Shown here in pieces: positions 1 through 50,836 of a DNA stretch of 50,836 nt. Origin of the DNA: Deltaproteobacteria bacterium. Its GTDB lineage: Bacteria > Myxococcota_A > UBA9160 > UBA6930. The stretch is taken from positions 1 through 50,836 of the forward strand of contig JAFDCZ010000043.1 in NCBI GenBank assembly GCA_019312665.1, written 5' to 3'. Position 1 is the first letter of the stretch. The number at the start of each line of letters is the position of its first letter. The notes under the pieces are model-generated. The model was not told where the DNA came from, did no database searches, and saw nothing but the letters and a program-made list of their open reading frames with translations. A program made the translations under genes and the position numbers.

Positions 1-418
1 GGAAGCCCCCTCCGACGTCGTCGGTAGGTTTCCGCCGACCCCGCCCGAATCGCCAGGCCATTCCTCCCAATCGTGCCGCCCGCTGCGCTGCGCCTGCAAC
101 CGTTCCTCCCGGCGCCTTCGGCGCCGCTCGCTGCTTCTACGGGACTGAGACGTTCGGGGTTCGTCGCGCCGTCGGGACATGCAGGGGCCTCTCAGGGCAG
201 GTTCGCTGGGGACCGGTTCGGGTCGTTCGGCCAGAGGCCGTTCGAGGATCATGCCTGATCGAGAGAGCAAGGGTCGTGCCGAAACTCCAAGCCGAGGTTT
301 TTCAACGGGTTACGTGGCTCGGCCGAGGCGTCTGCTGCAGCTTATGGGCGACACTGCAGTCCGGCTACTGCACTTGGGCGGCATTGCGTCAGCCTCCCGC
401 GTCGGCGAAACACCAGGG
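1..418. other. Left-edge region without a recognisable gene
   Basis: No open frame here looks like a known protein. In frame 1 the first 27 bases read as a short arginine-rich tail ending in TAG (SPLRRRR), which could be the C-terminus of a gene entering from the left, but eight codons cannot establish this. A perfect 6-bp hairpin, GGCGCC-TTC-GGCGCC, lies at 111-125. No T-tract follows it, so a terminator role is only possible. Confidence 0.4.
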
Positions 419-730
419 ATGGCCCAATCAGACGAGCCTTCGGGCGACGATTCCTCTGCCCCCAAGGGGAAGGAAACTCCGGCGTACGCGCCCACGCCCC
501 TCGATGGCCCCTACTTCGTGCCGGTTCTACTGCTCGCTGGTGCTCTGTGGTTTGGCTACGACGGTTTCTTGAACCCGGACAGGCTCGACCCGGCGGCATC
601 GTTGAGCAAGTACCTTGCCTTCAACCAGTGGGGCGCAGGAATCCTGGCGGCCGCCGGCCTGGGGCTTGGGCTCCGGGCCTGGCTCCAGCAACGGAACGAA
701 GACGACGAACCGAGCGGGCGAGAACGCTAG
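419..730 (+). CDS. Small membrane protein of unknown function
   Basis: I do not recognise this family. The ATG at 419 gives 103 residues; the ORF-track start at 179 adds an arginine-rich stretch that looks non-coding. The first 30 residues are polar and rich in Ser, Asp and Pro. Two hydrophobic segments follow, around residues 33-47 (YFVPVLLLAGALWFGYDG) and 67-83 (WGAGILAAAGLGLGLRAW), separated by a short loop, and the tail is charged. This suggests a two-span inner-membrane protein with both ends on the same side. The start is weakly supported because only a CCAGGG stretch precedes it. Its stop codon overlaps that of the convergent DUF502 gene in the sequence CTAG. Confidence 0.5.
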   Translation: MAQSDEPSGDDSSAPKGKETPAYAPTPLDGPYFVPVLLLAGALWFGYDGFLNPDRLDPAASLSKYLAFNQWGAGILAAAGLGLGLRAWLQQRNEDDEPSGRER

Positions 731-1446
731 GAAGCTTTACCCGGAGAGGGCAAAGTCGGAGCGATCTTGCCGGGCGCCACAGGGGCGATCTCAGGAACCC
801 CATTCCCAGCCTGGTGGTCGGGGCTGACGAGACCGGCCGACATCACCAGCTTGAAGGCTTGCTCGACGGTCAGGTCCACCGAGATCAAGTCGACCTCCGG
901 TACGAGGAGGTAGAAGCCGGAGGTCGGATTCGGGGTGGTCGGGACGAAGACGTTCACCATGTTCGCGGGCAGGCGGGAGACGTCCAGGCCCCGGACGGGG
1001 CCGGTGACGAAGGCGAGCGCAAACAGCCCCTCGCGCGGGTACTCGATGATGGCCACCCGGCTGAAGCTCGCGGCTGCATCGCTGCTTCTGAAGATGGCCT
1101 CGAAGAGCTGCTTGACCGCCGAGTAGATGTTGCGAGCGACAGGCACGCGAGAGAGCAGCCGCTCCCAGAGGCGCACCAGCTCCCAGCCAAAGAGATGGCG
1201 AGCGACCACACCGAACAACAGGATCACGATCAGGGTGAACACGGCACCGAGCAACGGCACGCTCGGCGGTTCCTGGGCAGCCGGAAAGATCCAGTGCAGC
1301 ACGGTCGGGAGGAGCAGGTTGTCGAGGCGTCGAACGATCCAGGCGATTGCCCAGATCGTGACGCCGATCGGCGCGAAGGCGACCACGCCCGCCACGAAGT
1401 AGCGGCCGAGCACGAGACGGATGTTCTTCCAGAGTTTCCTGAGCAT
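727..1446 (-). CDS. DUF502 family integral membrane protein
   Basis: The product is 239 residues and matches the DUF502 family of bacterial inner-membrane proteins, whose molecular role is not established. An N-terminal hydrophobic segment (GRYFVAGVVAFAPIGVTIWA) is followed by a second one (LLGAVFTLIVILLFGVVA). The family-typical stretch with PVARNIYSAVKQ and a soluble region with NMVNVFVPTTPNPTSGFYLLVP come next. The ATG at 1446 was chosen because the protein then begins MLRKLWKNIR just before the first membrane span; the track start at 1530 adds an unconserved leader. The C-terminal 30 residues are rich in Pro and Ala and probably disordered. The gene converges with the small membrane protein gene, sharing the four bases CTAG. 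Confidence 0.85.
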   Translation of the reverse strand: MLRKLWKNIRLVLGRYFVAGVVAFAPIGVTIWAIAWIVRRLDNLLLPTVLHWIFPAAQEPPSVPLLGAVFTLIVILLFGVVARHLFGWELVRLWERLLSRVPVARNIYSAVKQLFEAIFRSSDAAASFSRVAIIEYPREGLFALAFVTGPVRGLDVSRLPANMVNVFVPTTPNPTSGFYLLVPEVDLISVDLTVEQAFKLVMSAGLVSPDHQAGNGVPEIAPVAPGKIAPTLPSPGKAS

Positions 1447-1596
1447 CGGGGGCCTTAGGGCGCTTGGGGGATCAGACCCCGCCCCGACTGTATCGGTGCC
1501 GGGCTTGCTTGGCGTGAGGGTGCCCCACATCGGGTGTCGCGAACCCGCCGGATGGCCGGCGACTCACGGCCCCCACCCTTCTGAAGGCGAGCCGCC

Positions 1597-2610
1597 TCAG
1601 CGGAGGAGCACATCGCAGGCGCCCCGGATCTGGCGGACGAGCCGTCCCAGGGCGTTGTGGTGGATGTTCCGCCGCAGGCGGACGAGCAGACGGCGCTCCA
1701 ACGCGTAGCGAGTGAGCTTCGTACGGGAGGGCTTGGCATCCCGCGGCTCAATTGCTCCCAGAGCGCTACGCAATTCGGGCCCCGGGTAGCCCCAGGTGGC
1801 CAGGTCCGGATCGGTCAGGCGAGCCGCGATCTCCCGGCATTGGTTCAACCGGGCGGGATCCTCCGCCAGGACCCCAGCCCACTTGTCGATGGAGCCGGTG
1901 GTGGGGCGGGTCTGCTGGGCCACGCTGGTCGGATCTCCCAGCCCGCGGGCCGAGCTCTGAGCACCGCCTGCTTGCTTGCCGTAATCGATCATGGCCGGCT
2001 CGAAGGGGATCTCGAGGAAGTCGCAGACCTTCTCCATGTGTTCTTCCGGCGCCTGCACCAGCTCTTCGTAGTGGAGGTGATGCAGTTGCGCGGGCGGCTC
2101 GCGAAGGAAGCGCGCGATGGCGGGCACATAGCGTTCGAGGACGGGATTGTGGCGGTGGGCCGCCTCGTGGTCTCCGTCGAAGAAGGAATCGATGATGCTC
2201 GACCAGACGGCCATCGGGTGACGGGTGAGGACGAGGTATTTCGCGTCCGGATAGAGCTTCGTCAGGAAATCGAGCACCAGCGCATAGGCCGGCGTCTTGT
2301 CGAGGAAGAGCTTCCGGCCCGAGGGCTCCAGCGCCTTGGCGTAGAGGTGGTCCGTCGCTGCACGCAGCGCATCGAGGTAGTCCGCTTCGCCGCCAGGCAG
2401 GAAGCCCACCAGCTCCCGCAGCCCGAGCTGGGTGATGGTCGGGTCGTAGGGTGCCTTCTCCACTTTCTCGTGGAAGCCCAGGTGGGCGAGCGGCGGCATC
2501 AGATGCGGCTCAACCGGCGCGAAGATGGCCGAATGGGCCCCGAGCATGCGGGTGGTGAGGGTGGTCCCGCCGCGGGGCGGACCGATCAGAAAGACGAGCC
2601 GGTCTTGCAT
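1597..2610 (-). CDS. PAPS-dependent sulfotransferase family protein
   Basis: This 337-residue protein is a sulfotransferase-family member, expected to transfer a sulfuryl group from PAPS to a hydroxyl or amine of an unidentified acceptor. The 5-prime phosphosulfate-binding loop is at the extreme N-terminus (IGPPRGGTTLTTRML, residues 9-23). The 3-prime phosphate-binding segment appears as YLVLTRHPMAVWSS with an Arg and a downstream Ser, near residues 125-138. Spacing and length suit the bacterial Sulfotransfer_3-like group. There is no signal peptide, so it is cytoplasmic. It lies 76 bases downstream of the GH1-like gene on the same strand, so co-transcription is possible. A carbohydrate or lipid acceptor would be a guess. 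Confidence 0.82.
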   Translation of the reverse strand: MQDRLVFLIGPPRGGTTLTTRMLGAHSAIFAPVEPHLMPPLAHLGFHEKVEKAPYDPTITQLGLRELVGFLPGGEADYLDALRAATDHLYAKALEPSGRKLFLDKTPAYALVLDFLTKLYPDAKYLVLTRHPMAVWSSIIDSFFDGDHEAAHRHNPVLERYVPAIARFLREPPAQLHHLHYEELVQAPEEHMEKVCDFLEIPFEPAMIDYGKQAGGAQSSARGLGDPTSVAQQTRPTTGSIDKWAGVLAEDPARLNQCREIAARLTDPDLATWGYPGPELRSALGAIEPRDAKPSRTKLTRYALERRLLVRLRRNIHHNALGRLVRQIRGACDVLLR

Positions 2611-2686
2611 CGAATGGATTCATCGGCCGCCACGCGGCCGATCCTGAACTCGCCGGCCAACCCGGCGACCCGGGAAGATAGACACC

Positions 2687-3994
2687 TCATCGCTCGAAGC
2701 CCGCCTCCTGGGCCACCCTGCCCAGCCAGGCCGCAGATGCGCGAGGCGTCCGGTCTCCATGCTCTGCCTCGACGGCCACCAGACCACATACGGCCAGGCC
2801 GTCGCCGGGCCCCAGCGGCGCATCGAGGAAGTGGGGTGCCGCGTAGCCGCGGATGTTCGCCCCGGACGTGATGGCGGCGGCAACTCCCTCGAGATCGCAG
2901 GTCAGCTGCAGGATTCGCGATTCATCGGAGAGGCTCCCGTCGGGCGCTGGCATCGGTGCATCGAGGCACGGCAGGCCCCTGACTTCGAGGGGCGGGTGGT
3001 CGGGTTTTGCGGAGAGTTCATCGAGCAGATGGCAAACGGTCTCGGGCCAGACATCCGGTTCGAAGGGCAGGGCCTCGAACTCTGCCTCGCGCCCAAGGCG
3101 GTCGTCGCCGCTGGCGACGACGCGCACGCTCTGCGCCAGGCTGACCTCGACGAAATCGATCTGTGTCCGGCAGCGCGTTTCATCGCCTTCCTGCTCGTGG
3201 AGTTCCGGCACCCGCTGTTGCTCGTCCGCCTGAAACGCCTGCGGGTAGCCAAGCCCGAGGGCCGGGTACAGGAAGATCTCTTCCTGGAAGACCTGCCACT
3301 CCTCGCACGCCTTGGCATCGCAAGGTTCGTCCCCGCCGGGTTCGCAAGCGGCTCCAACGATGCTGGCCCCGAGTTGGAGATCGCTCTGCTCGGCCCTCAA
3401 GGCCTCGCCCGCCATGGCCTGGGCGAGGTTCACGACGTGGATGGCCTTCAGGAAGGCGAGCCGGTCGCGCAGTTCCGGAGCGCGCCGTCCGTGCAGGAGG
3501 CCTTCGGCAAGGAAGACCGATGGGGTTTCGAAAGGCAGCCAGACGTCGACCCGGTCGGCCAGGCGGCGAGCGACGCAGGATGCGAAATCCGAGAAGCGTC
3601 CGGCGGTGTCGCGGGTCGCCCAACCGCCGTTCTCTTGGAGCGGCCGGGGAAGGTCTCCTTCGTGAAGAACGGCGGCCGGCTGGATCCCTGCCGCGAGCAG
3701 TGCATCGACCAACGCCGCGTAGTGGTCGAGCCCGGCCGCAAGAGCGGCACCTTTGCCTTCGGCCTGGATCCGGGACCAGTCGATTCCAAATCGGTAGCGG
3801 GTCAGGCCGAGCCGAGCCAGGAGCGCGACGTCCTCCTCGAACCGCCGGTAGCCATGGCTCCCGTTTCCTCGGGTGTGTCTCCCGGAACGATCGCCGATCG
3901 ATTCGCCGCGCCCGCCTTCGCGCGGGGCACCCTCGGTGCGAATGGTGGTCGTGGCTCCCCAGTGGAAGCCCTCCGGGAAGCGGAGACGAGACAT
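2687..3994 (-). CDS. Glycoside hydrolase family 1-like protein, probably catalytically inactive
   Basis: The 435-residue protein follows the GH1 beta-glucosidase fold from end to end: FPEGFHWGATTTIRTEGA at the N-terminus, EEDVALLARLGLTRYRFGIDWSRI near 53-76, and NIRGYAAPHFLD plus RTPRASAAW at the C-terminus. The active site is largely gone. HWDLP has become HEGDLP (111-116). NEP has become FETP (155-158), keeping only the acid/base Glu. The NYY region reads FVEVSLAQS. The strand that should carry the nucleophile (ITENG) reads EVRGLPCLD. The glucose-binding W and EW of the last loop are absent. It therefore looks like a pseudo-glycosidase with a binding or structural role. It is divergent from the exosortase gene, 53 bases away. 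No signal peptide is seen. Confidence 0.75.
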   Translation of the reverse strand: MSRLRFPEGFHWGATTTIRTEGAPREGGRGESIGDRSGRHTRGNGSHGYRRFEEDVALLARLGLTRYRFGIDWSRIQAEGKGAALAAGLDHYAALVDALLAAGIQPAAVLHEGDLPRPLQENGGWATRDTAGRFSDFASCVARRLADRVDVWLPFETPSVFLAEGLLHGRRAPELRDRLAFLKAIHVVNLAQAMAGEALRAEQSDLQLGASIVGAACEPGGDEPCDAKACEEWQVFQEEIFLYPALGLGYPQAFQADEQQRVPELHEQEGDETRCRTQIDFVEVSLAQSVRVVASGDDRLGREAEFEALPFEPDVWPETVCHLLDELSAKPDHPPLEVRGLPCLDAPMPAPDGSLSDESRILQLTCDLEGVAAAITSGANIRGYAAPHFLDAPLGPGDGLAVCGLVAVEAEHGDRTPRASAAWLGRVAQEAGFER

Positions 3995-4047
3995 GGCCCG
4001 GGAGTCTAGGGGGTTCCCCGGGATGCCGATGGTACCCTCGAGGCTTC

Positions 4048-4896
4048 ATGAGCGAACAAGCCTTCCACCCCGCACCCGCAGCGCCCCGTGAGTGGTTGCT
4101 CGCCGCTGCTTTGTTGGCGGTCTTCGCGCCGGCCCTCGCCGGGATGGCGGACCAGTGGCTCACCTACGACTACCTCTCCCACGGTTTCCTGGTGCCGGTG
4201 ATCTCTCTCTGGTCGTATCTGCGCGAGAAGCCGCTCCGCGAACAGGTACCCGTGGCCACCGATCCCTGGGGCGCGGCACTCGTGGGGGTCGCATTGCTCG
4301 CCTATCTGGCCGGCCTCGCGGCCAGCGTGATTTCGCTTCAAGGCCTGGCGTTGGTGCTCGCGGTTGCAGGGGCCGTCTGGCTGCTCCGCGGAACGGCTTG
4401 GCTGCGCAGCGTGGCCTTTCCGGTCGGCTACCTGATCTTCATGGTGCCACCGCCCGCGGCCTGGATCACGCCGCTCATCGTGCAGCTTCAGCTCTTCGTC
4501 TCGGTCGTCGCGATTGCCATCGCCCAGGCCGTGGGGCTCGAAGTCGTTCGCGATGGCAACGTCTTGTTGCTGGCGAACGGCGAATCGCTGTTTGTGGCCG
4601 AGGCCTGCAGCGGGGTGACCTCGGTCATCACACTCACGCCGCTTGCCGTCGTGTTGGGCTACTACAGCCTGCGAGGTCTGCGCCTTCAGTTGGCGCTCGT
4701 GGTCGCGGTGATCCCGCTGGCCATGCTTGGCAACCTGACCCGGGTCGTGGCGACCGTGGCCCTGGCCGATGCCTACGGTATTGAGTTTGCCACCGAGGGG
4801 CCGCTGCACGATTTCCTGGGGCTCAGCACGTATCTGGTCGCTTGCTTCGGAATGCTCGGCGTGGGGGCCCTGCTCAGGCGTTGGGAAGAACGCTGA
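4048..4896 (+). CDS. xrt: Exosortase family membrane protease/transpeptidase
   Basis: This 282-residue polytopic membrane protein belongs to the exosortase/archaeosortase family, which recognises C-terminal PEP-CTERM-type sorting tails, cleaves them and passes the protein to the cell surface. The conserved catalytic residues are visible: Cys187 in EACSG, Arg232 in NLTR and His254 in PLHDFLG. About eight hydrophobic segments are present, and DYLSHGFLVP near residue 41 is the usual N-terminal signature. The ATG at 4048 was chosen over the track start at 3163 because the family homology begins there. No EpsI domain is fused and no EpsI gene follows. The stop overlaps the start of queG. I found no PEP-CTERM substrate in the window. 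Confidence 0.88.
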   Translation: MSEQAFHPAPAAPREWLLAAALLAVFAPALAGMADQWLTYDYLSHGFLVPVISLWSYLREKPLREQVPVATDPWGAALVGVALLAYLAGLAASVISLQGLALVLAVAGAVWLLRGTAWLRSVAFPVGYLIFMVPPPAAWITPLIVQLQLFVSVVAIAIAQAVGLEVVRDGNVLLLANGESLFVAEACSGVTSVITLTPLAVVLGYYSLRGLRLQLALVVAVIPLAMLGNLTRVVATVALADAYGIEFATEGPLHDFLGLSTYLVACFGMLGVGALLRRWEER

Positions 4897-5951
4897 GCGA
4901 GATCTCGGATCGGGTGCGGGCCTTGGGCCTCGCATTGGGTTTCGACGCGGTCGGTTTCGCGCGGGCCGAGCCGATCGGCCGGGGCGATGCCGTTCGGGAT
5001 TGGCACGAAAGGGGCCGAAGCGGAGAGATGGCCTACCTGGCCGCGCGTCTCGAAGAGCGCCTGGATCCCCGGCGCGTGCTGCCCGGGGCGCGCACCGTCA
5101 TCGCCGTGAGCCTGATCTACGGTCCGGAACCCCTGGCGGACCTCGACCCCAGGATCTCGCGCTATGCGATGGGCGAGGATTATCACGACGTGCTCGGCGA
5201 TCGCTTGCGCGCGTTCGAAGCTGGCCTGGTGGCGCTGGTGCCCGAGCCCGTGGAGACGCGGGCGTATGTGGATACCGGTCCCGTGCTCGAGCGGGAGTGG
5301 GCCGCTCGAGCGGGGCTCGGTTGGCAGGCCAAGAACACCTGCCTGATCGATCCCGCGCACGGGTCGTACGCGTTCCTCGGCGTACTGCTGACGGATCTCG
5401 AGTTGCCCCCGGACGAGGTCGAGCCCGACCACTGCGGGAGCTGTCGGGCGTGCCTGGATGCGTGCCCGACCGATGCGTTCCCCGAGCCCTATGTGCTGGA
5501 TGCGACGCGTTGCCTTTCGTACACGACGATCGAGTTGCGGGGTGCGATTCCAGAAGAGCACCGCGAGGGCCAGGGAACCCGGGTCTACGGCTGTGATGTC
5601 TGTCAGGCCGTATGCCCGTGGAACCGTCGCACGGGTCGACCAGCGCTAGACGATCCGCTCGGGCTGCGCGCCCGGCTGGCGCCCCGAACGGCCTGGCGTC
5701 AGCCGACGCTCGCCTGGCTGCTCGATCTGGACGAGGAGAGCTGGCGGGAAGTCACCCGACGCTCGGCCTTGCGCCGTGCTCGCTTTCGAGGCCTTCTCCG
5801 CAACAGCCTCGTCGCTGCGGGCAACAGCGAGGATCCATCGCTGATCCCGGCCGTGCGCCGCCATGCGGAGGGCCCGGATCCCCTTCTGGCCGAACACGCC
5901 CGCTGGGCTTTGGCTCGCCTCGAGGCGAAGGCGGGAACGTCCTCGCTCTAG
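4893..5951 (+). CDS. queG: Epoxyqueuosine reductase QueG
   Basis: QueG reduces epoxyqueuosine to queuosine in tRNA anticodons, using cobalamin and two [4Fe-4S] clusters. The protein has the N-terminal catalytic region (RAYVDTGPVLEREWA, then GLGWQAKNTCL) and two ferredoxin-like cysteine sets, CGSCRACLDACPTDA and CDVCQAVCPWN. The C-terminus looks like the short HEAT-like tail common in the family. The homology starts at about SEISDRVRALGLALGFDAVG. The best start is CTG 4893, which overlaps the exosortase stop as CTGA and has GGGAAG four bases upstream. TTG 4881 and ATG 4842 are alternatives that would give longer overlaps. The length of about 352 residues suits the family. Its stop overlaps that of the methyltransferase gene in CTAG. 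Confidence 0.92.
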   Translation: MSEISDRVRALGLALGFDAVGFARAEPIGRGDAVRDWHERGRSGEMAYLAARLEERLDPRRVLPGARTVIAVSLIYGPEPLADLDPRISRYAMGEDYHDVLGDRLRAFEAGLVALVPEPVETRAYVDTGPVLEREWAARAGLGWQAKNTCLIDPAHGSYAFLGVLLTDLELPPDEVEPDHCGSCRACLDACPTDAFPEPYVLDATRCLSYTTIELRGAIPEEHREGQGTRVYGCDVCQAVCPWNRRTGRPALDDPLGLRARLAPRTAWRQPTLAWLLDLDEESWREVTRRSALRRARFRGLLRNSLVAAGNSEDPSLIPAVRRHAEGPDPLLAEHARWALARLEAKAGTSSL

Positions 5952-6481
5952 TCTCGGCGAGCCACCAACTGGGCGACCGCGAACATCTCCTCGCCTTTCA
6001 GATCACCTTCCCAGTGGTGCTCGACCGTGAGCCGGGGGAAGAGGGCCGGCAACTCGCCGGGCTCAAGCAAAAAGTGAGGGTTGCTGGGGCCTTGGGGACG
6101 AACACTCTGGTAGGTCGTGAAGGTTTCGTAGATCAGCAGGCCGCCGGGCTGGAGCGCCTTCTCGATGGCTGACGCGAGCGGGCGGTGGAGGTATCGGAAG
6201 ACCAGCACGCAGCCGAAGCGCGCCTCGGCTACGGGCAGGCACGGTGCGGCTTCGAGATCGGCGCGTATGAGTTCGATGGGCAGGTGCTCGGATGCTCGGG
6301 CGCCCGCCAGCGCCCGAAGCGCCTCGCTGCTGCGATCCACGCCGATGACAGGCAGGCCCCAGAGTGAGACCGCCAGGGCCTGACGCCCGCGCCCGCAGGC
6401 CAGGTCGAGGCATGGGCCGAGGCTTTCCGTCTCTCGAATCGCCGCTTCATGATCGAGCAGGAGGCCGGAAGGCGCGCTCAC
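5948..6481 (-). CDS. Class I SAM-dependent methyltransferase
   Basis: This is a 177-residue cytoplasmic methyltransferase with a Rossmann-type SAM-binding fold. Motif I reads LDLACGRGRQALAVS near residues 25-39, followed by an acidic strand end VIGVDRS. The loop PLASAIEKALQPGGLLIYETF matches post-motif III of TehB-like and small-molecule methyltransferases. The substrate is unknown. The GTG start at 6481 was chosen because it overlaps the GDPD stop as GTGA, and because the sequence upstream in the long track ORF is the arginine-rich antisense of the GDPD gene. It is translationally coupled to the GDPD gene and converges with queG. Confidence 0.82.
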   Translation of the reverse strand: MSAPSGLLLDHEAAIRETESLGPCLDLACGRGRQALAVSLWGLPVIGVDRSSEALRALAGARASEHLPIELIRADLEAAPCLPVAEARFGCVLVFRYLHRPLASAIEKALQPGGLLIYETFTTYQSVRPQGPSNPHFLLEPGELPALFPRLTVEHHWEGDLKGEEMFAVAQLVARRD

Positions 6482-7290
6482 ATGCTGGCTGCGACCCGAA
6501 CCAGCCGGGCAGGGAAGTCGCTCATCAGTCCGTCGACGCCAAGGGCCAGCAGGCGCCTCATCTCGGCCTCGTCGTTGATGGTCCAGACGTGCACGTGCAC
6601 GCCCTCGCCCTGGGCGAAGCGCAGCAGCTCGGGCGTGACGAGCGCGTGGTCGCCGAACCGCGCAGGAATCTGGAGCGCCATCGGGCCGGGGGGCCGGGGG
6701 CCCTCGCCCAGGGCGGCGCGTACGAAGCCCAGGACATCGCCCGCCGAAGCGCCCAGGGCCGGCTCGATGCCACGCTTTTCCACGGCAGCACGCAGCGCCC
6801 CCATCGTGTCGTCTTCCGCCGCAGCGAGCAGGGTGAGTTCGCAACGCGGAGCGACCAGGTCGAGTGTCGCGGCGATCAGCTCGTCGCCCCGCCCCTTGAG
6901 TTCCACGTTGATGCGGAGATCCGGGAAGGCTTCGAAGGCCTCTCGCAACGTGGGAACCCGGATGCCCTCCCCGCGGAACGGGAAACTCTGGCCGCCATCC
7001 GCGGTAAAGCGGTAGCCCGCATCGAGCTCGCGCAACTCGGCCAGGCTGAGCTCCGCGATGGGCCCCTCGCCGTTCGTCGTGCGCTCGAGCAGGGCGTCGT
7101 GGAAGATGACGACCTCGCCGTCCCGGGTGAGGTGGACATCCGTCTCGAGCGCGGCCACGCCTTGATGGACGGCGCGCTCGAAGGCGGGCAGCGTGTTCTC
7201 GGGTCGCTCGCCGCTCGCGCCGCGATGGCCGAACAAGAGCGGCCGGGGCAACGCGAAATAGGCATGCGACGCGGGACGCGTGTGAGGCAT
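6478..7290 (-). CDS. Glycerophosphodiester phosphodiesterase
   Basis: The enzyme hydrolyses glycerophosphodiesters to glycerol-3-phosphate and an alcohol, recycling phospholipid head groups. Family signatures are all present: GHRGASGERPENTLPAF near residue 21, ETDVHLTRDGEVVIFHD (Glu, Asp and the catalytic second His) near 49-65, NVELKG near 130, and the barrel end with VHVWTIND followed by GVDGLMSDFP. The 270-residue length is typical of cytoplasmic UgpQ-like enzymes, and no signal peptide is seen. The ATG at 7290 lies only 27 bases from the divergent dcd start, so the promoters must overlap. The downstream methyltransferase gene overlaps by GTGA. Confidence 0.92.
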   Translation of the reverse strand: MPHTRPASHAYFALPRPLLFGHRGASGERPENTLPAFERAVHQGVAALETDVHLTRDGEVVIFHDALLERTTNGEGPIAELSLAELRELDAGYRFTADGGQSFPFRGEGIRVPTLREAFEAFPDLRINVELKGRGDELIAATLDLVAPRCELTLLAAAEDDTMGALRAAVEKRGIEPALGASAGDVLGFVRAALGEGPRPPGPMALQIPARFGDHALVTPELLRFAQGEGVHVHVWTINDEAEMRRLLALGVDGLMSDFPARLVRVAASM

Positions 7291-7317
7291 CGCACGTACG
7301 TTAACCTACGCCGCCCG

Positions 7318-7830
7318 ATGGCCGTCCTTACCCGCGATGTGATCCTGGCCGAGATCGATGCCGGCCGGATCCGCATCGAGCCCTTCGAACGCAGCCAGGT
7401 TGGCCCGGCCTCGATCGATCTGACCCTCGGCGACCAGATCCGCGTGATCGAGCCCGGCACCGCCCCGATCCCGCTGAAGGCGGACGTGGACTATCGGGAC
7501 CACACACGGCTCGAAGCCCTCGACCGTCCCTTCGTGCTGGCCGCGGGCGTCACGATCCATGGCATCACCCGGGAGCGCATCACCCTGGCACCCAACCTGT
7601 GCGGATTTCTCGAGGGCCGAAGCAGGTTTGCACGCCTGGGTCTCATGATTCACGTGACCTCTGCATTCGTGCAGCCCGGGGTCTCGAATCGCCAGGTGCT
7701 CGAGATCAGCAATGTCTCGGGCCACCCCCTCGAGCTGCATGCGGGCGTCCGGATCTGCCAGATCGTGCTGCTGCGGGCCGAGGGCGAGGCCGTCTACTCG
7801 GGGCGCTTCTCCGATCAAGACGAGCTCTGA
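7318..7830 (+). CDS. dcd: dCTP deaminase (Dcd/DUT superfamily)
   Basis: Dcd deaminates dCTP to dUTP on the route to dTTP. The 170-residue protein has the trimeric dUTPase/dCTP deaminase beta fold, with the N-terminal block VGPASIDLTLGDQIRVIEPG, the conserved Arg/Ser block GFLEGRSRFARLGLMIH, and the catalytic Glu in QVLEISN, followed by ICQIVLL. It differs in detail from the E. coli enzyme in the block between these motifs (SAFVQPGVSNRQ). A deaminase or a bifunctional deaminase/dUTPase is therefore possible, and I cannot separate the two by eye. The ATG at 7318 starts the homology; the 488-residue track ORF is mostly antisense to the GDPD gene. It forms a two-gene unit with dtd, three bases downstream. 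Confidence 0.85.
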   Translation: MAVLTRDVILAEIDAGRIRIEPFERSQVGPASIDLTLGDQIRVIEPGTAPIPLKADVDYRDHTRLEALDRPFVLAAGVTIHGITRERITLAPNLCGFLEGRSRFARLGLMIHVTSAFVQPGVSNRQVLEISNVSGHPLELHAGVRICQIVLLRAEGEAVYSGRFSDQDEL

Positions 7831-7833
7831 CCG

Positions 7834-8283
7834 GTGCGCGCGGTGGCGCAGCGCGTACTCAGGGCCCGGGTGGATGTGGAAGGCGAGACCGTTGGCGAGA
7901 TGCAGGAAGGCCTGCTCGCGCTGGTCGGCGTGGCGCGCGAGGATGGCCCGACAGATGCTCGACAGCTGGCGGCGAAGCTCGTGCACCTTCGGATCTTCGA
8001 GGACGCAAAGGGGCGCATGAACCTCTCGCTGCTCGAGACAGGCGGGTGTCTCGGGGTGGTTTCCCAGTTCACGTTGCTGGGGGACGTGCGAAAGGGACGG
8101 CGCCCGGCCTTCGCCGAAGCGGCGCCGCCGGAGCAGGCCGAACCGCTGGTCGAGGCGGTCATCGCGGAGGCGCGAAGCCTCGGAGCGCCGGTCATCACGG
8201 GGCGGTTCCAAGCGCGCATGGAAGTCGAGCTTCTGAACGAAGGCCCGGTCACGATCCTGCTCGACACCCAGAGACGCTTCTGA
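7834..8283 (+). CDS. dtd: D-aminoacyl-tRNA deacylase
   Basis: Dtd is a cytoplasmic proofreading enzyme that hydrolyses D-amino acids wrongly attached to tRNA. The 149-residue protein carries the family motifs MRAVAQRVLRARV at the N-terminus, SQFTLLGD near residues 73-80, KGRRPAF, and the C-terminal NEGPVT containing the chirality-selective Gly-Pro. The length matches the family (about 145). It starts at GTG 7834, three bases after the dcd stop, so the two are almost certainly co-transcribed. Confidence 0.95.
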   Translation: MRAVAQRVLRARVDVEGETVGEMQEGLLALVGVAREDGPTDARQLAAKLVHLRIFEDAKGRMNLSLLETGGCLGVVSQFTLLGDVRKGRRPAFAEAAPPEQAEPLVEAVIAEARSLGAPVITGRFQARMEVELLNEGPVTILLDTQRRF

Positions 8284-8433
8284 AGGCGATCCCGCCGGGT
8301 ACCCAGAACGCTCTTCAAGACCTTTTGAATGGGGGCTTGCACTCCCGCGTCTCACTTTCGATGCTCCCCCCGAAATGGGGACGCTGCCGCTCGGTGCAAA
8401 GCACAGGGCGAGCCAGCCGAGAGAGGAGATAAC

Positions 8434-8832
8434 GTGGAACGAACGAATCGAACGGGTCGCCCTGTATGGCGGGCGGCTCTGCTGACTCTGTGTTTGATGA
8501 CGGCGCCGATGGCGGCCCAGGCGTCGAGCCCGGCCGCCGAGTTCGGCCGGGGGGTCACGACCGTGCTGGTCAATGTGGCTTACATCCCGGCCAAGCTGCT
8601 CTATGCCACGGGAGGCGGACTGGTCACCCTGGTCGCCTATGCCTTCTCGGGCGGCGACGCGGAGGTGGCCCGGCCCATTGCGACGTCCTCGCTTCGGGGC
8701 GACTACGTCCTTTCGGAGGCGCAGCTGTTCGGCGAGGAGGAGATCGCCTTCGTGGGCAGGCAGCCCGAGCACCAGCAGGCCCGCGAGCAGGGCTGGGACG
8801 TGGCTGCGCCCGCCGAGCCCGAAGGGTTCTGA
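8434..8832 (+). CDS. Small exported or membrane protein of unknown function
   Basis: The 132-residue product begins at GTG 8434, which follows a strong AGAGGAG ribosome-binding site at about seven bases. The track start at 8329 has no such site. The N-terminus is a signal peptide (WRAALLTLCLMTAPMAAQAS, probable cleavage after AQA). A hydrophobic stretch with small residues (VTTVLVNVAYIPAKLLYATGGGLVTLVAYAFSGGD, two short helices) follows. The C-terminal third is hydrophilic and acidic. Small proteins of this layout occur as hypotheticals in deltaproteobacterial genomes, from general impression only. A perfect hairpin seven bases downstream of the stop separates it from ccdA. The 150 bases upstream hold no gene and no convincing promoter. 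Confidence 0.65.
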   Translation: MERTNRTGRPVWRAALLTLCLMTAPMAAQASSPAAEFGRGVTTVLVNVAYIPAKLLYATGGGLVTLVAYAFSGGDAEVARPIATSSLRGDYVLSEAQLFGEEEIAFVGRQPEHQQAREQGWDVAAPAEPEGF

Positions 8833-8838
8833 CGTTTC

Positions 8839-8861
8839 GGCCTCGGGGACTTCCCGAGGCC
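8839..8861 (+). terminator. Perfect 9-bp hairpin after the small exported protein gene
   Basis: GGCCTCGGG-GACTT-CCCGAGGCC forms an uninterrupted 9-bp GC-rich stem with a 5-base loop starting seven bases after the stop at 8832. There is no T-tract, so it is either an atypical terminator or an mRNA 3-prime stabiliser. Confidence 0.55.
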
Positions 8862-9006
8862 ACCGAACCCGAAGGCTCCCGACGGGCGTACCAGTGAAGG
8901 CCTGAAGGGCTTTCTCCGCCAGGTGGCCTGGGCCGCCGATGGGTGGAGGGCCCTGGGTCTCGGGCGCGTGGACCCGATGGCTCGGGCTCGTCATCCTGGA
9001 GACTTC

Positions 9007-9786
9007 ATGGCCGACGGACTCACCCTGGCTTCGTTTGGAGCGGCATTTGGTGCGGGCATCATCTCGGTGCTCTCGCCTTGTGTGATGCCGTTGATGCCTG
9101 CCTACCTCTCGCTGATCTCCGGCATCTCGGTCGAGGAGATGCAGGGGGAGGCGCCCGACGCGGGCCTTCGGCGCCGGGTGCTGCTCGGTTGCGCAGGCTT
9201 CGTGGCCGGCTTCTCGACCGTGTTCATCCTGCTCGGTGCATCGGCCACTGCGATCGGCCACGTGCTGAACACCTGGCGATTGGAGGTTGGCGGGGTCGAA
9301 ATCACGGCCGTCCAGGTGGCCGGTGTGGTGATCATCCTGATGGGCGTGCATCTGATGGGCCTGCTGCCGATCCAGGCGCTCTACCGCGACACCCGCTTCA
9401 ACAACAGCTTCAAGCCCAAGAGCTGGATCGGCACGTACCTGGTGGGTGCGGCCTTCGCCTTCGGCTGGTCGCCCTGCATCGGGCCGATCCTCGGTGGCAT
9501 CCTCACCATCGCGGGCGCACGGGATACCGTCTGGCAGGGGATGGCCTTGTTGGCCGTCTACTCGCTGGGTCTGGGCGTGCCGTTCTTCCTGGCCGGCTGG
9601 AGTATCGAGTTCTTCTTCAAGGCGCTCCAGCGCATGAAGGCCCACTTCCGACGAATCGAGATCGCGTCCGGTGCGCTCCTGGTGGCGTTGGGCTTGCTCG
9701 TCGTCACACGCCGGCTCACCTTGCTCAACGAGTACTTCAGCTTCTTGAACAGCTTCGTGGAGACGATCGAAGGATGGCTGCTATGA
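9007..9786 (+). CDS. ccdA: CcdA-type cytochrome c biogenesis/thiol-disulfide transporter
   Basis: CcdA carries reducing electrons from cytoplasmic thioredoxin across the inner membrane to periplasmic thiol proteins. The 259-residue protein has about six membrane spans. Its two key cysteines sit in the expected paired motifs, SVLSPCVMPLMPAYLSLISG in the first helix and AFGWSPCIGPILGG in the fourth. The ATG at 9007 was chosen because TGGAG lies six bases upstream and the first helix follows directly; the track start at 8923 adds an unconserved leader. The next gene, a TlpA-like lipoprotein, starts inside its stop codon (ATGA), the typical partnership of a membrane reductant carrier and its extracytoplasmic client. 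Confidence 0.93.
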   Translation: MADGLTLASFGAAFGAGIISVLSPCVMPLMPAYLSLISGISVEEMQGEAPDAGLRRRVLLGCAGFVAGFSTVFILLGASATAIGHVLNTWRLEVGGVEITAVQVAGVVIILMGVHLMGLLPIQALYRDTRFNNSFKPKSWIGTYLVGAAFAFGWSPCIGPILGGILTIAGARDTVWQGMALLAVYSLGLGVPFFLAGWSIEFFFKALQRMKAHFRRIEIASGALLVALGLLVVTRRLTLLNEYFSFLNSFVETIEGWLL

Positions 9787-10283
9787 GCATTCTGGGACGT
9801 GGCCTGGCCGCGTTGGTTCTTGTGTCGATGATCCTCAGCTGTGGCCCGCTGGGCGCCCCGGAAGCGGGGGATGGTGACGAGCGGGCGCCGGGCTTCGACC
9901 TTGCGACGCTGGATGGCCGCCAGGTATCGCTGGATTCGCTGGCCGGCAGGCCCGCGGTGATCGATTTCTGGGCGACCTGGTGCGCACCGTGCATTCGCCA
10001 GATCCCGGTATTGAACGCCCTCCAGGCTGAATATGGCGGCGGGGTCAGCGTGGTGGGCATTGCCGTGGACACGAGTGGCGCAGAGGTCGTTGCGCCCTTC
10101 GCAGAAGAGCACGAGATGGCTTACACGGTGCTGCTCGGTGACGAGCGGCTGGCCCAGGCATACGGCGCTCTCGGTTTCCCCACGCTCTTCGTGCTGGATG
10201 GTGAGGGGCGCATCGTCGAGGCCCACGTGGGAATCGTGACGATGGAAGAGCTCCAAGACGCGCTCGCACGAGCGGGAGCCTGA
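9783..10283 (+). CDS. TlpA/ResA-like thioredoxin-fold lipoprotein
   Basis: This 166-residue protein is a membrane-anchored thiol:disulfide oxidoreductase, probably keeping cytochrome c haem-binding cysteines reduced. It has a lipoprotein signal (LAALVLVSMILSCG, lipid-anchored Cys about 21), then the AhpC-TSA/Redoxin-type domain with DFWATWCAPCIRQIP carrying the CxxC pair near residue 63. The cis-Pro loop GFPTLFVLDGEGRI lies near residue 137. The ATG at 9783 overlaps the ccdA stop; an in-frame ATG at 9774 is the alternative. Coupling to ccdA gives the likely electron donor. Assignment to ResA or another TlpA-like role cannot be settled here because no other cytochrome maturation genes are nearby. 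Confidence 0.9.
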   Translation: MSILGRGLAALVLVSMILSCGPLGAPEAGDGDERAPGFDLATLDGRQVSLDSLAGRPAVIDFWATWCAPCIRQIPVLNALQAEYGGGVSVVGIAVDTSGAEVVAPFAEEHEMAYTVLLGDERLAQAYGALGFPTLFVLDGEGRIVEAHVGIVTMEELQDALARAGA

Positions 10284-10340
10284 GCCCCGCGGGGACCCTC
10301 GCGCCTCAAGTCGCTTCCAGTAGGGGTCGAAGCAGAGGCC

Positions 10341-11006
10341 GTGACGAGCGGCACCAGCCAGGTTCATGAGGACACCGGATTTTCGGTCCGGCAGGTCTTC
10401 GAGCGACGCCTCATCCGCGACGATCTTCTTTTCGACGAGGGCGACGTCGGAGATGTGGTGTACGTGGTGCAGGCCGGTCAACTTGAGCTCACTCGAGAGG
10501 GGCCCGACGGGCCGCGACTGATCTCGCGAAAAGGTCCCGGCGACCTGATCGGTGAGATGGACGTGCTCCTGGGGAGCCTTCGGACGACCTCCGCGCGTGC
10601 GCTCAGCGATTCCTGTGTGCTGCAGCTCGACGGCGCGACCTTCGAGGCCATGTGCATCGAGCAGCCCGAGATCGCGATTCGCGTGATCCAGCGCCTGGCG
10701 GCACGGGCCAAGAACCTGGAGAGACGCCTGGCGGCCCTGGGCGGTGACGACCTGCTCCGGCCCATCGTTCGCGTGCTGCTGCGCCACGCCGGGCCCGAGA
10801 CCGGCAAGAACGGTCTGCGGAAGGTGTCGCTGGCCCTTCGCGATCTCGCCCGTGAGGCTGGGCTCTCCATGCTCGAGACCCATCGTGCCCTGACCCAACT
10901 GGTCGATCGAAAGCTCGTCAAGCTCGCCGAGGACACTCTCCTCGTCCCGGACCACGAGACCCTCGCAGCCGCCCTGGAGCTGGCGGACGAGACTTCCGGG
11001 GACTGA
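10341..11006 (+). CDS. Crp/Fnr family transcriptional regulator
   Basis: The 221-residue protein has an N-terminal cyclic-nucleotide-binding fold, around residues 17-130, with DLLFDEGDVGDVVYVVQAGQLEL and the phosphate-cassette-like turn GPGDLIGEMDVLLG. A long dimer helix and a C-terminal winged helix (LALRDLAREAGLSMLETHRALTQLVDRKLV) follow. The Arg-Thr/Ser pair that binds cAMP in Crp is not obvious (SLRTTSARALS is nearest), and there are no N-terminal Fnr-type cysteines. The ligand is therefore unknown. It starts at GTG 10341 behind GCAGAGG. It sits 57 bases after the TlpA-like gene, so regulation of thiol or respiratory functions is possible but unproven. Confidence 0.88.
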   Translation: MTSGTSQVHEDTGFSVRQVFERRLIRDDLLFDEGDVGDVVYVVQAGQLELTREGPDGPRLISRKGPGDLIGEMDVLLGSLRTTSARALSDSCVLQLDGATFEAMCIEQPEIAIRVIQRLAARAKNLERRLAALGGDDLLRPIVRVLLRHAGPETGKNGLRKVSLALRDLAREAGLSMLETHRALTQLVDRKLVKLAEDTLLVPDHETLAAALELADETSGD

Positions 11007-11137
11007 TCGCACAGCGCCTTCCAGCCCATTTCGGGCCCCGATCCTGCCCGGCCTTCACGAGAGACTCATCACGCGCATTGCCCCTCGGCGTGCCACTTCG
11101 TTAACGTGGGCGTCGACTGGTTTGGGTGAGGGGGAAC

Positions 11138-13783
11138 GTGCGGGTCTTCGAGCACAGGGGCGTGCAGAAGGATCAGGGCCGAGGGCTCGGGCCGAGGCTC
11201 GCCCGGAGCTTTGGAAGCCTTTTGTTCGGGGCCTTCCTCGTCCTGGGCCTGATGGCGCCGGGCGCCATCGCGCAGGATCTCTTGGGGACGGAAGAAGACG
11301 AAGGCACCGGCGACCCCTTCGACATCACCGCCGATACGGTTGAGTTCGACACGTCGCGCCAGGTGTACATCGCCCGCGGCAACGTGCGCCTCGAGCAGCC
11401 CAAACGAGTGCTCACCGCGGATTGGATGGTCTTCAGCGACAAGACGCGGGAAGGCGTGGCCAGCGGCAACGTGATCGTGACCGAGGGCGGGGACCGCTTG
11501 CTCGCGGACGTCCTTCACTTCGAAGTGGACGATCTCCAAGGCATCGTCTTCAAGGGCAAGCTCGAGACCGGCGGCAACAATTTCATCGCCACTGGCGAAA
11601 CCATCAAGCGCACCGGGGATCAGCAATACGTCTTCGAAGATGCGGTGTTCACTACCTGCAAGTGCCCTGATGGCGGTGTCGAACCCTGGGCGATCAAGGC
11701 CAAGGAAGCGGACCTGGAGTTCGGGGGCTATGCGGTCACCAAGAGCACGACATTCGACGTGCTCGGTGTGCCGATCCTATGGACGCCGCGCATGTGGTTC
11801 CCGCTCAAGACCGAACGCCAGACGGGCTTTCTCTTTCCGATCTTCGATATCGCTTCACGAAATGGCTTGGGCATCGGGCTTCCGTTCTTCTGGGCGGCAC
11901 GGGACAACATCAACGTTCTGCTGACCCCTCGCTACCTGGCGGACAACGGGTTCAAACCCGAGGTCGAGGTGGATTACGTCTTCGGGCGAGAATCCTATGG
12001 CGAGGTGTTTGGTTCGTTCGTCCAGGACGAGAACATCGATGAGAACAACATCTCGACGCCCTTCAGCAGCGATCGCTGGGCGGTCGAGTGGATTCACGAC
12101 CAGCATCTGCCCGGGCCCTTGGAGGGTTGGCGCTGGAAGGTGGACGGCCGGCTTCTCTCGGACAACAGCTACGCATTCGATTTCCGGGACTTCTCGAGGG
12201 TTCGAGACGATCGCTACGTCGAGTCCCTGACCTTCATCGAGGGGCGCTTCGGTGAGCTCGGTCGCTACGGCCTGACGGCTGCGATGCACTACGCCGAGGA
12301 TCAACAGAACCCGGACGATCAGGATCGGGACGATTTCCTGCTGCAGCGCTTCCCGGACATCCGGTTGGCCGGCATCCCCCAGCCAGTGCCCCTGCTCGGG
12401 AACGCCGTCTTCTCTTTCGATACCCGGTACACCCACTTCTGGGCAAAGAAGGATGTCCTGGACGTTCAGCCTTTTGCCACGATCGTGGATGGCCTGTTTG
12501 CGGATACCGGCATCGACGCGATTCCCGATGGCGACGAGCGCGATGAGGCGGGCCGCAAGGTGCTGCCGGACGGGACGATCGTGAACCCCGACGGCACGGT
12601 GACGACGTCTGCAGAAATTCTCGCGCTGAACCCGGATGCGATCGTCCCCACCGGTGACGGAAGTGGCGACAACTTCCCGGGCCCCGAGGGCGACGGACTC
12701 TTCCAGGAAGGTGAGCCGGTCGCCGACCGGGGCCACCGCGTCGTGCTGAATCCCCGCGTGGCGTTCCCCTTCCGCATTGCGGATGCCTTCGAGGTGATGC
12801 CGGAGCTGGGGTGGCACGGCACGTTCTACAGCACGGACGCCAAGAGCAGCGACGTCCGCAACCTCTTCACGGCGCTCCTCGATGTGCGAACCCGGCTGCG
12901 CCGGGAGATCCGCCTGCCCAATTGGATCGCGGAAGGCCAGCCGGCCGTTCATCTGATGGAGCCGCGCTTCGTCTACACGATGGTGGAGGGGACCAGCCAG
13001 AAGGGAAACCCGGCGTTCATTCCCCGCCCCCGGGTGCAGAACGAACGGCTGCGTCTGCTGGAACCGACCACCCGGACGCGGGATCCCTCCGATCGCATCG
13101 ACGACGTCCAGGCCATCACGCTGGCACTGGGCAACCGTTTCTATCTTCCCGGAGTGCTTCAAGGCGAAGGAGCGGTCGGACCGCCTCGCCTGTTTGCGGA
13201 TTTCACCCTGGGTGTGCATCACGATTTCGCAAACGATGATCTCTCGAGCCTCTACCTGGATGGTGTCGCCTACCCCTGGGAGGGCGTGCGCACACGCTTC
13301 AACATGGGCTTCGATCTGGACGATCCGGACTTCCGTGAGATGTTGTTCTCGATCGGATACGGCTCGCTCACGGGCAATGACTTCGGCTTCTCCTACCGCC
13401 TCGTGAAGGACGTGCCTCGCTTCTTCGAGAACTTCCGCTTCGATGAGGAACGCTTCGAAGAATTCGAAGAGGGCTTCCTCGAGATCAACCAATTCGATTT
13501 CCGGACGCGTCTCGCCGTCACGCGCAACTGGGCCGTCACCTATCGCTTCCGATATTCGTTCGAGGGGAGCCTCGCGCTCTCGAACCAGGTGGGCGTGGAA
13601 TACCTCTCCAAGTGCGAGTGCTGGGCGTTCCGGGTCGAGTTGGAGGATGATCGGAGTTCCGGCCTCGAGTTCAATCTCCGCTACCGGCTCATCGGGCTCG
13701 GGGACGACACCGTCCGACCGTTCTCGGGGCGCAAGCGAGGCGAGCGGGATCCGCTGCTCGATGATGAGGACGAGAACCTGTAG
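11138..13783 (+). CDS. lptD: LPS-assembly outer membrane protein LptD
   Basis: LptD is the outer-membrane barrel that, with LptE, inserts lipopolysaccharide into the outer leaflet. The 881-residue protein has a signal peptide (LARSFGSLLFGAFLVLGLMAPGAIAQ), an OstA/LptA-like jellyroll domain (DPFDITADTVEFDTSRQ, ARGNVRLEQPKR, residues about 65-190), and a long C-terminal beta barrel rich in alternating aromatic strands. Two CxC pairs, TTCKCPDGG near residue 175 and SKCECWAF near 828, match the positions of the interdomain disulfide cysteines of LptD. GTG 11138 was preferred because AGGGGGAAC lies just before it; GTG 11126 is the alternative. An insert with acidic, Pro/Gly-rich sequence at about residues 460-530 is probably an extracellular loop. 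It is probably transcribed separately from the trp genes. Confidence 0.93.
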   Translation: MRVFEHRGVQKDQGRGLGPRLARSFGSLLFGAFLVLGLMAPGAIAQDLLGTEEDEGTGDPFDITADTVEFDTSRQVYIARGNVRLEQPKRVLTADWMVFSDKTREGVASGNVIVTEGGDRLLADVLHFEVDDLQGIVFKGKLETGGNNFIATGETIKRTGDQQYVFEDAVFTTCKCPDGGVEPWAIKAKEADLEFGGYAVTKSTTFDVLGVPILWTPRMWFPLKTERQTGFLFPIFDIASRNGLGIGLPFFWAARDNINVLLTPRYLADNGFKPEVEVDYVFGRESYGEVFGSFVQDENIDENNISTPFSSDRWAVEWIHDQHLPGPLEGWRWKVDGRLLSDNSYAFDFRDFSRVRDDRYVESLTFIEGRFGELGRYGLTAAMHYAEDQQNPDDQDRDDFLLQRFPDIRLAGIPQPVPLLGNAVFSFDTRYTHFWAKKDVLDVQPFATIVDGLFADTGIDAIPDGDERDEAGRKVLPDGTIVNPDGTVTTSAEILALNPDAIVPTGDGSGDNFPGPEGDGLFQEGEPVADRGHRVVLNPRVAFPFRIADAFEVMPELGWHGTFYSTDAKSSDVRNLFTALLDVRTRLRREIRLPNWIAEGQPAVHLMEPRFVYTMVEGTSQKGNPAFIPRPRVQNERLRLLEPTTRTRDPSDRIDDVQAITLALGNRFYLPGVLQGEGAVGPPRLFADFTLGVHHDFANDDLSSLYLDGVAYPWEGVRTRFNMGFDLDDPDFREMLFSIGYGSLTGNDFGFSYRLVKDVPRFFENFRFDEERFEEFEEGFLEINQFDFRTRLAVTRNWAVTYRFRYSFEGSLALSNQVGVEYLSKCECWAFRVELEDDRSSGLEFNLRYRLIGLGDDTVRPFSGRKRGERDPLLDDEDENL

Positions 13784-13845
13784 GCTGGCACTCCCCCGGG
13801 GGCTCTGCTAGGAACGGGTCTCCCTCCTAACTCGCTGGAAGCATC

Positions 13846-15333
13846 GTGCTCCGCCCTCAGCCCGAAGAGTTCGTGAGGCTTGCCGCCCAGGGCAACCTCA
13901 TCCCCGTGGTCCGGGAGATCCTCGCGGATCTGGACACTCCGCTGTCCCTGTTTCGTCGGCTGGACGATGGCCGGACGTCCTTTCTTTTCGAATCCGTCGA
14001 AGGCGGCGAAAAATGGGCACGGTTCAGCTTCATCGGAACCGGGGCGCGCGCGATCTTCCGCGCTCGGGGAGCGGACGTCGAGTGGGAAGAAGACGGTGAG
14101 GTGCGTCGGGAGCGGGCTCCCGGGGATCCTCTCGAACTGCTCCGAGACCGGATCGCAGCCTACCGCCCGGTCGAGCTGCCCGGTGCGCCGCTTCCGCGTT
14201 TCTCCGGCGGCGCCGTGGGCATGGTCGGCTGGGATTGGGTGCGCTTCGTGGAGCGCATTCCGGACGAGAACCCGGACGAGCTCGGGCTGCCGGACCTATG
14301 GTTCCACTTTCCCGAGACGGTGGTCGCGTACGATCAGGTGCGTCATACCGCGCTGATCATCCGGCACGTCCATCTACGTGATGGGGACGACCCGGCGCAG
14401 CGCTACGCCGAGGAGGTTCGTGCGCTCGACGGCATCGTCGACAAGTTGCGGGCACCGCTCCCGGCGGAGCCGCGTCGCGAGGCGGTGCGCGCGCCGATGG
14501 CGGTGCGCACGAGCATGAGCCAGGAGCAGTACCAGGATGCCGTGAAGCGGGCCAAGGACTACGTCGTCGCCGGCGACGTCTTCCAGGTCGTGCTGGGCTT
14601 TCGCCATTCCGTGCCGCTCCAGGTCGATCCCTTCCTGCTCTACCGGATGCTCCGTCACATCAACCCGAGTCCGTACTTGTTCTACATGCAGATGGAGGGT
14701 CCGATCCTGATCGGTTCCTCACCGGAGATCCTGGTGCGCCTCGAGGGGGACGGGATCGACGTGCGACCGATCGCCGGGACGCGCCGCCGTGGTCGCGATC
14801 CGGAAGACGATCTGGCCATGGAGGCGGAGCTGCGCAGCGATCCGAAGGAAATCGCGGAGCACGTGATGTTGGTGGATCTCGGGCGCAATGATGTCGGGCG
14901 TGTGGCCGAGGTGGGCAGCGTCCGCGTGACCGAGTACGCGAATATCGAGCGCTACTCCCATGTCATGCACATCGTTTCGAACGTCCAGGGCCGGCTGACG
15001 AAAGAGCGCGATTGGCTCGACCTGCTGCGGGCCACTTTTCCGGCCGGCACCCTTTCCGGCGCGCCGAAAGTGCGGGCCATGGAGATCATCGACGAGCTGG
15101 AGTCTGTCCGGCGTGGGCCCTTCGGTGGCTGCGCTGGCTACATCGACTATTCGGGGAACATGGATCTGGCGATCACGATTCGGACCATGCTGGTTCACGA
15201 GGGGGAGGTCCATCTCCAGGCGGGTGCGGGCGTGGTGGCGGATTCCGTCCCGGAACTCGAGTTCCTCGAATGCAACAACAAGGCGCGCGCCATGGTCCAG
15301 GCCATCGACATGGCGCGGGAGGGAACCGACTAG
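13846..15333 (+). CDS. trpE: Anthranilate synthase component I
   Basis: TrpE converts chorismate to anthranilate using ammonia supplied by TrpG, the first committed step of tryptophan synthesis. The 495-residue protein shows the N-terminal feedback region FLFESVEGGEKWARFSFIG, related to the LLES motif of Trp-sensitive enzymes. The chorismate-binding domain has GSSPEILVRL, RPIAGTRRRG, DLGRNDVGRV, FPAGTLSGAPKVRAMEIIDELE and GGCAGYIDYSGNMDLAITIRT. The start is GTG 13846. It opens the trpEGDCF cluster, 62 bases after lptD; that gap contains a CCCCCGGGGG palindrome but no convincing leader peptide or attenuator. Confidence 0.97.
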   Translation: MLRPQPEEFVRLAAQGNLIPVVREILADLDTPLSLFRRLDDGRTSFLFESVEGGEKWARFSFIGTGARAIFRARGADVEWEEDGEVRRERAPGDPLELLRDRIAAYRPVELPGAPLPRFSGGAVGMVGWDWVRFVERIPDENPDELGLPDLWFHFPETVVAYDQVRHTALIIRHVHLRDGDDPAQRYAEEVRALDGIVDKLRAPLPAEPRREAVRAPMAVRTSMSQEQYQDAVKRAKDYVVAGDVFQVVLGFRHSVPLQVDPFLLYRMLRHINPSPYLFYMQMEGPILIGSSPEILVRLEGDGIDVRPIAGTRRRGRDPEDDLAMEAELRSDPKEIAEHVMLVDLGRNDVGRVAEVGSVRVTEYANIERYSHVMHIVSNVQGRLTKERDWLDLLRATFPAGTLSGAPKVRAMEIIDELESVRRGPFGGCAGYIDYSGNMDLAITIRTMLVHEGEVHLQAGAGVVADSVPELEFLECNNKARAMVQAIDMAREGTD

Positions 15334-15364
15334 TGTCGTGTCGAGCGCGTAAGGCGAACAGCTG

Positions 15365-15961
15365 ATGCCGCGCCTGTTGATGATCGATAACTACGATTCC
15401 TTCGCGTACAACCTCTTCCAGTACCTGGGCGAGCTCGGCGCGGAGACGGAGGTCGTGCGCAATGATGACGAGAGCGTTCAGAGCCTCGTCGCGCGAAGGC
15501 CCGATGGGCTGGTCATCTCCCCGGGGCCCGGCCGGCCGGAAGACGCGGGTGTGTCGGTTGGGGCCGTCCGGGCGTTCGGCGAGGCGGGCATTCCCGTGCT
15601 CGGCGTGTGTCTCGGCCACCAGGCGATCGGTCAGTGTTTCGGAGGACGGATCGTTGGCGCCCGCAAGATCATGCACGGCAAGACGTCGGAGATAAGCCAC
15701 GAAGAAGAGGGCGTGTTCGCCGGGTTGCCGATCCCCTTCGAGGCGACCCGCTACCACAGCCTGGTGATCGATGGCGACCATTGTCCAGACGTCCTGGCCG
15801 TGACGGCGCGAACCGCGGACGGCGAGATCATGGGGGTTCGCCACCGGGAACTCGAGATCGAAGGGGTGCAGTTCCATCCCGAGTCGATCCTGACCGGTGA
15901 GGGGAAGCGGCTGCTCGGCAATTTCATCGCTCGTTGTGGACGCGCGGCGGCCGCCCGATGA
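15365..15961 (+). CDS. trpG: Anthranilate synthase component II (glutamine amidotransferase)
   Basis: TrpG hydrolyses glutamine and channels ammonia to TrpE. The 198-residue class I amidotransferase has the N-terminal IDNYDSFAYNL, the oxyanion/loop motif VISPGPGRPEDAG, the nucleophile elbow LGVCLGHQAIG with the catalytic Cys, and the His-Glu pair in VQFHPESILT. Such proteins may also serve para-aminobenzoate synthase (PabA); the position between trpE and trpD argues for tryptophan synthesis, and dual use cannot be excluded. Its stop overlaps the trpD start as ATGA. Confidence 0.96.
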   Translation: MPRLLMIDNYDSFAYNLFQYLGELGAETEVVRNDDESVQSLVARRPDGLVISPGPGRPEDAGVSVGAVRAFGEAGIPVLGVCLGHQAIGQCFGGRIVGARKIMHGKTSEISHEEEGVFAGLPIPFEATRYHSLVIDGDHCPDVLAVTARTADGEIMGVRHRELEIEGVQFHPESILTGEGKRLLGNFIARCGRAAAAR

Positions 15962-16983
15962 GCCTCGTCGGCGCCATCGAGTGCGCACTCGACGGCCATG
16001 AGGTGCCCTCGGAGCTGCTGGAGGCGGCCTTTGGCACGATCATGGATGGCGACGCCAGCGAAGTGCAGATCACCGCGCTGCTGATCGCCCTGCGCGCCAA
16101 GGGCGAGACGACGGGGGAGATTGCGACCCTGGCCCGGGTGTTGCGCAGCCGTGCGGAGACCGCGGCACTCGTCGATCCGCGTACGGTGGATACCTGCGGC
16201 ACGGGTGGAGACGGGGCGGATACGTTCAACGTCTCCACGGTGGCTGCATTTGTAGTGGCGGGCGCGGGCGTTCCGGTGGCAAAGCATGGCAACCGCGCTG
16301 CCTCGAGCCGCACCGGTAGCTTCGATGTGCTCGAAGCGCTGGGGGTGGAAGCGGATCTCCCGATCGAGGCCGCGGCGGAAGTTCTCGCCGAGGTGGGCAT
16401 CGGGCCGTTCTTTGCACGCCGGGCCCATCCGGCGATGCGATTCGTGGCTCCCGTACGTCAGCAGCTCGGCCTTCGTACGGTCATGAACTGCATGGGGCCG
16501 CTGCTCAACCCGGTCGGAGCGCGACGGCAGCTCGTCGGTGTCTTTGCGCGGGTGTGGGTCGAGCGCCTGGCGAATGTTCTCCAGGAACTCGGTTCCGAGA
16601 GGGCGCTGGTGGTTCACGGCAGCGACGGGCTCGATGAAATCACCGTGACCGGGCCGAGCCACGCCGCGTGGCTGGAATCAGGCACGGTGCGGTTGATGGA
16701 GCTCGACCCGGCGGAGATCGGGATCGAACGGGCGCCGGCCGAGAGCCTTCGAGGCGGCGATGCCGGGGAGAACGCGACCCTCGCCCGGAAGATTCTGGAT
16801 GGAGAGCCGGGGCCGCGCCGCGACATCGTCGTGGCGAATGCAGGAGCGGCTCTTTGGGTCGCCGGCGCGGCGGAAGATTGGGTGGCTGGAGCCGAACTCG
16901 CCCGCAAGAGTCTGGATGGGGGAGCGGCTCGGGAGAAGCTCGAGGCTCTGATTCGCGCCACGAAAGGCCGGGGCACGGCATGA
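15958..16983 (+). CDS. trpD: Anthranilate phosphoribosyltransferase
   Basis: TrpD transfers the phosphoribosyl group of PRPP to anthranilate. The 341-residue protein has the diagnostic DTCGTGGDGADTFNVST loop for PRPP, AKHGNRAASSRTGSFDVLEALG, and FFARRAHPAMRFVAPVRQQLGLRTVMNCMGPLLNP. The ATG at 15958 overlaps the trpG stop (ATGA); the track start at 15934 adds residues antisense to no feature but unconserved. The stop overlaps the trpC start (ATGA). Confidence 0.97.
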   Translation: MSLVGAIECALDGHEVPSELLEAAFGTIMDGDASEVQITALLIALRAKGETTGEIATLARVLRSRAETAALVDPRTVDTCGTGGDGADTFNVSTVAAFVVAGAGVPVAKHGNRAASSRTGSFDVLEALGVEADLPIEAAAEVLAEVGIGPFFARRAHPAMRFVAPVRQQLGLRTVMNCMGPLLNPVGARRQLVGVFARVWVERLANVLQELGSERALVVHGSDGLDEITVTGPSHAAWLESGTVRLMELDPAEIGIERAPAESLRGGDAGENATLARKILDGEPGPRRDIVVANAGAALWVAGAAEDWVAGAELARKSLDGGAAREKLEALIRATKGRGTA

Positions 16984-17765
16984 ACATCCTCGATGAAATC
17001 CTGGCTCACAAACGCAAGGAGCTCGTCGCGGCCCGGGAGCGAACGTCGGACGAAGAAATGGCGCGAGCTGCGAGCGCAGCATCCATACCGGCCCGGGGGT
17101 TTCGCGCTGCCCTGATGGAGGGGCCGAAGCCGCGGATCATCGCGGAGATCAAACGACGCTCGCCTAGCAAGGGAGAGATTCGCGCGGACTTCGACCCCGT
17201 GGAGATCGCGCGGGCCTACACCGCTGCGGGCGCGGCGGCGCTCTCGGTGCTCACGGACGAGCACTATTTTGGCGGAAGCCTCGACATCTTCCGTGCCGTG
17301 CGGGAGGTCACGTCTCTGCCGCTACTGCGCAAGGATTTCGTGATCGATGCGTACCAGATCGACGAAGCCCGGGCGGCCGGCGCCGATGCGGTGCTGCTGA
17401 TCGTGAGTGCGCTCGATCGCTCGGCCCTGGAGGGGCTGAGAGTGCATGCAAGGGAACTCGGAATGGATGTGCTGGTCGAAGTTCATGACGAGGCAGAGCT
17501 GGACGTGGCCGCCTCGATCGGAGCCGACTTGATCGGAGTGAACAACCGGAACTTGCGCCGCTTCGTGACGGATCTCGCCACCACGGAGCGGCTTGCACCG
17601 AAAGTTCCGAGGGATGCTGTGTTGGTCTCCGAGAGCGGTATCTTCGGATCGGAGGACGTGAAGCGGCTCGCTGCTGCAGGGGCCCAGGCCCTGTTGGTCG
17701 GAGAGTCGCTGATGCGAGAAACTGACGTTGGGGCCGCCCTCAAGCGTCTTCGAGGAGCCCAGTGA
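16980..17765 (+). CDS. trpC: Indole-3-glycerol phosphate synthase
   Basis: TrpC closes the indole ring to form indole-3-glycerol phosphate. The 261-residue TIM barrel begins MNILDEILAHKRKELVAARE and shows the active-site strands IIAEIKRRSPSKG, LSVLTDEHYFGGS, LLRKDFVIDAYQIDEARAAGADAVLLI, VEVHDEAELD, GVNNRNLRRF and VSESGIF. The start ATG lies inside the trpD stop, and its own stop overlaps the GTG of trpF. It is not fused to TrpF. Confidence 0.97.
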   Translation: MNILDEILAHKRKELVAARERTSDEEMARAASAASIPARGFRAALMEGPKPRIIAEIKRRSPSKGEIRADFDPVEIARAYTAAGAAALSVLTDEHYFGGSLDIFRAVREVTSLPLLRKDFVIDAYQIDEARAAGADAVLLIVSALDRSALEGLRVHARELGMDVLVEVHDEAELDVAASIGADLIGVNNRNLRRFVTDLATTERLAPKVPRDAVLVSESGIFGSEDVKRLAAAGAQALLVGESLMRETDVGAALKRLRGAQ

Positions 17766-18406
17766 GCGTACGCATCAAGATCTGTGGAATCGTGCAGCCC
17801 GATGACGCGGCAGCGGCAGTGGATGCCGGTGCCGACCTGATCGGCTTGAACTTCGTGGCGGACTCGCCTCGTTGCCTCAGCCTGGATGACGCCGAAGCGA
17901 TTGCCCGCAGGGTCGAAGGGCAGGTCGAGCGGGTAGCGATCTTTCGGGATGCACCCTGGGCGGAGATCGAGCGGGTCACCCGCCGGGTCGATCTGGAGCG
18001 CATCCAGTTCCATGGAGACGAATCCGAGGAAGACATCGAGTTGGTGGACTACCCGGTCATCAAGGCGGTGCGCGGTGCCGACCGCGAAGCGGCGGATCGC
18101 TACCCGGGCGCCTTGCTGCTGCTCGATCACCCGAGCAAGGGTGGCGGAATGGGCGAGGCCTGGAACTGGACGGAGGCCGCCGAGCTGATCGCCGAAGGCG
18201 CCGATCTGATTCTCGCAGGCGGACTCAACCCGGATAACGTTGCTGCCGCGCTTGAAGGCCTGGGCGACTTGCTGCCCTGGGGTGTCGATGTTGCAACGGG
18301 TGTCGAACGAGAGGGAGGCGTGCGCAAGGATGCCGCACGCATGGCCGCCTTCGTTGCGGCCGTTCGCCAGGTGGACATTGTGGAGCACGTCGAGGAAATC
18401 GACTAG
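17762..18406 (+). CDS. trpF: Phosphoribosylanthranilate isomerase
   Basis: TrpF isomerises phosphoribosyl-anthranilate to CdRP, the substrate of TrpC. The 214-residue barrel has the N-terminal VRIKICGIVQPDDAAAAVDAGADLIGLNF with the catalytic Cys, the IQFHGDE strand, LLLLDHPSKGGGMGEAWNW carrying the catalytic Asp, LAGGLNPDNV, and the phosphate site GVDVATGVEREGGVRKD. It starts at GTG 17762 (GTGA overlap with trpC). It is the last trp gene: trpB and trpA do not follow, and an interspersed repeat begins about 25 bases downstream. Confidence 0.96.
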   Translation: MSVRIKICGIVQPDDAAAAVDAGADLIGLNFVADSPRCLSLDDAEAIARRVEGQVERVAIFRDAPWAEIERVTRRVDLERIQFHGDESEEDIELVDYPVIKAVRGADREAADRYPGALLLLDHPSKGGGMGEAWNWTEAAELIAEGADLILAGGLNPDNVAAALEGLGDLLPWGVDVATGVEREGGVRKDAARMAAFVAAVRQVDIVEHVEEID

Positions 18407-18431
18407 CGAGCTACGCCCTCCCTTTGGAAGG

Positions 18432-18650
18432 CCGCTTCGCTTCTCGTGGTGGATCGCGGGGCGGGGGGCGGCCAGCGCTCCATGGCTCGCCAGGGCCTCG
18501 AACGCGCTTGCACCTGGTTTGCCTGGCTCGCAGTGCGAGGGCGCGTACTCTCGGGCCTGGCTCCGCTTCTACTTCCGCGCTGACCGCCCCCCGCCCCGCG
18601 ATTGGCCGCGTAGGCAATTCGGGTGCATTGCCTGGACTGGGCGCAGCTCT
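18432..18650 (-). repeat. Interspersed terminal-inverted-repeat element, copy A
   Basis: A core from about 18453 to 18602 is bounded by near-perfect terminal inverted repeats, ATCGCGGGGCGGGGGGCGG at the left and CCGCCCCCCGCCCCGCGAT at the right. Read as reverse complement, the core and its flanks align to copy B at about 40640-40868, with most bases identical by eye. The homology extends beyond the inverted repeats to a TTGCCT and a CTGCGCCCAG block on one side and to GAGAAGCG on the other. The element fills the gap between the convergent genes trpF and coaE. No transposase is encoded. It may be a MITE-like element, and its structure would fold in RNA from either strand. Confidence 0.85.
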
Positions 18651-18707
18651 GGCGACAGGAGTTGACGCTCGAAAGGGAAGCGGCTGAATGGGAGTCGACT
18701 GACGGTC

Positions 18708-19310
18708 TCAGGTGGTCAGCAAGTGGTAGAGGGCGTTTGTCTGGGCTTCCGTTTCGGTGGGGGGGCCGCTGTTGTCGATGACGTGGTCGGCCAGGGCGCG
18801 CTTTTCCTCGATGGGGAGTTGGGCACGGACCCGTTGGAGGGCATGCTCGGGCGTTGCGCCGTCGCGTTCGATCTGGCGTGAGATCTGTTGCTCCTCTTTG
18901 GCATAGACGAGGATCACGCCGTCGAGGCCATAGGCTGCGGCCCCGCGGCCTTCGAAGAGCAGAGGGATGTCGACGATGACGAGAGGTGCGTTGCTGCGTC
19001 GCTTCGCGTCGATCTGTTTCAGGAGTTCCGCCACGATCGGCGGACCGGTGATGAGGCCGAGGCGCGTACGGGCTTCGGGATCGGCGAATACTTTCTTGCC
19101 CAGCCGTTTGCGGTCGAGGCTGCCGTCCGCGAGAAGCATGTCGTCGCCGAAGGCCTTTGCGATCTCGGCCAGCATCGGCATGCCAGGCGCCTGCAACTGG
19201 CGCACGATGGCGTCCGCATCGACCAGTTCGGCTCCGCGCTCGGTGAGCAGACGAGCGACGGTGCTCTTCCCCGTGCCGATGCCCCCGGTCAAGCCCACCA
19301 CCCGTGCCAT
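18708..19310 (-). CDS. coaE: Dephospho-CoA kinase
   Basis: CoaE phosphorylates the ribose 3-prime hydroxyl of dephospho-CoA, the last step of coenzyme A synthesis. The 200-residue P-loop kinase has Walker A in VGLTGGIGTGKSTVARLL at the N-terminus, the DADAIVRQL substrate-binding motif, and VIVDIPLLFEG, with the lid region RQIERDGATPEHALQRVRAQ. Length and motif spacing are typical. It lies 40 bases downstream of the diguanylate cyclase gene on the same strand and converges with trpF across the repeat. Confidence 0.96.
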   Translation of the reverse strand: MARVVGLTGGIGTGKSTVARLLTERGAELVDADAIVRQLQAPGMPMLAEIAKAFGDDMLLADGSLDRKRLGKKVFADPEARTRLGLITGPPIVAELLKQIDAKRRSNAPLVIVDIPLLFEGRGAAAYGLDGVILVYAKEEQQISRQIERDGATPEHALQRVRAQLPIEEKRALADHVIDNSGPPTETEAQTNALYHLLTT

Positions 19311-19350
19311 CGCCGCAGCATGACACGGGATGGGCCGGCCGTCAGATCTC

Positions 19351-20889
19351 TCAGCCTCTTCCGGCCGTGGGATCTCTGGGGCTGGAAGCCGGGTCCTCGT
19401 AGACCATCACGCAGTTCTTGCCCTCGGCCTTGGCCTGATAGAGCGCCTCATCGGCGCCTTGGAAGAAATCCTTCCGATTGCCGGAGAACGTGTTGACGCC
19501 AATCGAGATCGTCATCTTCGTCAAGCGCATCGTATCGTCGAGGATGAAAGATGCTGACGCGACGCCATGCCGGACCTTCTCGGCCAACAAGGTGGCTCCG
19601 GGCTTGTCCGTGTTGGGCGCGAGCACGACGAATTCCTCGCCGCCGTAGCGCGCGATCAGATCCGCCTCCCGGACGTTGTCGTTCAGGATCTCGGCCAGGC
19701 GAACGAGCAGCTCATCGCCGGCGGCATGGCCCAGCTGATCGTTCAAGCGTTTGAAGTCGTCGATGTCGATCACCAGGATCGACAGCGGCTCACCGCTGCG
19801 GGCGGTGCGTTTGATCTCTCGTGTCAAGAAATCCTGGAAGAAGCGGTGGTTGTGCAGCTTCGTGAGGCCGTCGGTGATCGAGAGCTGCCCGAGTACCTCG
19901 TTCGCAGCCTGGAGCTCGTCGTTCTGTTGCTGCAAGCGTTCGTTCGCCTGGACGATGTCCGAGCGTTGGCGCTGGAGTTCCTCGGCCATCTCGTTGAAGG
20001 TGCGTGTCAGCAGCGCCAGCTCGTCCTCTGTCGGGATCGGGAGGATCTTCACATCGAGCTGGCCCTCGGAAATCCGGCGCGCACCCTCCGACAGGGCGTG
20101 GATCGGTCCGACCGCGGTGCGGGTGACCCGGCGTGCAAGAAACGCGAAGGCAAAGAGCAGGGCCGCGTTCGCGCCTGCCACCCGACGGAGAACCGAGAGC
20201 ACCGGCTCGAAGGCTACCCCGAAGGGGATTTCGAGGATCAGCCGCCCACCGATCGGCGCGACCCCTCGGGTCACGCCGACGACCAGCTCGCCAGAGCGAT
20301 TGCGGTAGGGGACGGGCTCGTCCACCCAGCCACCGGGGGGCGCGCCCAGGCTGTCGGGGAGCGGAAGGTCCGGCAGGAGCCGCAAGCGCCAGGGCCCCGC
20401 GCCGGGGAGGCCAAGGATTTCGGCGCGGAAAGGATCGGAGAGCCAACCCACGAAATCCTTCCCCCGGTGATTCACGACCACCCCTAGCTGGGGCACGGGA
20501 GTGCCGGTCTGCCAGAGCACGCGGGGGTGGGGCAGTCTCTCTCGATCGGGCTTCTCGGCGTCTTTGGCTTCGGCCTCCGATACGGGCTCTACGGCTCGAA
20601 ACGAAGGCTCCAGTGCCGCCGATCCCTCTGGGTCTTTCAGGCGGGCTTCGAGATTCGCATGAGCGAGGCGGATGCCGTCATGCAGCAGTTGTTCTGCCTG
20701 GTCCAGGTGGATGGGTGCGGCCACGGCCATTTCCCGCTGCAGGAAACGGTAGGTCGTGTGGACTGCCACCCCGGAGACCACCACCGCGCTCAGCACCACT
20801 CCGCCAAGAACGATGAACAGGAGCCGGCCCGCCAGGCTACTGGTGGACCACCTCCCTGAAGGGAAGGACTGGGCTTCGGGTTCGCGCAT
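19351..20889 (-). CDS. Membrane-bound diguanylate cyclase with HAMP domain
   Basis: The enzyme makes cyclic di-GMP from GTP in response to an extracytoplasmic signal. The 512-residue protein has a first membrane span near residues 20-46 (LLFIVLGGVVLSAVVVSGVAV), a periplasmic region of about 180 residues and a second span near 240. A HAMP domain (PIHALSEGARRISEGQL to LLTRTFNEMAEEL), a coiled linker and the GGDEF domain follow. The active loop is intact as RYGGEEF. A product-inhibition I-site RxxD (READ) lies exactly five residues upstream. ATG 20889 was chosen because the first span follows after a short cytoplasmic N-terminus; the track start at 21270 runs into the pheA region. The stimulus is unknown. 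Confidence 0.93.
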   Translation of the reverse strand: MREPEAQSFPSGRWSTSSLAGRLLFIVLGGVVLSAVVVSGVAVHTTYRFLQREMAVAAPIHLDQAEQLLHDGIRLAHANLEARLKDPEGSAALEPSFRAVEPVSEAEAKDAEKPDRERLPHPRVLWQTGTPVPQLGVVVNHRGKDFVGWLSDPFRAEILGLPGAGPWRLRLLPDLPLPDSLGAPPGGWVDEPVPYRNRSGELVVGVTRGVAPIGGRLILEIPFGVAFEPVLSVLRRVAGANAALLFAFAFLARRVTRTAVGPIHALSEGARRISEGQLDVKILPIPTEDELALLTRTFNEMAEELQRQRSDIVQANERLQQQNDELQAANEVLGQLSITDGLTKLHNHRFFQDFLTREIKRTARSGEPLSILVIDIDDFKRLNDQLGHAAGDELLVRLAEILNDNVREADLIARYGGEEFVVLAPNTDKPGATLLAEKVRHGVASASFILDDTMRLTKMTISIGVNTFSGNRKDFFQGADEALYQAKAEGKNCVMVYEDPASSPRDPTAGRG

Positions 20890-21247
20890 GATTCCTCGCA
20901 CCCGAAATCGGTCGAACGCCCTACGTCCTTGACCGGGAAGCCAGAAAAAGACTGGAAATTCAACCAGTTGGAGGATTTTCGGGCGTCGCTCGGGGAAAGC
21001 TGACCCGGTATTCCGGTAACTCCCCGAAAGCGCGAGGGATTTCGACATTTCGGTTTGACCGGCCTCGGGCCCTCGGATATATTGCGCCTGTCTTTTCGAG
21101 GGGTTACGCGCGTTCGCGCCCATCGCCGTGGCCGGCGGGTCGGTCCATGGTTCTACCCTTGATCCGGCTCGAATGCGGATCTGGGTTTGGATCAGGATCC
21201 GACCGGGGACGTGGTTTGGGAGCGAGCGCATCGAACGCGAGATTCGC
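20890..21247. other. Divergent intergenic region between the diguanylate cyclase and pheA
   Basis: This 358-base gap holds no gene. It contains the promoter listed separately and a leader of about 155 bases before pheA. A GATCCG-GCTCGAATG-CGGATC inverted repeat lies at roughly 21161-21181. A tryptophan-rich in-frame stretch upstream of pheA is discussed under rejected items. No riboswitch I recognise is present. Confidence 0.55.
21055..21083 (+). promoter_or_regulatory. Sigma70-like promoter upstream of pheA
   Basis: TTGACC and TATATT are separated by exactly 17 bases, five of six and five of six matches to the -35 and -10 consensus in an otherwise GC-rich context. It points toward pheA and would give a 5-prime leader of about 155 bases. 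It probably drives pheA-hisC-tyrA and perhaps rpsA onward. Confidence 0.7.
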
Positions 21248-22447
21248 ATGAGCGATCCCGGCTCCCGCACGCCCGCGGCCGCACCTGCCGCAGGGGCTTC
21301 TGATTCGTCTTTCGAGACGGAGCTTGGAGAGCTGCGCCATGAAATCGACGCCGTGGATACGCGTATCCTCGAAGAGTTGAACCGCCGGGCCGAGTTCGTG
21401 CTGCGCGTGGGTCAGCTCAAACAGAATCGAAGCGCCGGGGTCTACAGCGCTGCCCGCGAGCGGGATCTGACGGACACGCTCGTAGCCGCCAATCCAGGGC
21501 CTTTCCCTGACGCCGGCGTGAGGCCGGTCTTTCGGGAGATCGTCTCGGCTACGCGCTCGCTCGAATCTCGGGTGCGCATCGCCTACCTGGGGCCGCCGGG
21601 CACGTTTTCCCATCTGGCGGCTCGGGACACGTTCGGGGCCCACGCGGAGTACGTCGCCGCCGCCAGCCTGGGTGAGGTCTTCGCCATCGTCGAGCGCGGC
21701 GAGGCGGAGCATGGGATCGTCCCGGTCGAGAACACGACCGAAGGCGTCGTCACGCCAACCCTCGATGCGCTTCTCGCCTCGGAGCTCGCGATCTCCGGGG
21801 AGAGCCTGCTGCGCATCTCCCACCACTTGATGTCTTCCTCCGGCCAGCTGGCGGATGTGCGGCGGGTGGCGAGCCATCCCCAGCCTCTCGCCCAATGCCG
21901 GATCTGGCTGGATCGCCATCTGCCCGGCCTGGAGCGGATCGAGATGCCCAGCACGTCGGCCGCGGCCGAGCTGGCGACGCGTGAGGCGGATGTCGCTGCG
22001 ATCGGAAGCTCGTTGGTCGCCGAGCTATGCGGGCTCGAGATCTTGGCCGGTTCGATCGAGGACCAGAGAGACAACACGACGCGCTTTCTGGTCATTGGAG
22101 GCGATCCGCCCCCGCCGAGTGGGCACGATCTGACCTCGGTGGCGTACACCGTTCGCAAGGGCGAGTCCGGTGCGCTTCACAAGCTTCTCAAGCCGTTCTC
22201 GGATCACGGCGTCAATCTCGCCAGCATCCAGGCGCGCCCGCTGAAGGGCACGCCGTGGGAGTACGTCTTCTTCATCGATCTCGAAGGGCACCTGAAGCAG
22301 CCCGAAGTGCGCGCTGGCTTCGAAGCCGCGGCGGCCTTCTCCAATTCCCATCGGGTGCTCGGCTCTTTCCCGCGCGCGACCGAAGCACGCAATCCCTCCC
22401 GGCCTTCGGTAGGTGCGCCGATCAAAGTGGACAGGGCTGATTCGTGA
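21248..22447 (+). CDS. pheA: Bifunctional chorismate mutase/prephenate dehydratase
   Basis: PheA converts chorismate to prephenate and then to phenylpyruvate for phenylalanine synthesis. The 399-residue protein has an AroQ-type chorismate mutase domain near residues 28-115 (ELGELRHEIDAVDTRILEELNRRAE), a prephenate dehydratase domain from IAYLGPPGTFSHLAA to NTTRFLVI with the catalytic TRF motif, and a C-terminal ACT domain. The ACT GALH motif is present, but the usual ESRP phenylalanine-binding motif reads QARP. ATG 21248 was chosen over GTG 21128 because the intervening stretch has no family homology. The stop overlaps hisC as GTGA. Confidence 0.95.
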   Translation: MSDPGSRTPAAAPAAGASDSSFETELGELRHEIDAVDTRILEELNRRAEFVLRVGQLKQNRSAGVYSAARERDLTDTLVAANPGPFPDAGVRPVFREIVSATRSLESRVRIAYLGPPGTFSHLAARDTFGAHAEYVAAASLGEVFAIVERGEAEHGIVPVENTTEGVVTPTLDALLASELAISGESLLRISHHLMSSSGQLADVRRVASHPQPLAQCRIWLDRHLPGLERIEMPSTSAAAELATREADVAAIGSSLVAELCGLEILAGSIEDQRDNTTRFLVIGGDPPPPSGHDLTSVAYTVRKGESGALHKLLKPFSDHGVNLASIQARPLKGTPWEYVFFIDLEGHLKQPEVRAGFEAAAAFSNSHRVLGSFPRATEARNPSRPSVGAPIKVDRADS

Positions 22448-23541
22448 GCCTGGCGGAACGCGTTAAGCCGCATATTGCGAGCCTCGAGCCGTATCAACCG
22501 GGCAAGCCGATCGAGGTGCTGGAGCGCGAGCTCGGAATTCCGAACGCGGCGAAGCTGGCTTCGAACGAGAACCCTTTGGGGCCCTCGCCGAAGGCGGTGA
22601 AGGCCATCCAACAGGCGGCGCAGGGCATGCATCGCTATCCGGATGGTGCGAGCTACCAGCTGCGGAATGCGCTGGCCGAGCGGCTCGAAGTCTCGCCTGC
22701 CCAGCTGGTCTTCGGTTCCGGTTCGTCCGAGGTGCTCGAGCTGTTGGCGAAGGCCTTCATCAGTCCGGGCGACGAGGTCGTGTTCGCGTGGCCGTCGTTC
22801 TCGATGTATCCGATCGTCACCCAGGGCATGGGCGGAACGCCGGTCCAGGTTCCGCTCGACGCGGATCTCGTGCACGATCTCCCGGCGATGACCGATGCTG
22901 TCACCGAGCGCACCCGGGTGGTGATCGTCTGCAATCCGAACAATCCCACCGGTACGAGTGTCGGCGCAGCCGCCTTCGATCGCTTCGTCGAGAGCCTGCC
23001 CGACGATGTGGTGCTCGTGGTGGATGAGGCTTACGTCGAGTACGCGCGCCGCGCTGATCTTCCGGATGCCCTGGGCTGGGTGGCGCGGCGCCCTGGCACG
23101 CTGGTGACGCGGACCTTCTCGAAGCTCTACGGCCTGGCAGGCGTACGGGTGGGGTACGGCATCGCGGATCCGGAGCTTGCCGGCTATCTGGAACGCGCGC
23201 GGCACCCGTTCAACTTGAATCTTCTGGCGGGAGCGGCGGCGCTTGCCGCCCTGGATGATATTGAGCACGTCGAGGCGACCCGCCGCGCGAATGCCGAAGG
23301 CGGCGAGCAGCTGACCCAGGGCCTCGAGGCTCTCGGGTTCAGGGTCTGGCCCACCGATGCGAATTTTCTGCTGGCGGAGTTGGGCGAGGACGCCTACGAC
23401 AAGCTCCTTCACCAGGGCGTGATCGTTCGGCCCATGGGCGGTTTCGGCCTGGTCGGATGCGTGCGGATCTCGATCGGGACCGCCGAGGAGAACGAGAAGC
23501 TGATCAAGGCCGTCGAGACATGGAGAGGGTCGAAAGCGTGA
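22444..23541 (+). CDS. hisC: Histidinol-phosphate/aromatic aminotransferase
   Basis: The 365-residue PLP-dependent class I/II aminotransferase belongs to the HisC family. It shows ASNENPLGPSPKAVKAI at the substrate end, VVIVCNPNNPTGT, VVDEAYVEY, and the lysine motif TRTFSKLYGLAGVRVGYGI. It transfers an amino group to imidazole-acetol phosphate. Placed between pheA and tyrA, it very likely also aminates phenylpyruvate or hydroxyphenylpyruvate, a known dual role for HisC enzymes in such clusters; that is inference from context. It starts at GTG 22444, overlapping the pheA stop, and its stop overlaps the tyrA start. Confidence 0.93.
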   Translation: MSLAERVKPHIASLEPYQPGKPIEVLERELGIPNAAKLASNENPLGPSPKAVKAIQQAAQGMHRYPDGASYQLRNALAERLEVSPAQLVFGSGSSEVLELLAKAFISPGDEVVFAWPSFSMYPIVTQGMGGTPVQVPLDADLVHDLPAMTDAVTERTRVVIVCNPNNPTGTSVGAAAFDRFVESLPDDVVLVVDEAYVEYARRADLPDALGWVARRPGTLVTRTFSKLYGLAGVRVGYGIADPELAGYLERARHPFNLNLLAGAAALAALDDIEHVEATRRANAEGGEQLTQGLEALGFRVWPTDANFLLAELGEDAYDKLLHQGVIVRPMGGFGLVGCVRISIGTAEENEKLIKAVETWRGSKA

Positions 23542-24473
23542 GCGATTTCGAAACCCTCGCCGTCGTTGGCCTCGGGCTCCTGGGTGGCTCGGTCGCCGGC
23601 GCTGCCCGCCAGCGCCGCAGTGTGTCGCGGGTCGTCGGGATCAGCCGACGGCCTGAGATGGCGACGCGCGCTGTCGAGTGCGGCTTCTGTGACGAGGCCG
23701 GCACCGATCTGGCAGCCGGCGTTCGGGAAGCGGATCTGGTGGTTCTTGCAACGCCGGTCTTTGCCATGGAAGAAACCCTGCGCACCGTCGGGCCCCATCT
23801 TTCCCCGGGTTGCCTGGTGACGGACGTGGGTAGCGTCAAAGGGATCCTGGCCGATACGCTACCGGGCTTGCTTCCGCCGGGTGTACGCTATGTAGGCTCG
23901 CACCCGATGGCGGGAAGCCACGCGAGCGGGCTGGCTTTCGCGCGGGCCGATCTCTTCGAGGGCGCTGCGTGTGTGGTAACACCCCGTGGCCCGGACGACG
24001 AATCCGCTGCGGATCGGCTCGCCGCGTTCTGGTCCGAGCTGGGTGCAAGGGTCGAGCGGCGGGAGCCTGCATGCCATGATGACGAAGTGGCATGGGTCAG
24101 CCACCTCCCGCATATCGTGGCCTTTGCCTACGCAAGAGCGCTCGAAGCTGCGGGCCCGTCAGCGGCTGCGCTGAAGGGTGCCGGCTTTCGCGATTTCACG
24201 CGGGTCGCACGCAGCGAGCCCGAGATGTGGGCCGATATCCTGGTGACCAACCGCAAGGCGCTGGTCGCGCCCCTCGAAGAGGCAGGCCGCCGGTTGGCCG
24301 AGCTTGCCCGAAGAATCGAAGCCGGAGATCTGGAAGCAGTCTCCGCAGAGTTGTCTGCTGCCCGTGATCTGCTCGCCCGTAGCGAGTGGAAGACGGACGG
24401 CGACGAAACCGCCCGATCCGGGGGCGAAATCCCGGAAATTCAGGCTGCCCCAGTGGCGGCCACCAAGGAGTGA
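23538..24473 (+). CDS. tyrA: Prephenate dehydrogenase
   Basis: TyrA oxidatively decarboxylates prephenate to 4-hydroxyphenylpyruvate in tyrosine synthesis. The 311-residue protein has an N-terminal NAD(P)-binding fold (TLAVVGLGLLGGSVAGAARQ), VVLATPVFAMEETL, TDVGSVKG, and the substrate motif YVGSHPMAGSHASG. The helical C-terminal dimer domain has WVSHLPHIVAFAYA. GTG 23538 was chosen because it overlaps the hisC stop and GAGAGGG lies at normal distance; ATG 23520 in frame is an alternative. No ACT or EPSP synthase domain is fused. The next gene is rpsA; the aroA and cmk genes often found here are absent. Confidence 0.94.
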   Translation: MSDFETLAVVGLGLLGGSVAGAARQRRSVSRVVGISRRPEMATRAVECGFCDEAGTDLAAGVREADLVVLATPVFAMEETLRTVGPHLSPGCLVTDVGSVKGILADTLPGLLPPGVRYVGSHPMAGSHASGLAFARADLFEGAACVVTPRGPDDESAADRLAAFWSELGARVERREPACHDDEVAWVSHLPHIVAFAYARALEAAGPSAAALKGAGFRDFTRVARSEPEMWADILVTNRKALVAPLEEAGRRLAELARRIEAGDLEAVSAELSAARDLLARSEWKTDGDETARSGGEIPEIQAAPVAATKE

Positions 24474-24487
24474 AGACACTTCACATG
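24465..24487 (+). promoter_or_regulatory. rpsA ribosome-binding site with hairpin between SD and start codon
   Basis: AAGGAG at 24465-24470 lies 14 bases before the rpsA ATG at 24485, too far for an ordinary site. The bases between form a perfect hairpin, GTGAAG-ACA-CTTCAC (24470-24484), ending directly at the ATG. Folding would bring the SD next to the start or compete with ribosome binding. The SD also overlaps the tyrA stop. Confidence 0.6.
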
Positions 24488-26092
24488 ACTCAGGAAATAA
24501 CAACAGGCGAATCCTTCGCCGACCTCTTTTCGGCAACCGAGAAGAAGATGAAGGAGGGGGAGGTCACAAAAGGCCGCATCCTCTCCATCGATGACGACCA
24601 AGTCCAGGTCGATGTCGGTTTCAAATCCGAGGGGTTCATCGACCTCTGGGAGTTCATGGACGAACAGGGGAAGATCCTCGTCAAGGTCGGCGACGAAGTC
24701 GACGTCTTGATCGAGGAGGCCGAGGATGACGACGGTCGCATCGTGCTCTCCAAGGACAAGGCCGATCGGGTCAAGGTCTGGGACGAGATCAGCGAGGCCT
24801 TCGAGGCGGACAAGCCTGTCGAGGGGCGCATCCTCTCGCGGGTGAAGGGTGGCCTCAGCGTCGACATCGGCGTGAAGGCATTCCTGCCCGGCTCTCAGGT
24901 CGATCTGCGGCCGGTGAGGAACCTCGAGAACCTGCTCGGCGAGCGGCTCCAGTTCAAGATCATCAAGTTCAACCAACGGCGTGCGAACATCGTGCTCTCG
25001 CGCCGCGCGCTGCTCGAAAAAGAGCGCGAGAAGATGCGGGCCACCACCCTGGAAACGCTCCAGGAGGCCCAGATCATCGACGGCGTGATCAAGAACCTCA
25101 CCGACTACGGTGCGTTCATCGATCTCGGCGGCATCGATGGTCTGCTGCATGTCACCGACATGAGCTGGGGTCGGGTGAATCACCCGAGCGAGCTGTTCCG
25201 GGTCGGCGACGAGATCAAGGTCAAGGTGCTGCGTTTCGATGCGGAGACCGAACGGGTTTCGTTGGGTCTGAAGCAGATCCAGCCGGATCCCTGGGTCGAT
25301 GCGGCGATGCGGTACCCGATCGGCAAGCGCCTCAGTGGCAAATGCAAGGTCGTGGAAATCGGAAACGAGGTCGAGGCCGTCGTTCTCGATGTGGACGAGT
25401 ACAACCGCAAGATCTCGCTCGGCATGAAGCAGATCGAGCCGAACCCGTGGGCATTGATCGAGGAGAAATACCCGATCGGTACCCATGTTTCCGGCGAGAT
25501 CCGCAACATCACCAACTTCGGAGTCTTCGTAGGCCTCGAAGAAGGGATCGACGGTCTGGTGCACGTCTCGGACATCTCATGGACCGAGAACATCAAGCAC
25601 CCGAGCGAGAAGTTCGAGAAGGGCAACCACGTCGAGGCCGTCGTGCTCAAGATCGACAGGGAGAACGAAAAGTTCTCGCTGGGGATCAAGCAGCTCGAGT
25701 CCAACCCGTGGGAAGACATCCTCAAGAAGTTCGCCCTCGGCAGCGAGATCACCGGTGAGGTCACGAACGTGACCGATTTCGGTGCCTTCGTGAAGCTCGA
25801 GGACGGCATCGAGGGGCTGGTCTACAGCTCGGAGCTCTCTCAGGAACCGGTCGACAAGCCTTCGGACGTCGTGTCTGAGGGCGATACGGTGACGGCCATC
25901 GTCACCAAGGTCGATCCGGTCGATCAGAAGATCTCCCTTTCGATCAAGGCTGTCTCGGATCGAGAGCAACGAGAAGCGCTCAAGAAGATGGCCGCCCAGC
26001 AGTCGTTGACGCAGACGTCGACACTGGGCGACGTCGGCGCTCTCGCGGCTCTGAAAGAGAAGCTCGAACAGGGAGGCGGCGAGGAGAGTTAG
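24485..26092 (+). CDS. rpsA: Ribosomal protein S1 with a shortened fourth S1 domain
   Basis: S1 binds mRNA on the 30S subunit and helps start-site unfolding. The 535-residue protein has S1 domains at about residues 24-92, 108-175, 195-264, 277-316, 329-403 and 416-490. Domains 3, 5 and 6 are complete, with motifs such as NLTDYGAFIDL, NITNFGVFVGLEEGIDGLVHVSDISW and NVTDFGAFVKL. The fourth is only about 39 residues: PIGKRLSGKCK runs straight into VVEIGNEVEAVVLDVD, missing about 35 residues including the DYGAFV and GLVHVSEMSW strands. The frame is preserved. The C-terminal tail is charged with a short helix. It is followed by ihfB as in many proteobacteria. Confidence 0.96.
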   Translation: MTQEITTGESFADLFSATEKKMKEGEVTKGRILSIDDDQVQVDVGFKSEGFIDLWEFMDEQGKILVKVGDEVDVLIEEAEDDDGRIVLSKDKADRVKVWDEISEAFEADKPVEGRILSRVKGGLSVDIGVKAFLPGSQVDLRPVRNLENLLGERLQFKIIKFNQRRANIVLSRRALLEKEREKMRATTLETLQEAQIIDGVIKNLTDYGAFIDLGGIDGLLHVTDMSWGRVNHPSELFRVGDEIKVKVLRFDAETERVSLGLKQIQPDPWVDAAMRYPIGKRLSGKCKVVEIGNEVEAVVLDVDEYNRKISLGMKQIEPNPWALIEEKYPIGTHVSGEIRNITNFGVFVGLEEGIDGLVHVSDISWTENIKHPSEKFEKGNHVEAVVLKIDRENEKFSLGIKQLESNPWEDILKKFALGSEITGEVTNVTDFGAFVKLEDGIEGLVYSSELSQEPVDKPSDVVSEGDTVTAIVTKVDPVDQKISLSIKAVSDREQREALKKMAAQQSLTQTSTLGDVGALAALKEKLEQGGGEES

Positions 26093-26119
26093 CTCCTCGC
26101 CGAGCGTCAACCGATCTCT

Positions 26120-26152
26120 GTGGGGGTCGGGCGGAAAAGCCCGGCCCCCCAC
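26120..26152 (+). terminator. Strong hairpin between rpsA and ihfB
   Basis: GTGGGGGTCGGGC and GCCCGGCCCCCCAC pair over 13 positions with one bulged C and a GGAAAA loop. No T-tract follows, so it is likelier a partial terminator or a processing/stability element that sets the ratio of S1 to IHF than a full stop. Confidence 0.6.
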
Positions 26153-26170
26153 TGACCAGCGGAGACAGTG

Positions 26171-26497
26171 ATGACCAAGAGCGGACTCATCGAGAGAGTG
26201 GCGGAGCTCACGCCGCATATCTCGAAGAAGGACACGGAGATCGTGGTCAATACGATCTTTGATTCGATGACGGAAGCGTTGAAGCACGGGCATCGGATCG
26301 AGATCCGTGGCTTCGGGAGCTTCCAGGTGAAAGTCCGGGAGGCTCGCGAGGGTCGCAATCCGAAGACGGGCGAGGAAGTCCATATTCCCGCAAAGCGGAC
26401 GCCCTTCTTCAAGGTGGGCAAGGAGCTGAAGGAGATGGTCGACGCCTCCTCGGCGCCGCTCGACGATTCGGCTGACGACGACGACACGCAGGAATGA
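26171..26497 (+). CDS. ihfB: Integration host factor beta/HU-family DNA-binding protein
   Basis: This 108-residue nucleoid protein bends DNA as a dimer. It begins MTKSGLIERVAELTPHISKKDTEIVVNTIFDSM and has the beta-arm region RGFGSFQVKVREAREGRNPKTGEEVHIPAKRTPFFKVGKEL, including the conserved GRNPKTG and intercalating Pro. An unusual acidic tail (DDSADDDDTQE) of about 18 residues follows. ATG 26171 is preferred over GTG 26168 because GGAG lies seven bases before it. The rpsA-ihfB-lapA-lapB order supports the IHF-beta name over HU. Confidence 0.92.
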   Translation: MTKSGLIERVAELTPHISKKDTEIVVNTIFDSMTEALKHGHRIEIRGFGSFQVKVREAREGRNPKTGEEVHIPAKRTPFFKVGKELKEMVDASSAPLDDSADDDDTQE

Positions 26498-26510
26498 GGG
26501 GCCTTGGCCT

Positions 26511-26530
26511 CGAGGCGTCGATGCGCCTCG
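26511..26530 (+). terminator. Hairpin between ihfB and lapA
   Basis: CGAGGCG-TCGATG-CGCCTCG makes a perfect 7-bp stem 13 bases after the ihfB stop and just upstream of the AGGGGAGA ribosome-binding site of lapA. No T-tract is present; a stability or translational role is as likely as termination. Confidence 0.45.
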
Positions 26531-26549
26531 CAGGGGAGAATCGCAGCTC

Positions 26550-26903
26550 GTGAAATGGGTCCGCCGGTTGGTCGTGCTCGTGCTGTTGGCGGGTCTCGTG
26601 TTCGTCTCCCGCACGTTGCCCGATGCGAACTCGGTGCTGGTGAACGTGGATCTCTTGTTCTGGCAGGCGCCGCCGGTGCAGCTGTGGCTCGCGCTTGGCT
26701 TCGCCTTTCTGGTCGGCGTGCTCTGCGCGAGCGCGGGGTTGCTGTATCAGCTCGCCAAGAAGAGCCTGGTGGCCCGGCGCTACCGAAAAGCGGTGGCGGG
26801 TCTCGAGTCGGAGATCCACCAGCTTCGCAATCTGCCTCTCGCGGGCAGCGAGGCGCTGAACGGTGGCTCGGCGGAGGACTCGCCGGTTCCAGGCGCTCCA
26901 TGA
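26550..26903 (+). CDS. lapA: LapA family inner-membrane protein
   Basis: LapA is a small inner-membrane protein that works with LapB in control of lipopolysaccharide synthesis. The 117-residue protein has two membrane spans, residues 6-20 (LVVLVLLAGLVFVS) and 46-66 (LALGFAFLVGVLCASAGLLYQ), followed by a basic/coiled segment (KSLVARRYRKAVAGLESEIHQLRN), the usual LapA layout. The segment between the spans contains NSVLVNVDLLFW, which resembles the family consensus. It starts at GTG 26550 behind AGGGGAGA. Position between ihfB and a TPR gene supports the name. Confidence 0.85.
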   Translation: MKWVRRLVVLVLLAGLVFVSRTLPDANSVLVNVDLLFWQAPPVQLWLALGFAFLVGVLCASAGLLYQLAKKSLVARRYRKAVAGLESEIHQLRNLPLAGSEALNGGSAEDSPVPGAP

Positions 26904-26913
26904 GCCGCCCTCG

Positions 26914-27945
26914 GTGAGCCGGCTTCGAAGGGCGCTCCGTGGGGTGGGGAGGGCGTCTCATTCCCGGGAGGATGCGTTCCGGGAGGCGCTGCTGCGCCTG
27001 CTCGAGCGTGATCTGAGCGGAGCGGAAGAGGCCCTGGCCCGCGCGGCGCGCGCGAACTCCGACGACCCGGATGCCTACCTGGCCCTGGCGGCCTTGTATC
27101 GGAGCCGCGGGGAAATCGGTCGGGCGATCCGGATCCATCAGAATCTGTTGTTGCGATCGGATCTTCCCGAAGGAGCGCGGAACGAAGCGCTGGCAGGCCT
27201 GGCCGCCGATTTTCAGCGCGGTGGTTTCCTGCAACGGGCGATCGCAGCGTTCGAGGAAGTGCTCGAACAATCTCCGAAAGATCCGACCGCCTTGCGGGCT
27301 TTGGGGGAGCTCCACGCGGACGCTCGAGATTTCAAACGCGCACTCGAGATGAGTAGGCGTCTGGCCAAACAGACCGGCGAGGACGGCGCTGCTGATGAAG
27401 CCGCGCTCTGGGTTCGTTCCGCCGCCGTGGCTCACGCGGAAGGCCGCAGCGACGATGCTCGTCGTGATCTGAAGCGAGCGCTGCGCAGTGATGCCGACGC
27501 GACCGATGCCTGGATTGCGCTCGGCGAACTGGAAGCAGAGCGCGGCAAGGACAAGCGTGCCCTCGAAGCCTGGAAGCGTGTTCCCGGCATCGATCGACGC
27601 AGCGGGCCGCAGGTCTACCCGAAGATCGAAGCCACCTATGCCGCGCTCGGGAAGCCCCGAGACTACGAGACGTGGTTGCGGAAGCTGATCGATGATCGCC
27701 CTGGAGAGGCGGCCAGTCGGCTGGCGCTCATCCGTTGTCTGTTGGCGCGCGGCGCGGCGGAGGAGGCTTTGACCGAGGCCCAGGAGCTGACCCAACGAGA
27801 CCCCGGGAGCCTCGCCGGCCAGGCCGCATCGCTTCAGGCCCTGCTCGCTTCCGGAAGAGATGAGGACGCTCTCAAGCAGGCTCACGAGTTGCTTCAGGTC
27901 CTGGCGCGGGCCGGCCTGCTCGAGAGCCGGGAGCGATTGATGTGA
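26914..27945 (+). CDS. LapB-like TPR protein lacking membrane anchor and rubredoxin domain
   Basis: The 343-residue protein is built from about eight tetratricopeptide repeats (for example DDPDAYLALAALYRSRGEIGRAI, FLQRAIAAFEEVLEQSPKDPTALRALGEL, KRALEAWKRVPGI). Position directly after lapA, and the match of its repeats to the LapB core, point to a LapB equivalent, the adaptor that links LPS synthesis to FtsH-mediated LpxC turnover. However, the N-terminal membrane helix and the C-terminal rubredoxin-type CxxC metal site of LapB are both absent; the only cysteine near the end is in IRCLLA. It starts at GTG 26914 without a clear SD, 10 bases after lapA. Its stop overlaps mutS as GTGA. Confidence 0.75.
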   Translation: MSRLRRALRGVGRASHSREDAFREALLRLLERDLSGAEEALARAARANSDDPDAYLALAALYRSRGEIGRAIRIHQNLLLRSDLPEGARNEALAGLAADFQRGGFLQRAIAAFEEVLEQSPKDPTALRALGELHADARDFKRALEMSRRLAKQTGEDGAADEAALWVRSAAVAHAEGRSDDARRDLKRALRSDADATDAWIALGELEAERGKDKRALEAWKRVPGIDRRSGPQVYPKIEATYAALGKPRDYETWLRKLIDDRPGEAASRLALIRCLLARGAAEEALTEAQELTQRDPGSLAGQAASLQALLASGRDEDALKQAHELLQVLARAGLLESRERLM

Positions 27946-30614
27946 TCAAATCCGCCCGTGACACTCCGATGATGCGGCAGTACCTCGGCTTGAAGGCCCA
28001 GGTGCCCGACGCTTTCCTGTTCTATCGGATGGGCGATTTCTACGAGCTCTTCTTCGAGGACGCAGAGCGGGCTGCGCCGCTGCTCGAGATCACGCTCACG
28101 ACACGCGACAAGAACAAGCCCGATCCGATCCCGATGTGTGGAGTGCCGGTGCACAGCGCCGAGGGGTACATCCGCAAGCTGGCAGATCTCGGCCATCGGG
28201 TCGCGTTATGCGAACAGGTGGAAGACGCCAAGCAGGCGGCGGGGCGCAAGCTGGTGCGGCGCGAAGTCGTGGAGGTGGTGACGCCCGGCCTGGTCGGCGA
28301 TCCGACGGGCCTCGCGGGTTCCCAGGAGGTGGCCCTCGCGGTCATCGCCCGGTTGGGCGGAGCCTTCGGGCTCGCGGTGCTCGATGCCTCGACCGGCAAT
28401 TTTAGAGCCACGTCCGCGGATGCGGCCCCGGATGGGGGGCTCCCAAGCAGCCTAAGCGACGAGCTCGAGCGCATCGCGCCGCGGGAGCTTCTGGTGGGGC
28501 CCGATTGGCGCGGATCGGTCGAGACTCTTCTCGACGCGCGGATTCCTGCGACCGTGCTGCGCGTCGTCGATTCCGACCACTTCGATCCGGAGTGCGCGCC
28601 GGGCCATCCCCATGGCTTCCTGGCCGACGCGGCAGATCCCCGGATGGCCGCCGCGGGCGCGGCGCTTCGTTACCTGGCCGACCATCAGCCGGCGGCCATG
28701 GCTCAGGCGCCTCGCCTTCGCCTCTACGGCCTGGCCGACGCGATGGTGCTGGACGGCGCCACGCGCCGGCACCTGGAACTCTTCGAGAGCCACGAGGATC
28801 GCTCGCGCAGCGGGACCCTGATCGAACGGATGGATGATACGCGCACCGCACTCGGCGCGCGTTGCCTCGCCCGTTGGATGGCGTACCCGCTGATCGATCC
28901 GAACGCGATTCGTGCGCGGCAGGATGGCGTTGCGGCGCTCTTCGAGGACGATCGGGGCCGCCACCGCTTGCGAGAGGCATTGGGAGGTGTCCGCGACCTG
29001 GAGCGGATCTTCGCGCGTTGCCAGCGTCCAGGTGCGGAGCCGCGAGATGTCGCGGCCCTCCGGGATTCGATCGCGGCCCTCCCGGGTGTAGCGACCGCCC
29101 TGGCAGCCCGCGATGGCGGCTTGTTGGCCGAGGTGACGACTGCGCTGCGGATGCCGAAGCCTCTGCCGGAGTTGGACGAGCTGCTGGCGGACGCGCTGGT
29201 AGATGAACCGAAGCCCCTGCCGCGGGGCTCGCGGGGCGCCAACGAAACGGGATACATACGGGCAGGTTTTCGAAGTGAGCTCGATGTCGTGCGCGAGGCC
29301 GCGAGCAAGGGACGGGAGTGGATCGCGGGCCTCGAGGCCGAGGAGAAGGAGCGCACGGGAATCTCCACCCTGAAGGTCCGCTTCCATCCGGTGCATGGCT
29401 ACGCGTTGGAGGTCACGAAGACGAACCTCGACCGCGTGCCCGAAGACTATGAACGCAAACAAACGCTGAAGGGCGCCGAGCGCTTCACGACCCCCGCGCT
29501 GCGGGAGATGGAGGGCAGCGTTCTCGGTGCGACCGAGCGTGCGGCTGCTCTCGAGCGGGAGATCTTCGAGGAGGTACGCCAGACGGCGCTGTCCCGTGCC
29601 ACGGAGATCCGTGAAGCCGCCGAGGCCGTTGGCGAGCTCGACGCGCTCCAATCCCTGGCAGAAGTTGCGCGGCAAGACGGCTGGGTGCGCCCCGTCGTCG
29701 ATGAGGGCACGGGGCTTTCCGTGACGGCCGGCCGGCATCCTGTCGTGGAGCACATCCTACGCAGGGCGGGGGAGGAATACGTCGCCAACGATACCGAGCT
29801 CGACCCACGAGAAACGCAACTGCTGCTGATGACCGGCCCTAACATGTCCGGCAAGAGCACCTACCTGCGTCAGGTGGCCATCCTCGTCCTGCTGGCCCAG
29901 ATGGGCAGCTTCCTCCCTGCTGAAGCCGCTCGCATCGGTGTCGTCGACCGGGTCTTCACCCGCGTGGGGGCCTCGGATCGGCTGGCTCGTGGCGAGTCCA
30001 CGTTCATGGTGGAGATGCGTGAGACCGCAGAGATCCTCGCCCAGGCGTCGCCCCGTAGCCTGATCATCCTGGACGAGATCGGCCGCGGAACCAGCACCTT
30101 TGACGGCTTGTCGATCGCATGGGCGGTCGCAGAGTATCTGCACGATACGCCCGGGCTGCGCGCGCGCACTCTCTTTGCGACGCATTACCACGAGCTGGCA
30201 GATCTGGCGCGCACCCGCGCGGCCGTGGAGAACGCACACTTCGAGGCGCGTGAGTGGAAGGAAGAGGTGTTGTTCTTGCGACGCCTGGCACCCGGCCCGG
30301 CGAACCGCTCCTACGGCATCCAGGTGGCGCGGCTGGCTGGGCTGCCTTCCGCCGTGATCGAGCGAGCCCGGGAAATCCTTGCGCGGCTCGAGGAAGATGA
30401 GCTCTCGCCCGACGGCCGCCCGCGGTTGGCTGGCCAGGCCGACGGCCCCCAGGCCGATGCGCAGCTGGCGCTGTTCTCGACCGCCGGCCCGGATCCGACC
30501 GAAGAGGAGGTCCTTGGGGAGTTGCGCGCCCTCGAGCCCGATGACACGACGCCTCGACAGGCCCTGGAGCTCCTCGCGGCCTGGCGAAAGCGCCTCGGAA
30601 AGGGCTCGTCGTGA
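27942..30614 (+). CDS. mutS: DNA mismatch repair protein MutS
   Basis: MutS recognises mispaired bases and recruits MutL. The 890-residue protein has the mismatch-recognition domain with FLFYRMGDFYELFFEDA, which holds the Phe-x-Glu that probes mispairs, then connector, lever and clamp regions. The C-terminal ABC ATPase has Walker A TGPNMSGKSTYLRQ, DRLARGESTFMVEMRE, Walker B/signature ILDEIGRGTSTFDGL and ATHYHELADL. It is full length. It starts at GTG 27942 inside the preceding stop, and its own stop overlaps the amidase start. MutL is not in the window. Confidence 0.97.
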   Translation: MIKSARDTPMMRQYLGLKAQVPDAFLFYRMGDFYELFFEDAERAAPLLEITLTTRDKNKPDPIPMCGVPVHSAEGYIRKLADLGHRVALCEQVEDAKQAAGRKLVRREVVEVVTPGLVGDPTGLAGSQEVALAVIARLGGAFGLAVLDASTGNFRATSADAAPDGGLPSSLSDELERIAPRELLVGPDWRGSVETLLDARIPATVLRVVDSDHFDPECAPGHPHGFLADAADPRMAAAGAALRYLADHQPAAMAQAPRLRLYGLADAMVLDGATRRHLELFESHEDRSRSGTLIERMDDTRTALGARCLARWMAYPLIDPNAIRARQDGVAALFEDDRGRHRLREALGGVRDLERIFARCQRPGAEPRDVAALRDSIAALPGVATALAARDGGLLAEVTTALRMPKPLPELDELLADALVDEPKPLPRGSRGANETGYIRAGFRSELDVVREAASKGREWIAGLEAEEKERTGISTLKVRFHPVHGYALEVTKTNLDRVPEDYERKQTLKGAERFTTPALREMEGSVLGATERAAALEREIFEEVRQTALSRATEIREAAEAVGELDALQSLAEVARQDGWVRPVVDEGTGLSVTAGRHPVVEHILRRAGEEYVANDTELDPRETQLLLMTGPNMSGKSTYLRQVAILVLLAQMGSFLPAEAARIGVVDRVFTRVGASDRLARGESTFMVEMRETAEILAQASPRSLIILDEIGRGTSTFDGLSIAWAVAEYLHDTPGLRARTLFATHYHELADLARTRAAVENAHFEAREWKEEVLFLRRLAPGPANRSYGIQVARLAGLPSAVIERAREILARLEEDELSPDGRPRLAGQADGPQADAQLALFSTAGPDPTEEEVLGELRALEPDDTTPRQALELLAAWRKRLGKGSS

Positions 30615-31828
30615 GCCGCGCTGTCGCCATCAGCTGGCTGGGTCTCTTCGCGATCGTGCTGCTCGGAGCCGAGCGGCCACCGGGGCTGGCCGATGTGCGG
30701 GACGTACGGCATTGGTCGTACAAGAACTACACACGAGTGGTCGTCGAGCTCTCCGGCCCGACCGGTCGCAGTGAAGTCAAGCGGCTCGCTGCCGATCGGA
30801 AAGCCGGGCGACCTGAGCGGATCTACCTGGATCTCCCCAACGTCTGGGTGGGAACACGTTATGCGGATCCGATACGGGTCGGCGATGGCCTGCTGCGGGG
30901 CATCCGGCTTGGGCAGAACCGTGCCACGGCCTCACGTCTGGTGATCGATCTCGAGCGCTACGAACGGCATCGGCTCTTCCAGCTCACGTCGCCGGATCGA
31001 CTCGTTCTCGATATCTACGCGCATCGTGGGCCGCATGGTGGCACGATCACAGCGCGCCATCCGTCCGCCCAAAAGGCGCCTCGAGGAGCCCCGCCGGCAC
31101 TCAAGGCGGCGCCGTCCCCCCGGACTTCGTTGCGTCCCGTCCATACGGTCGTGATCGACCCGGGCCATGGCGGGGACGATCCTGGTGCCGTCGGCGTTGG
31201 AGGAGTTCGCGAGAAGGATGTGACCCTCCGGCTCGCCCGGGAGTTGGCCCTACGCTTGCGGGAGCGAGGCTTCCAGGTGTTCCTGACCCGGGAACGGGAC
31301 CAGAAGGTGAGTCTCGAGGCGCGTACCGCCTTCGCGGAAGGCAAGGGAGCAGATGTCTTCGTCTCGATCCATGCCAACGCGGCCCGCCGACGCGGAGCCC
31401 ATGGCATTGAGACCTACTTCCTGGACAAGGGGCACGAGCGTCACTCTCTACGTGTGGCAGCGCGAGAGAACGGTGTGCCGCCCAATGAGCTCGATGCGCT
31501 CCAACGGGCCGTCGCCGGGCTCAAGGTCTCCGAGATGTCGATCCAATCGCGATCCCTCGCGCGTGCCGTTCACGGAAAGATGGTGAAGGGGGTCCGAAAA
31601 ACCCACGGATCCGTGAAGGATCTGGGCGTCAAGCAGGCTCCGTTCCACGTGCTGTTCCTTTCGGGGATGCCCTCGATCCTGATCGAAACCGGCTTCGTCA
31701 CTCATCCGCAGGAGGCGAAACGCCTGGCGAGCCGCTTCTACCGCGCGGTCCTTGCGGAGCAGATTGCCCGGGGCCTCTCCTCCTACCGGAGCGAGCGGAG
31801 TGCGAAGCTCGCGAGGCACGCGTCTTGA
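30611..31828 (+). CDS. N-acetylmuramoyl-L-alanine amidase with AMIN domain
   Basis: This AmiC-like enzyme cleaves the peptide from N-acetylmuramic acid in septal peptidoglycan. The 405-residue protein has an N-terminal signal sequence (AISWLGLFAIVLLGAERPPGLA) and an AMIN-type beta domain near residues 30-135 (YKNYTRVVVELSG, RIYLDLPNV, SRLVIDLERY, DRLVLDIYA). A Pro/Ala-rich linker leads to an Amidase_3 domain from about 177. Zinc ligands and the catalytic Glu are seen in VIDPGHGGDDPGA, GGVREKDVTL, VSIHANA and ILIETGFVTHP. GTG 30611 overlaps the mutS stop. Confidence 0.94.
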   Translation: MSRAVAISWLGLFAIVLLGAERPPGLADVRDVRHWSYKNYTRVVVELSGPTGRSEVKRLAADRKAGRPERIYLDLPNVWVGTRYADPIRVGDGLLRGIRLGQNRATASRLVIDLERYERHRLFQLTSPDRLVLDIYAHRGPHGGTITARHPSAQKAPRGAPPALKAAPSPRTSLRPVHTVVIDPGHGGDDPGAVGVGGVREKDVTLRLARELALRLRERGFQVFLTRERDQKVSLEARTAFAEGKGADVFVSIHANAARRRGAHGIETYFLDKGHERHSLRVAARENGVPPNELDALQRAVAGLKVSEMSIQSRSLARAVHGKMVKGVRKTHGSVKDLGVKQAPFHVLFLSGMPSILIETGFVTHPQEAKRLASRFYRAVLAEQIARGLSSYRSERSAKLARHAS

Positions 31829-31841
31829 GCGGGGCGCCTCG

Positions 31842-34580
31842 ATGAGTGGCGAACCGGCTCTCGACCAGTTCATTCCGCCCTACGCATCGGGCGAAGAGCG
31901 CGAATCTCGCGCCACTGCGGAGGCGGCGCGAGGGTACCTGGCCGAGTTGCGCGCCTTTCTGGCGGAGCGCCAACGCCAAGGCGATTCGGGTCATGCGATC
32001 AACATCCTCCACTCCGATGCCATCGACCGGTTGCTCCGGCGCCTCTTCGAGGTTGCCGAGTTCACCTACTACACGGATGAGGGGGAGCTCGACGCCCGTG
32101 TGAGTATCGCTGCGGTCGGCGGGTTCGCTCGGCGGGAGATGGCGATCGGTTCGGACGTGGACCTGCTCTTCCTGCATGACGGCGACGAGATCAGCCCCTA
32201 CGCGGCCCGGATCGCGGAGTGGATCCAGTATTGCCTCTGGGATGCAGGCCTCCAGGTTGGCGCAGCCTTGCGAAACCTGGATGAGACCATCGCGATGGGT
32301 CAAGAGGACATGACCGCCAAGACGACCGTGCTTGGCGCGCGTTTTCTTGCGGGCGATCCGACGCTCTTTCACGAGTTCACCACCGCGGTTCGTGATCGGC
32401 TGATCCCGGACGTCGGCGTGTTCGTGCGTGAGCTCCAAGAACTCTGGCAGGCCCGCCATGCGAAGTTCGGAGATTCGCTCTACCTCCTGCAGCCGAACCT
32501 CAAGGAGGGCGCTGGTGGTTTGCGGGACTACCACACGGCCTGGTGGGCCGTGCGCGCGAGCGAGCCGCTCTTCCAGGGCCTCGATGATCTCCTGCACGTC
32601 GGGCTGCTCACAGAATCGGAGATGGCCGAATACCGGGGCGGTCTGCAATTCCTCTGGCGGGTGCGGAACCAGCTCCACCTGCTTACGAAACGCAAGACGG
32701 ACCAGATGAGCTTCGAGCTTCAGGAATCTCTTGCCGAGGCACTGGGCTTCGGTTCGGGTCTGAGCCGCAGCGGAGAGCTTCCCGTCGAGCGGTTCATGCG
32801 GGAGTACTACCTGCACGCGCGGGCCGTCCAGACCTTTTCGGAGATCGTGCTCGAGCAATGCGTCTCCCGGGCGGGGCCCCATCGCGGTGCGCCAGTGACG
32901 AAACCGGCGGAAGACGGCTTCCGCGTCGCTGAGGACCACCTCGAGATTCCGCACGCAGCGCATCTTCGCGAGAAACCCGTTCGCATGTTGACGGCCTTCG
33001 CGATTGCTCAGGACCACGACGTTCCGCTCTCCCGAACGGCGCGGCGCTACATCCGCGAGCATCTCCATCTCGTCGATGAAGACTTCCAGAAGAATCCGGA
33101 GGCGGCGGCGGCGCTGCTCCGTATCCTGGGCGCACCGGCTCGGGTGATGCGCACGTTGATGGTGATGAACGAGGTCGGACTCCTCGGCCGCTACCTGCCC
33201 GAGTGGGAGCACATCGTCTGCCGCTGGCAGCACGTCATCTACCACACCTACACCGTGGATGTGCACTCGATCTTTCTGGTCGAAGAACTACGCCGGCTGT
33301 GGAGGGGGAAATACGAGCAAGCGCTTCCCGAGTTGACCGAATTGGTCCGGAATATTCCGGACTTGCCCGCGCTGTATCTGGGTTGCCTGCTTCACGATAT
33401 CGGCAAGGGCATGGGCGGTGACCACTCGAACAAAGGCGCCGATCTCGCCCAGCAATGCTGCGAGCGTCTCGGCTTGGATGCCGAGCGCACCCAGCGGGTC
33501 GTGTTCGTGGTGCGTTGGCACCTGCTGATGTCCCACGTCGCTCAGCGGCGCGATCTGGCCGACCCGAAGGTGATCGTCGATCTGGCCCAGACCTGCGGCG
33601 ATCGCGAGAACCTGCACAACCTGTATCTGGCGACCTTCGCCGATATGCGGGCTTCGTCTGTTTCGGCCTGGACGGAATGGCGTTACGAATTGTTGAAGGA
33701 GCTCTTCGAGCGCACCTCCGAATTCCTCGAATCCGGTGGCGACGATCCACGCTTCGCCCAAAGCCAGATCGATGCGAGGGTCGAGACGCGTCGCACCCAG
33801 GCGGGGCGCGAACTGCAGGCGCTTGGTGTCGCGGAGGCACGCATTCACGAGTTCTTCGACATGATGCCGCGGCGCTACTTCATCTCCCACACTCCGCGCC
33901 AGATCGCGCGTCATGCAAGGGTCGTGCTTTCCCTGGGCCCGGAGCGAAACCAGGCCAGCGCGGTGCGCACGATGCGCGGCGGGTTCAGCGAGTACATCTT
34001 GTGTACCCGCGACGTTCAGCGGCTCTATGCGGATGTAACCGGATCGCTGACGGCCGTCGGCATCAACATTCTTGGCTCGAACGTCTATACCACCCGAACG
34101 GGTCTGGCCCTGGAGATCTATCGGCTGTCGACTCCCGATGGAGGCTCGGCTGAGCAGCAGGCCAGCTGGGATCAGCTGGAAGAGGTGGTGTTGGATGTGT
34201 TGCAAGGCAAGGCGCTCGTAGACGCATTGATCGCGAGCCGCGGCCGGCCCGTCGGCCGCACGCTTTCGCCGTCGCGATCCCCAGCCAGCGTGCAGATCCG
34301 CAACGACGTATCGGATTTCTACACAGTCGTGGATGTGACGGCAGATGATCGCCCGGGGTTGCTCTACGACTTGACCCGGACTCTGGCGGAGCACGATCTC
34401 GAGGTCTTCATTTCCAAGGCGACAACCGTGCTCGATCAAGTGGCGGACACGTTCTATGTCAAAGGGCCGGGCGCGAAGAAGATCACGAAGCCAGAGGAAC
34501 TGGTGGCACTCGAGGAGGAGTTGACGCTCGCCGCTCGAGCGGATCCCCCGGAAAAGGGAGAGCCCCGGGATGGCGCTTGA
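31842..34580 (+). CDS. glnD: Bifunctional uridylyltransferase/uridylyl-removing enzyme GlnD
   Basis: GlnD senses glutamine and adds or removes UMP on PII, setting nitrogen metabolism. The 912-residue protein has the nucleotidyltransferase core GGFARREMAIGSDVDLLFLHD near residue 95-115, the GlnD_UR_UTase region KEGAGGLRDYHTAWW, and an HD domain with LYLGCLLHDIGKGMGGDHS. Two C-terminal ACT domains begin at RRYFISHTP...SEYILCTRDVQRLYADVTG and FYTVVDVTADDRPGLLYDL. ATG 31842 begins the homology; the track start lies in the amidase gene. xerD starts 11 bases before its end. No glnB is present nearby. Confidence 0.95.
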   Translation: MSGEPALDQFIPPYASGEERESRATAEAARGYLAELRAFLAERQRQGDSGHAINILHSDAIDRLLRRLFEVAEFTYYTDEGELDARVSIAAVGGFARREMAIGSDVDLLFLHDGDEISPYAARIAEWIQYCLWDAGLQVGAALRNLDETIAMGQEDMTAKTTVLGARFLAGDPTLFHEFTTAVRDRLIPDVGVFVRELQELWQARHAKFGDSLYLLQPNLKEGAGGLRDYHTAWWAVRASEPLFQGLDDLLHVGLLTESEMAEYRGGLQFLWRVRNQLHLLTKRKTDQMSFELQESLAEALGFGSGLSRSGELPVERFMREYYLHARAVQTFSEIVLEQCVSRAGPHRGAPVTKPAEDGFRVAEDHLEIPHAAHLREKPVRMLTAFAIAQDHDVPLSRTARRYIREHLHLVDEDFQKNPEAAAALLRILGAPARVMRTLMVMNEVGLLGRYLPEWEHIVCRWQHVIYHTYTVDVHSIFLVEELRRLWRGKYEQALPELTELVRNIPDLPALYLGCLLHDIGKGMGGDHSNKGADLAQQCCERLGLDAERTQRVVFVVRWHLLMSHVAQRRDLADPKVIVDLAQTCGDRENLHNLYLATFADMRASSVSAWTEWRYELLKELFERTSEFLESGGDDPRFAQSQIDARVETRRTQAGRELQALGVAEARIHEFFDMMPRRYFISHTPRQIARHARVVLSLGPERNQASAVRTMRGGFSEYILCTRDVQRLYADVTGSLTAVGINILGSNVYTTRTGLALEIYRLSTPDGGSAEQQASWDQLEEVVLDVLQGKALVDALIASRGRPVGRTLSPSRSPASVQIRNDVSDFYTVVDVTADDRPGLLYDLTRTLAEHDLEVFISKATTVLDQVADTFYVKGPGAKKITKPEELVALEEELTLAARADPPEKGEPRDGA

Positions 34581-35502
34581 GCTGTCCACGGCGATCGACC
34601 GTTTCCTCCGGCATCTGGTGGTGGAGCGGGGACTGCGCCCGAATACGCTCGAAGCCTATGGCCGAGATCTGGCACGGTTTGCGGATATGCTCGAACGGGA
34701 TGGCGTTCGGGAGGCCGCTTCGATCAAACGACGGCACGTGACGGGCTTCCTCGAAGCGCTGGAACAAGAGGGCCTGGCGGCTCGCAGCCGGGCGAGGATG
34801 GCCGTGTCCGTCCGCAGGTTCGTGCGCCACCTGGTCGCCACCGGTCGGCTCGCGAAGGATCCGAGCGAGGGCGTGGGCTCGCCTCGCACGGGGCGACCCT
34901 TGCCCAAAGTGCTGCGGCCGGACGAGACCGAGGCGCTCCTCGGTGCGACGAGCGGCGATGATCCGCTCTCGGTGCGTGACCGCGCCATGCTCGAAGTGCT
35001 CTACGGCGCGGGGCTGCGGGTCAGCGAACTCGTGGGTCTTCCCCTGGCGGCGGTTGATGCCCGAGCGGGCTGGCTCCGGGTCGTGGGCAAGGGCGGGAAG
35101 GAGCGCATCGTGCCGCTGGGCGAACCTGCCTTGTTGGCGATCGACCGGTATCTGGAAGAGGCGCGCCCCGTCTTGCTGGGCAAGGCACAACGCAGTGTGG
35201 ACGCACTTTTCCTGGGCCGACGAGGCCAGGCCATGACGCGCCAGAACTTCTTCCAGCGGCTGCGGGGCGTCGCGCTGCGTGCTGGCGTGCCCACCGAGCG
35301 GGTCTCGCCCCACGTGCTTCGCCATGCATTTGCGACGGATCTCGTCGAGGGGGGCGCGGACCTTCGGGCCGTTCAAACCATGCTCGGCCACGCGGACCTC
35401 TCGACCACCCAGATCTACACCCACGTCAGCGGCGGGCGCTTGCGTGATCTCGTCGAAACACATCACCCGCGAGGCTCTGGAAGGCCGAGGCGCACGCGAT
35501 GA
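34570..35502 (+). CDS. xerD: Site-specific tyrosine recombinase XerC/XerD
   Basis: The recombinase resolves chromosome dimers at dif together with FtsK. The 310-residue protein has an N-terminal SAM-like DNA-binding domain (IDRFLRHLVVERGLRPNTLEAYGRDL) and the catalytic domain with all six active residues: Arg in GAGLRVSEL, Lys in VVGKGGKERIVPL, HxLRH in SPHVLRHAFAT, His in MLGHADLSTTQIYTHV, and the nucleophile Tyr in that last motif. It overlaps glnD by 11 bases. Housekeeping context, not a mobile element, argues for Xer. XerD versus XerC cannot be settled without comparison. Confidence 0.92.
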   Translation: MALELSTAIDRFLRHLVVERGLRPNTLEAYGRDLARFADMLERDGVREAASIKRRHVTGFLEALEQEGLAARSRARMAVSVRRFVRHLVATGRLAKDPSEGVGSPRTGRPLPKVLRPDETEALLGATSGDDPLSVRDRAMLEVLYGAGLRVSELVGLPLAAVDARAGWLRVVGKGGKERIVPLGEPALLAIDRYLEEARPVLLGKAQRSVDALFLGRRGQAMTRQNFFQRLRGVALRAGVPTERVSPHVLRHAFATDLVEGGADLRAVQTMLGHADLSTTQIYTHVSGGRLRDLVETHHPRGSGRPRRTR

Positions 35503-35518
35503 CCCCGGGCAGGCGCGT

Positions 35519-36859
35519 GTGAAGCGGATCGGTCTGGATCCGCTGCGGCGGGCGCTGCCCGAGCCTGCACGGGATGCTGCCCTGGCCATTGCGGCGGCCG
35601 GAGATGCGCTCGGCGTGGGCATCCATCTGGTGGGTGGGCCCGTGCGGGATTTCCTTCTCGACCGACCCCTACGGGATGTAGATCTGGTAGCCGAGCCACG
35701 GGGCGAGATGAAGAACACGGAGGAATCGGCTGCGGCGGCTGTGGCCGGGGCCGCGCAGCTGAAAGGTGCCCGGGTCGTGGTCCATCCGCGCTTCGGTACG
35801 GTTCGAATCGAGTTGGACGGCTTCGTCGTGGACGTGGCCACGGTCCGTTCCGAGACGTACGACGCGCCGGGCGCGCTGCCGACGGTTGCACCGGGCGGGC
35901 TCGAGGAGGACCTCCGACGGCGGGATTTCACGGTGAATGGGATGGCCGCGCCGCTCAACGCCGCGGCACGCAAAGGGCGCTCGGCTCTGATCGATCCCGG
36001 CGAGGGTATGTTGGATCTGGAGCGCGGGCTCTTGCGGGTGTTTCATTCGCGAAGTTTTCAGGATGATCCGACCCGTGCGCTACGTGCCGCTCGCCTGGCG
36101 CCGCGCCTCGGCATGGCACTGGCTCGGCCGAGCCGAAGCGCTTTGCGCGGGGCACTTCGTGACGGCGCGTTCGGTGCCGTGAAGGGTGAACGCTACCAGG
36201 CCGAGTTCGAGAAATTGTTCGCCGATCCCGCGCACGGTTTGGATCCCTCTCAGGCGCTTCGGCTGCTCGATGAGTGGCACGTGTTGGCCGCCCTCGAGCC
36301 GGGCCTTCACCTGCCGCCCACCGCCCGAACACCGATCCGGCGCCTGGGTCGCGATCTGGCCGATGCGTCCGCATCCCTTCAGCCTTGGCTTTCGGGTTTC
36401 ATGCTGTGGCTCGGGCCCCTGCCGGCACCGCTGCGGCGCCGCGTGCTGCGGCGCTTCGCCGTGCGTGGCCGAGCTGCCGAGCGGATCGTTGCCTATCCGC
36501 GCACTGCGGCGCGATTGCTTCGTGCGCTCGGGCGTCGCCGCGGGCGAGGTGCGAGCGACGCCTTGCTACGAGGCATCGGAGCCGAGGAGCTGCAAGCGCT
36601 GGCGGCCGAGGCACCGACGGCGGAGCGCCGCCGGATCCTGCGCTGGCTTCACGAAGATCGTGCCGTTCGCTTGCCGGTTTCGGGTCGGGACCTGCTCGAG
36701 CTCGGCCTCGACGGCCCGGCCGTTGGCCGCGCCCTCGAGCGCATTCGTCTGGCTGTACTCGATCGCAAAGTGCGAAACCGGGAGGACGCGCTCAGCCTGG
36801 CCGCGGAACTGGCTCGCCGAAGACCCCGGAAGCCCCGCAGTCGTCCTGGGTCGTCATGA
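35519..36859 (+). CDS. Poly(A) polymerase/CCA tRNA nucleotidyltransferase family protein
   Basis: This class II nucleotidyltransferase adds nucleotides to RNA 3-prime ends. The 446-residue protein has the head domain HLVGGPVRDFLLDRPLRDVDLVAE (GGxVRD and the DxD metal site) and the neck motifs RRRDFTVNGMAAPL and FQDDPTRALRAARLAPRLG. The remainder is arginine-rich and helical, with a basic tail (RRRPRKPRSRPGSS). No HD phosphohydrolase motif is seen. Whether it makes CCA ends or poly(A) tails cannot be decided by eye. GTG 35519 was chosen because upstream codons in the long track ORF lie in xerD and are out of frame with any homology. Confidence 0.88.
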   Translation: MKRIGLDPLRRALPEPARDAALAIAAAGDALGVGIHLVGGPVRDFLLDRPLRDVDLVAEPRGEMKNTEESAAAAVAGAAQLKGARVVVHPRFGTVRIELDGFVVDVATVRSETYDAPGALPTVAPGGLEEDLRRRDFTVNGMAAPLNAAARKGRSALIDPGEGMLDLERGLLRVFHSRSFQDDPTRALRAARLAPRLGMALARPSRSALRGALRDGAFGAVKGERYQAEFEKLFADPAHGLDPSQALRLLDEWHVLAALEPGLHLPPTARTPIRRLGRDLADASASLQPWLSGFMLWLGPLPAPLRRRVLRRFAVRGRAAERIVAYPRTAARLLRALGRRRGRGASDALLRGIGAEELQALAAEAPTAERRRILRWLHEDRAVRLPVSGRDLLELGLDGPAVGRALERIRLAVLDRKVRNREDALSLAAELARRRPRKPRSRPGSS

Positions 36860-36962
36860 CCACCGGAAGCTGCCCGATGGCGCATGATTGTGCGTGGGAA
36901 TCTGCGCACCAATCGGTATCCTCCGAAAACCCCCCGGACCCCTCGCCTCTGCGGAGCGTCCC

Positions 36963-37799
36963 ATGAGTTTTGCGACCGAACCTGATGCCGCCGAGAGCGG
37001 AGCACAACCGCTCGGCTCGGCGTATTCCGTCAAGCTGGAGGTCTTCGAGGGTCCCCTCGATCTCCTCCTGCATTTGATCCGCCTGAACGAGGTGGACATC
37101 GCCGAGATCTCGATCGCGGACATCGCGAAGCAGTACATCGAGTACCTGGCCCTGATGGAGGAGCTCAACCTCGATGTGGCCGGCGAGTACCTCTTGATGG
37201 CGGCCACCCTCGCCTGGATCAAGAGCCGGATGATCCTCCCGCGCAATGACGAGGAAGAGGAGGACGAAGGCCTCGATCCCCGGGCCGAGCTGGTCGCCCG
37301 CTTGCTCGAATACCAGCGCTTCAAGGAAGTGTCCGAGGAGCTGGGAGAGCGACGGCTGCTGGGTCGGGACATCTATGCGGCCACGCCCCCGGAGCTGGAG
37401 GGGACGCCCGAGGGTGAGCGGGAAATCGCCGTCGACCTGGTGCGCCTGGTCGAAGCCTTCCGCCGTGTCCTCAAGGAGGCCAAGCCCGAGAGCCACGCTC
37501 ACGAGGTCGAGGCGGAGACGGTGACGGTCCGCGATTGCATGACCGTGATCATGGATGTGCTGGGCGATGTGGCCCAGATCGAATTCGAGCAGGTCTTCCT
37601 GCAGAGTCCCTCCGGCGCTGCGCCCTCTCGGCCGGTGTTGGTCACCACGTTCCTGGCGCTCCTCGAGCTCGTGCGCCTGGAGGCGGTGCGGATTTATCAG
37701 GGAACCGATGAAGACTCGGTGCCGCAAGGACCGATCCACCTGCGCCGCGCGGACGAGGGCGAAGTCGCCTGGAATGAACGCGTGGCGGAGATCATGTAG
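36963..37799 (+). CDS. scpA: Segregation and condensation protein A
   Basis: ScpA is the kleisin that bridges SMC heads in chromosome condensation, with ScpB. The 278-residue protein starts with a short variable tail and then the conserved VKLEVFEGPLDLLLHLIRLNEVDIAEISIADIAKQYIEYL. The SMC-contacting helix EYLLMAATLAWIKSRMILP follows, then an acidic linker (DEEEEDEG) and a C-terminal winged helix (PSRPVLVTTFLALLELVRLEAVRIYQ). ATG 36963 has GGAG at seven bases. The gene is eight bases upstream of scpB, the usual pair. Confidence 0.95.
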   Translation: MSFATEPDAAESGAQPLGSAYSVKLEVFEGPLDLLLHLIRLNEVDIAEISIADIAKQYIEYLALMEELNLDVAGEYLLMAATLAWIKSRMILPRNDEEEEDEGLDPRAELVARLLEYQRFKEVSEELGERRLLGRDIYAATPPELEGTPEGEREIAVDLVRLVEAFRRVLKEAKPESHAHEVEAETVTVRDCMTVIMDVLGDVAQIEFEQVFLQSPSGAAPSRPVLVTTFLALLELVRLEAVRIYQGTDEDSVPQGPIHLRRADEGEVAWNERVAEIM

Positions 37800-37807
37800 G
37801 AGCTGGG

Positions 37808-38497
37808 ATGGACAGGCAGCAGCAGAAGCAGATCGTCGAGGCGTTGATCCTCGCTTCGCCGGAGCCGGTGTCGGCCCAGCGTCTGGCCCAGATCGTTCCC
37901 TACCTGAAGCCCGCCAAGGCGAAGGAACTGGTCGCGGAGCTGGGCGAGGAATACAAGGAGCAGGAGCGTGCCTTCGAAGTATGGGAAGTGGCGGGTGGCT
38001 ACCAGATCCGAACGCGACCGGATTTCTCGGGCTACTTGCGGGCATTGCATGCCGAACGCCCGCTGCGCCTCTCGCGTGCCGCGCTCGAGACGCTCTCGGT
38101 GATCGCCTACAAGCAGCCGGTCACGCGAGCCGAGGTGGAGCATGTGCGCGGGGTCGACGCGGGAGCCACGGTGAAGAGCCTGGTCGATCGCAAGCTGGTT
38201 CGCATCGCGGGCCACCGCGAGGTGCCCGGACGGCCGATGCTTTACGCCACGACGAAGCGCTTCCTCGAAGTCTTCGGGCTTCCAAAGCTCGACGATCTGC
38301 CGACACTGCGCGAGATCGAAGAGCTGCTTCCGCCGGCGGATCCCGATGTCGAGATCGAAGCCGCGGAGGCAGGGCACGAACGTGATGAGGAGGCTGCGGG
38401 CTCCTCCGAGGAAGCATCGGCTGAAGCCGCAGTCGAAACGCCTCTTCCCCCGGCCGAACCTTCCGTGGCCGTGCCTCCGACGAGCGAGCTGCACTGA
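37808..38497 (+). CDS. scpB: Segregation and condensation protein B
   Basis: ScpB is the KITE partner of ScpA in the SMC complex. The 229-residue protein has two winged-helix domains: QKQIVEALILASPEPVSAQRLAQI, GYQIRTRPDFSGYLR, and ALETLSVIAYKQPVTRAEVEHVRGVDAGATVKSLVDRKLV with GRPMLYATTKRFLEVFGL. A disordered acidic, Ala/Pro-rich tail of about 55 residues follows. ATG 37808 follows TAGGAG. The stop TGA overlaps the apparent CTG start of the pseudouridine synthase gene. Confidence 0.96.
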   Translation: MDRQQQKQIVEALILASPEPVSAQRLAQIVPYLKPAKAKELVAELGEEYKEQERAFEVWEVAGGYQIRTRPDFSGYLRALHAERPLRLSRAALETLSVIAYKQPVTRAEVEHVRGVDAGATVKSLVDRKLVRIAGHREVPGRPMLYATTKRFLEVFGLPKLDDLPTLREIEELLPPADPDVEIEAAEAGHERDEEAAGSSEEASAEAAVETPLPPAEPSVAVPPTSELH

Positions 38498-39369
38498 GCG
38501 CGATACGCCTCCAAAAGCTTCTTGCGTCTTCTGGGCTCACGTCGCGAAGGGAGGCCGAGGAATGGATTCGCGCCGGGCGCGTCAGCGTGAACGGCAAGGT
38601 GGTCGAGCTTGGCGCGCGGGCCGATCCGGAGGCCGACGACATCCGGGTCGACGGCGAGCGCCTGCGCGTCAGCAAGCGAAGCTACTGGCTCGTCCACAAG
38701 CCGAGGGACGTTCTTACGACCCGGTCGGATCCCTGGGCCGGGCGCCAGGGGAGGCGCACCGTGTTGGATCTCCTGCCACCGGAGACGCGAGAAGCGCGCC
38801 TTCACCCGGTCGGGCGCCTCGATGCGGAATCCGAAGGGCTGGTGCTCCTCACCAACGACGGAGAGCTGACCCAGGCGCTGCTCCATCCCTCGCTCGGCAA
38901 CGAGCGTGAGTACCAGGTGACGGTTCGCGGACAGGTCGAGGCGGCGAGTGTGCAACGCCTTCGCACCGGCATCCGGCTGGAAGACGGGCCTACCCAACCG
39001 TGGAAGGTGCGGGTGCGGAGCGTCGAAGACGACGGCCGGTCGACACGCGTGGACGTGGTCTTGCGCGAAGGACGCAAGCACCAGATTCGCCGTGCTTTTC
39101 GCGCCCTCGGGCATCCGGTACAACGGCTGCGCCGCACGCGAATGGGCCCACTGAAGCTAGGCCGGCTCGCGAGGGGCAGGGCGCGGGAGCTGACGGCCGA
39201 CGAGGTGCGAAGCCTGCAGGAGCATGCGGGACAGCTGCGGGATCGGCCCAAGGCAGCGGGCCGCAGAAAGAAGAGAGCCCGGCCCGGCGGAAAGCCGAGA
39301 GCTGCCGATGATCTGCGTCGTGGCGGGAACCGATCGAAGCCCTCGGCAGGCCGCAAAACGCGTCGCTAG
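38494..39369 (+). CDS. rluB: Ribosomal large-subunit pseudouridine synthase RluB/RsuA family
   Basis: The enzyme isomerises a uridine in rRNA, as RluB does in 23S rRNA. The track ORF (38587) misses the N-terminus: reading upstream in frame gives a complete S4 RNA-binding domain, IRLQKLLASSGLTSRREAEEWIRAG. No ATG, GTG or TTG is available, so the likely start is CTG 38494, overlapping the scpB stop as CTGA. The catalytic domain has WLVHKPRDVLTT, HPVGRLDAESEGLVLLTND with the catalytic Asp, and GRKHQIRRAFRALGHPVQRLRRTRMGPL. A lysine/arginine-rich tail of about 55 residues ends the 291-residue protein. scpA-scpB-rluB is a common order. Confidence 0.93.
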   Translation: MSAIRLQKLLASSGLTSRREAEEWIRAGRVSVNGKVVELGARADPEADDIRVDGERLRVSKRSYWLVHKPRDVLTTRSDPWAGRQGRRTVLDLLPPETREARLHPVGRLDAESEGLVLLTNDGELTQALLHPSLGNEREYQVTVRGQVEAASVQRLRTGIRLEDGPTQPWKVRVRSVEDDGRSTRVDVVLREGRKHQIRRAFRALGHPVQRLRRTRMGPLKLGRLARGRARELTADEVRSLQEHAGQLRDRPKAAGRRKKRARPGGKPRAADDLRRGGNRSKPSAGRKTRR

Positions 39370-39435
39370 CCCCCGCCAGCGCAGCGGAATCCGCGCTCGG
39401 CTTCGAGTGCATTCCCGAAGAAGACGCGTATCTCG

Positions 39436-39465
39436 TTGATACTGCTGCGTTATTTCTAGTAGAAT
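39436..39465 (+). promoter_or_regulatory. Sigma70-like promoter before the exported hypothetical gene
   Basis: TTGATA and TAGAAT are separated by 18 bases in a locally AT-rich stretch (GTTATTTCTAGTAGAATGCATCAATG) that stands out from the GC-rich surroundings. The predicted transcription start falls at or near the ATG at 39472. Confidence 0.65.
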
Positions 39466-39471
39466 GCATCA

Positions 39472-40407
39472 ATGAATCGTCTCGCGACGGTCTTGTTGGG
39501 GTGGAAGCTGATGATGCGGAATTGCGGGTCTGCGGTTGTTGTCGTGGTGGGTGGGTTGATGCTCGGAACGTTCGGGCCTCTGCCCGAACCGCTCCATGCG
39601 GAGGTGATCACCGGCATCTGCCCGGACGGCAGCCTCTACATCGTCCAGAGCGAGGCGAACGTGCCTTGCAAGCGCTCGAAGCGCGTGCGGCCCGAAGACG
39701 TACCGCCGGTGCGCCCTGAGTATCGCCCCACGCCCTACACGTGGGACGTCTGGAACGAGCGCAACGATCCCAACAATCCTTACAACCTGATTGATGCGGC
39801 CAAGCAGGTGCGCGAATTCCAGGCGTCGTTGCCCGGTGTGGAGACAGCGCCTGCGCCTGGCATGGCAACCCCGGGCCGCGCTTCTTCGGCCAACCCGCCC
39901 GTCGCTGCTGCGCCGCCCGGAGAGGTGCGTCCGCTCGATCTTGGGCTCTCCGACCAGGAACTGCGCGATCTCTATCGTATCGTCGAACTCTCCCAGGAGC
40001 ATGCACCGGCGCATATCGGTCGGCGCACCGCAGATGGAAAAGGCATCTTCGAGGTCGCCTTCGCTCATTCCCGCGCGTTCGAGGGGGTTCTGCAGCGCGC
40101 CTGGAGCTCGCGGGGCGGCCTGGCCAACGGGCCGGTGTTGATCTTCACCGCCCGCTCCAAGCGGCCGGAAGCCTTCCACGCGAACTTCACCGTGCTTCAG
40201 GGGCATCTGAGCTACCAGCCCAACGCCTACGATGCGCGTCAGCTCGGCATCCTCCAAGGTCGGCTCGGCGACCTAGCCGCCAACGAGATCGTCACCGGCT
40301 ACATCGTGTTGCCTGAGGCGATCGACCTCTCGCAAGATGTCGAGCTCTACTGGAACGATCGCAGGGTGCGCGCCCGTCTCGGCGCGCGGCGGTCCGCTCA
40401 GAACTGA
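39472..40407 (+). CDS. Exported protein of unknown function
   Basis: I do not recognise a named family. The product is up to 311 residues. The N-terminus is a signal peptide (SAVVVVVGGLMLGTFGPLPEPLHAEV, likely cleavage after HA). A short motif with two cysteines follows (GICPDGSLYIVQSEANVPCK), then RPEYRPTPYTWDVWNERNDPNNPYNLIDAA, a Pro/Ala linker near residues 125-150, and a folded-looking C-terminal half (DLGLSDQELRDLYRIVELSQ to YIVLPEAIDLSQDVELYWND). The start may be 39472, or ATG 39511/39514, where GGAAG precedes and a short signal peptide results. It is monocistronic: its own promoter lies upstream and the repeat region downstream. Confidence 0.7.
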   Translation: MNRLATVLLGWKLMMRNCGSAVVVVVGGLMLGTFGPLPEPLHAEVITGICPDGSLYIVQSEANVPCKRSKRVRPEDVPPVRPEYRPTPYTWDVWNERNDPNNPYNLIDAAKQVREFQASLPGVETAPAPGMATPGRASSANPPVAAAPPGEVRPLDLGLSDQELRDLYRIVELSQEHAPAHIGRRTADGKGIFEVAFAHSRAFEGVLQRAWSSRGGLANGPVLIFTARSKRPEAFHANFTVLQGHLSYQPNAYDARQLGILQGRLGDLAANEIVTGYIVLPEAIDLSQDVELYWNDRRVRARLGARRSAQN

Positions 40408-40490
40408 GCTTCGCGACTGCGCCGCTCCGGGCTTCCTCCGCGATGCGTCGAACTCTCGGGTCGCTTCGCTTCTCCAGCGCCACACTCGAG

Positions 40491-40665
40491 TCGCCGGGGC
40501 TGGGCACAGGCCGGGCGGAATGGCTCGGCCGGGGGTCGGGTGGCCGCGTAGAGAGCGGGACAGGGTGTTGCCCTTTGCGGCTTCGCCGCGGGCAACCTAC
40601 GCGCACGCCGGGCGGGACCTATGCCTGCGCTTTATTTCCGCCCGGCCTGCGCCCAGCCCCGGCGA
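40491..40665. repeat. Second element with 30-bp terminal inverted repeats
   Basis: The left end starts TCGCCGGGGCTGGGCACAGG and the right end is its reverse complement over 30 bases with a single mismatch (40491-40520 and 40636-40665). The interior of 115 bases holds another hairpin, GTTGCCC ... GGGCAAC enclosing GCGGCTTCGCCGC. There is no coding capacity. It abuts copy B of the other repeat. It looks like a non-autonomous palindromic element. Confidence 0.85.
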
Positions 40666-40868
40666 TGTGGTTCCAGTTGCCTGCACGGTCGATCGCGGGG
40701 CGGGGGGCGGTCAGCGCGGAAGTAAAAGCGGAGCCAGGCCCGAGAGTACGCGCCCTCGGACTGCTAGCTCGGCAAACCGGGTGCACGCGCGTTCGAGGGT
40801 CTGGTGAGCCATGGATCGCTGGGCGCCCCCCCGCCCCGCGATCCGCAACGAGAAGCGGAGCGGAGTCC
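40640..40868 (+). repeat. Interspersed terminal-inverted-repeat element, copy B
   Basis: The core 40691-40843 runs from GATCGCGGGGCGGGGGGCGG to CCGCCCCGCGATC and matches the reverse complement of copy A near 18.5 kb. Matching blocks include TCAGCGCGGAAGTA, AAGCGGAGCCAGGCCCGAGA and GTACGCGCCCTCG. The homology continues left through TTGCCT and CTGCGCCCAG into the right end of the neighbouring inverted-repeat element, and right to AACGAGAAGCG. Copy B, like copy A, lies between convergent genes. Confidence 0.85.
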
Positions 40869-40883
40869 TGGGAGTGGGGTTCT

Positions 40884-41393
40884 TCAGCGGGGGAAGCTCA
40901 GGTAGAGCTGGGTGTAGACGTAGCTGCCGTCTGCGGCGCGTGCGATGCCGACGCCCGTGGCGTTGAAGGGGCGCGCCACCAGGTTCTGGTGGTGGGCTGG
41001 GGAGTGGATCCAGCCCGAGAGGATTTCGGCGTTGGGGCCCGGCTTGTTGGTGCGGCCGACGTTTTCGGCGGCCATCGAGAAGCCGGTGATTCCGGCGCGC
41101 TCGAGCCGAGCGACCCAGTTCAGGCCTTCGGGGGAGGTATGCGAGAGGTAGCTGCGCAGGGCCATGTCTTCGGAGTGGGCACGGGCGACGGCGTCGAGGT
41201 CCAGGCGACGTTGGAGCTCGATCAAGTGGTTGTCGCGGCGGAACGTGTTGACGTCTCCGACCAGCAAGCCTTCCATGCGCGCGAGATCCGGGTCCGCCGC
41301 GTAGGCCCAGGGCGCCGTGAGCGGTACCAGCAGCACGAGCGAGAGCCAGAGGCCGAAGACGAAGTAAGCCCCGTGCCAGAGCGTTCGCGGCAT
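40884..41393 (-). CDS. CAP-domain (SCP/PR-1) secreted protein
   Basis: The 169-residue protein has a signal peptide (AYFVFGLWLSLVLLVPLTAPWAYA) and one CAP domain. Family marks are RLDLDAVARAHSEDMALRSYLSHTSPEGLN, the Glu of MAAENVGR, and SGWIHSPAHHQNLV followed by GVGIARAADGSYVYTQLY, the YtkA/YkwD-like bacterial CAP type. Bacterial CAP proteins are mostly of unknown biochemical role; wall or envelope binding is a fair guess. Its ATG overlaps the stop of the upstream lipoprotein gene by one base (TGATG), so the two are translationally coupled and probably act together outside the cytoplasmic membrane. Confidence 0.88.
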   Translation of the reverse strand: MPRTLWHGAYFVFGLWLSLVLLVPLTAPWAYAADPDLARMEGLLVGDVNTFRRDNHLIELQRRLDLDAVARAHSEDMALRSYLSHTSPEGLNWVARLERAGITGFSMAAENVGRTNKPGPNAEILSGWIHSPAHHQNLVARPFNATGVGIARAADGSYVYTQLYLSFPR

Positions 41394-42820
41394 CAGGACG
41401 GGTCCTGGGCGCCGCTCGTCCCGTCATCCCAATGGGATTGCTCTTCGAGCGGGGCGGGCGCGCCCCATACCGGCTGGGTGAGCGTCTCCGGATCCACGGA
41501 CTCCTGGAGGGTTTCCTCCAGCAGCTCACGGCGAGACAGGCGCCCGTTCTCGTAGTAGGAACGGGTATCGATCAGGCCATCACCGTCCTGGTCTTCGTCG
41601 CGCCGTCGGATCCTTTGCTGGCTGTCATAGAGCGTGACCCGGTCGATTCGGCCATCGCCATTGAGATCCTCGCGTTCGCGGACGACCTTGCCGCCCTCGT
41701 AGAACGCCATGCGGTTTCGGAATCCGTCGCCGTTCAGATCTTGCTCTTCCCGGGCGATCTCGCCGTCCCGATAGAAGATCCAGGTATCGAGGAAGCCGTC
41801 GAAATCGGTGTCGCGGCGCTGGCGGGCCATCTCGCCCTTGCGGTACTCGGCCCAGGAATCCAGGCGTCCGTCCAGGTTGGTGTCTTCTTCGACGCTCTGC
41901 TGGTTGCCATCCCGGTCGAAATAGACCGTGCGATCGGGCGCGGAGTCACCGTCTTCGTCGAAGAGCTCGCGCACGCGTTTGCCCTGATGCCGGTAGACCC
42001 AGCGGTCCGGGCGGCCGTCTCCATCCCGATCCGAGACCTCGTCCGCGACACCGCCGCGCCTCGGCGCGGTTTCCGATGTGCTTTCAGACGTGCGCGCCTG
42101 GGCCAGATCCTCGGGCCGGGCCTTGGGAGGCAGCGCGGCCTGGAGAACCGCCAGCTCATCTGCGATCGAAAAGGATCGCCCGGTCGGGGCGACCGATGCG
42201 TGGAGGGTGGGCTCCGCCCCTGCTGCCACACCCGGAGGGGGGATCGGAATGGGAATCGGGATCGGAGGCATGTTGCCGCCGGCGAGCGGGCCGAGCTGAC
42301 GCTCCATCTCGGCGAGTCGGGCGTTCTCCACAGCCTGATGGGGATCGGTCGGCACGACGGCTGCTTGCGGGAAGGGCGCCGCGCCAGGAGGCGGTGCGCC
42401 ATGGCTCGTCTGCTGCTGGCTCTGCCCGGTGTTGCTGCTCTGCGTCTGCGCTTGCCCTCGTCCTGCGGCTGCGGCGCCAGCGGCGGCCACGGCTCCTGCC
42501 GGTGCTGCGAGGATCGCCGCAGGACCCTTGACCGCTTCCCGGAAGTTCGGCCTGCCGCCCGCGACGGTCTTTCGGCTTCCGGTCTGCGCGCTCTTCGAGC
42601 CACCGAGGAACGTGATTTCGCCCGTGCCGGGGCTGCTGCCTGGCTGGTTGGGATCGGGCATCGGGATGCTCTGGCCAGGCAAGATCACCTTGGCGCCCAC
42701 GCCGAAGTCGAAGACCGGATTGCGCTCGATCTCGACCTCCGTGTCACCGTGGGCGCAGGCCAGGGCGAAGGCCGCGACGCCGAGTGTGAGCCAGCGGGTC
42801 TGCTTGCGTGTGCAGGACAT
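41393..42820 (-). CDS. Lipoprotein with seven EF-hand-like Asp-rich repeats
   Basis: The 475-residue protein starts at ATG 42820 directly after a consensus GGAGGTGAAC site. It has a lipoprotein signal (WLTLGVAAFALAC, lipid-anchored Cys22). A low-complexity middle follows (Ala-rich AAPAGAVAAAGAAAAG, Gln-rich stretch, PPIPIPIPIPPP). From about residue 258 come seven tandem repeats of about 23 residues of the form D-x-[DN]-x-D-G-x-x-D-x-x-x-x-Y-x-x-G, for example DRDGDGRPDRWVYRHQGK, DTDFDGFLDTWIFYRDGE and DLNGDGRIDRVTLYD. These resemble calcium-binding loops. No enzyme domain is visible. It is coupled to the CAP gene. A calcium-binding envelope scaffold is an inference. Confidence 0.8.
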   Translation of the reverse strand: MSCTRKQTRWLTLGVAAFALACAHGDTEVEIERNPVFDFGVGAKVILPGQSIPMPDPNQPGSSPGTGEITFLGGSKSAQTGSRKTVAGGRPNFREAVKGPAAILAAPAGAVAAAGAAAAGRGQAQTQSSNTGQSQQQTSHGAPPPGAAPFPQAAVVPTDPHQAVENARLAEMERQLGPLAGGNMPPIPIPIPIPPPGVAAGAEPTLHASVAPTGRSFSIADELAVLQAALPPKARPEDLAQARTSESTSETAPRRGGVADEVSDRDGDGRPDRWVYRHQGKRVRELFDEDGDSAPDRTVYFDRDGNQQSVEEDTNLDGRLDSWAEYRKGEMARQRRDTDFDGFLDTWIFYRDGEIAREEQDLNGDGFRNRMAFYEGGKVVREREDLNGDGRIDRVTLYDSQQRIRRRDEDQDGDGLIDTRSYYENGRLSRRELLEETLQESVDPETLTQPVWGAPAPLEEQSHWDDGTSGAQDPS

Positions 42821-42984
42821 GTTCACCTCCCATGAGTCCGTGCGCTTGCGCAGAACTCCGAGCGGAGGAACTGCAAGAAGCATGCGAGCAGCCGGCTCAA
42901 ACGGGTCTGGAGCGGATCGCGCACGCAGGGCGGGGCCTTCCGGGGGAGGCTGCCGGTCGACTGCCTGTCGCTGAGCTGGAGAGA

Positions 42985-43002
42985 TGGGAAGTTCCTTTCC
43001 CA
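42985..43002 (-). terminator. Possible terminator downstream of popT
   Basis: Read on the minus strand, TGGGAA-AGGAAC-TTCCCA forms a 6-bp hairpin 14 bases after the popT stop, followed by TCTCTCC. The weak stem and the lack of a continuous T-run make this a low-confidence call. Confidence 0.35.
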
Positions 43003-43016
43003 GGATGGCGACTGTG

Positions 43017-44033
43017 TCAGCCCTCTTCAGCGTTCTCGTCCCGCCGGCCAATCCGGTCGATCAGCAGGGTGGCACCCAGGCCCAACAGGATGAGACCTGC
43101 GGCACCTGCCGACTGCGAACCACTCGGATCGAAACGCTCGACACGCCAATCCTCTGGATCGATCTCAGCGAGGTCCGCCGCGCTGACGATTTGCCCCTTG
43201 ATGAGGTCGCCGGCTTCGGGGGCGACACCGTGCTGGAAGGGCCATAGGCCGGCGACAGCACCGACCAACAGGCCGAGCAGCAGACCGAGGGTGGCCTTCG
43301 GGAAGCGATCCAGCGTCCAGCGCAAGAGATTGCTGATGCCGACGATGCCTATCACGACGCCGATTCCGACCGGCACCGCGACGGTTGCGGCTTCCATGAG
43401 AAGCGGCAGGTCGAATCCGGCTTCGCCGATCAACGCTTGTTTGGCCTTGTCGATGGCGCCGAGGATCGGAAGGTATTGGCCGAGCAGGAGCAACAGGTAG
43501 CCGCCCGAGATGCCTGGCAGGATCATCGCTCCCGCACCGGCCATGCCCGAGAGGAGCAAGAGGCCGGTCGAGGCCTCATCGCTGGTTTGGCCCGTATCGC
43601 CGAGAGCCATCAACACCATGATTGCGAAGCCAGCCGCTGCGCCAGCCCACAAGGTGGGCGTGGCCGGGCGCGCCAGGCGCCATACGAGCGGCACGCCGCC
43701 GAGGGTCAGGCCCACGAACAGGCTGTACATGATCCAGCGCTGCTCGACGACCAGATCGCGGGTGGGGCCGGCCAGCAGCAGGATCGCGGTGCCGGCCGAG
43801 CCGGCCACGATGCCGAGCAAGATCAGGGAGCGGCGAGCGAAACGGAGCGTCGTGACCTCGGCAATCGAGGCGATGAAGGCCGGGTATATGCCTGCCGCCA
43901 GCAGCATCGTGCCGCCGGAGATTCCGGGAACCAGATTGGCCAGGCCCATCAGGATTCCGCCCAACGCCGCCCGGAAGACCAGGCTGCGGAGCGGGAGGAC
44001 ATGGTGGCTTTCGTAGACGGGCGGATGGGTCAT
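43017..44033 (-). CDS. popT: DUF368 (PopT-type) undecaprenyl phosphate translocase
   Basis: DUF368 proteins were shown in recent work to return undecaprenyl phosphate across the inner membrane for reuse in cell-wall and surface-polymer synthesis. The 338-residue protein has about nine spans and the paired inverted-repeat motifs MGLANLVPGISGGTMLLAAGIY and ILPGISGGYLLLLLGQYLP, each with a PGISGG re-entrant turn. The ATG at 44033 is 22 bases from the divergent SRAP gene. A C-terminal loop (IKGQIVSAADLAEIDPEDWRVERF) lies between the last spans. The link to UndP recycling is family knowledge, not visible in the sequence. Confidence 0.9.
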   Translation of the reverse strand: MTHPPVYESHHVLPLRSLVFRAALGGILMGLANLVPGISGGTMLLAAGIYPAFIASIAEVTTLRFARRSLILLGIVAGSAGTAILLLAGPTRDLVVEQRWIMYSLFVGLTLGGVPLVWRLARPATPTLWAGAAAGFAIMVLMALGDTGQTSDEASTGLLLLSGMAGAGAMILPGISGGYLLLLLGQYLPILGAIDKAKQALIGEAGFDLPLLMEAATVAVPVGIGVVIGIVGISNLLRWTLDRFPKATLGLLLGLLVGAVAGLWPFQHGVAPEAGDLIKGQIVSAADLAEIDPEDWRVERFDPSGSQSAGAAGLILLGLGATLLIDRIGRRDENAEEG

Positions 44034-44055
44034 GGCAGCGAGCTACTCTAGCGGT

Positions 44056-44784
44056 GTGTGTGGGCGATTCACGCTCAGCAAGTCGGGTTCGGAGATTGCC
44101 GCCCATTTCGGCCTCCGGGCGGTCCCGGCCTTTGCGCCTCGGTACAACGTGGCTCCCGGCCAGGACGTGGCGGTCGTGCGTCTCGAAACCGACCCGACGC
44201 AGGCCGATGGAGCGCGCCAGCTCGAGCTCCGCCGCTGGGGGCTGCTCCCGAGCTGGGCCAAGCAGCCGAATGACGGAGCCCGGCTGTTCAACGCCAGGCT
44301 CGAGACGGTCGACACCAAACCCAGCTTTCGAGCCGCCTTCAAGAGACGGCGAGCACTGGTGCCGGCCGACGGATACTACGAGTGGCAGGCGGCCCGGGGC
44401 GGCAAGCTCCCTCATCATCTGGCGCTTCCGGAGGGCGCGTTGTTCGCGATGGCGGCCATCTACGAGCATTGGGACGATGGACAGGGGCAAGAGCTGGAAA
44501 CGGTGGCCTTGCTGACCTGCGAGGCGGTGGGGGCGAGTCGCGACGTCCACACACGCATGCCGGTCCTCCTTTCGCCCTCCGCCTACACCGCGTGGTTGGA
44601 TCCGGCCACCGACCCCGCGGACGCCCTCGCTCTCTGCGAGCCTGGGATCGCGCTGGGCCTGGAGGCGCGGCGTGTCGGCAAGCGGGTGAACAACGTGAGC
44701 AACGATGATCCGGGCTGCCTCGAACTCGAGCCGCTCCCGCTTTTTGCCCCCGGTCCGCTCTCCGGCCAAGAGATCGACGACTGA
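44056..44784 (+). CDS. yedK: SRAP/HMCES-family abasic-site DNA-protein crosslinking protein
   Basis: SRAP proteins form a stable thiazolidine crosslink with abasic sites in single-stranded DNA through a Cys at position 2. GTG 44056 was chosen because it gives VCGRFTLS, placing the required Cys directly after the initiator; the track start at 44032 would bury it. Other conserved residues are present: APRYNVAPGQ, RWGLLPSWAK, NARLETVDTKPSFRAAFKRRRALVPADGYYEW with the Asn and Glu, and DVHTRMPVLL with the active His. The protein has 242 residues. It is divergent from popT, and no SOS box is evident in the 22-base gap. Confidence 0.93.
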   Translation: MCGRFTLSKSGSEIAAHFGLRAVPAFAPRYNVAPGQDVAVVRLETDPTQADGARQLELRRWGLLPSWAKQPNDGARLFNARLETVDTKPSFRAAFKRRRALVPADGYYEWQAARGGKLPHHLALPEGALFAMAAIYEHWDDGQGQELETVALLTCEAVGASRDVHTRMPVLLSPSAYTAWLDPATDPADALALCEPGIALGLEARRVGKRVNNVSNDDPGCLELEPLPLFAPGPLSGQEIDD

Positions 44785-44839
44785 ATTCCCGGGCTGGCGT
44801 GGCCCTGTCGCTGCGGTGCGCCGTGCTATCACTCCCGCC

Positions 44840-45085
44840 ATGGCCTCGCGGGTGCGCATCGGACTCCTCGTTGCAATCGGAGTTCTCTACGTGCTCTCGA
44901 TCCCCTGGTACCGCGAGGCCGGCGCGCTTCCGGCAGGTGGCGCCGCCGGGGGTTGGCTGGGCCTCCCGGATTGGGTGGGTGTGGCCCTGGCCTGCTATGT
45001 CGCGATCGCCGTGCTCAACTCGCTGGCCTGGGCCCTTACCGAGGTGAGCGACCCGAACGGTGACGACGAGGACGACGGGTCTTGA
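44840..45085 (+). CDS. Small two-span membrane protein, probable symporter partner
   Basis: The 81-residue protein has two hydrophobic segments, RIGLLVAIGVLYVLSIPWY and WVGVALACYVAIAVLNSLAWAL, and a short acidic tail. Its size, the LGLPDWV segment between the spans and its place directly before a sodium:solute symporter gene resemble the DUF3311-type small subunits that accompany such transporters. The stop overlaps the symporter start as TTGA, which suggests equimolar production. The track start at 44705 lies in the SRAP gene; ATG 44840 is the first good start. Confidence 0.72.
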   Translation: MASRVRIGLLVAIGVLYVLSIPWYREAGALPAGGAAGGWLGLPDWVGVALACYVAIAVLNSLAWALTEVSDPNGDDEDDGS

Positions 45086-46512
45086 GCTTCGGCAGCGTCG
45101 GCGTGCTCGCTCTCTGCATCTACCTCGTGGGCCTGGTGGTCGTTGCCGAATTCGCCCGGCGTGCACGGGTGGATACCACGCCGGCCGATCACTTCCTGGC
45201 CGGTCGTGGCCTCGGCACGTTCGTGCTCTTCCTCACGCTCTACGCCACGGCCTACAGCGGGAACTCGCTCCTGGGCTATCCCGGCGAGGCGTACCGCCGC
45301 GGCTTTTCCTGGATCATGGCAACGGGCTTCATGATGTCGATCATCGTGATGTTCCACGTGCTGGCGCCCAAGCTCCGACCGTTGGCCGTCCGCCACGGCT
45401 TCGTCACGCCGGGGGATTGGATCCGTCACCGCTTCGGCAACGAAAAGGCGGGAAAGCCGCTGCTCATTGCGATCTCGGTCCTGATGGCGATCGCACTTGG
45501 CAACTTCCTCGTCGCCCAGCTGGTGGCGATGGGACACGTGACGAGCGAAGTCACCGGCGGGCAGGTCCCGTTTCCGGTGGGCGTGATCGGCCTGGCTGCG
45601 ATGATCCTGATGTACGAGACCCTGGGAGGCATGCGGGCCGTCGCCTGGACCGATTCGGCGCAGGGCCTGCTGATGGCGGGCGGCCTGCTCGCGCTCTTGA
45701 TCTGGCTGGTCGGCGAAGCCGGCGGACTGGCCGCGGTGAGCCAGGCGATTGGAGACGTCCGCCCGGACGCGATCCGCGTTCCAGATGCGAAGGAGCAGGC
45801 GAACTGGGCCAGCACGATCGTGCTGCTGGGTACGGCGAGTGTGGTCTATCCCCAGGCCATCCAACGCATCTTCGCTGCCAAGAGCGGTGCCTCCCTGAAG
45901 CGTGCGTTCTCGCTGATGACCTTCATGCCGTTGACGACGACATTGGTCGTCACGTTGATCGGCCTGGCCGCGATTCCGAGGCTCGCGGGCCTCGGCGAGA
46001 TCCAGGCCGACACGGTGATGCCGAGGCTGCTCGCCAGCTGGGCCGAGCTCGGACCCACCCAGATGCTGCTCGCTGTGTTGGTTTTTCTCGGAGCGCTGGC
46101 AGCCATCATGTCCACCGCGGATTCCGTGCTGCTCTCCCTGGGCTCGGTCATCGCCGTGGATTTGATGGGCGGCGATCGCGACCGCCCGGAAACCACGCAG
46201 CTCGCGAAGCGCGTCACTGCGGTGGCGATGGTCGTGGCCGTCGGAGTGGCGCTCATGCCGCGGCTCACCCTGTGGTCGCTGATCGAGCTGAAGATGGAAC
46301 TCTTGATCCAAGCGGTTCCGGCCTTCTTGATCGCACTTCATTGGCGTCGGCTGTCTGCCCTGGCGGCACTGCTCGGCGTGGCGGCGGGCACCCTGGTCGC
46401 CGTGGGAGCCTCACTCTTCATCGCACGTCGGATCGGTGGCATTCATGTGGGCGTGATCGGCCTGGCCGTGAACACCGCAGTGGTGCTGGTGGTTACGGCG
46501 CTGCGTCGATGA
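45082..46512 (+). CDS. Sodium:solute symporter (SSS family)
   Basis: This 476-residue inner-membrane transporter has about 13 spans and uses the sodium gradient to take up a solute. SSS marks are DHFLAGRGLGTFVLFLTLYATAYSGNSLLGYPGEAY in the first helices, YETLGGMRAVAWTDSAQG, and AAIMSTADSVLLSLGS, which includes the conserved Ser/Asp of the sodium site. It resembles the pantothenate/proline-type group; the substrate cannot be assigned. It starts at TTG 45082 overlapping the small membrane protein stop. Its last 20 bases overlap the convergent GT39-like gene. Confidence 0.9.
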   Translation: MSFGSVGVLALCIYLVGLVVVAEFARRARVDTTPADHFLAGRGLGTFVLFLTLYATAYSGNSLLGYPGEAYRRGFSWIMATGFMMSIIVMFHVLAPKLRPLAVRHGFVTPGDWIRHRFGNEKAGKPLLIAISVLMAIALGNFLVAQLVAMGHVTSEVTGGQVPFPVGVIGLAAMILMYETLGGMRAVAWTDSAQGLLMAGGLLALLIWLVGEAGGLAAVSQAIGDVRPDAIRVPDAKEQANWASTIVLLGTASVVYPQAIQRIFAAKSGASLKRAFSLMTFMPLTTTLVVTLIGLAAIPRLAGLGEIQADTVMPRLLASWAELGPTQMLLAVLVFLGALAAIMSTADSVLLSLGSVIAVDLMGGDRDRPETTQLAKRVTAVAMVVAVGVALMPRLTLWSLIELKMELLIQAVPAFLIALHWRRLSALAALLGVAAGTLVAVGASLFIARRIGGIHVGVIGLAVNTAVVLVVTALRR

Positions 46513-48151
46513 GGTTGCGTTCGCGGTAGCGCTTCCGTTTGCGGAAGCGCTCAGGCATCGGCAGCTCGTAGACGGATGCGCCCGGCGCAGGGCTCTCGAC
46601 CCGGTGCAAGAGCACGGCTTCGGTCGGCAAGCTTTCGCGAAGGATCGGGTAGTGGTCCGCTTCATGGTTCAAGATCAAGTGGGATGCGCCTCTCGTCCAG
46701 ATCTTGCCCGCCGAGCGTTCCTGCGCGTGGATCTTCACGAATGGGGCGCCGGCGTAGTAGGCGATGCGGCGCTTGCGGGCAGCGAGGCCTCGTACCGGGA
46801 TATCCTGGGAGCCGAGCCACTCGGCCGCGATGCGCGCAGCCCGCGAGTCGCCACGATCCGGGGGCAAGGCCTTGCCCAGGCCAATGCCCGTGACCAGTGC
46901 GAGAAGTGCGGCAAGGACCAGGTGCCCGGTGGCCTTTCCGAACCTGCGTCCGGCCCACTGTCCGAGCGCCATCACGCCGCCGGCGACGTAGCCGAGAGTC
47001 AAGATGAGCGGCGGGAGTGCGTGGCGCCCACTGACGTATCCGACGTTGGCTGCGAGCAGGAGCAGGACGACCGCGTAGGCCGCAACGACCCCGCCGATGA
47101 ACCGAGCGCGGGGCCCAGCGCGGCCCAGGCCCCCAAGGGCCAGGCCCGCCAGGAGCAGAGCCACCCCTTCGTAGCGCAGGGCACGAAGATGCGTTCGCAC
47201 CACGTCGAAGACGGCCTCTGCATAACGTTCGGCCGCCGCTGCCCGAAGTTCCTCGGGAAGCCTCGCCTCGAGTTGGGCCTTTGGCGAGACGAGTCGGCTT
47301 TCAGCCGGGCGGCCTGCGCGGTTGATCTTCGGAAGCACCGGATTCGGCCCGTCCCGGGGCGGTGCCTCCAAGCCGGCCATCACCGCCATCGATTTCTTCT
47401 GGGTGAACGTCCATTCGCCGGTCTGGGCGTGAAGGAAACCGACATACGGCCCGACGACCAGTGCGCCGCCCAGGCCGATCGCGCCAGCGAGGAGGATGGA
47501 TCGGCCGAGGGGGGCGCCGCGCTTCCAACCTTCGAAAACCGCCAGGCCGCCAGCGACCAACGCGATACCCAGGCCCTCCGGGCGGGCCAGGTAGGCCAGG
47601 CCCGCGGCAAGACCGCCTGCCAAGGCCAGCAGCGGGCGCTCTGACCGAAGCCCGCGCCACAACAGGCAGGCCGCTGAGACGAAGAAGAAGAGGTAGGCGC
47701 CCTCGCTCTGGATGTCGCCGGTGTACTCGATCGCGCCAGGGTGCACGGCGAAGAGCAGGGCGGCGATCCAGGCGGCGGCTCGGCCATGGAGATCTCGGAC
47801 GAAGAGGTAGAGGACGCCCACCGCGAGAGAGCCACAAGCGATCGAGACGAACACGGCAGCGGTTTCCCAGTTGGCGATCGGTCCATGGACCCCCGCCACG
47901 AGTGCCGAGTAGAGCGGGTGGAAGGGGTGGGCGAGGGCCTGATCCGGGAGGCCTGATTCGATGGCTTCGGCCAGCGCCAGGAAGATCGGGCCGTCGTTGA
48001 ACATCACCGCCAGGCCCTGCCAGCGCAGGATCCGGACCGCGGCGGCCAGGGCCACGATGCCGGCGAGCACCCAGGCTTCGCGGCGGGGCTCGAAGCGCAG
48101 GTCGGCAGCGGAAGCGGTGGCCATCGGGAGCGAAACGTAGGGGACGTTCAT
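46493..48151 (-). CDS. GT39/ArnT-like membrane glycosyltransferase family protein
   Basis: The 552-residue polytopic protein has about ten spans and the layout of GT-C fold enzymes such as PMT or ArnT, which transfer sugars from polyprenyl carriers. The first luminal loop carries the expected acidic residue in AVMFNDGPIFLALAEAI, and HPGAIEYTGDIQSEGAYLFFF holds a second acidic site. A soluble C-terminal domain (from about residue 440) ends in a basic tail (RFRKRKRYRERN). Donor and acceptor are unknown; together with the popT gene a polyprenyl-linked substrate is reasonable. ATG 48151 is used; ATG 48124 is an alternative start. Confidence 0.75.
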   Translation of the reverse strand: MNVPYVSLPMATASAADLRFEPRREAWVLAGIVALAAAVRILRWQGLAVMFNDGPIFLALAEAIESGLPDQALAHPFHPLYSALVAGVHGPIANWETAAVFVSIACGSLAVGVLYLFVRDLHGRAAAWIAALLFAVHPGAIEYTGDIQSEGAYLFFFVSAACLLWRGLRSERPLLALAGGLAAGLAYLARPEGLGIALVAGGLAVFEGWKRGAPLGRSILLAGAIGLGGALVVGPYVGFLHAQTGEWTFTQKKSMAVMAGLEAPPRDGPNPVLPKINRAGRPAESRLVSPKAQLEARLPEELRAAAAERYAEAVFDVVRTHLRALRYEGVALLLAGLALGGLGRAGPRARFIGGVVAAYAVVLLLLAANVGYVSGRHALPPLILTLGYVAGGVMALGQWAGRRFGKATGHLVLAALLALVTGIGLGKALPPDRGDSRAARIAAEWLGSQDIPVRGLAARKRRIAYYAGAPFVKIHAQERSAGKIWTRGASHLILNHEADHYPILRESLPTEAVLLHRVESPAPGASVYELPMPERFRKRKRYRERNLIDAAP

Positions 48152-48205
48152 GAAGTTGAAATGGCCAGGCCGTCACGCGGGGCCTCGTGGGTGTATGCTC
48201 CGGAG

Positions 48206-49660
48206 ATGCCGGATAGTTACGAACGGCTCAGCGCCCAGGACGCCACGTTCCTCGATCTGGAGACGCCGAGCCACCACCAGCACATCGCCGCAACGCTCGT
48301 CTTCTCGAGCGGCCCCTTGCGGACGCCCGATGGCGGCGTCGATATCGACCGGATTCGCGAGTACGTCGACTCGCGTCTCCACTTGCTGCCTCGCTATCGC
48401 CAGCGACTGGCGCGGATTCCGGTCGAGAACCATCCCGTCTGGGTAGACGATCCGCATTTCAATCTCGGCTACCACGTGCGGCATACGGCCCTGCCTCTGC
48501 CGGGCGATGCCTCGCAGTTGAAGGAGCTCTCGGGTCGGGTGCTCTCCCAACCCCTCGATCGGGAACGCCCGCTGTGGGAGATCTGGGTGGTCGAGGGCCT
48601 CGATGGCGGCGACCGTTTCGCGATGATCCAGAAGGTCCATCACTGCATGATCGACGGGGTCTCCGGGGTCGACTTGATGGCCATCCTGATGAGCCCGGAT
48701 GCGGAGGTGTTGTGCCCGCCGGCTCCACCTTGGAAGCCCAGGCCGATGCCGAGCGGAATCGACATGCTGACGGGCGACCTGGCCCGGCGCTTCTCCGAAG
48801 CCGCCGAGGTCGTACGCTCGGCCCCCGAACTATTGCGCGATCCCTTCGCTTTGGCGGGGCGGATTCGCGAAGGCGCTCAGGCGCTGGGCGAAACGCTGGG
48901 AGCCGGGCTGCATAACACTTCGGAAACGCCGATCAACCAGCCCCTCGGTCCACACCGCAAGTTCGATTGGCACGAGATCGATCTCGCCCGCGTCAAGCGA
49001 GTGAAGCAGTCGCTGGGAGGTACCGTCAACGATGTGGTCCTGGCGACGGTGACGGGTGCACTGCGCAGCTTCCTCAGGCTTCGGCGGTTGGATCCGGAAT
49101 CGCTCGAGATCCGTGCCAACGTGCCGGTCAGCCTGCGCTCGGAGGAAGAGCGCGGGACGCTGGGCAATCGCATCGCGCTGCTGATGCCGGAACTGCCGGT
49201 GGATGAAGCCGACCCGGTGGCCCGTCTCGACCGGGTCCACGCGACGATGGCCGAGCTCAAGGATTCGCGACTGGCCATGGGTGCACAGGTGCTGGCGGCC
49301 GTCAGTGAATGGACGAGCGCGACACTCCTTTCGCTCGCCGTTCGGAGTGCCGCCCGGGGGCGCCCCTACACGCTGGTGGTCACGAATGTGCCCGGCCCCC
49401 AGCTGCCGCTCTACCTGCTAGGTGCGAAGGTCGAGGCCTGTTATCCGGTCGTGAACCTGCTCCCCAACCAGGGCCTCGGGGTCGCGCTCTTCAGCTATTC
49501 GGGGACGCTCTACTGGGGCTTCACCGCAGATCTCGATCAGCTGCCGGATCTGGGTTCGTTTGTGAACGCGGTCGATGAATCCTTCCGTGAGCTCGAAGCC
49601 GCAGCTGAAGCCGAGGACAAACGCTCCAACCAAGCTCTGGCAGGGCCGCGCCCCGCCTGA
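48206..49660 (+). CDS. Wax ester synthase/diacylglycerol acyltransferase (WS/DGAT)
   Basis: The enzyme joins fatty acyl-CoA to long-chain alcohols or diacylglycerol to make storage lipid. The 484-residue protein has the diagnostic active-site motif HHCMIDGVSG with the catalytic second His near residue 150. It also has the N-terminal ERLSAQDATFLDLETPSHHQHI, the VNDVVLATVTGALR region with NVPVSLRSEEERGTLGNRI, and the C-terminal NVPGPQLPLYLLGAKV. All match the bacterial WES acyltransferase fold. ATG 48206 starts the homology; the track start at 48161 adds unconserved residues. It is divergent from the GT39-like gene, 54 bases away. Confidence 0.93.
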   Translation: MPDSYERLSAQDATFLDLETPSHHQHIAATLVFSSGPLRTPDGGVDIDRIREYVDSRLHLLPRYRQRLARIPVENHPVWVDDPHFNLGYHVRHTALPLPGDASQLKELSGRVLSQPLDRERPLWEIWVVEGLDGGDRFAMIQKVHHCMIDGVSGVDLMAILMSPDAEVLCPPAPPWKPRPMPSGIDMLTGDLARRFSEAAEVVRSAPELLRDPFALAGRIREGAQALGETLGAGLHNTSETPINQPLGPHRKFDWHEIDLARVKRVKQSLGGTVNDVVLATVTGALRSFLRLRRLDPESLEIRANVPVSLRSEEERGTLGNRIALLMPELPVDEADPVARLDRVHATMAELKDSRLAMGAQVLAAVSEWTSATLLSLAVRSAARGRPYTLVVTNVPGPQLPLYLLGAKVEACYPVVNLLPNQGLGVALFSYSGTLYWGFTADLDQLPDLGSFVNAVDESFRELEAAAEAEDKRSNQALAGPRPA

Positions 49661-49677
49661 GCCAGGCGTCAGACCAT

Positions 49678-49744
49678 GCGGGTGGGGCAACCCGCCCCGG
49701 CGATGCTGGTCGCTGAGAATCTCGGCGGCCTCCAACTTGCCGCC
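49678..49744 (+). terminator. Two hairpins between the WS/DGAT and channel genes
   Basis: GCGGGT-GGGGCA-ACCCGC (49678-49695) lies 17 bases after the WS/DGAT stop, and GGCGGC-CTCCAACTT-GCCGCC (49724-49744) ends 14 bases before the channel start. Neither is followed by a T-run. The first may end transcription; the second could affect translation of the channel gene. Confidence 0.4.
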
Positions 49745-49758
49745 TAGACTGCTTGGCG

Positions 49759-50661
49759 ATGAAGACAGCGTACGAAGTCGGCGAGAGCCGCGAGGTTGCC
49801 GGCCAGAAAGGTTGGCAGAACCGGCTGTTCACGATCATCTTCGAAGCCGACACGCCGGCCGGCAAGCGCTTCGACGTCATCCTGATCGCGGTGATCGCCA
49901 TCAGCATCCTGGCCGTGATGCTCGAGAGCGTCGAAGCTGCCCAGGCCAAGTATGGCTCGGCTCTGCGCATCATGGAGTGGGTCATCACGGTGTTCTTCAC
50001 GATCGAGTATGCACTGCGGCTCAGTTGTGTCGAACGCCCGGCCAACTACGCACGCAGCTTCTTCGGGGTCATCGATCTGCTCGCGATCCTTCCGAGCTTC
50101 GTGAGCCTCGTGCTACCCGGCTCTCAATCCCTGCTGGTGATCCGCGGCCTGCGCTTGCTGCGCGTGATGCGAATCTTCAAGCTGGCTGGGTTCCTCGGTC
50201 AGGCCAACCTGCTGCTCGTCGCCATGCGGGCCAGCCGCCGCAAGATCCTCGTCTTCCTGGGCACCGTGCTCCTGCTCGATTTGATCCTCGGCTCCGCCAT
50301 GTACCTGATCGAAGGTGTGGAGGGCGGCTTCACCAGCATTCCGCGATCGGTCTACTGGGCGATCGTGACCATGACCACCGTAGGCTACGGCGACATCGCC
50401 CCGGTGACCGTCCCGGGCCAGCTGCTGGCTTCGGTCGTGATGTTGCTCGGCTACGCCATCCTCGCCGTGCCTACCGGCATCGTCACCGCCGAGATCGTCG
50501 AACAGATCCGCCCCGCGGAAATCACGACCCGCGGTTGCCCCCATTGTCTGAGCGAAGGCCATCCTTGGGATGCGCGGTTCTGCAGGCATTGCGGCGAGCC
50601 GCTGCCTCCGCCCGAAGGGCATGTCGAGGACGCCGAAGAGGCCTCCGAGCCGAATCGCTAG
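49759..50661 (+). CDS. Voltage-gated-type potassium channel with C-terminal zinc ribbon
   Basis: The 300-residue protein is a six-span Kv-like channel. Spans S1 (VILIAVIAISILAVML) to S3 (VIDLLAILPSFVSLVL) precede an S4 with basic residues at every third position, RGLRLLRVMRIFK. The pore follows, with selectivity filter TMTTVGYGDIAPVT and S6 LGYAILAVPTGIVTAEIVEQ. After S6 comes an unusual soluble tail with two CxxC pairs (CPHC and CRHC, 18 residues apart) that looks like a small zinc ribbon. ATG 49759 is preferred to TTG 49753. The gene ends 13 bases before a tRNA gene. Confidence 0.93.
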   Translation: MKTAYEVGESREVAGQKGWQNRLFTIIFEADTPAGKRFDVILIAVIAISILAVMLESVEAAQAKYGSALRIMEWVITVFFTIEYALRLSCVERPANYARSFFGVIDLLAILPSFVSLVLPGSQSLLVIRGLRLLRVMRIFKLAGFLGQANLLLVAMRASRRKILVFLGTVLLLDLILGSAMYLIEGVEGGFTSIPRSVYWAIVTMTTVGYGDIAPVTVPGQLLASVVMLLGYAILAVPTGIVTAEIVEQIRPAEITTRGCPHCLSEGHPWDARFCRHCGEPLPPPEGHVEDAEEASEPNR

Positions 50662-50674
50662 TCTCTCTCCCGTC

Positions 50675-50748
50675 GCCCCCGTAGCTCAGTTGGATAGAGC
50701 ATCGGTTTCCTAAACCGAGGGTCAGAGGTTCGAGTCCTCTCGGGGGCG
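50675..50748 (+). tRNA. tRNA-Arg (anticodon CCT)
   Basis: The full cloverleaf is visible: acceptor GCCCCCG/CGGGGGC, D arm GCTC-AGTTGGATA-GAGC, anticodon arm TCGGT-TTCCTAA-ACCGA with CCT at the tip, variable GGGTC, T arm AGAGG-TTCGAGT-CCTCT. The discriminator is G, and CCA is not encoded. It reads the codon AGG. Confidence 0.97.
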
Positions 50749-50784
50749 TCAGCTTTCTTTGGCGAGTCGAGGGATCGGGGAGCT

Positions 50785-50836
50785 CTACTCGCTGGCAAGC
50801 TCGTCGAGCCGCTCCATCGTGTCGGCGTACTCGACG
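50785..50836 (-). CDS. C-terminal end of a minus-strand gene cut by the window edge
   Basis: Read on the minus strand, the last bases encode VEYADTMERLDELASE followed by TAG, an acidic helix with codon use like its neighbours. Seventeen codons are not enough to name the protein. It converges with the tRNA gene, 36 bases away. Confidence 0.45.
   Translation of the reverse strand, partial: VEYADTMERLDELASE

Follow-up and report, generated by a model that had tools for sequence, protein, structure and literature searches.

A dispersed hairpin module with a near-invariant core across a bacterial order

Two inverted copies of an intergenic repeat without a credible protein lie 22 kb apart in a 50,836-nucleotide contig of a Deltaproteobacteria bacterium (JAFDCZ010000043.1; the window), which raises the question of what the unit of this repeat is and how it came to be copied. 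A preliminary description of the DNA had matched 40640-40868 to the reverse complement of 18432-18650 and had taken both for a MITE-like or structured repeat of about 220 bp. A blast search of the own genome (G000) with 40640-40875 as the query returned 18432-18646 on the minus strand (86% identity, E = 6.9e-67), and the inverted match is therefore real. The inverted arms ATCGCGGGGCGGGGGG...CCCCCCGCCCCGCGAT, which had been read as the borders of the repeat, are also present, but they do not border it. The alignment of the copies with their flanks identified them as the stem of a hairpin inside the element (module B) and showed that conservation reaches further out; the arms were rejected as the ends of the element. 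The homology noticed beyond the arms is real and includes a second module, A (40491-40665), whose interior has been lost from the 18.4-kb copy. By aligning full-length copies with their flanks, we obtained a conserved unit of 403 bp at 40461-40863, bounded by TCGCTTCGCTTCTC...GAGAAGCGGAGCGG. Across copies, the consensus of these terminal inverted repeats (TIRs) is CCGCTTCGCTTCTC...GAGAAGCGAAGCGG (14 bp), and a full element typically measures about 401 bp. In the 403-bp element, the 14-bp TIRs enclose two back-to-back hairpin modules, A on the minus and B on the plus strand. The locus 40461-40863 is the intact A-B double, and in 18432-18683 B is kept and A is reduced to its base. Folding of the element (40464-40864) gave a z-score of -7.2. 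The features are as follows, R2 being the second covariance model described below.

40461..40863, + strand (oriented by module B): complete double-module element, from full-length copies aligned with their flanks
40461..40474, + strand: left TIR TCGCTTCGCTTCTC, from the alignment; pairs with the right end
40850..40863, + strand: right TIR GAGAAGCGGAGCGG, from the alignment
40491..40665, - strand: hairpin module A, R2 match L001:1352-1526:-, 95.6 bits; strand by G-U/A-C asymmetry
40491-40520/40636-40665: arms of module A
40625..40641, - strand: 5' core of module A, GCGGAAATAAAGCGCAG (minus strand), from sequence and family alignment
40520..40527, - strand: 3' core of module A, CGAGCCAT (minus strand), from sequence and family alignment
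40692..40842, + strand: hairpin module B, R2 match G000:C376:40692-40842:+, 101.2 bits
40718..40734, + strand: 5' core of module B, GGAAGTAAAAGCGGAGC, from sequence; near-invariant columns
40806..40812, + strand: 3' core of module B, GAGCCAT, from sequence; near-invariant columns
18432..18683, - strand: second copy, module B and the base of the deleted module A, from sequence and aligned single-module copies
18432-18445 (intact) and 18670-18683 (decayed): TIRs of the second copy
18453..18602, - strand: module B of the second copy, R2 match G000:C376:18453-18602:-, 118.5 bits

The guess that two copies in the window meant many in the genome was borne out. By blast, the element occurs at about 40 places in G000, a 5.3-Mb draft of 392 contigs. 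The locus is clearly not one of only two copies without structure, given about 40 copies and strong compensatory structure. The copies differed in architecture: A-B doubles of about 401 bp, variant doubles of about 425 bp with an inverted A in place of the interior of B, singles of 220-250 bp, and two longer forms, one of 551 and one of 572 bp. The family is present in each of the five genomes of the genus, in versions particular to the species. When element loci of other species were blasted against those of G000, many sites of G000 and its relative G003 proved to be common by descent yet differently filled. For instance, the loci L005 (G000, A-B) and L120 (G003, A plus inverted A) align over 2.5 kb with 85% identity; the right hairpin tip is swapped and the left stem carries two compensated double changes. 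In G004, almost nothing separates the matches that flank the 40.6-kb site, and G003 and G001 lack the 18.4-kb element. Two empty sites were aligned, and they were not clean excisions. Since many sites are shared by descent, either the element has seldom jumped in recent times or copies have recombined with each other to produce the differences. The G003 counterpart of the 40.6-kb site (L148, G003:C680) contains about 1 kb of other sequence, apparently including an open reading frame.

In another genus (G008), a short stretch matched by blast turned out to be a hairpin like B that combined the same inner sequence with a completely different stem. Given that this match was real, the search was extended to the whole family. 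A first covariance model, built on module B, found modules in further genera and families, and a second model (R2) was built on 23 diverse modules. Each module, the basic unit, is a hairpin of about 80-175 nt with a long stem of 26 bp. Among the 23 modules, 96.0% of the cells were paired compared with 66.1% in shuffles, 27 of 32 pairs had changed on both sides, and double-change cells numbered 194 against 55. The covariation score was 0.736, compared with 0.176 in shuffles and at most 0.125 with partners slid; deriving the structure from this very alignment gives it an advantage over the slid versions, but one far smaller than the margin. Compensatory changes, a check that the preliminary description had proposed together with a covariance model, were then counted in 57 modules across genera. 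Double Watson-Crick changes occurred in all 26 stem pairs and 95% of the cells were paired, in an alignment that was fitted to the model and whose pair counts lean towards the structure.

Adjoining this freely rewritten stem is a core that hardly varies across genera, GAARU(M)AAGCGCAG...CGAGCCAU, with GAARU(M)AAGCRSAG as its 5' side. The near-invariant columns of the 57 modules are 5' G-A-A-R-U-(A/C)-A-A-G-C-G-(C/G)-A-G and 3' C-G-A-G-C-C-A-U, and the core is built of three 2-bp helices between asymmetric internal loops. The module tip is variable and at times almost absent (83 nt in G042). A near-invariant core beside a fully rewritten stem implies, as judged from the aligned sequences, recognition of the folded single strand by some component of the cell.

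Of 80 genomes of the order, 41, spread over six families, had the module by R2, and this patchy presence fits a dispensable element. None of 11 other genomes of the class that were searched matched R2, and in a sample of 379 genomes of the phylum, which serves as a negative control, 40 of 40 positives belonged to the order. The counts per genome, lower bounds set by the candidates scored, were at least 37 in G000, 36 in G003, 30 in G052, 28 in G071, 22 in G022 and 15 in G046, and copy number among carriers ranged from 1 to at least 37. Copies within one genome resemble each other, and the stems differ between genera. The back-to-back A(-)-B(+) order of the genus recurs in G068, G030, G057, G032 and G055; singles are also common. 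Nine copies in G046 share an identical hairpin and the TIR CCCTGATTCG...CGAATCAGGG, with flanks that are otherwise unrelated. This TIR differs from that of G000; borders are legible in these two lineages. With one and the same module enclosed by a different TIR in G046, amplification thus occurred separately in different lineages, the inner core being constant and the TIR not. An exact 20-mer match in a Bacteroidota genome was rejected as chance. Weak order-level blast matches in G015 and G035 lacked the core in the stretches inspected.

The balance of G-U and A-C in the pair columns distinguishes the two strands. With a structure chosen without G-U pairs, 25 pair columns on the plus strand of module A showed A-C mismatches, against 9 with G-U, and this A-C excess indicates that the functional strand of A is the minus strand; module B was neutral in the same test. 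An ordinary RNAalifold run, our first look, had suggested that the G-U pairs of module A were on the same strand as B; leaving G-U pairs out of the structure overturned this. For the full elements, stem counts of G-U versus A-C were 15 versus 5 in the TIR and 1 versus 23 in the arms of A, where a single column accounts for 14 of the 23. Across genera, with all modules in one sense, they were 32 versus 11 in the stem (p = 0.002 on the assumption of independent cells, which related sequences are not) and 25 versus 0 in the core. A and B are the same polarity, set back to back. The excess of G-U over A-C on one strand indicates that one particular single strand, RNA or ssDNA, is under selection, and the asymmetry counts against a purely double-stranded or strand-symmetric explanation. 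RNA and ssDNA are not separated by these counts because G-T wobbles are tolerated in DNA. Near 40578-40592, the tip of module A reads GGC-GAA-GCC on the minus strand, with covarying variants among copies. The GGC-GAA-GCC triloop is unusually stable in DNA, and the tip may hint at ssDNA.

The copies are placed 3' of genes. Among 30 copies in G000, with gene context called by a simple gene caller, 19 lay between convergent, 10 between co-directional and one between divergent genes. In other genomes, nearly all outside the genus, the corresponding counts were 21, 22 and 2, and no copy overlapped a gene. The element occupied 8 of 35 convergent gaps (23%), 2 of 167 co-directional gaps (1.2%) and 0 of 89 divergent gaps, in a sample made up of 20 unselected contigs (element in 0/20) and others picked as long or element-bearing. 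Only two convergent gaps of at least 40 bp exist in the window, and both hold the element. Orientation relative to the adjoining gene, counted by eye, had no clear bias; both orientations occur. The flanking genes are of ordinary kinds: the 18.4-kb copy neighbours genes for PRA isomerase and dephospho-CoA kinase, and the 40.6-kb copy adjoins a gene for a CAP-domain protein. The genes between neighbouring modules encode ordinary enzymes, a cold-shock protein or products without a Pfam match, and those neighbouring different modules are mutually unrelated. The targeting of intrinsic terminators was rejected (4/35 elements versus 2/27 control gaps).

Convergent gaps also hold other palindromes. 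A family of near-perfect long palindromes (GGGGACGGGGTTTACAATTGACTTGTT and its complement) was found at L182:4957-5073, L182:14684-14777, L188:17013-17065 and L195:18927-18998, and at the G003 site orthologous to 18.4 kb, where it sits in the position of the window's element. A second type (GGGGACGTTCTTTCCGCTGTTTCCG and its complement) occupies convergent gaps of the same genome at L190:2565-2667 and L191:13498-13600. The window also carries a tRNA gene at 50675-50748.

As the preliminary description had stated for the window, no transposase was found linked to the modules examined. The target-site duplication that it had proposed to look for was not detectable in 35 copies by a sliding direct-repeat test (1.20 observed versus 1.24 shuffled; old duplications can decay). 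A palindromic target was rejected, since pairing reaches only a few nucleotides past the TIR. An exact search for TIR 12-mers in five genomes, drafts that break at repeats, gave facing pairs at most about 570 bp apart among the matches listed, none of them wide enough for a transposase gene. The stem flanks shared no common end tag. The element had no match in Rfam 15 at the gathering score (in the scan of the window, and in six loci at E up to 1) and none to phages or plasmids, and the gapped core pattern retrieved nothing from viral contigs. No description of the element was found in the literature covered, which mostly leaves out subscription papers.

The reading as a MITE-like or structured repeat, put forward in the preliminary description, is supported by the copy number, the TIRs, the strong compensatory structure, the finding of no linked transposase, and sites in sister species that are empty or filled differently. 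The ends were misplaced, however, the element is modular (A, B, inverted A for B) and target-site duplication is undetectable; what is conserved, throughout an order, is a hairpin module and not the bordered repeat of about 220 bp. We read the element, with a probability of about 0.5, as a non-autonomous dispersed structured repeat with the hairpin module as its unit, one strand of which is recognised and copied or moved via the core. In this reading, the invariant core would let a trans-acting protein recognise the folded single strand, which the protein would then copy or move. The stem sequence would be free to drift provided that pairing is kept, and copies would last at convergent 3' ends because they are least harmful, or useful, there. 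Such spread would be of the kind proposed for REPINs. Against this reading, a mobilising enzyme was searched for and none was found, and the strong preference for convergent gene ends would suit an RNA function as well.

Whether the selected strand serves as a mobilisation intermediate or as a 3'-end RNA is the chief uncertainty. It is quite possible that the module acts in cis as a 3'-UTR RNA, whose core would be bound by a protein that protects, processes or terminates transcripts, chiefly at convergent ends, spread being secondary. The strand-specific tolerance of G-U and the invariant internal loops are typical of RNA, sites are kept between species, and the 3' placement agrees, both in the counts of copies (19/30 convergent against 1/30 divergent in G000; 21 convergent, 22 co-directional and 2 divergent elsewhere) and in the share of sampled gaps filled (23% of convergent against 1.2% of co-directional). 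However, half of the order's genomes and most convergent gaps lack the module, copy number runs from 1 to at least 37 beside unrelated genes, Rfam has no match, both orientations occur relative to the neighbouring gene, and each double puts one module antisense to either transcript. An unlikely variant of mobilisation is a bacterial SINE-like retroposon or other single-strand-templated element, with the folded strand as the intermediate, a non-Y1 enzyme and insertion beside transcript 3' ends. We know of no such mobilisation route described for bacterial non-coding repeats; if true, it would be new for them.

A REPIN mobilised by a host RAYT (Y1, IS200-like) transposase would explain the inverted hairpin pairs in intergenic positions 3' of genes, and RAYT-like Y1 genes are present in all five genomes of the genus. 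This explanation is already largely refuted and improbable, given that RAYT loci have their own unrelated inverted flanks and that no module was present in the RAYT gene flanks fetched. Y1_Tnp (PF01797) showed no co-occurrence with the module (17/41 positive versus 13/39 negative genomes), and none was found in G052, G046, G068, G005 and G057, which hold 12-30 modules, by a profile that scores many of these proteins near the cut-off and could miss some. The CGCGGGGC words that had suggested a link through shared flanks are a separate inverted repeat found only around RAYT genes, and the link was rejected. The RAYT-like loci of G000 (L071, L074, L079, L089, L090 and L091) are multi-copy and have inverted flanks of about 100 bp (TCGCGGGGCTGTTGAGGGGGG...). 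We consider it very unlikely that the element is an ordinary MITE of a TIR-recognising (DDE) transposase with the hairpins as passengers. Its short TIRs, its size of 220-570 bp and its many copies would suit one; nevertheless, target-site duplication was not detected, it is the inner core and not the TIR that stays the same between lineages, whereas TIR recognition would predict the opposite, and no longer autonomous element appeared among the exact TIR matches listed, in MAG contigs that break at repeats. Least probable of all is a mutational by-product of palindrome-templated correction and recombination between copies, without selection on the folded strand. The long GC-rich palindromes, module swapping and internal deletions speak for it, and such correction may contribute to the compensatory changes, but it is strand-symmetric and cannot yield an unpaired core that is near-invariant across families or an excess of G-U over A-C.

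The pairing of an almost invariant asymmetric core with a completely rewritten stem speaks strongly, on comparative grounds, for recognition of a folded single strand. One short motif, with up to about 40 copies per genome in half an order, offers a testable handle on two questions, how non-coding repeats spread when no transposase can be recognised and why such repeats settle at gene ends. The element is a kind of scattered hairpin previously unlisted.

Palindromic units that are mosaically combined in alternating orientation at 3' ends are known as bacterial interspersed mosaic elements (BIMEs). The element resembles them in its mosaic, alternating palindromic units at 3' ends, and differs in unit size, sequence and host group, as well as in the exchange of module tips at fixed sites. 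REPs are 20-40 bp long with a GTAG or CGTC end tag, and REPINs are intergenic, hairpin-forming inverted doublets of REPs that are present in many copies, most of them where co-directional or convergent genes end (PMC3116915; PMC3733652). Our element likewise forms inverted hairpin doublets that are extragenic, present in many copies and placed at co-directional or convergent gene ends. Unlike REPs, however, its modules measure 80-175 nt and have an invariant internal-loop core in place of the tag, and unlike REPINs, it lacks a RAYT association and its singles amplify too. RAYT/TIRYT units with long inverted-repeat flanks have been described (PMC3733652), and those in the same genomes have inverted flanks of about 100 bp, unrelated in sequence to the module. 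Bacterial MITEs (Correia, ERIC, RUP, QMITE2 and others) are small, non-coding, TIR-bearing and intergenic, and QMITE2 lies mainly in 3' untranslated regions (PMC10969869). The element is also small, non-coding and intergenic with TIRs, but no target duplication was found, its TIR differs between lineages, its inner hairpin core has order-wide covariation, and it is GC-rich. The element works like a REPIN or a MITE but lacks defining features of both that were tested.
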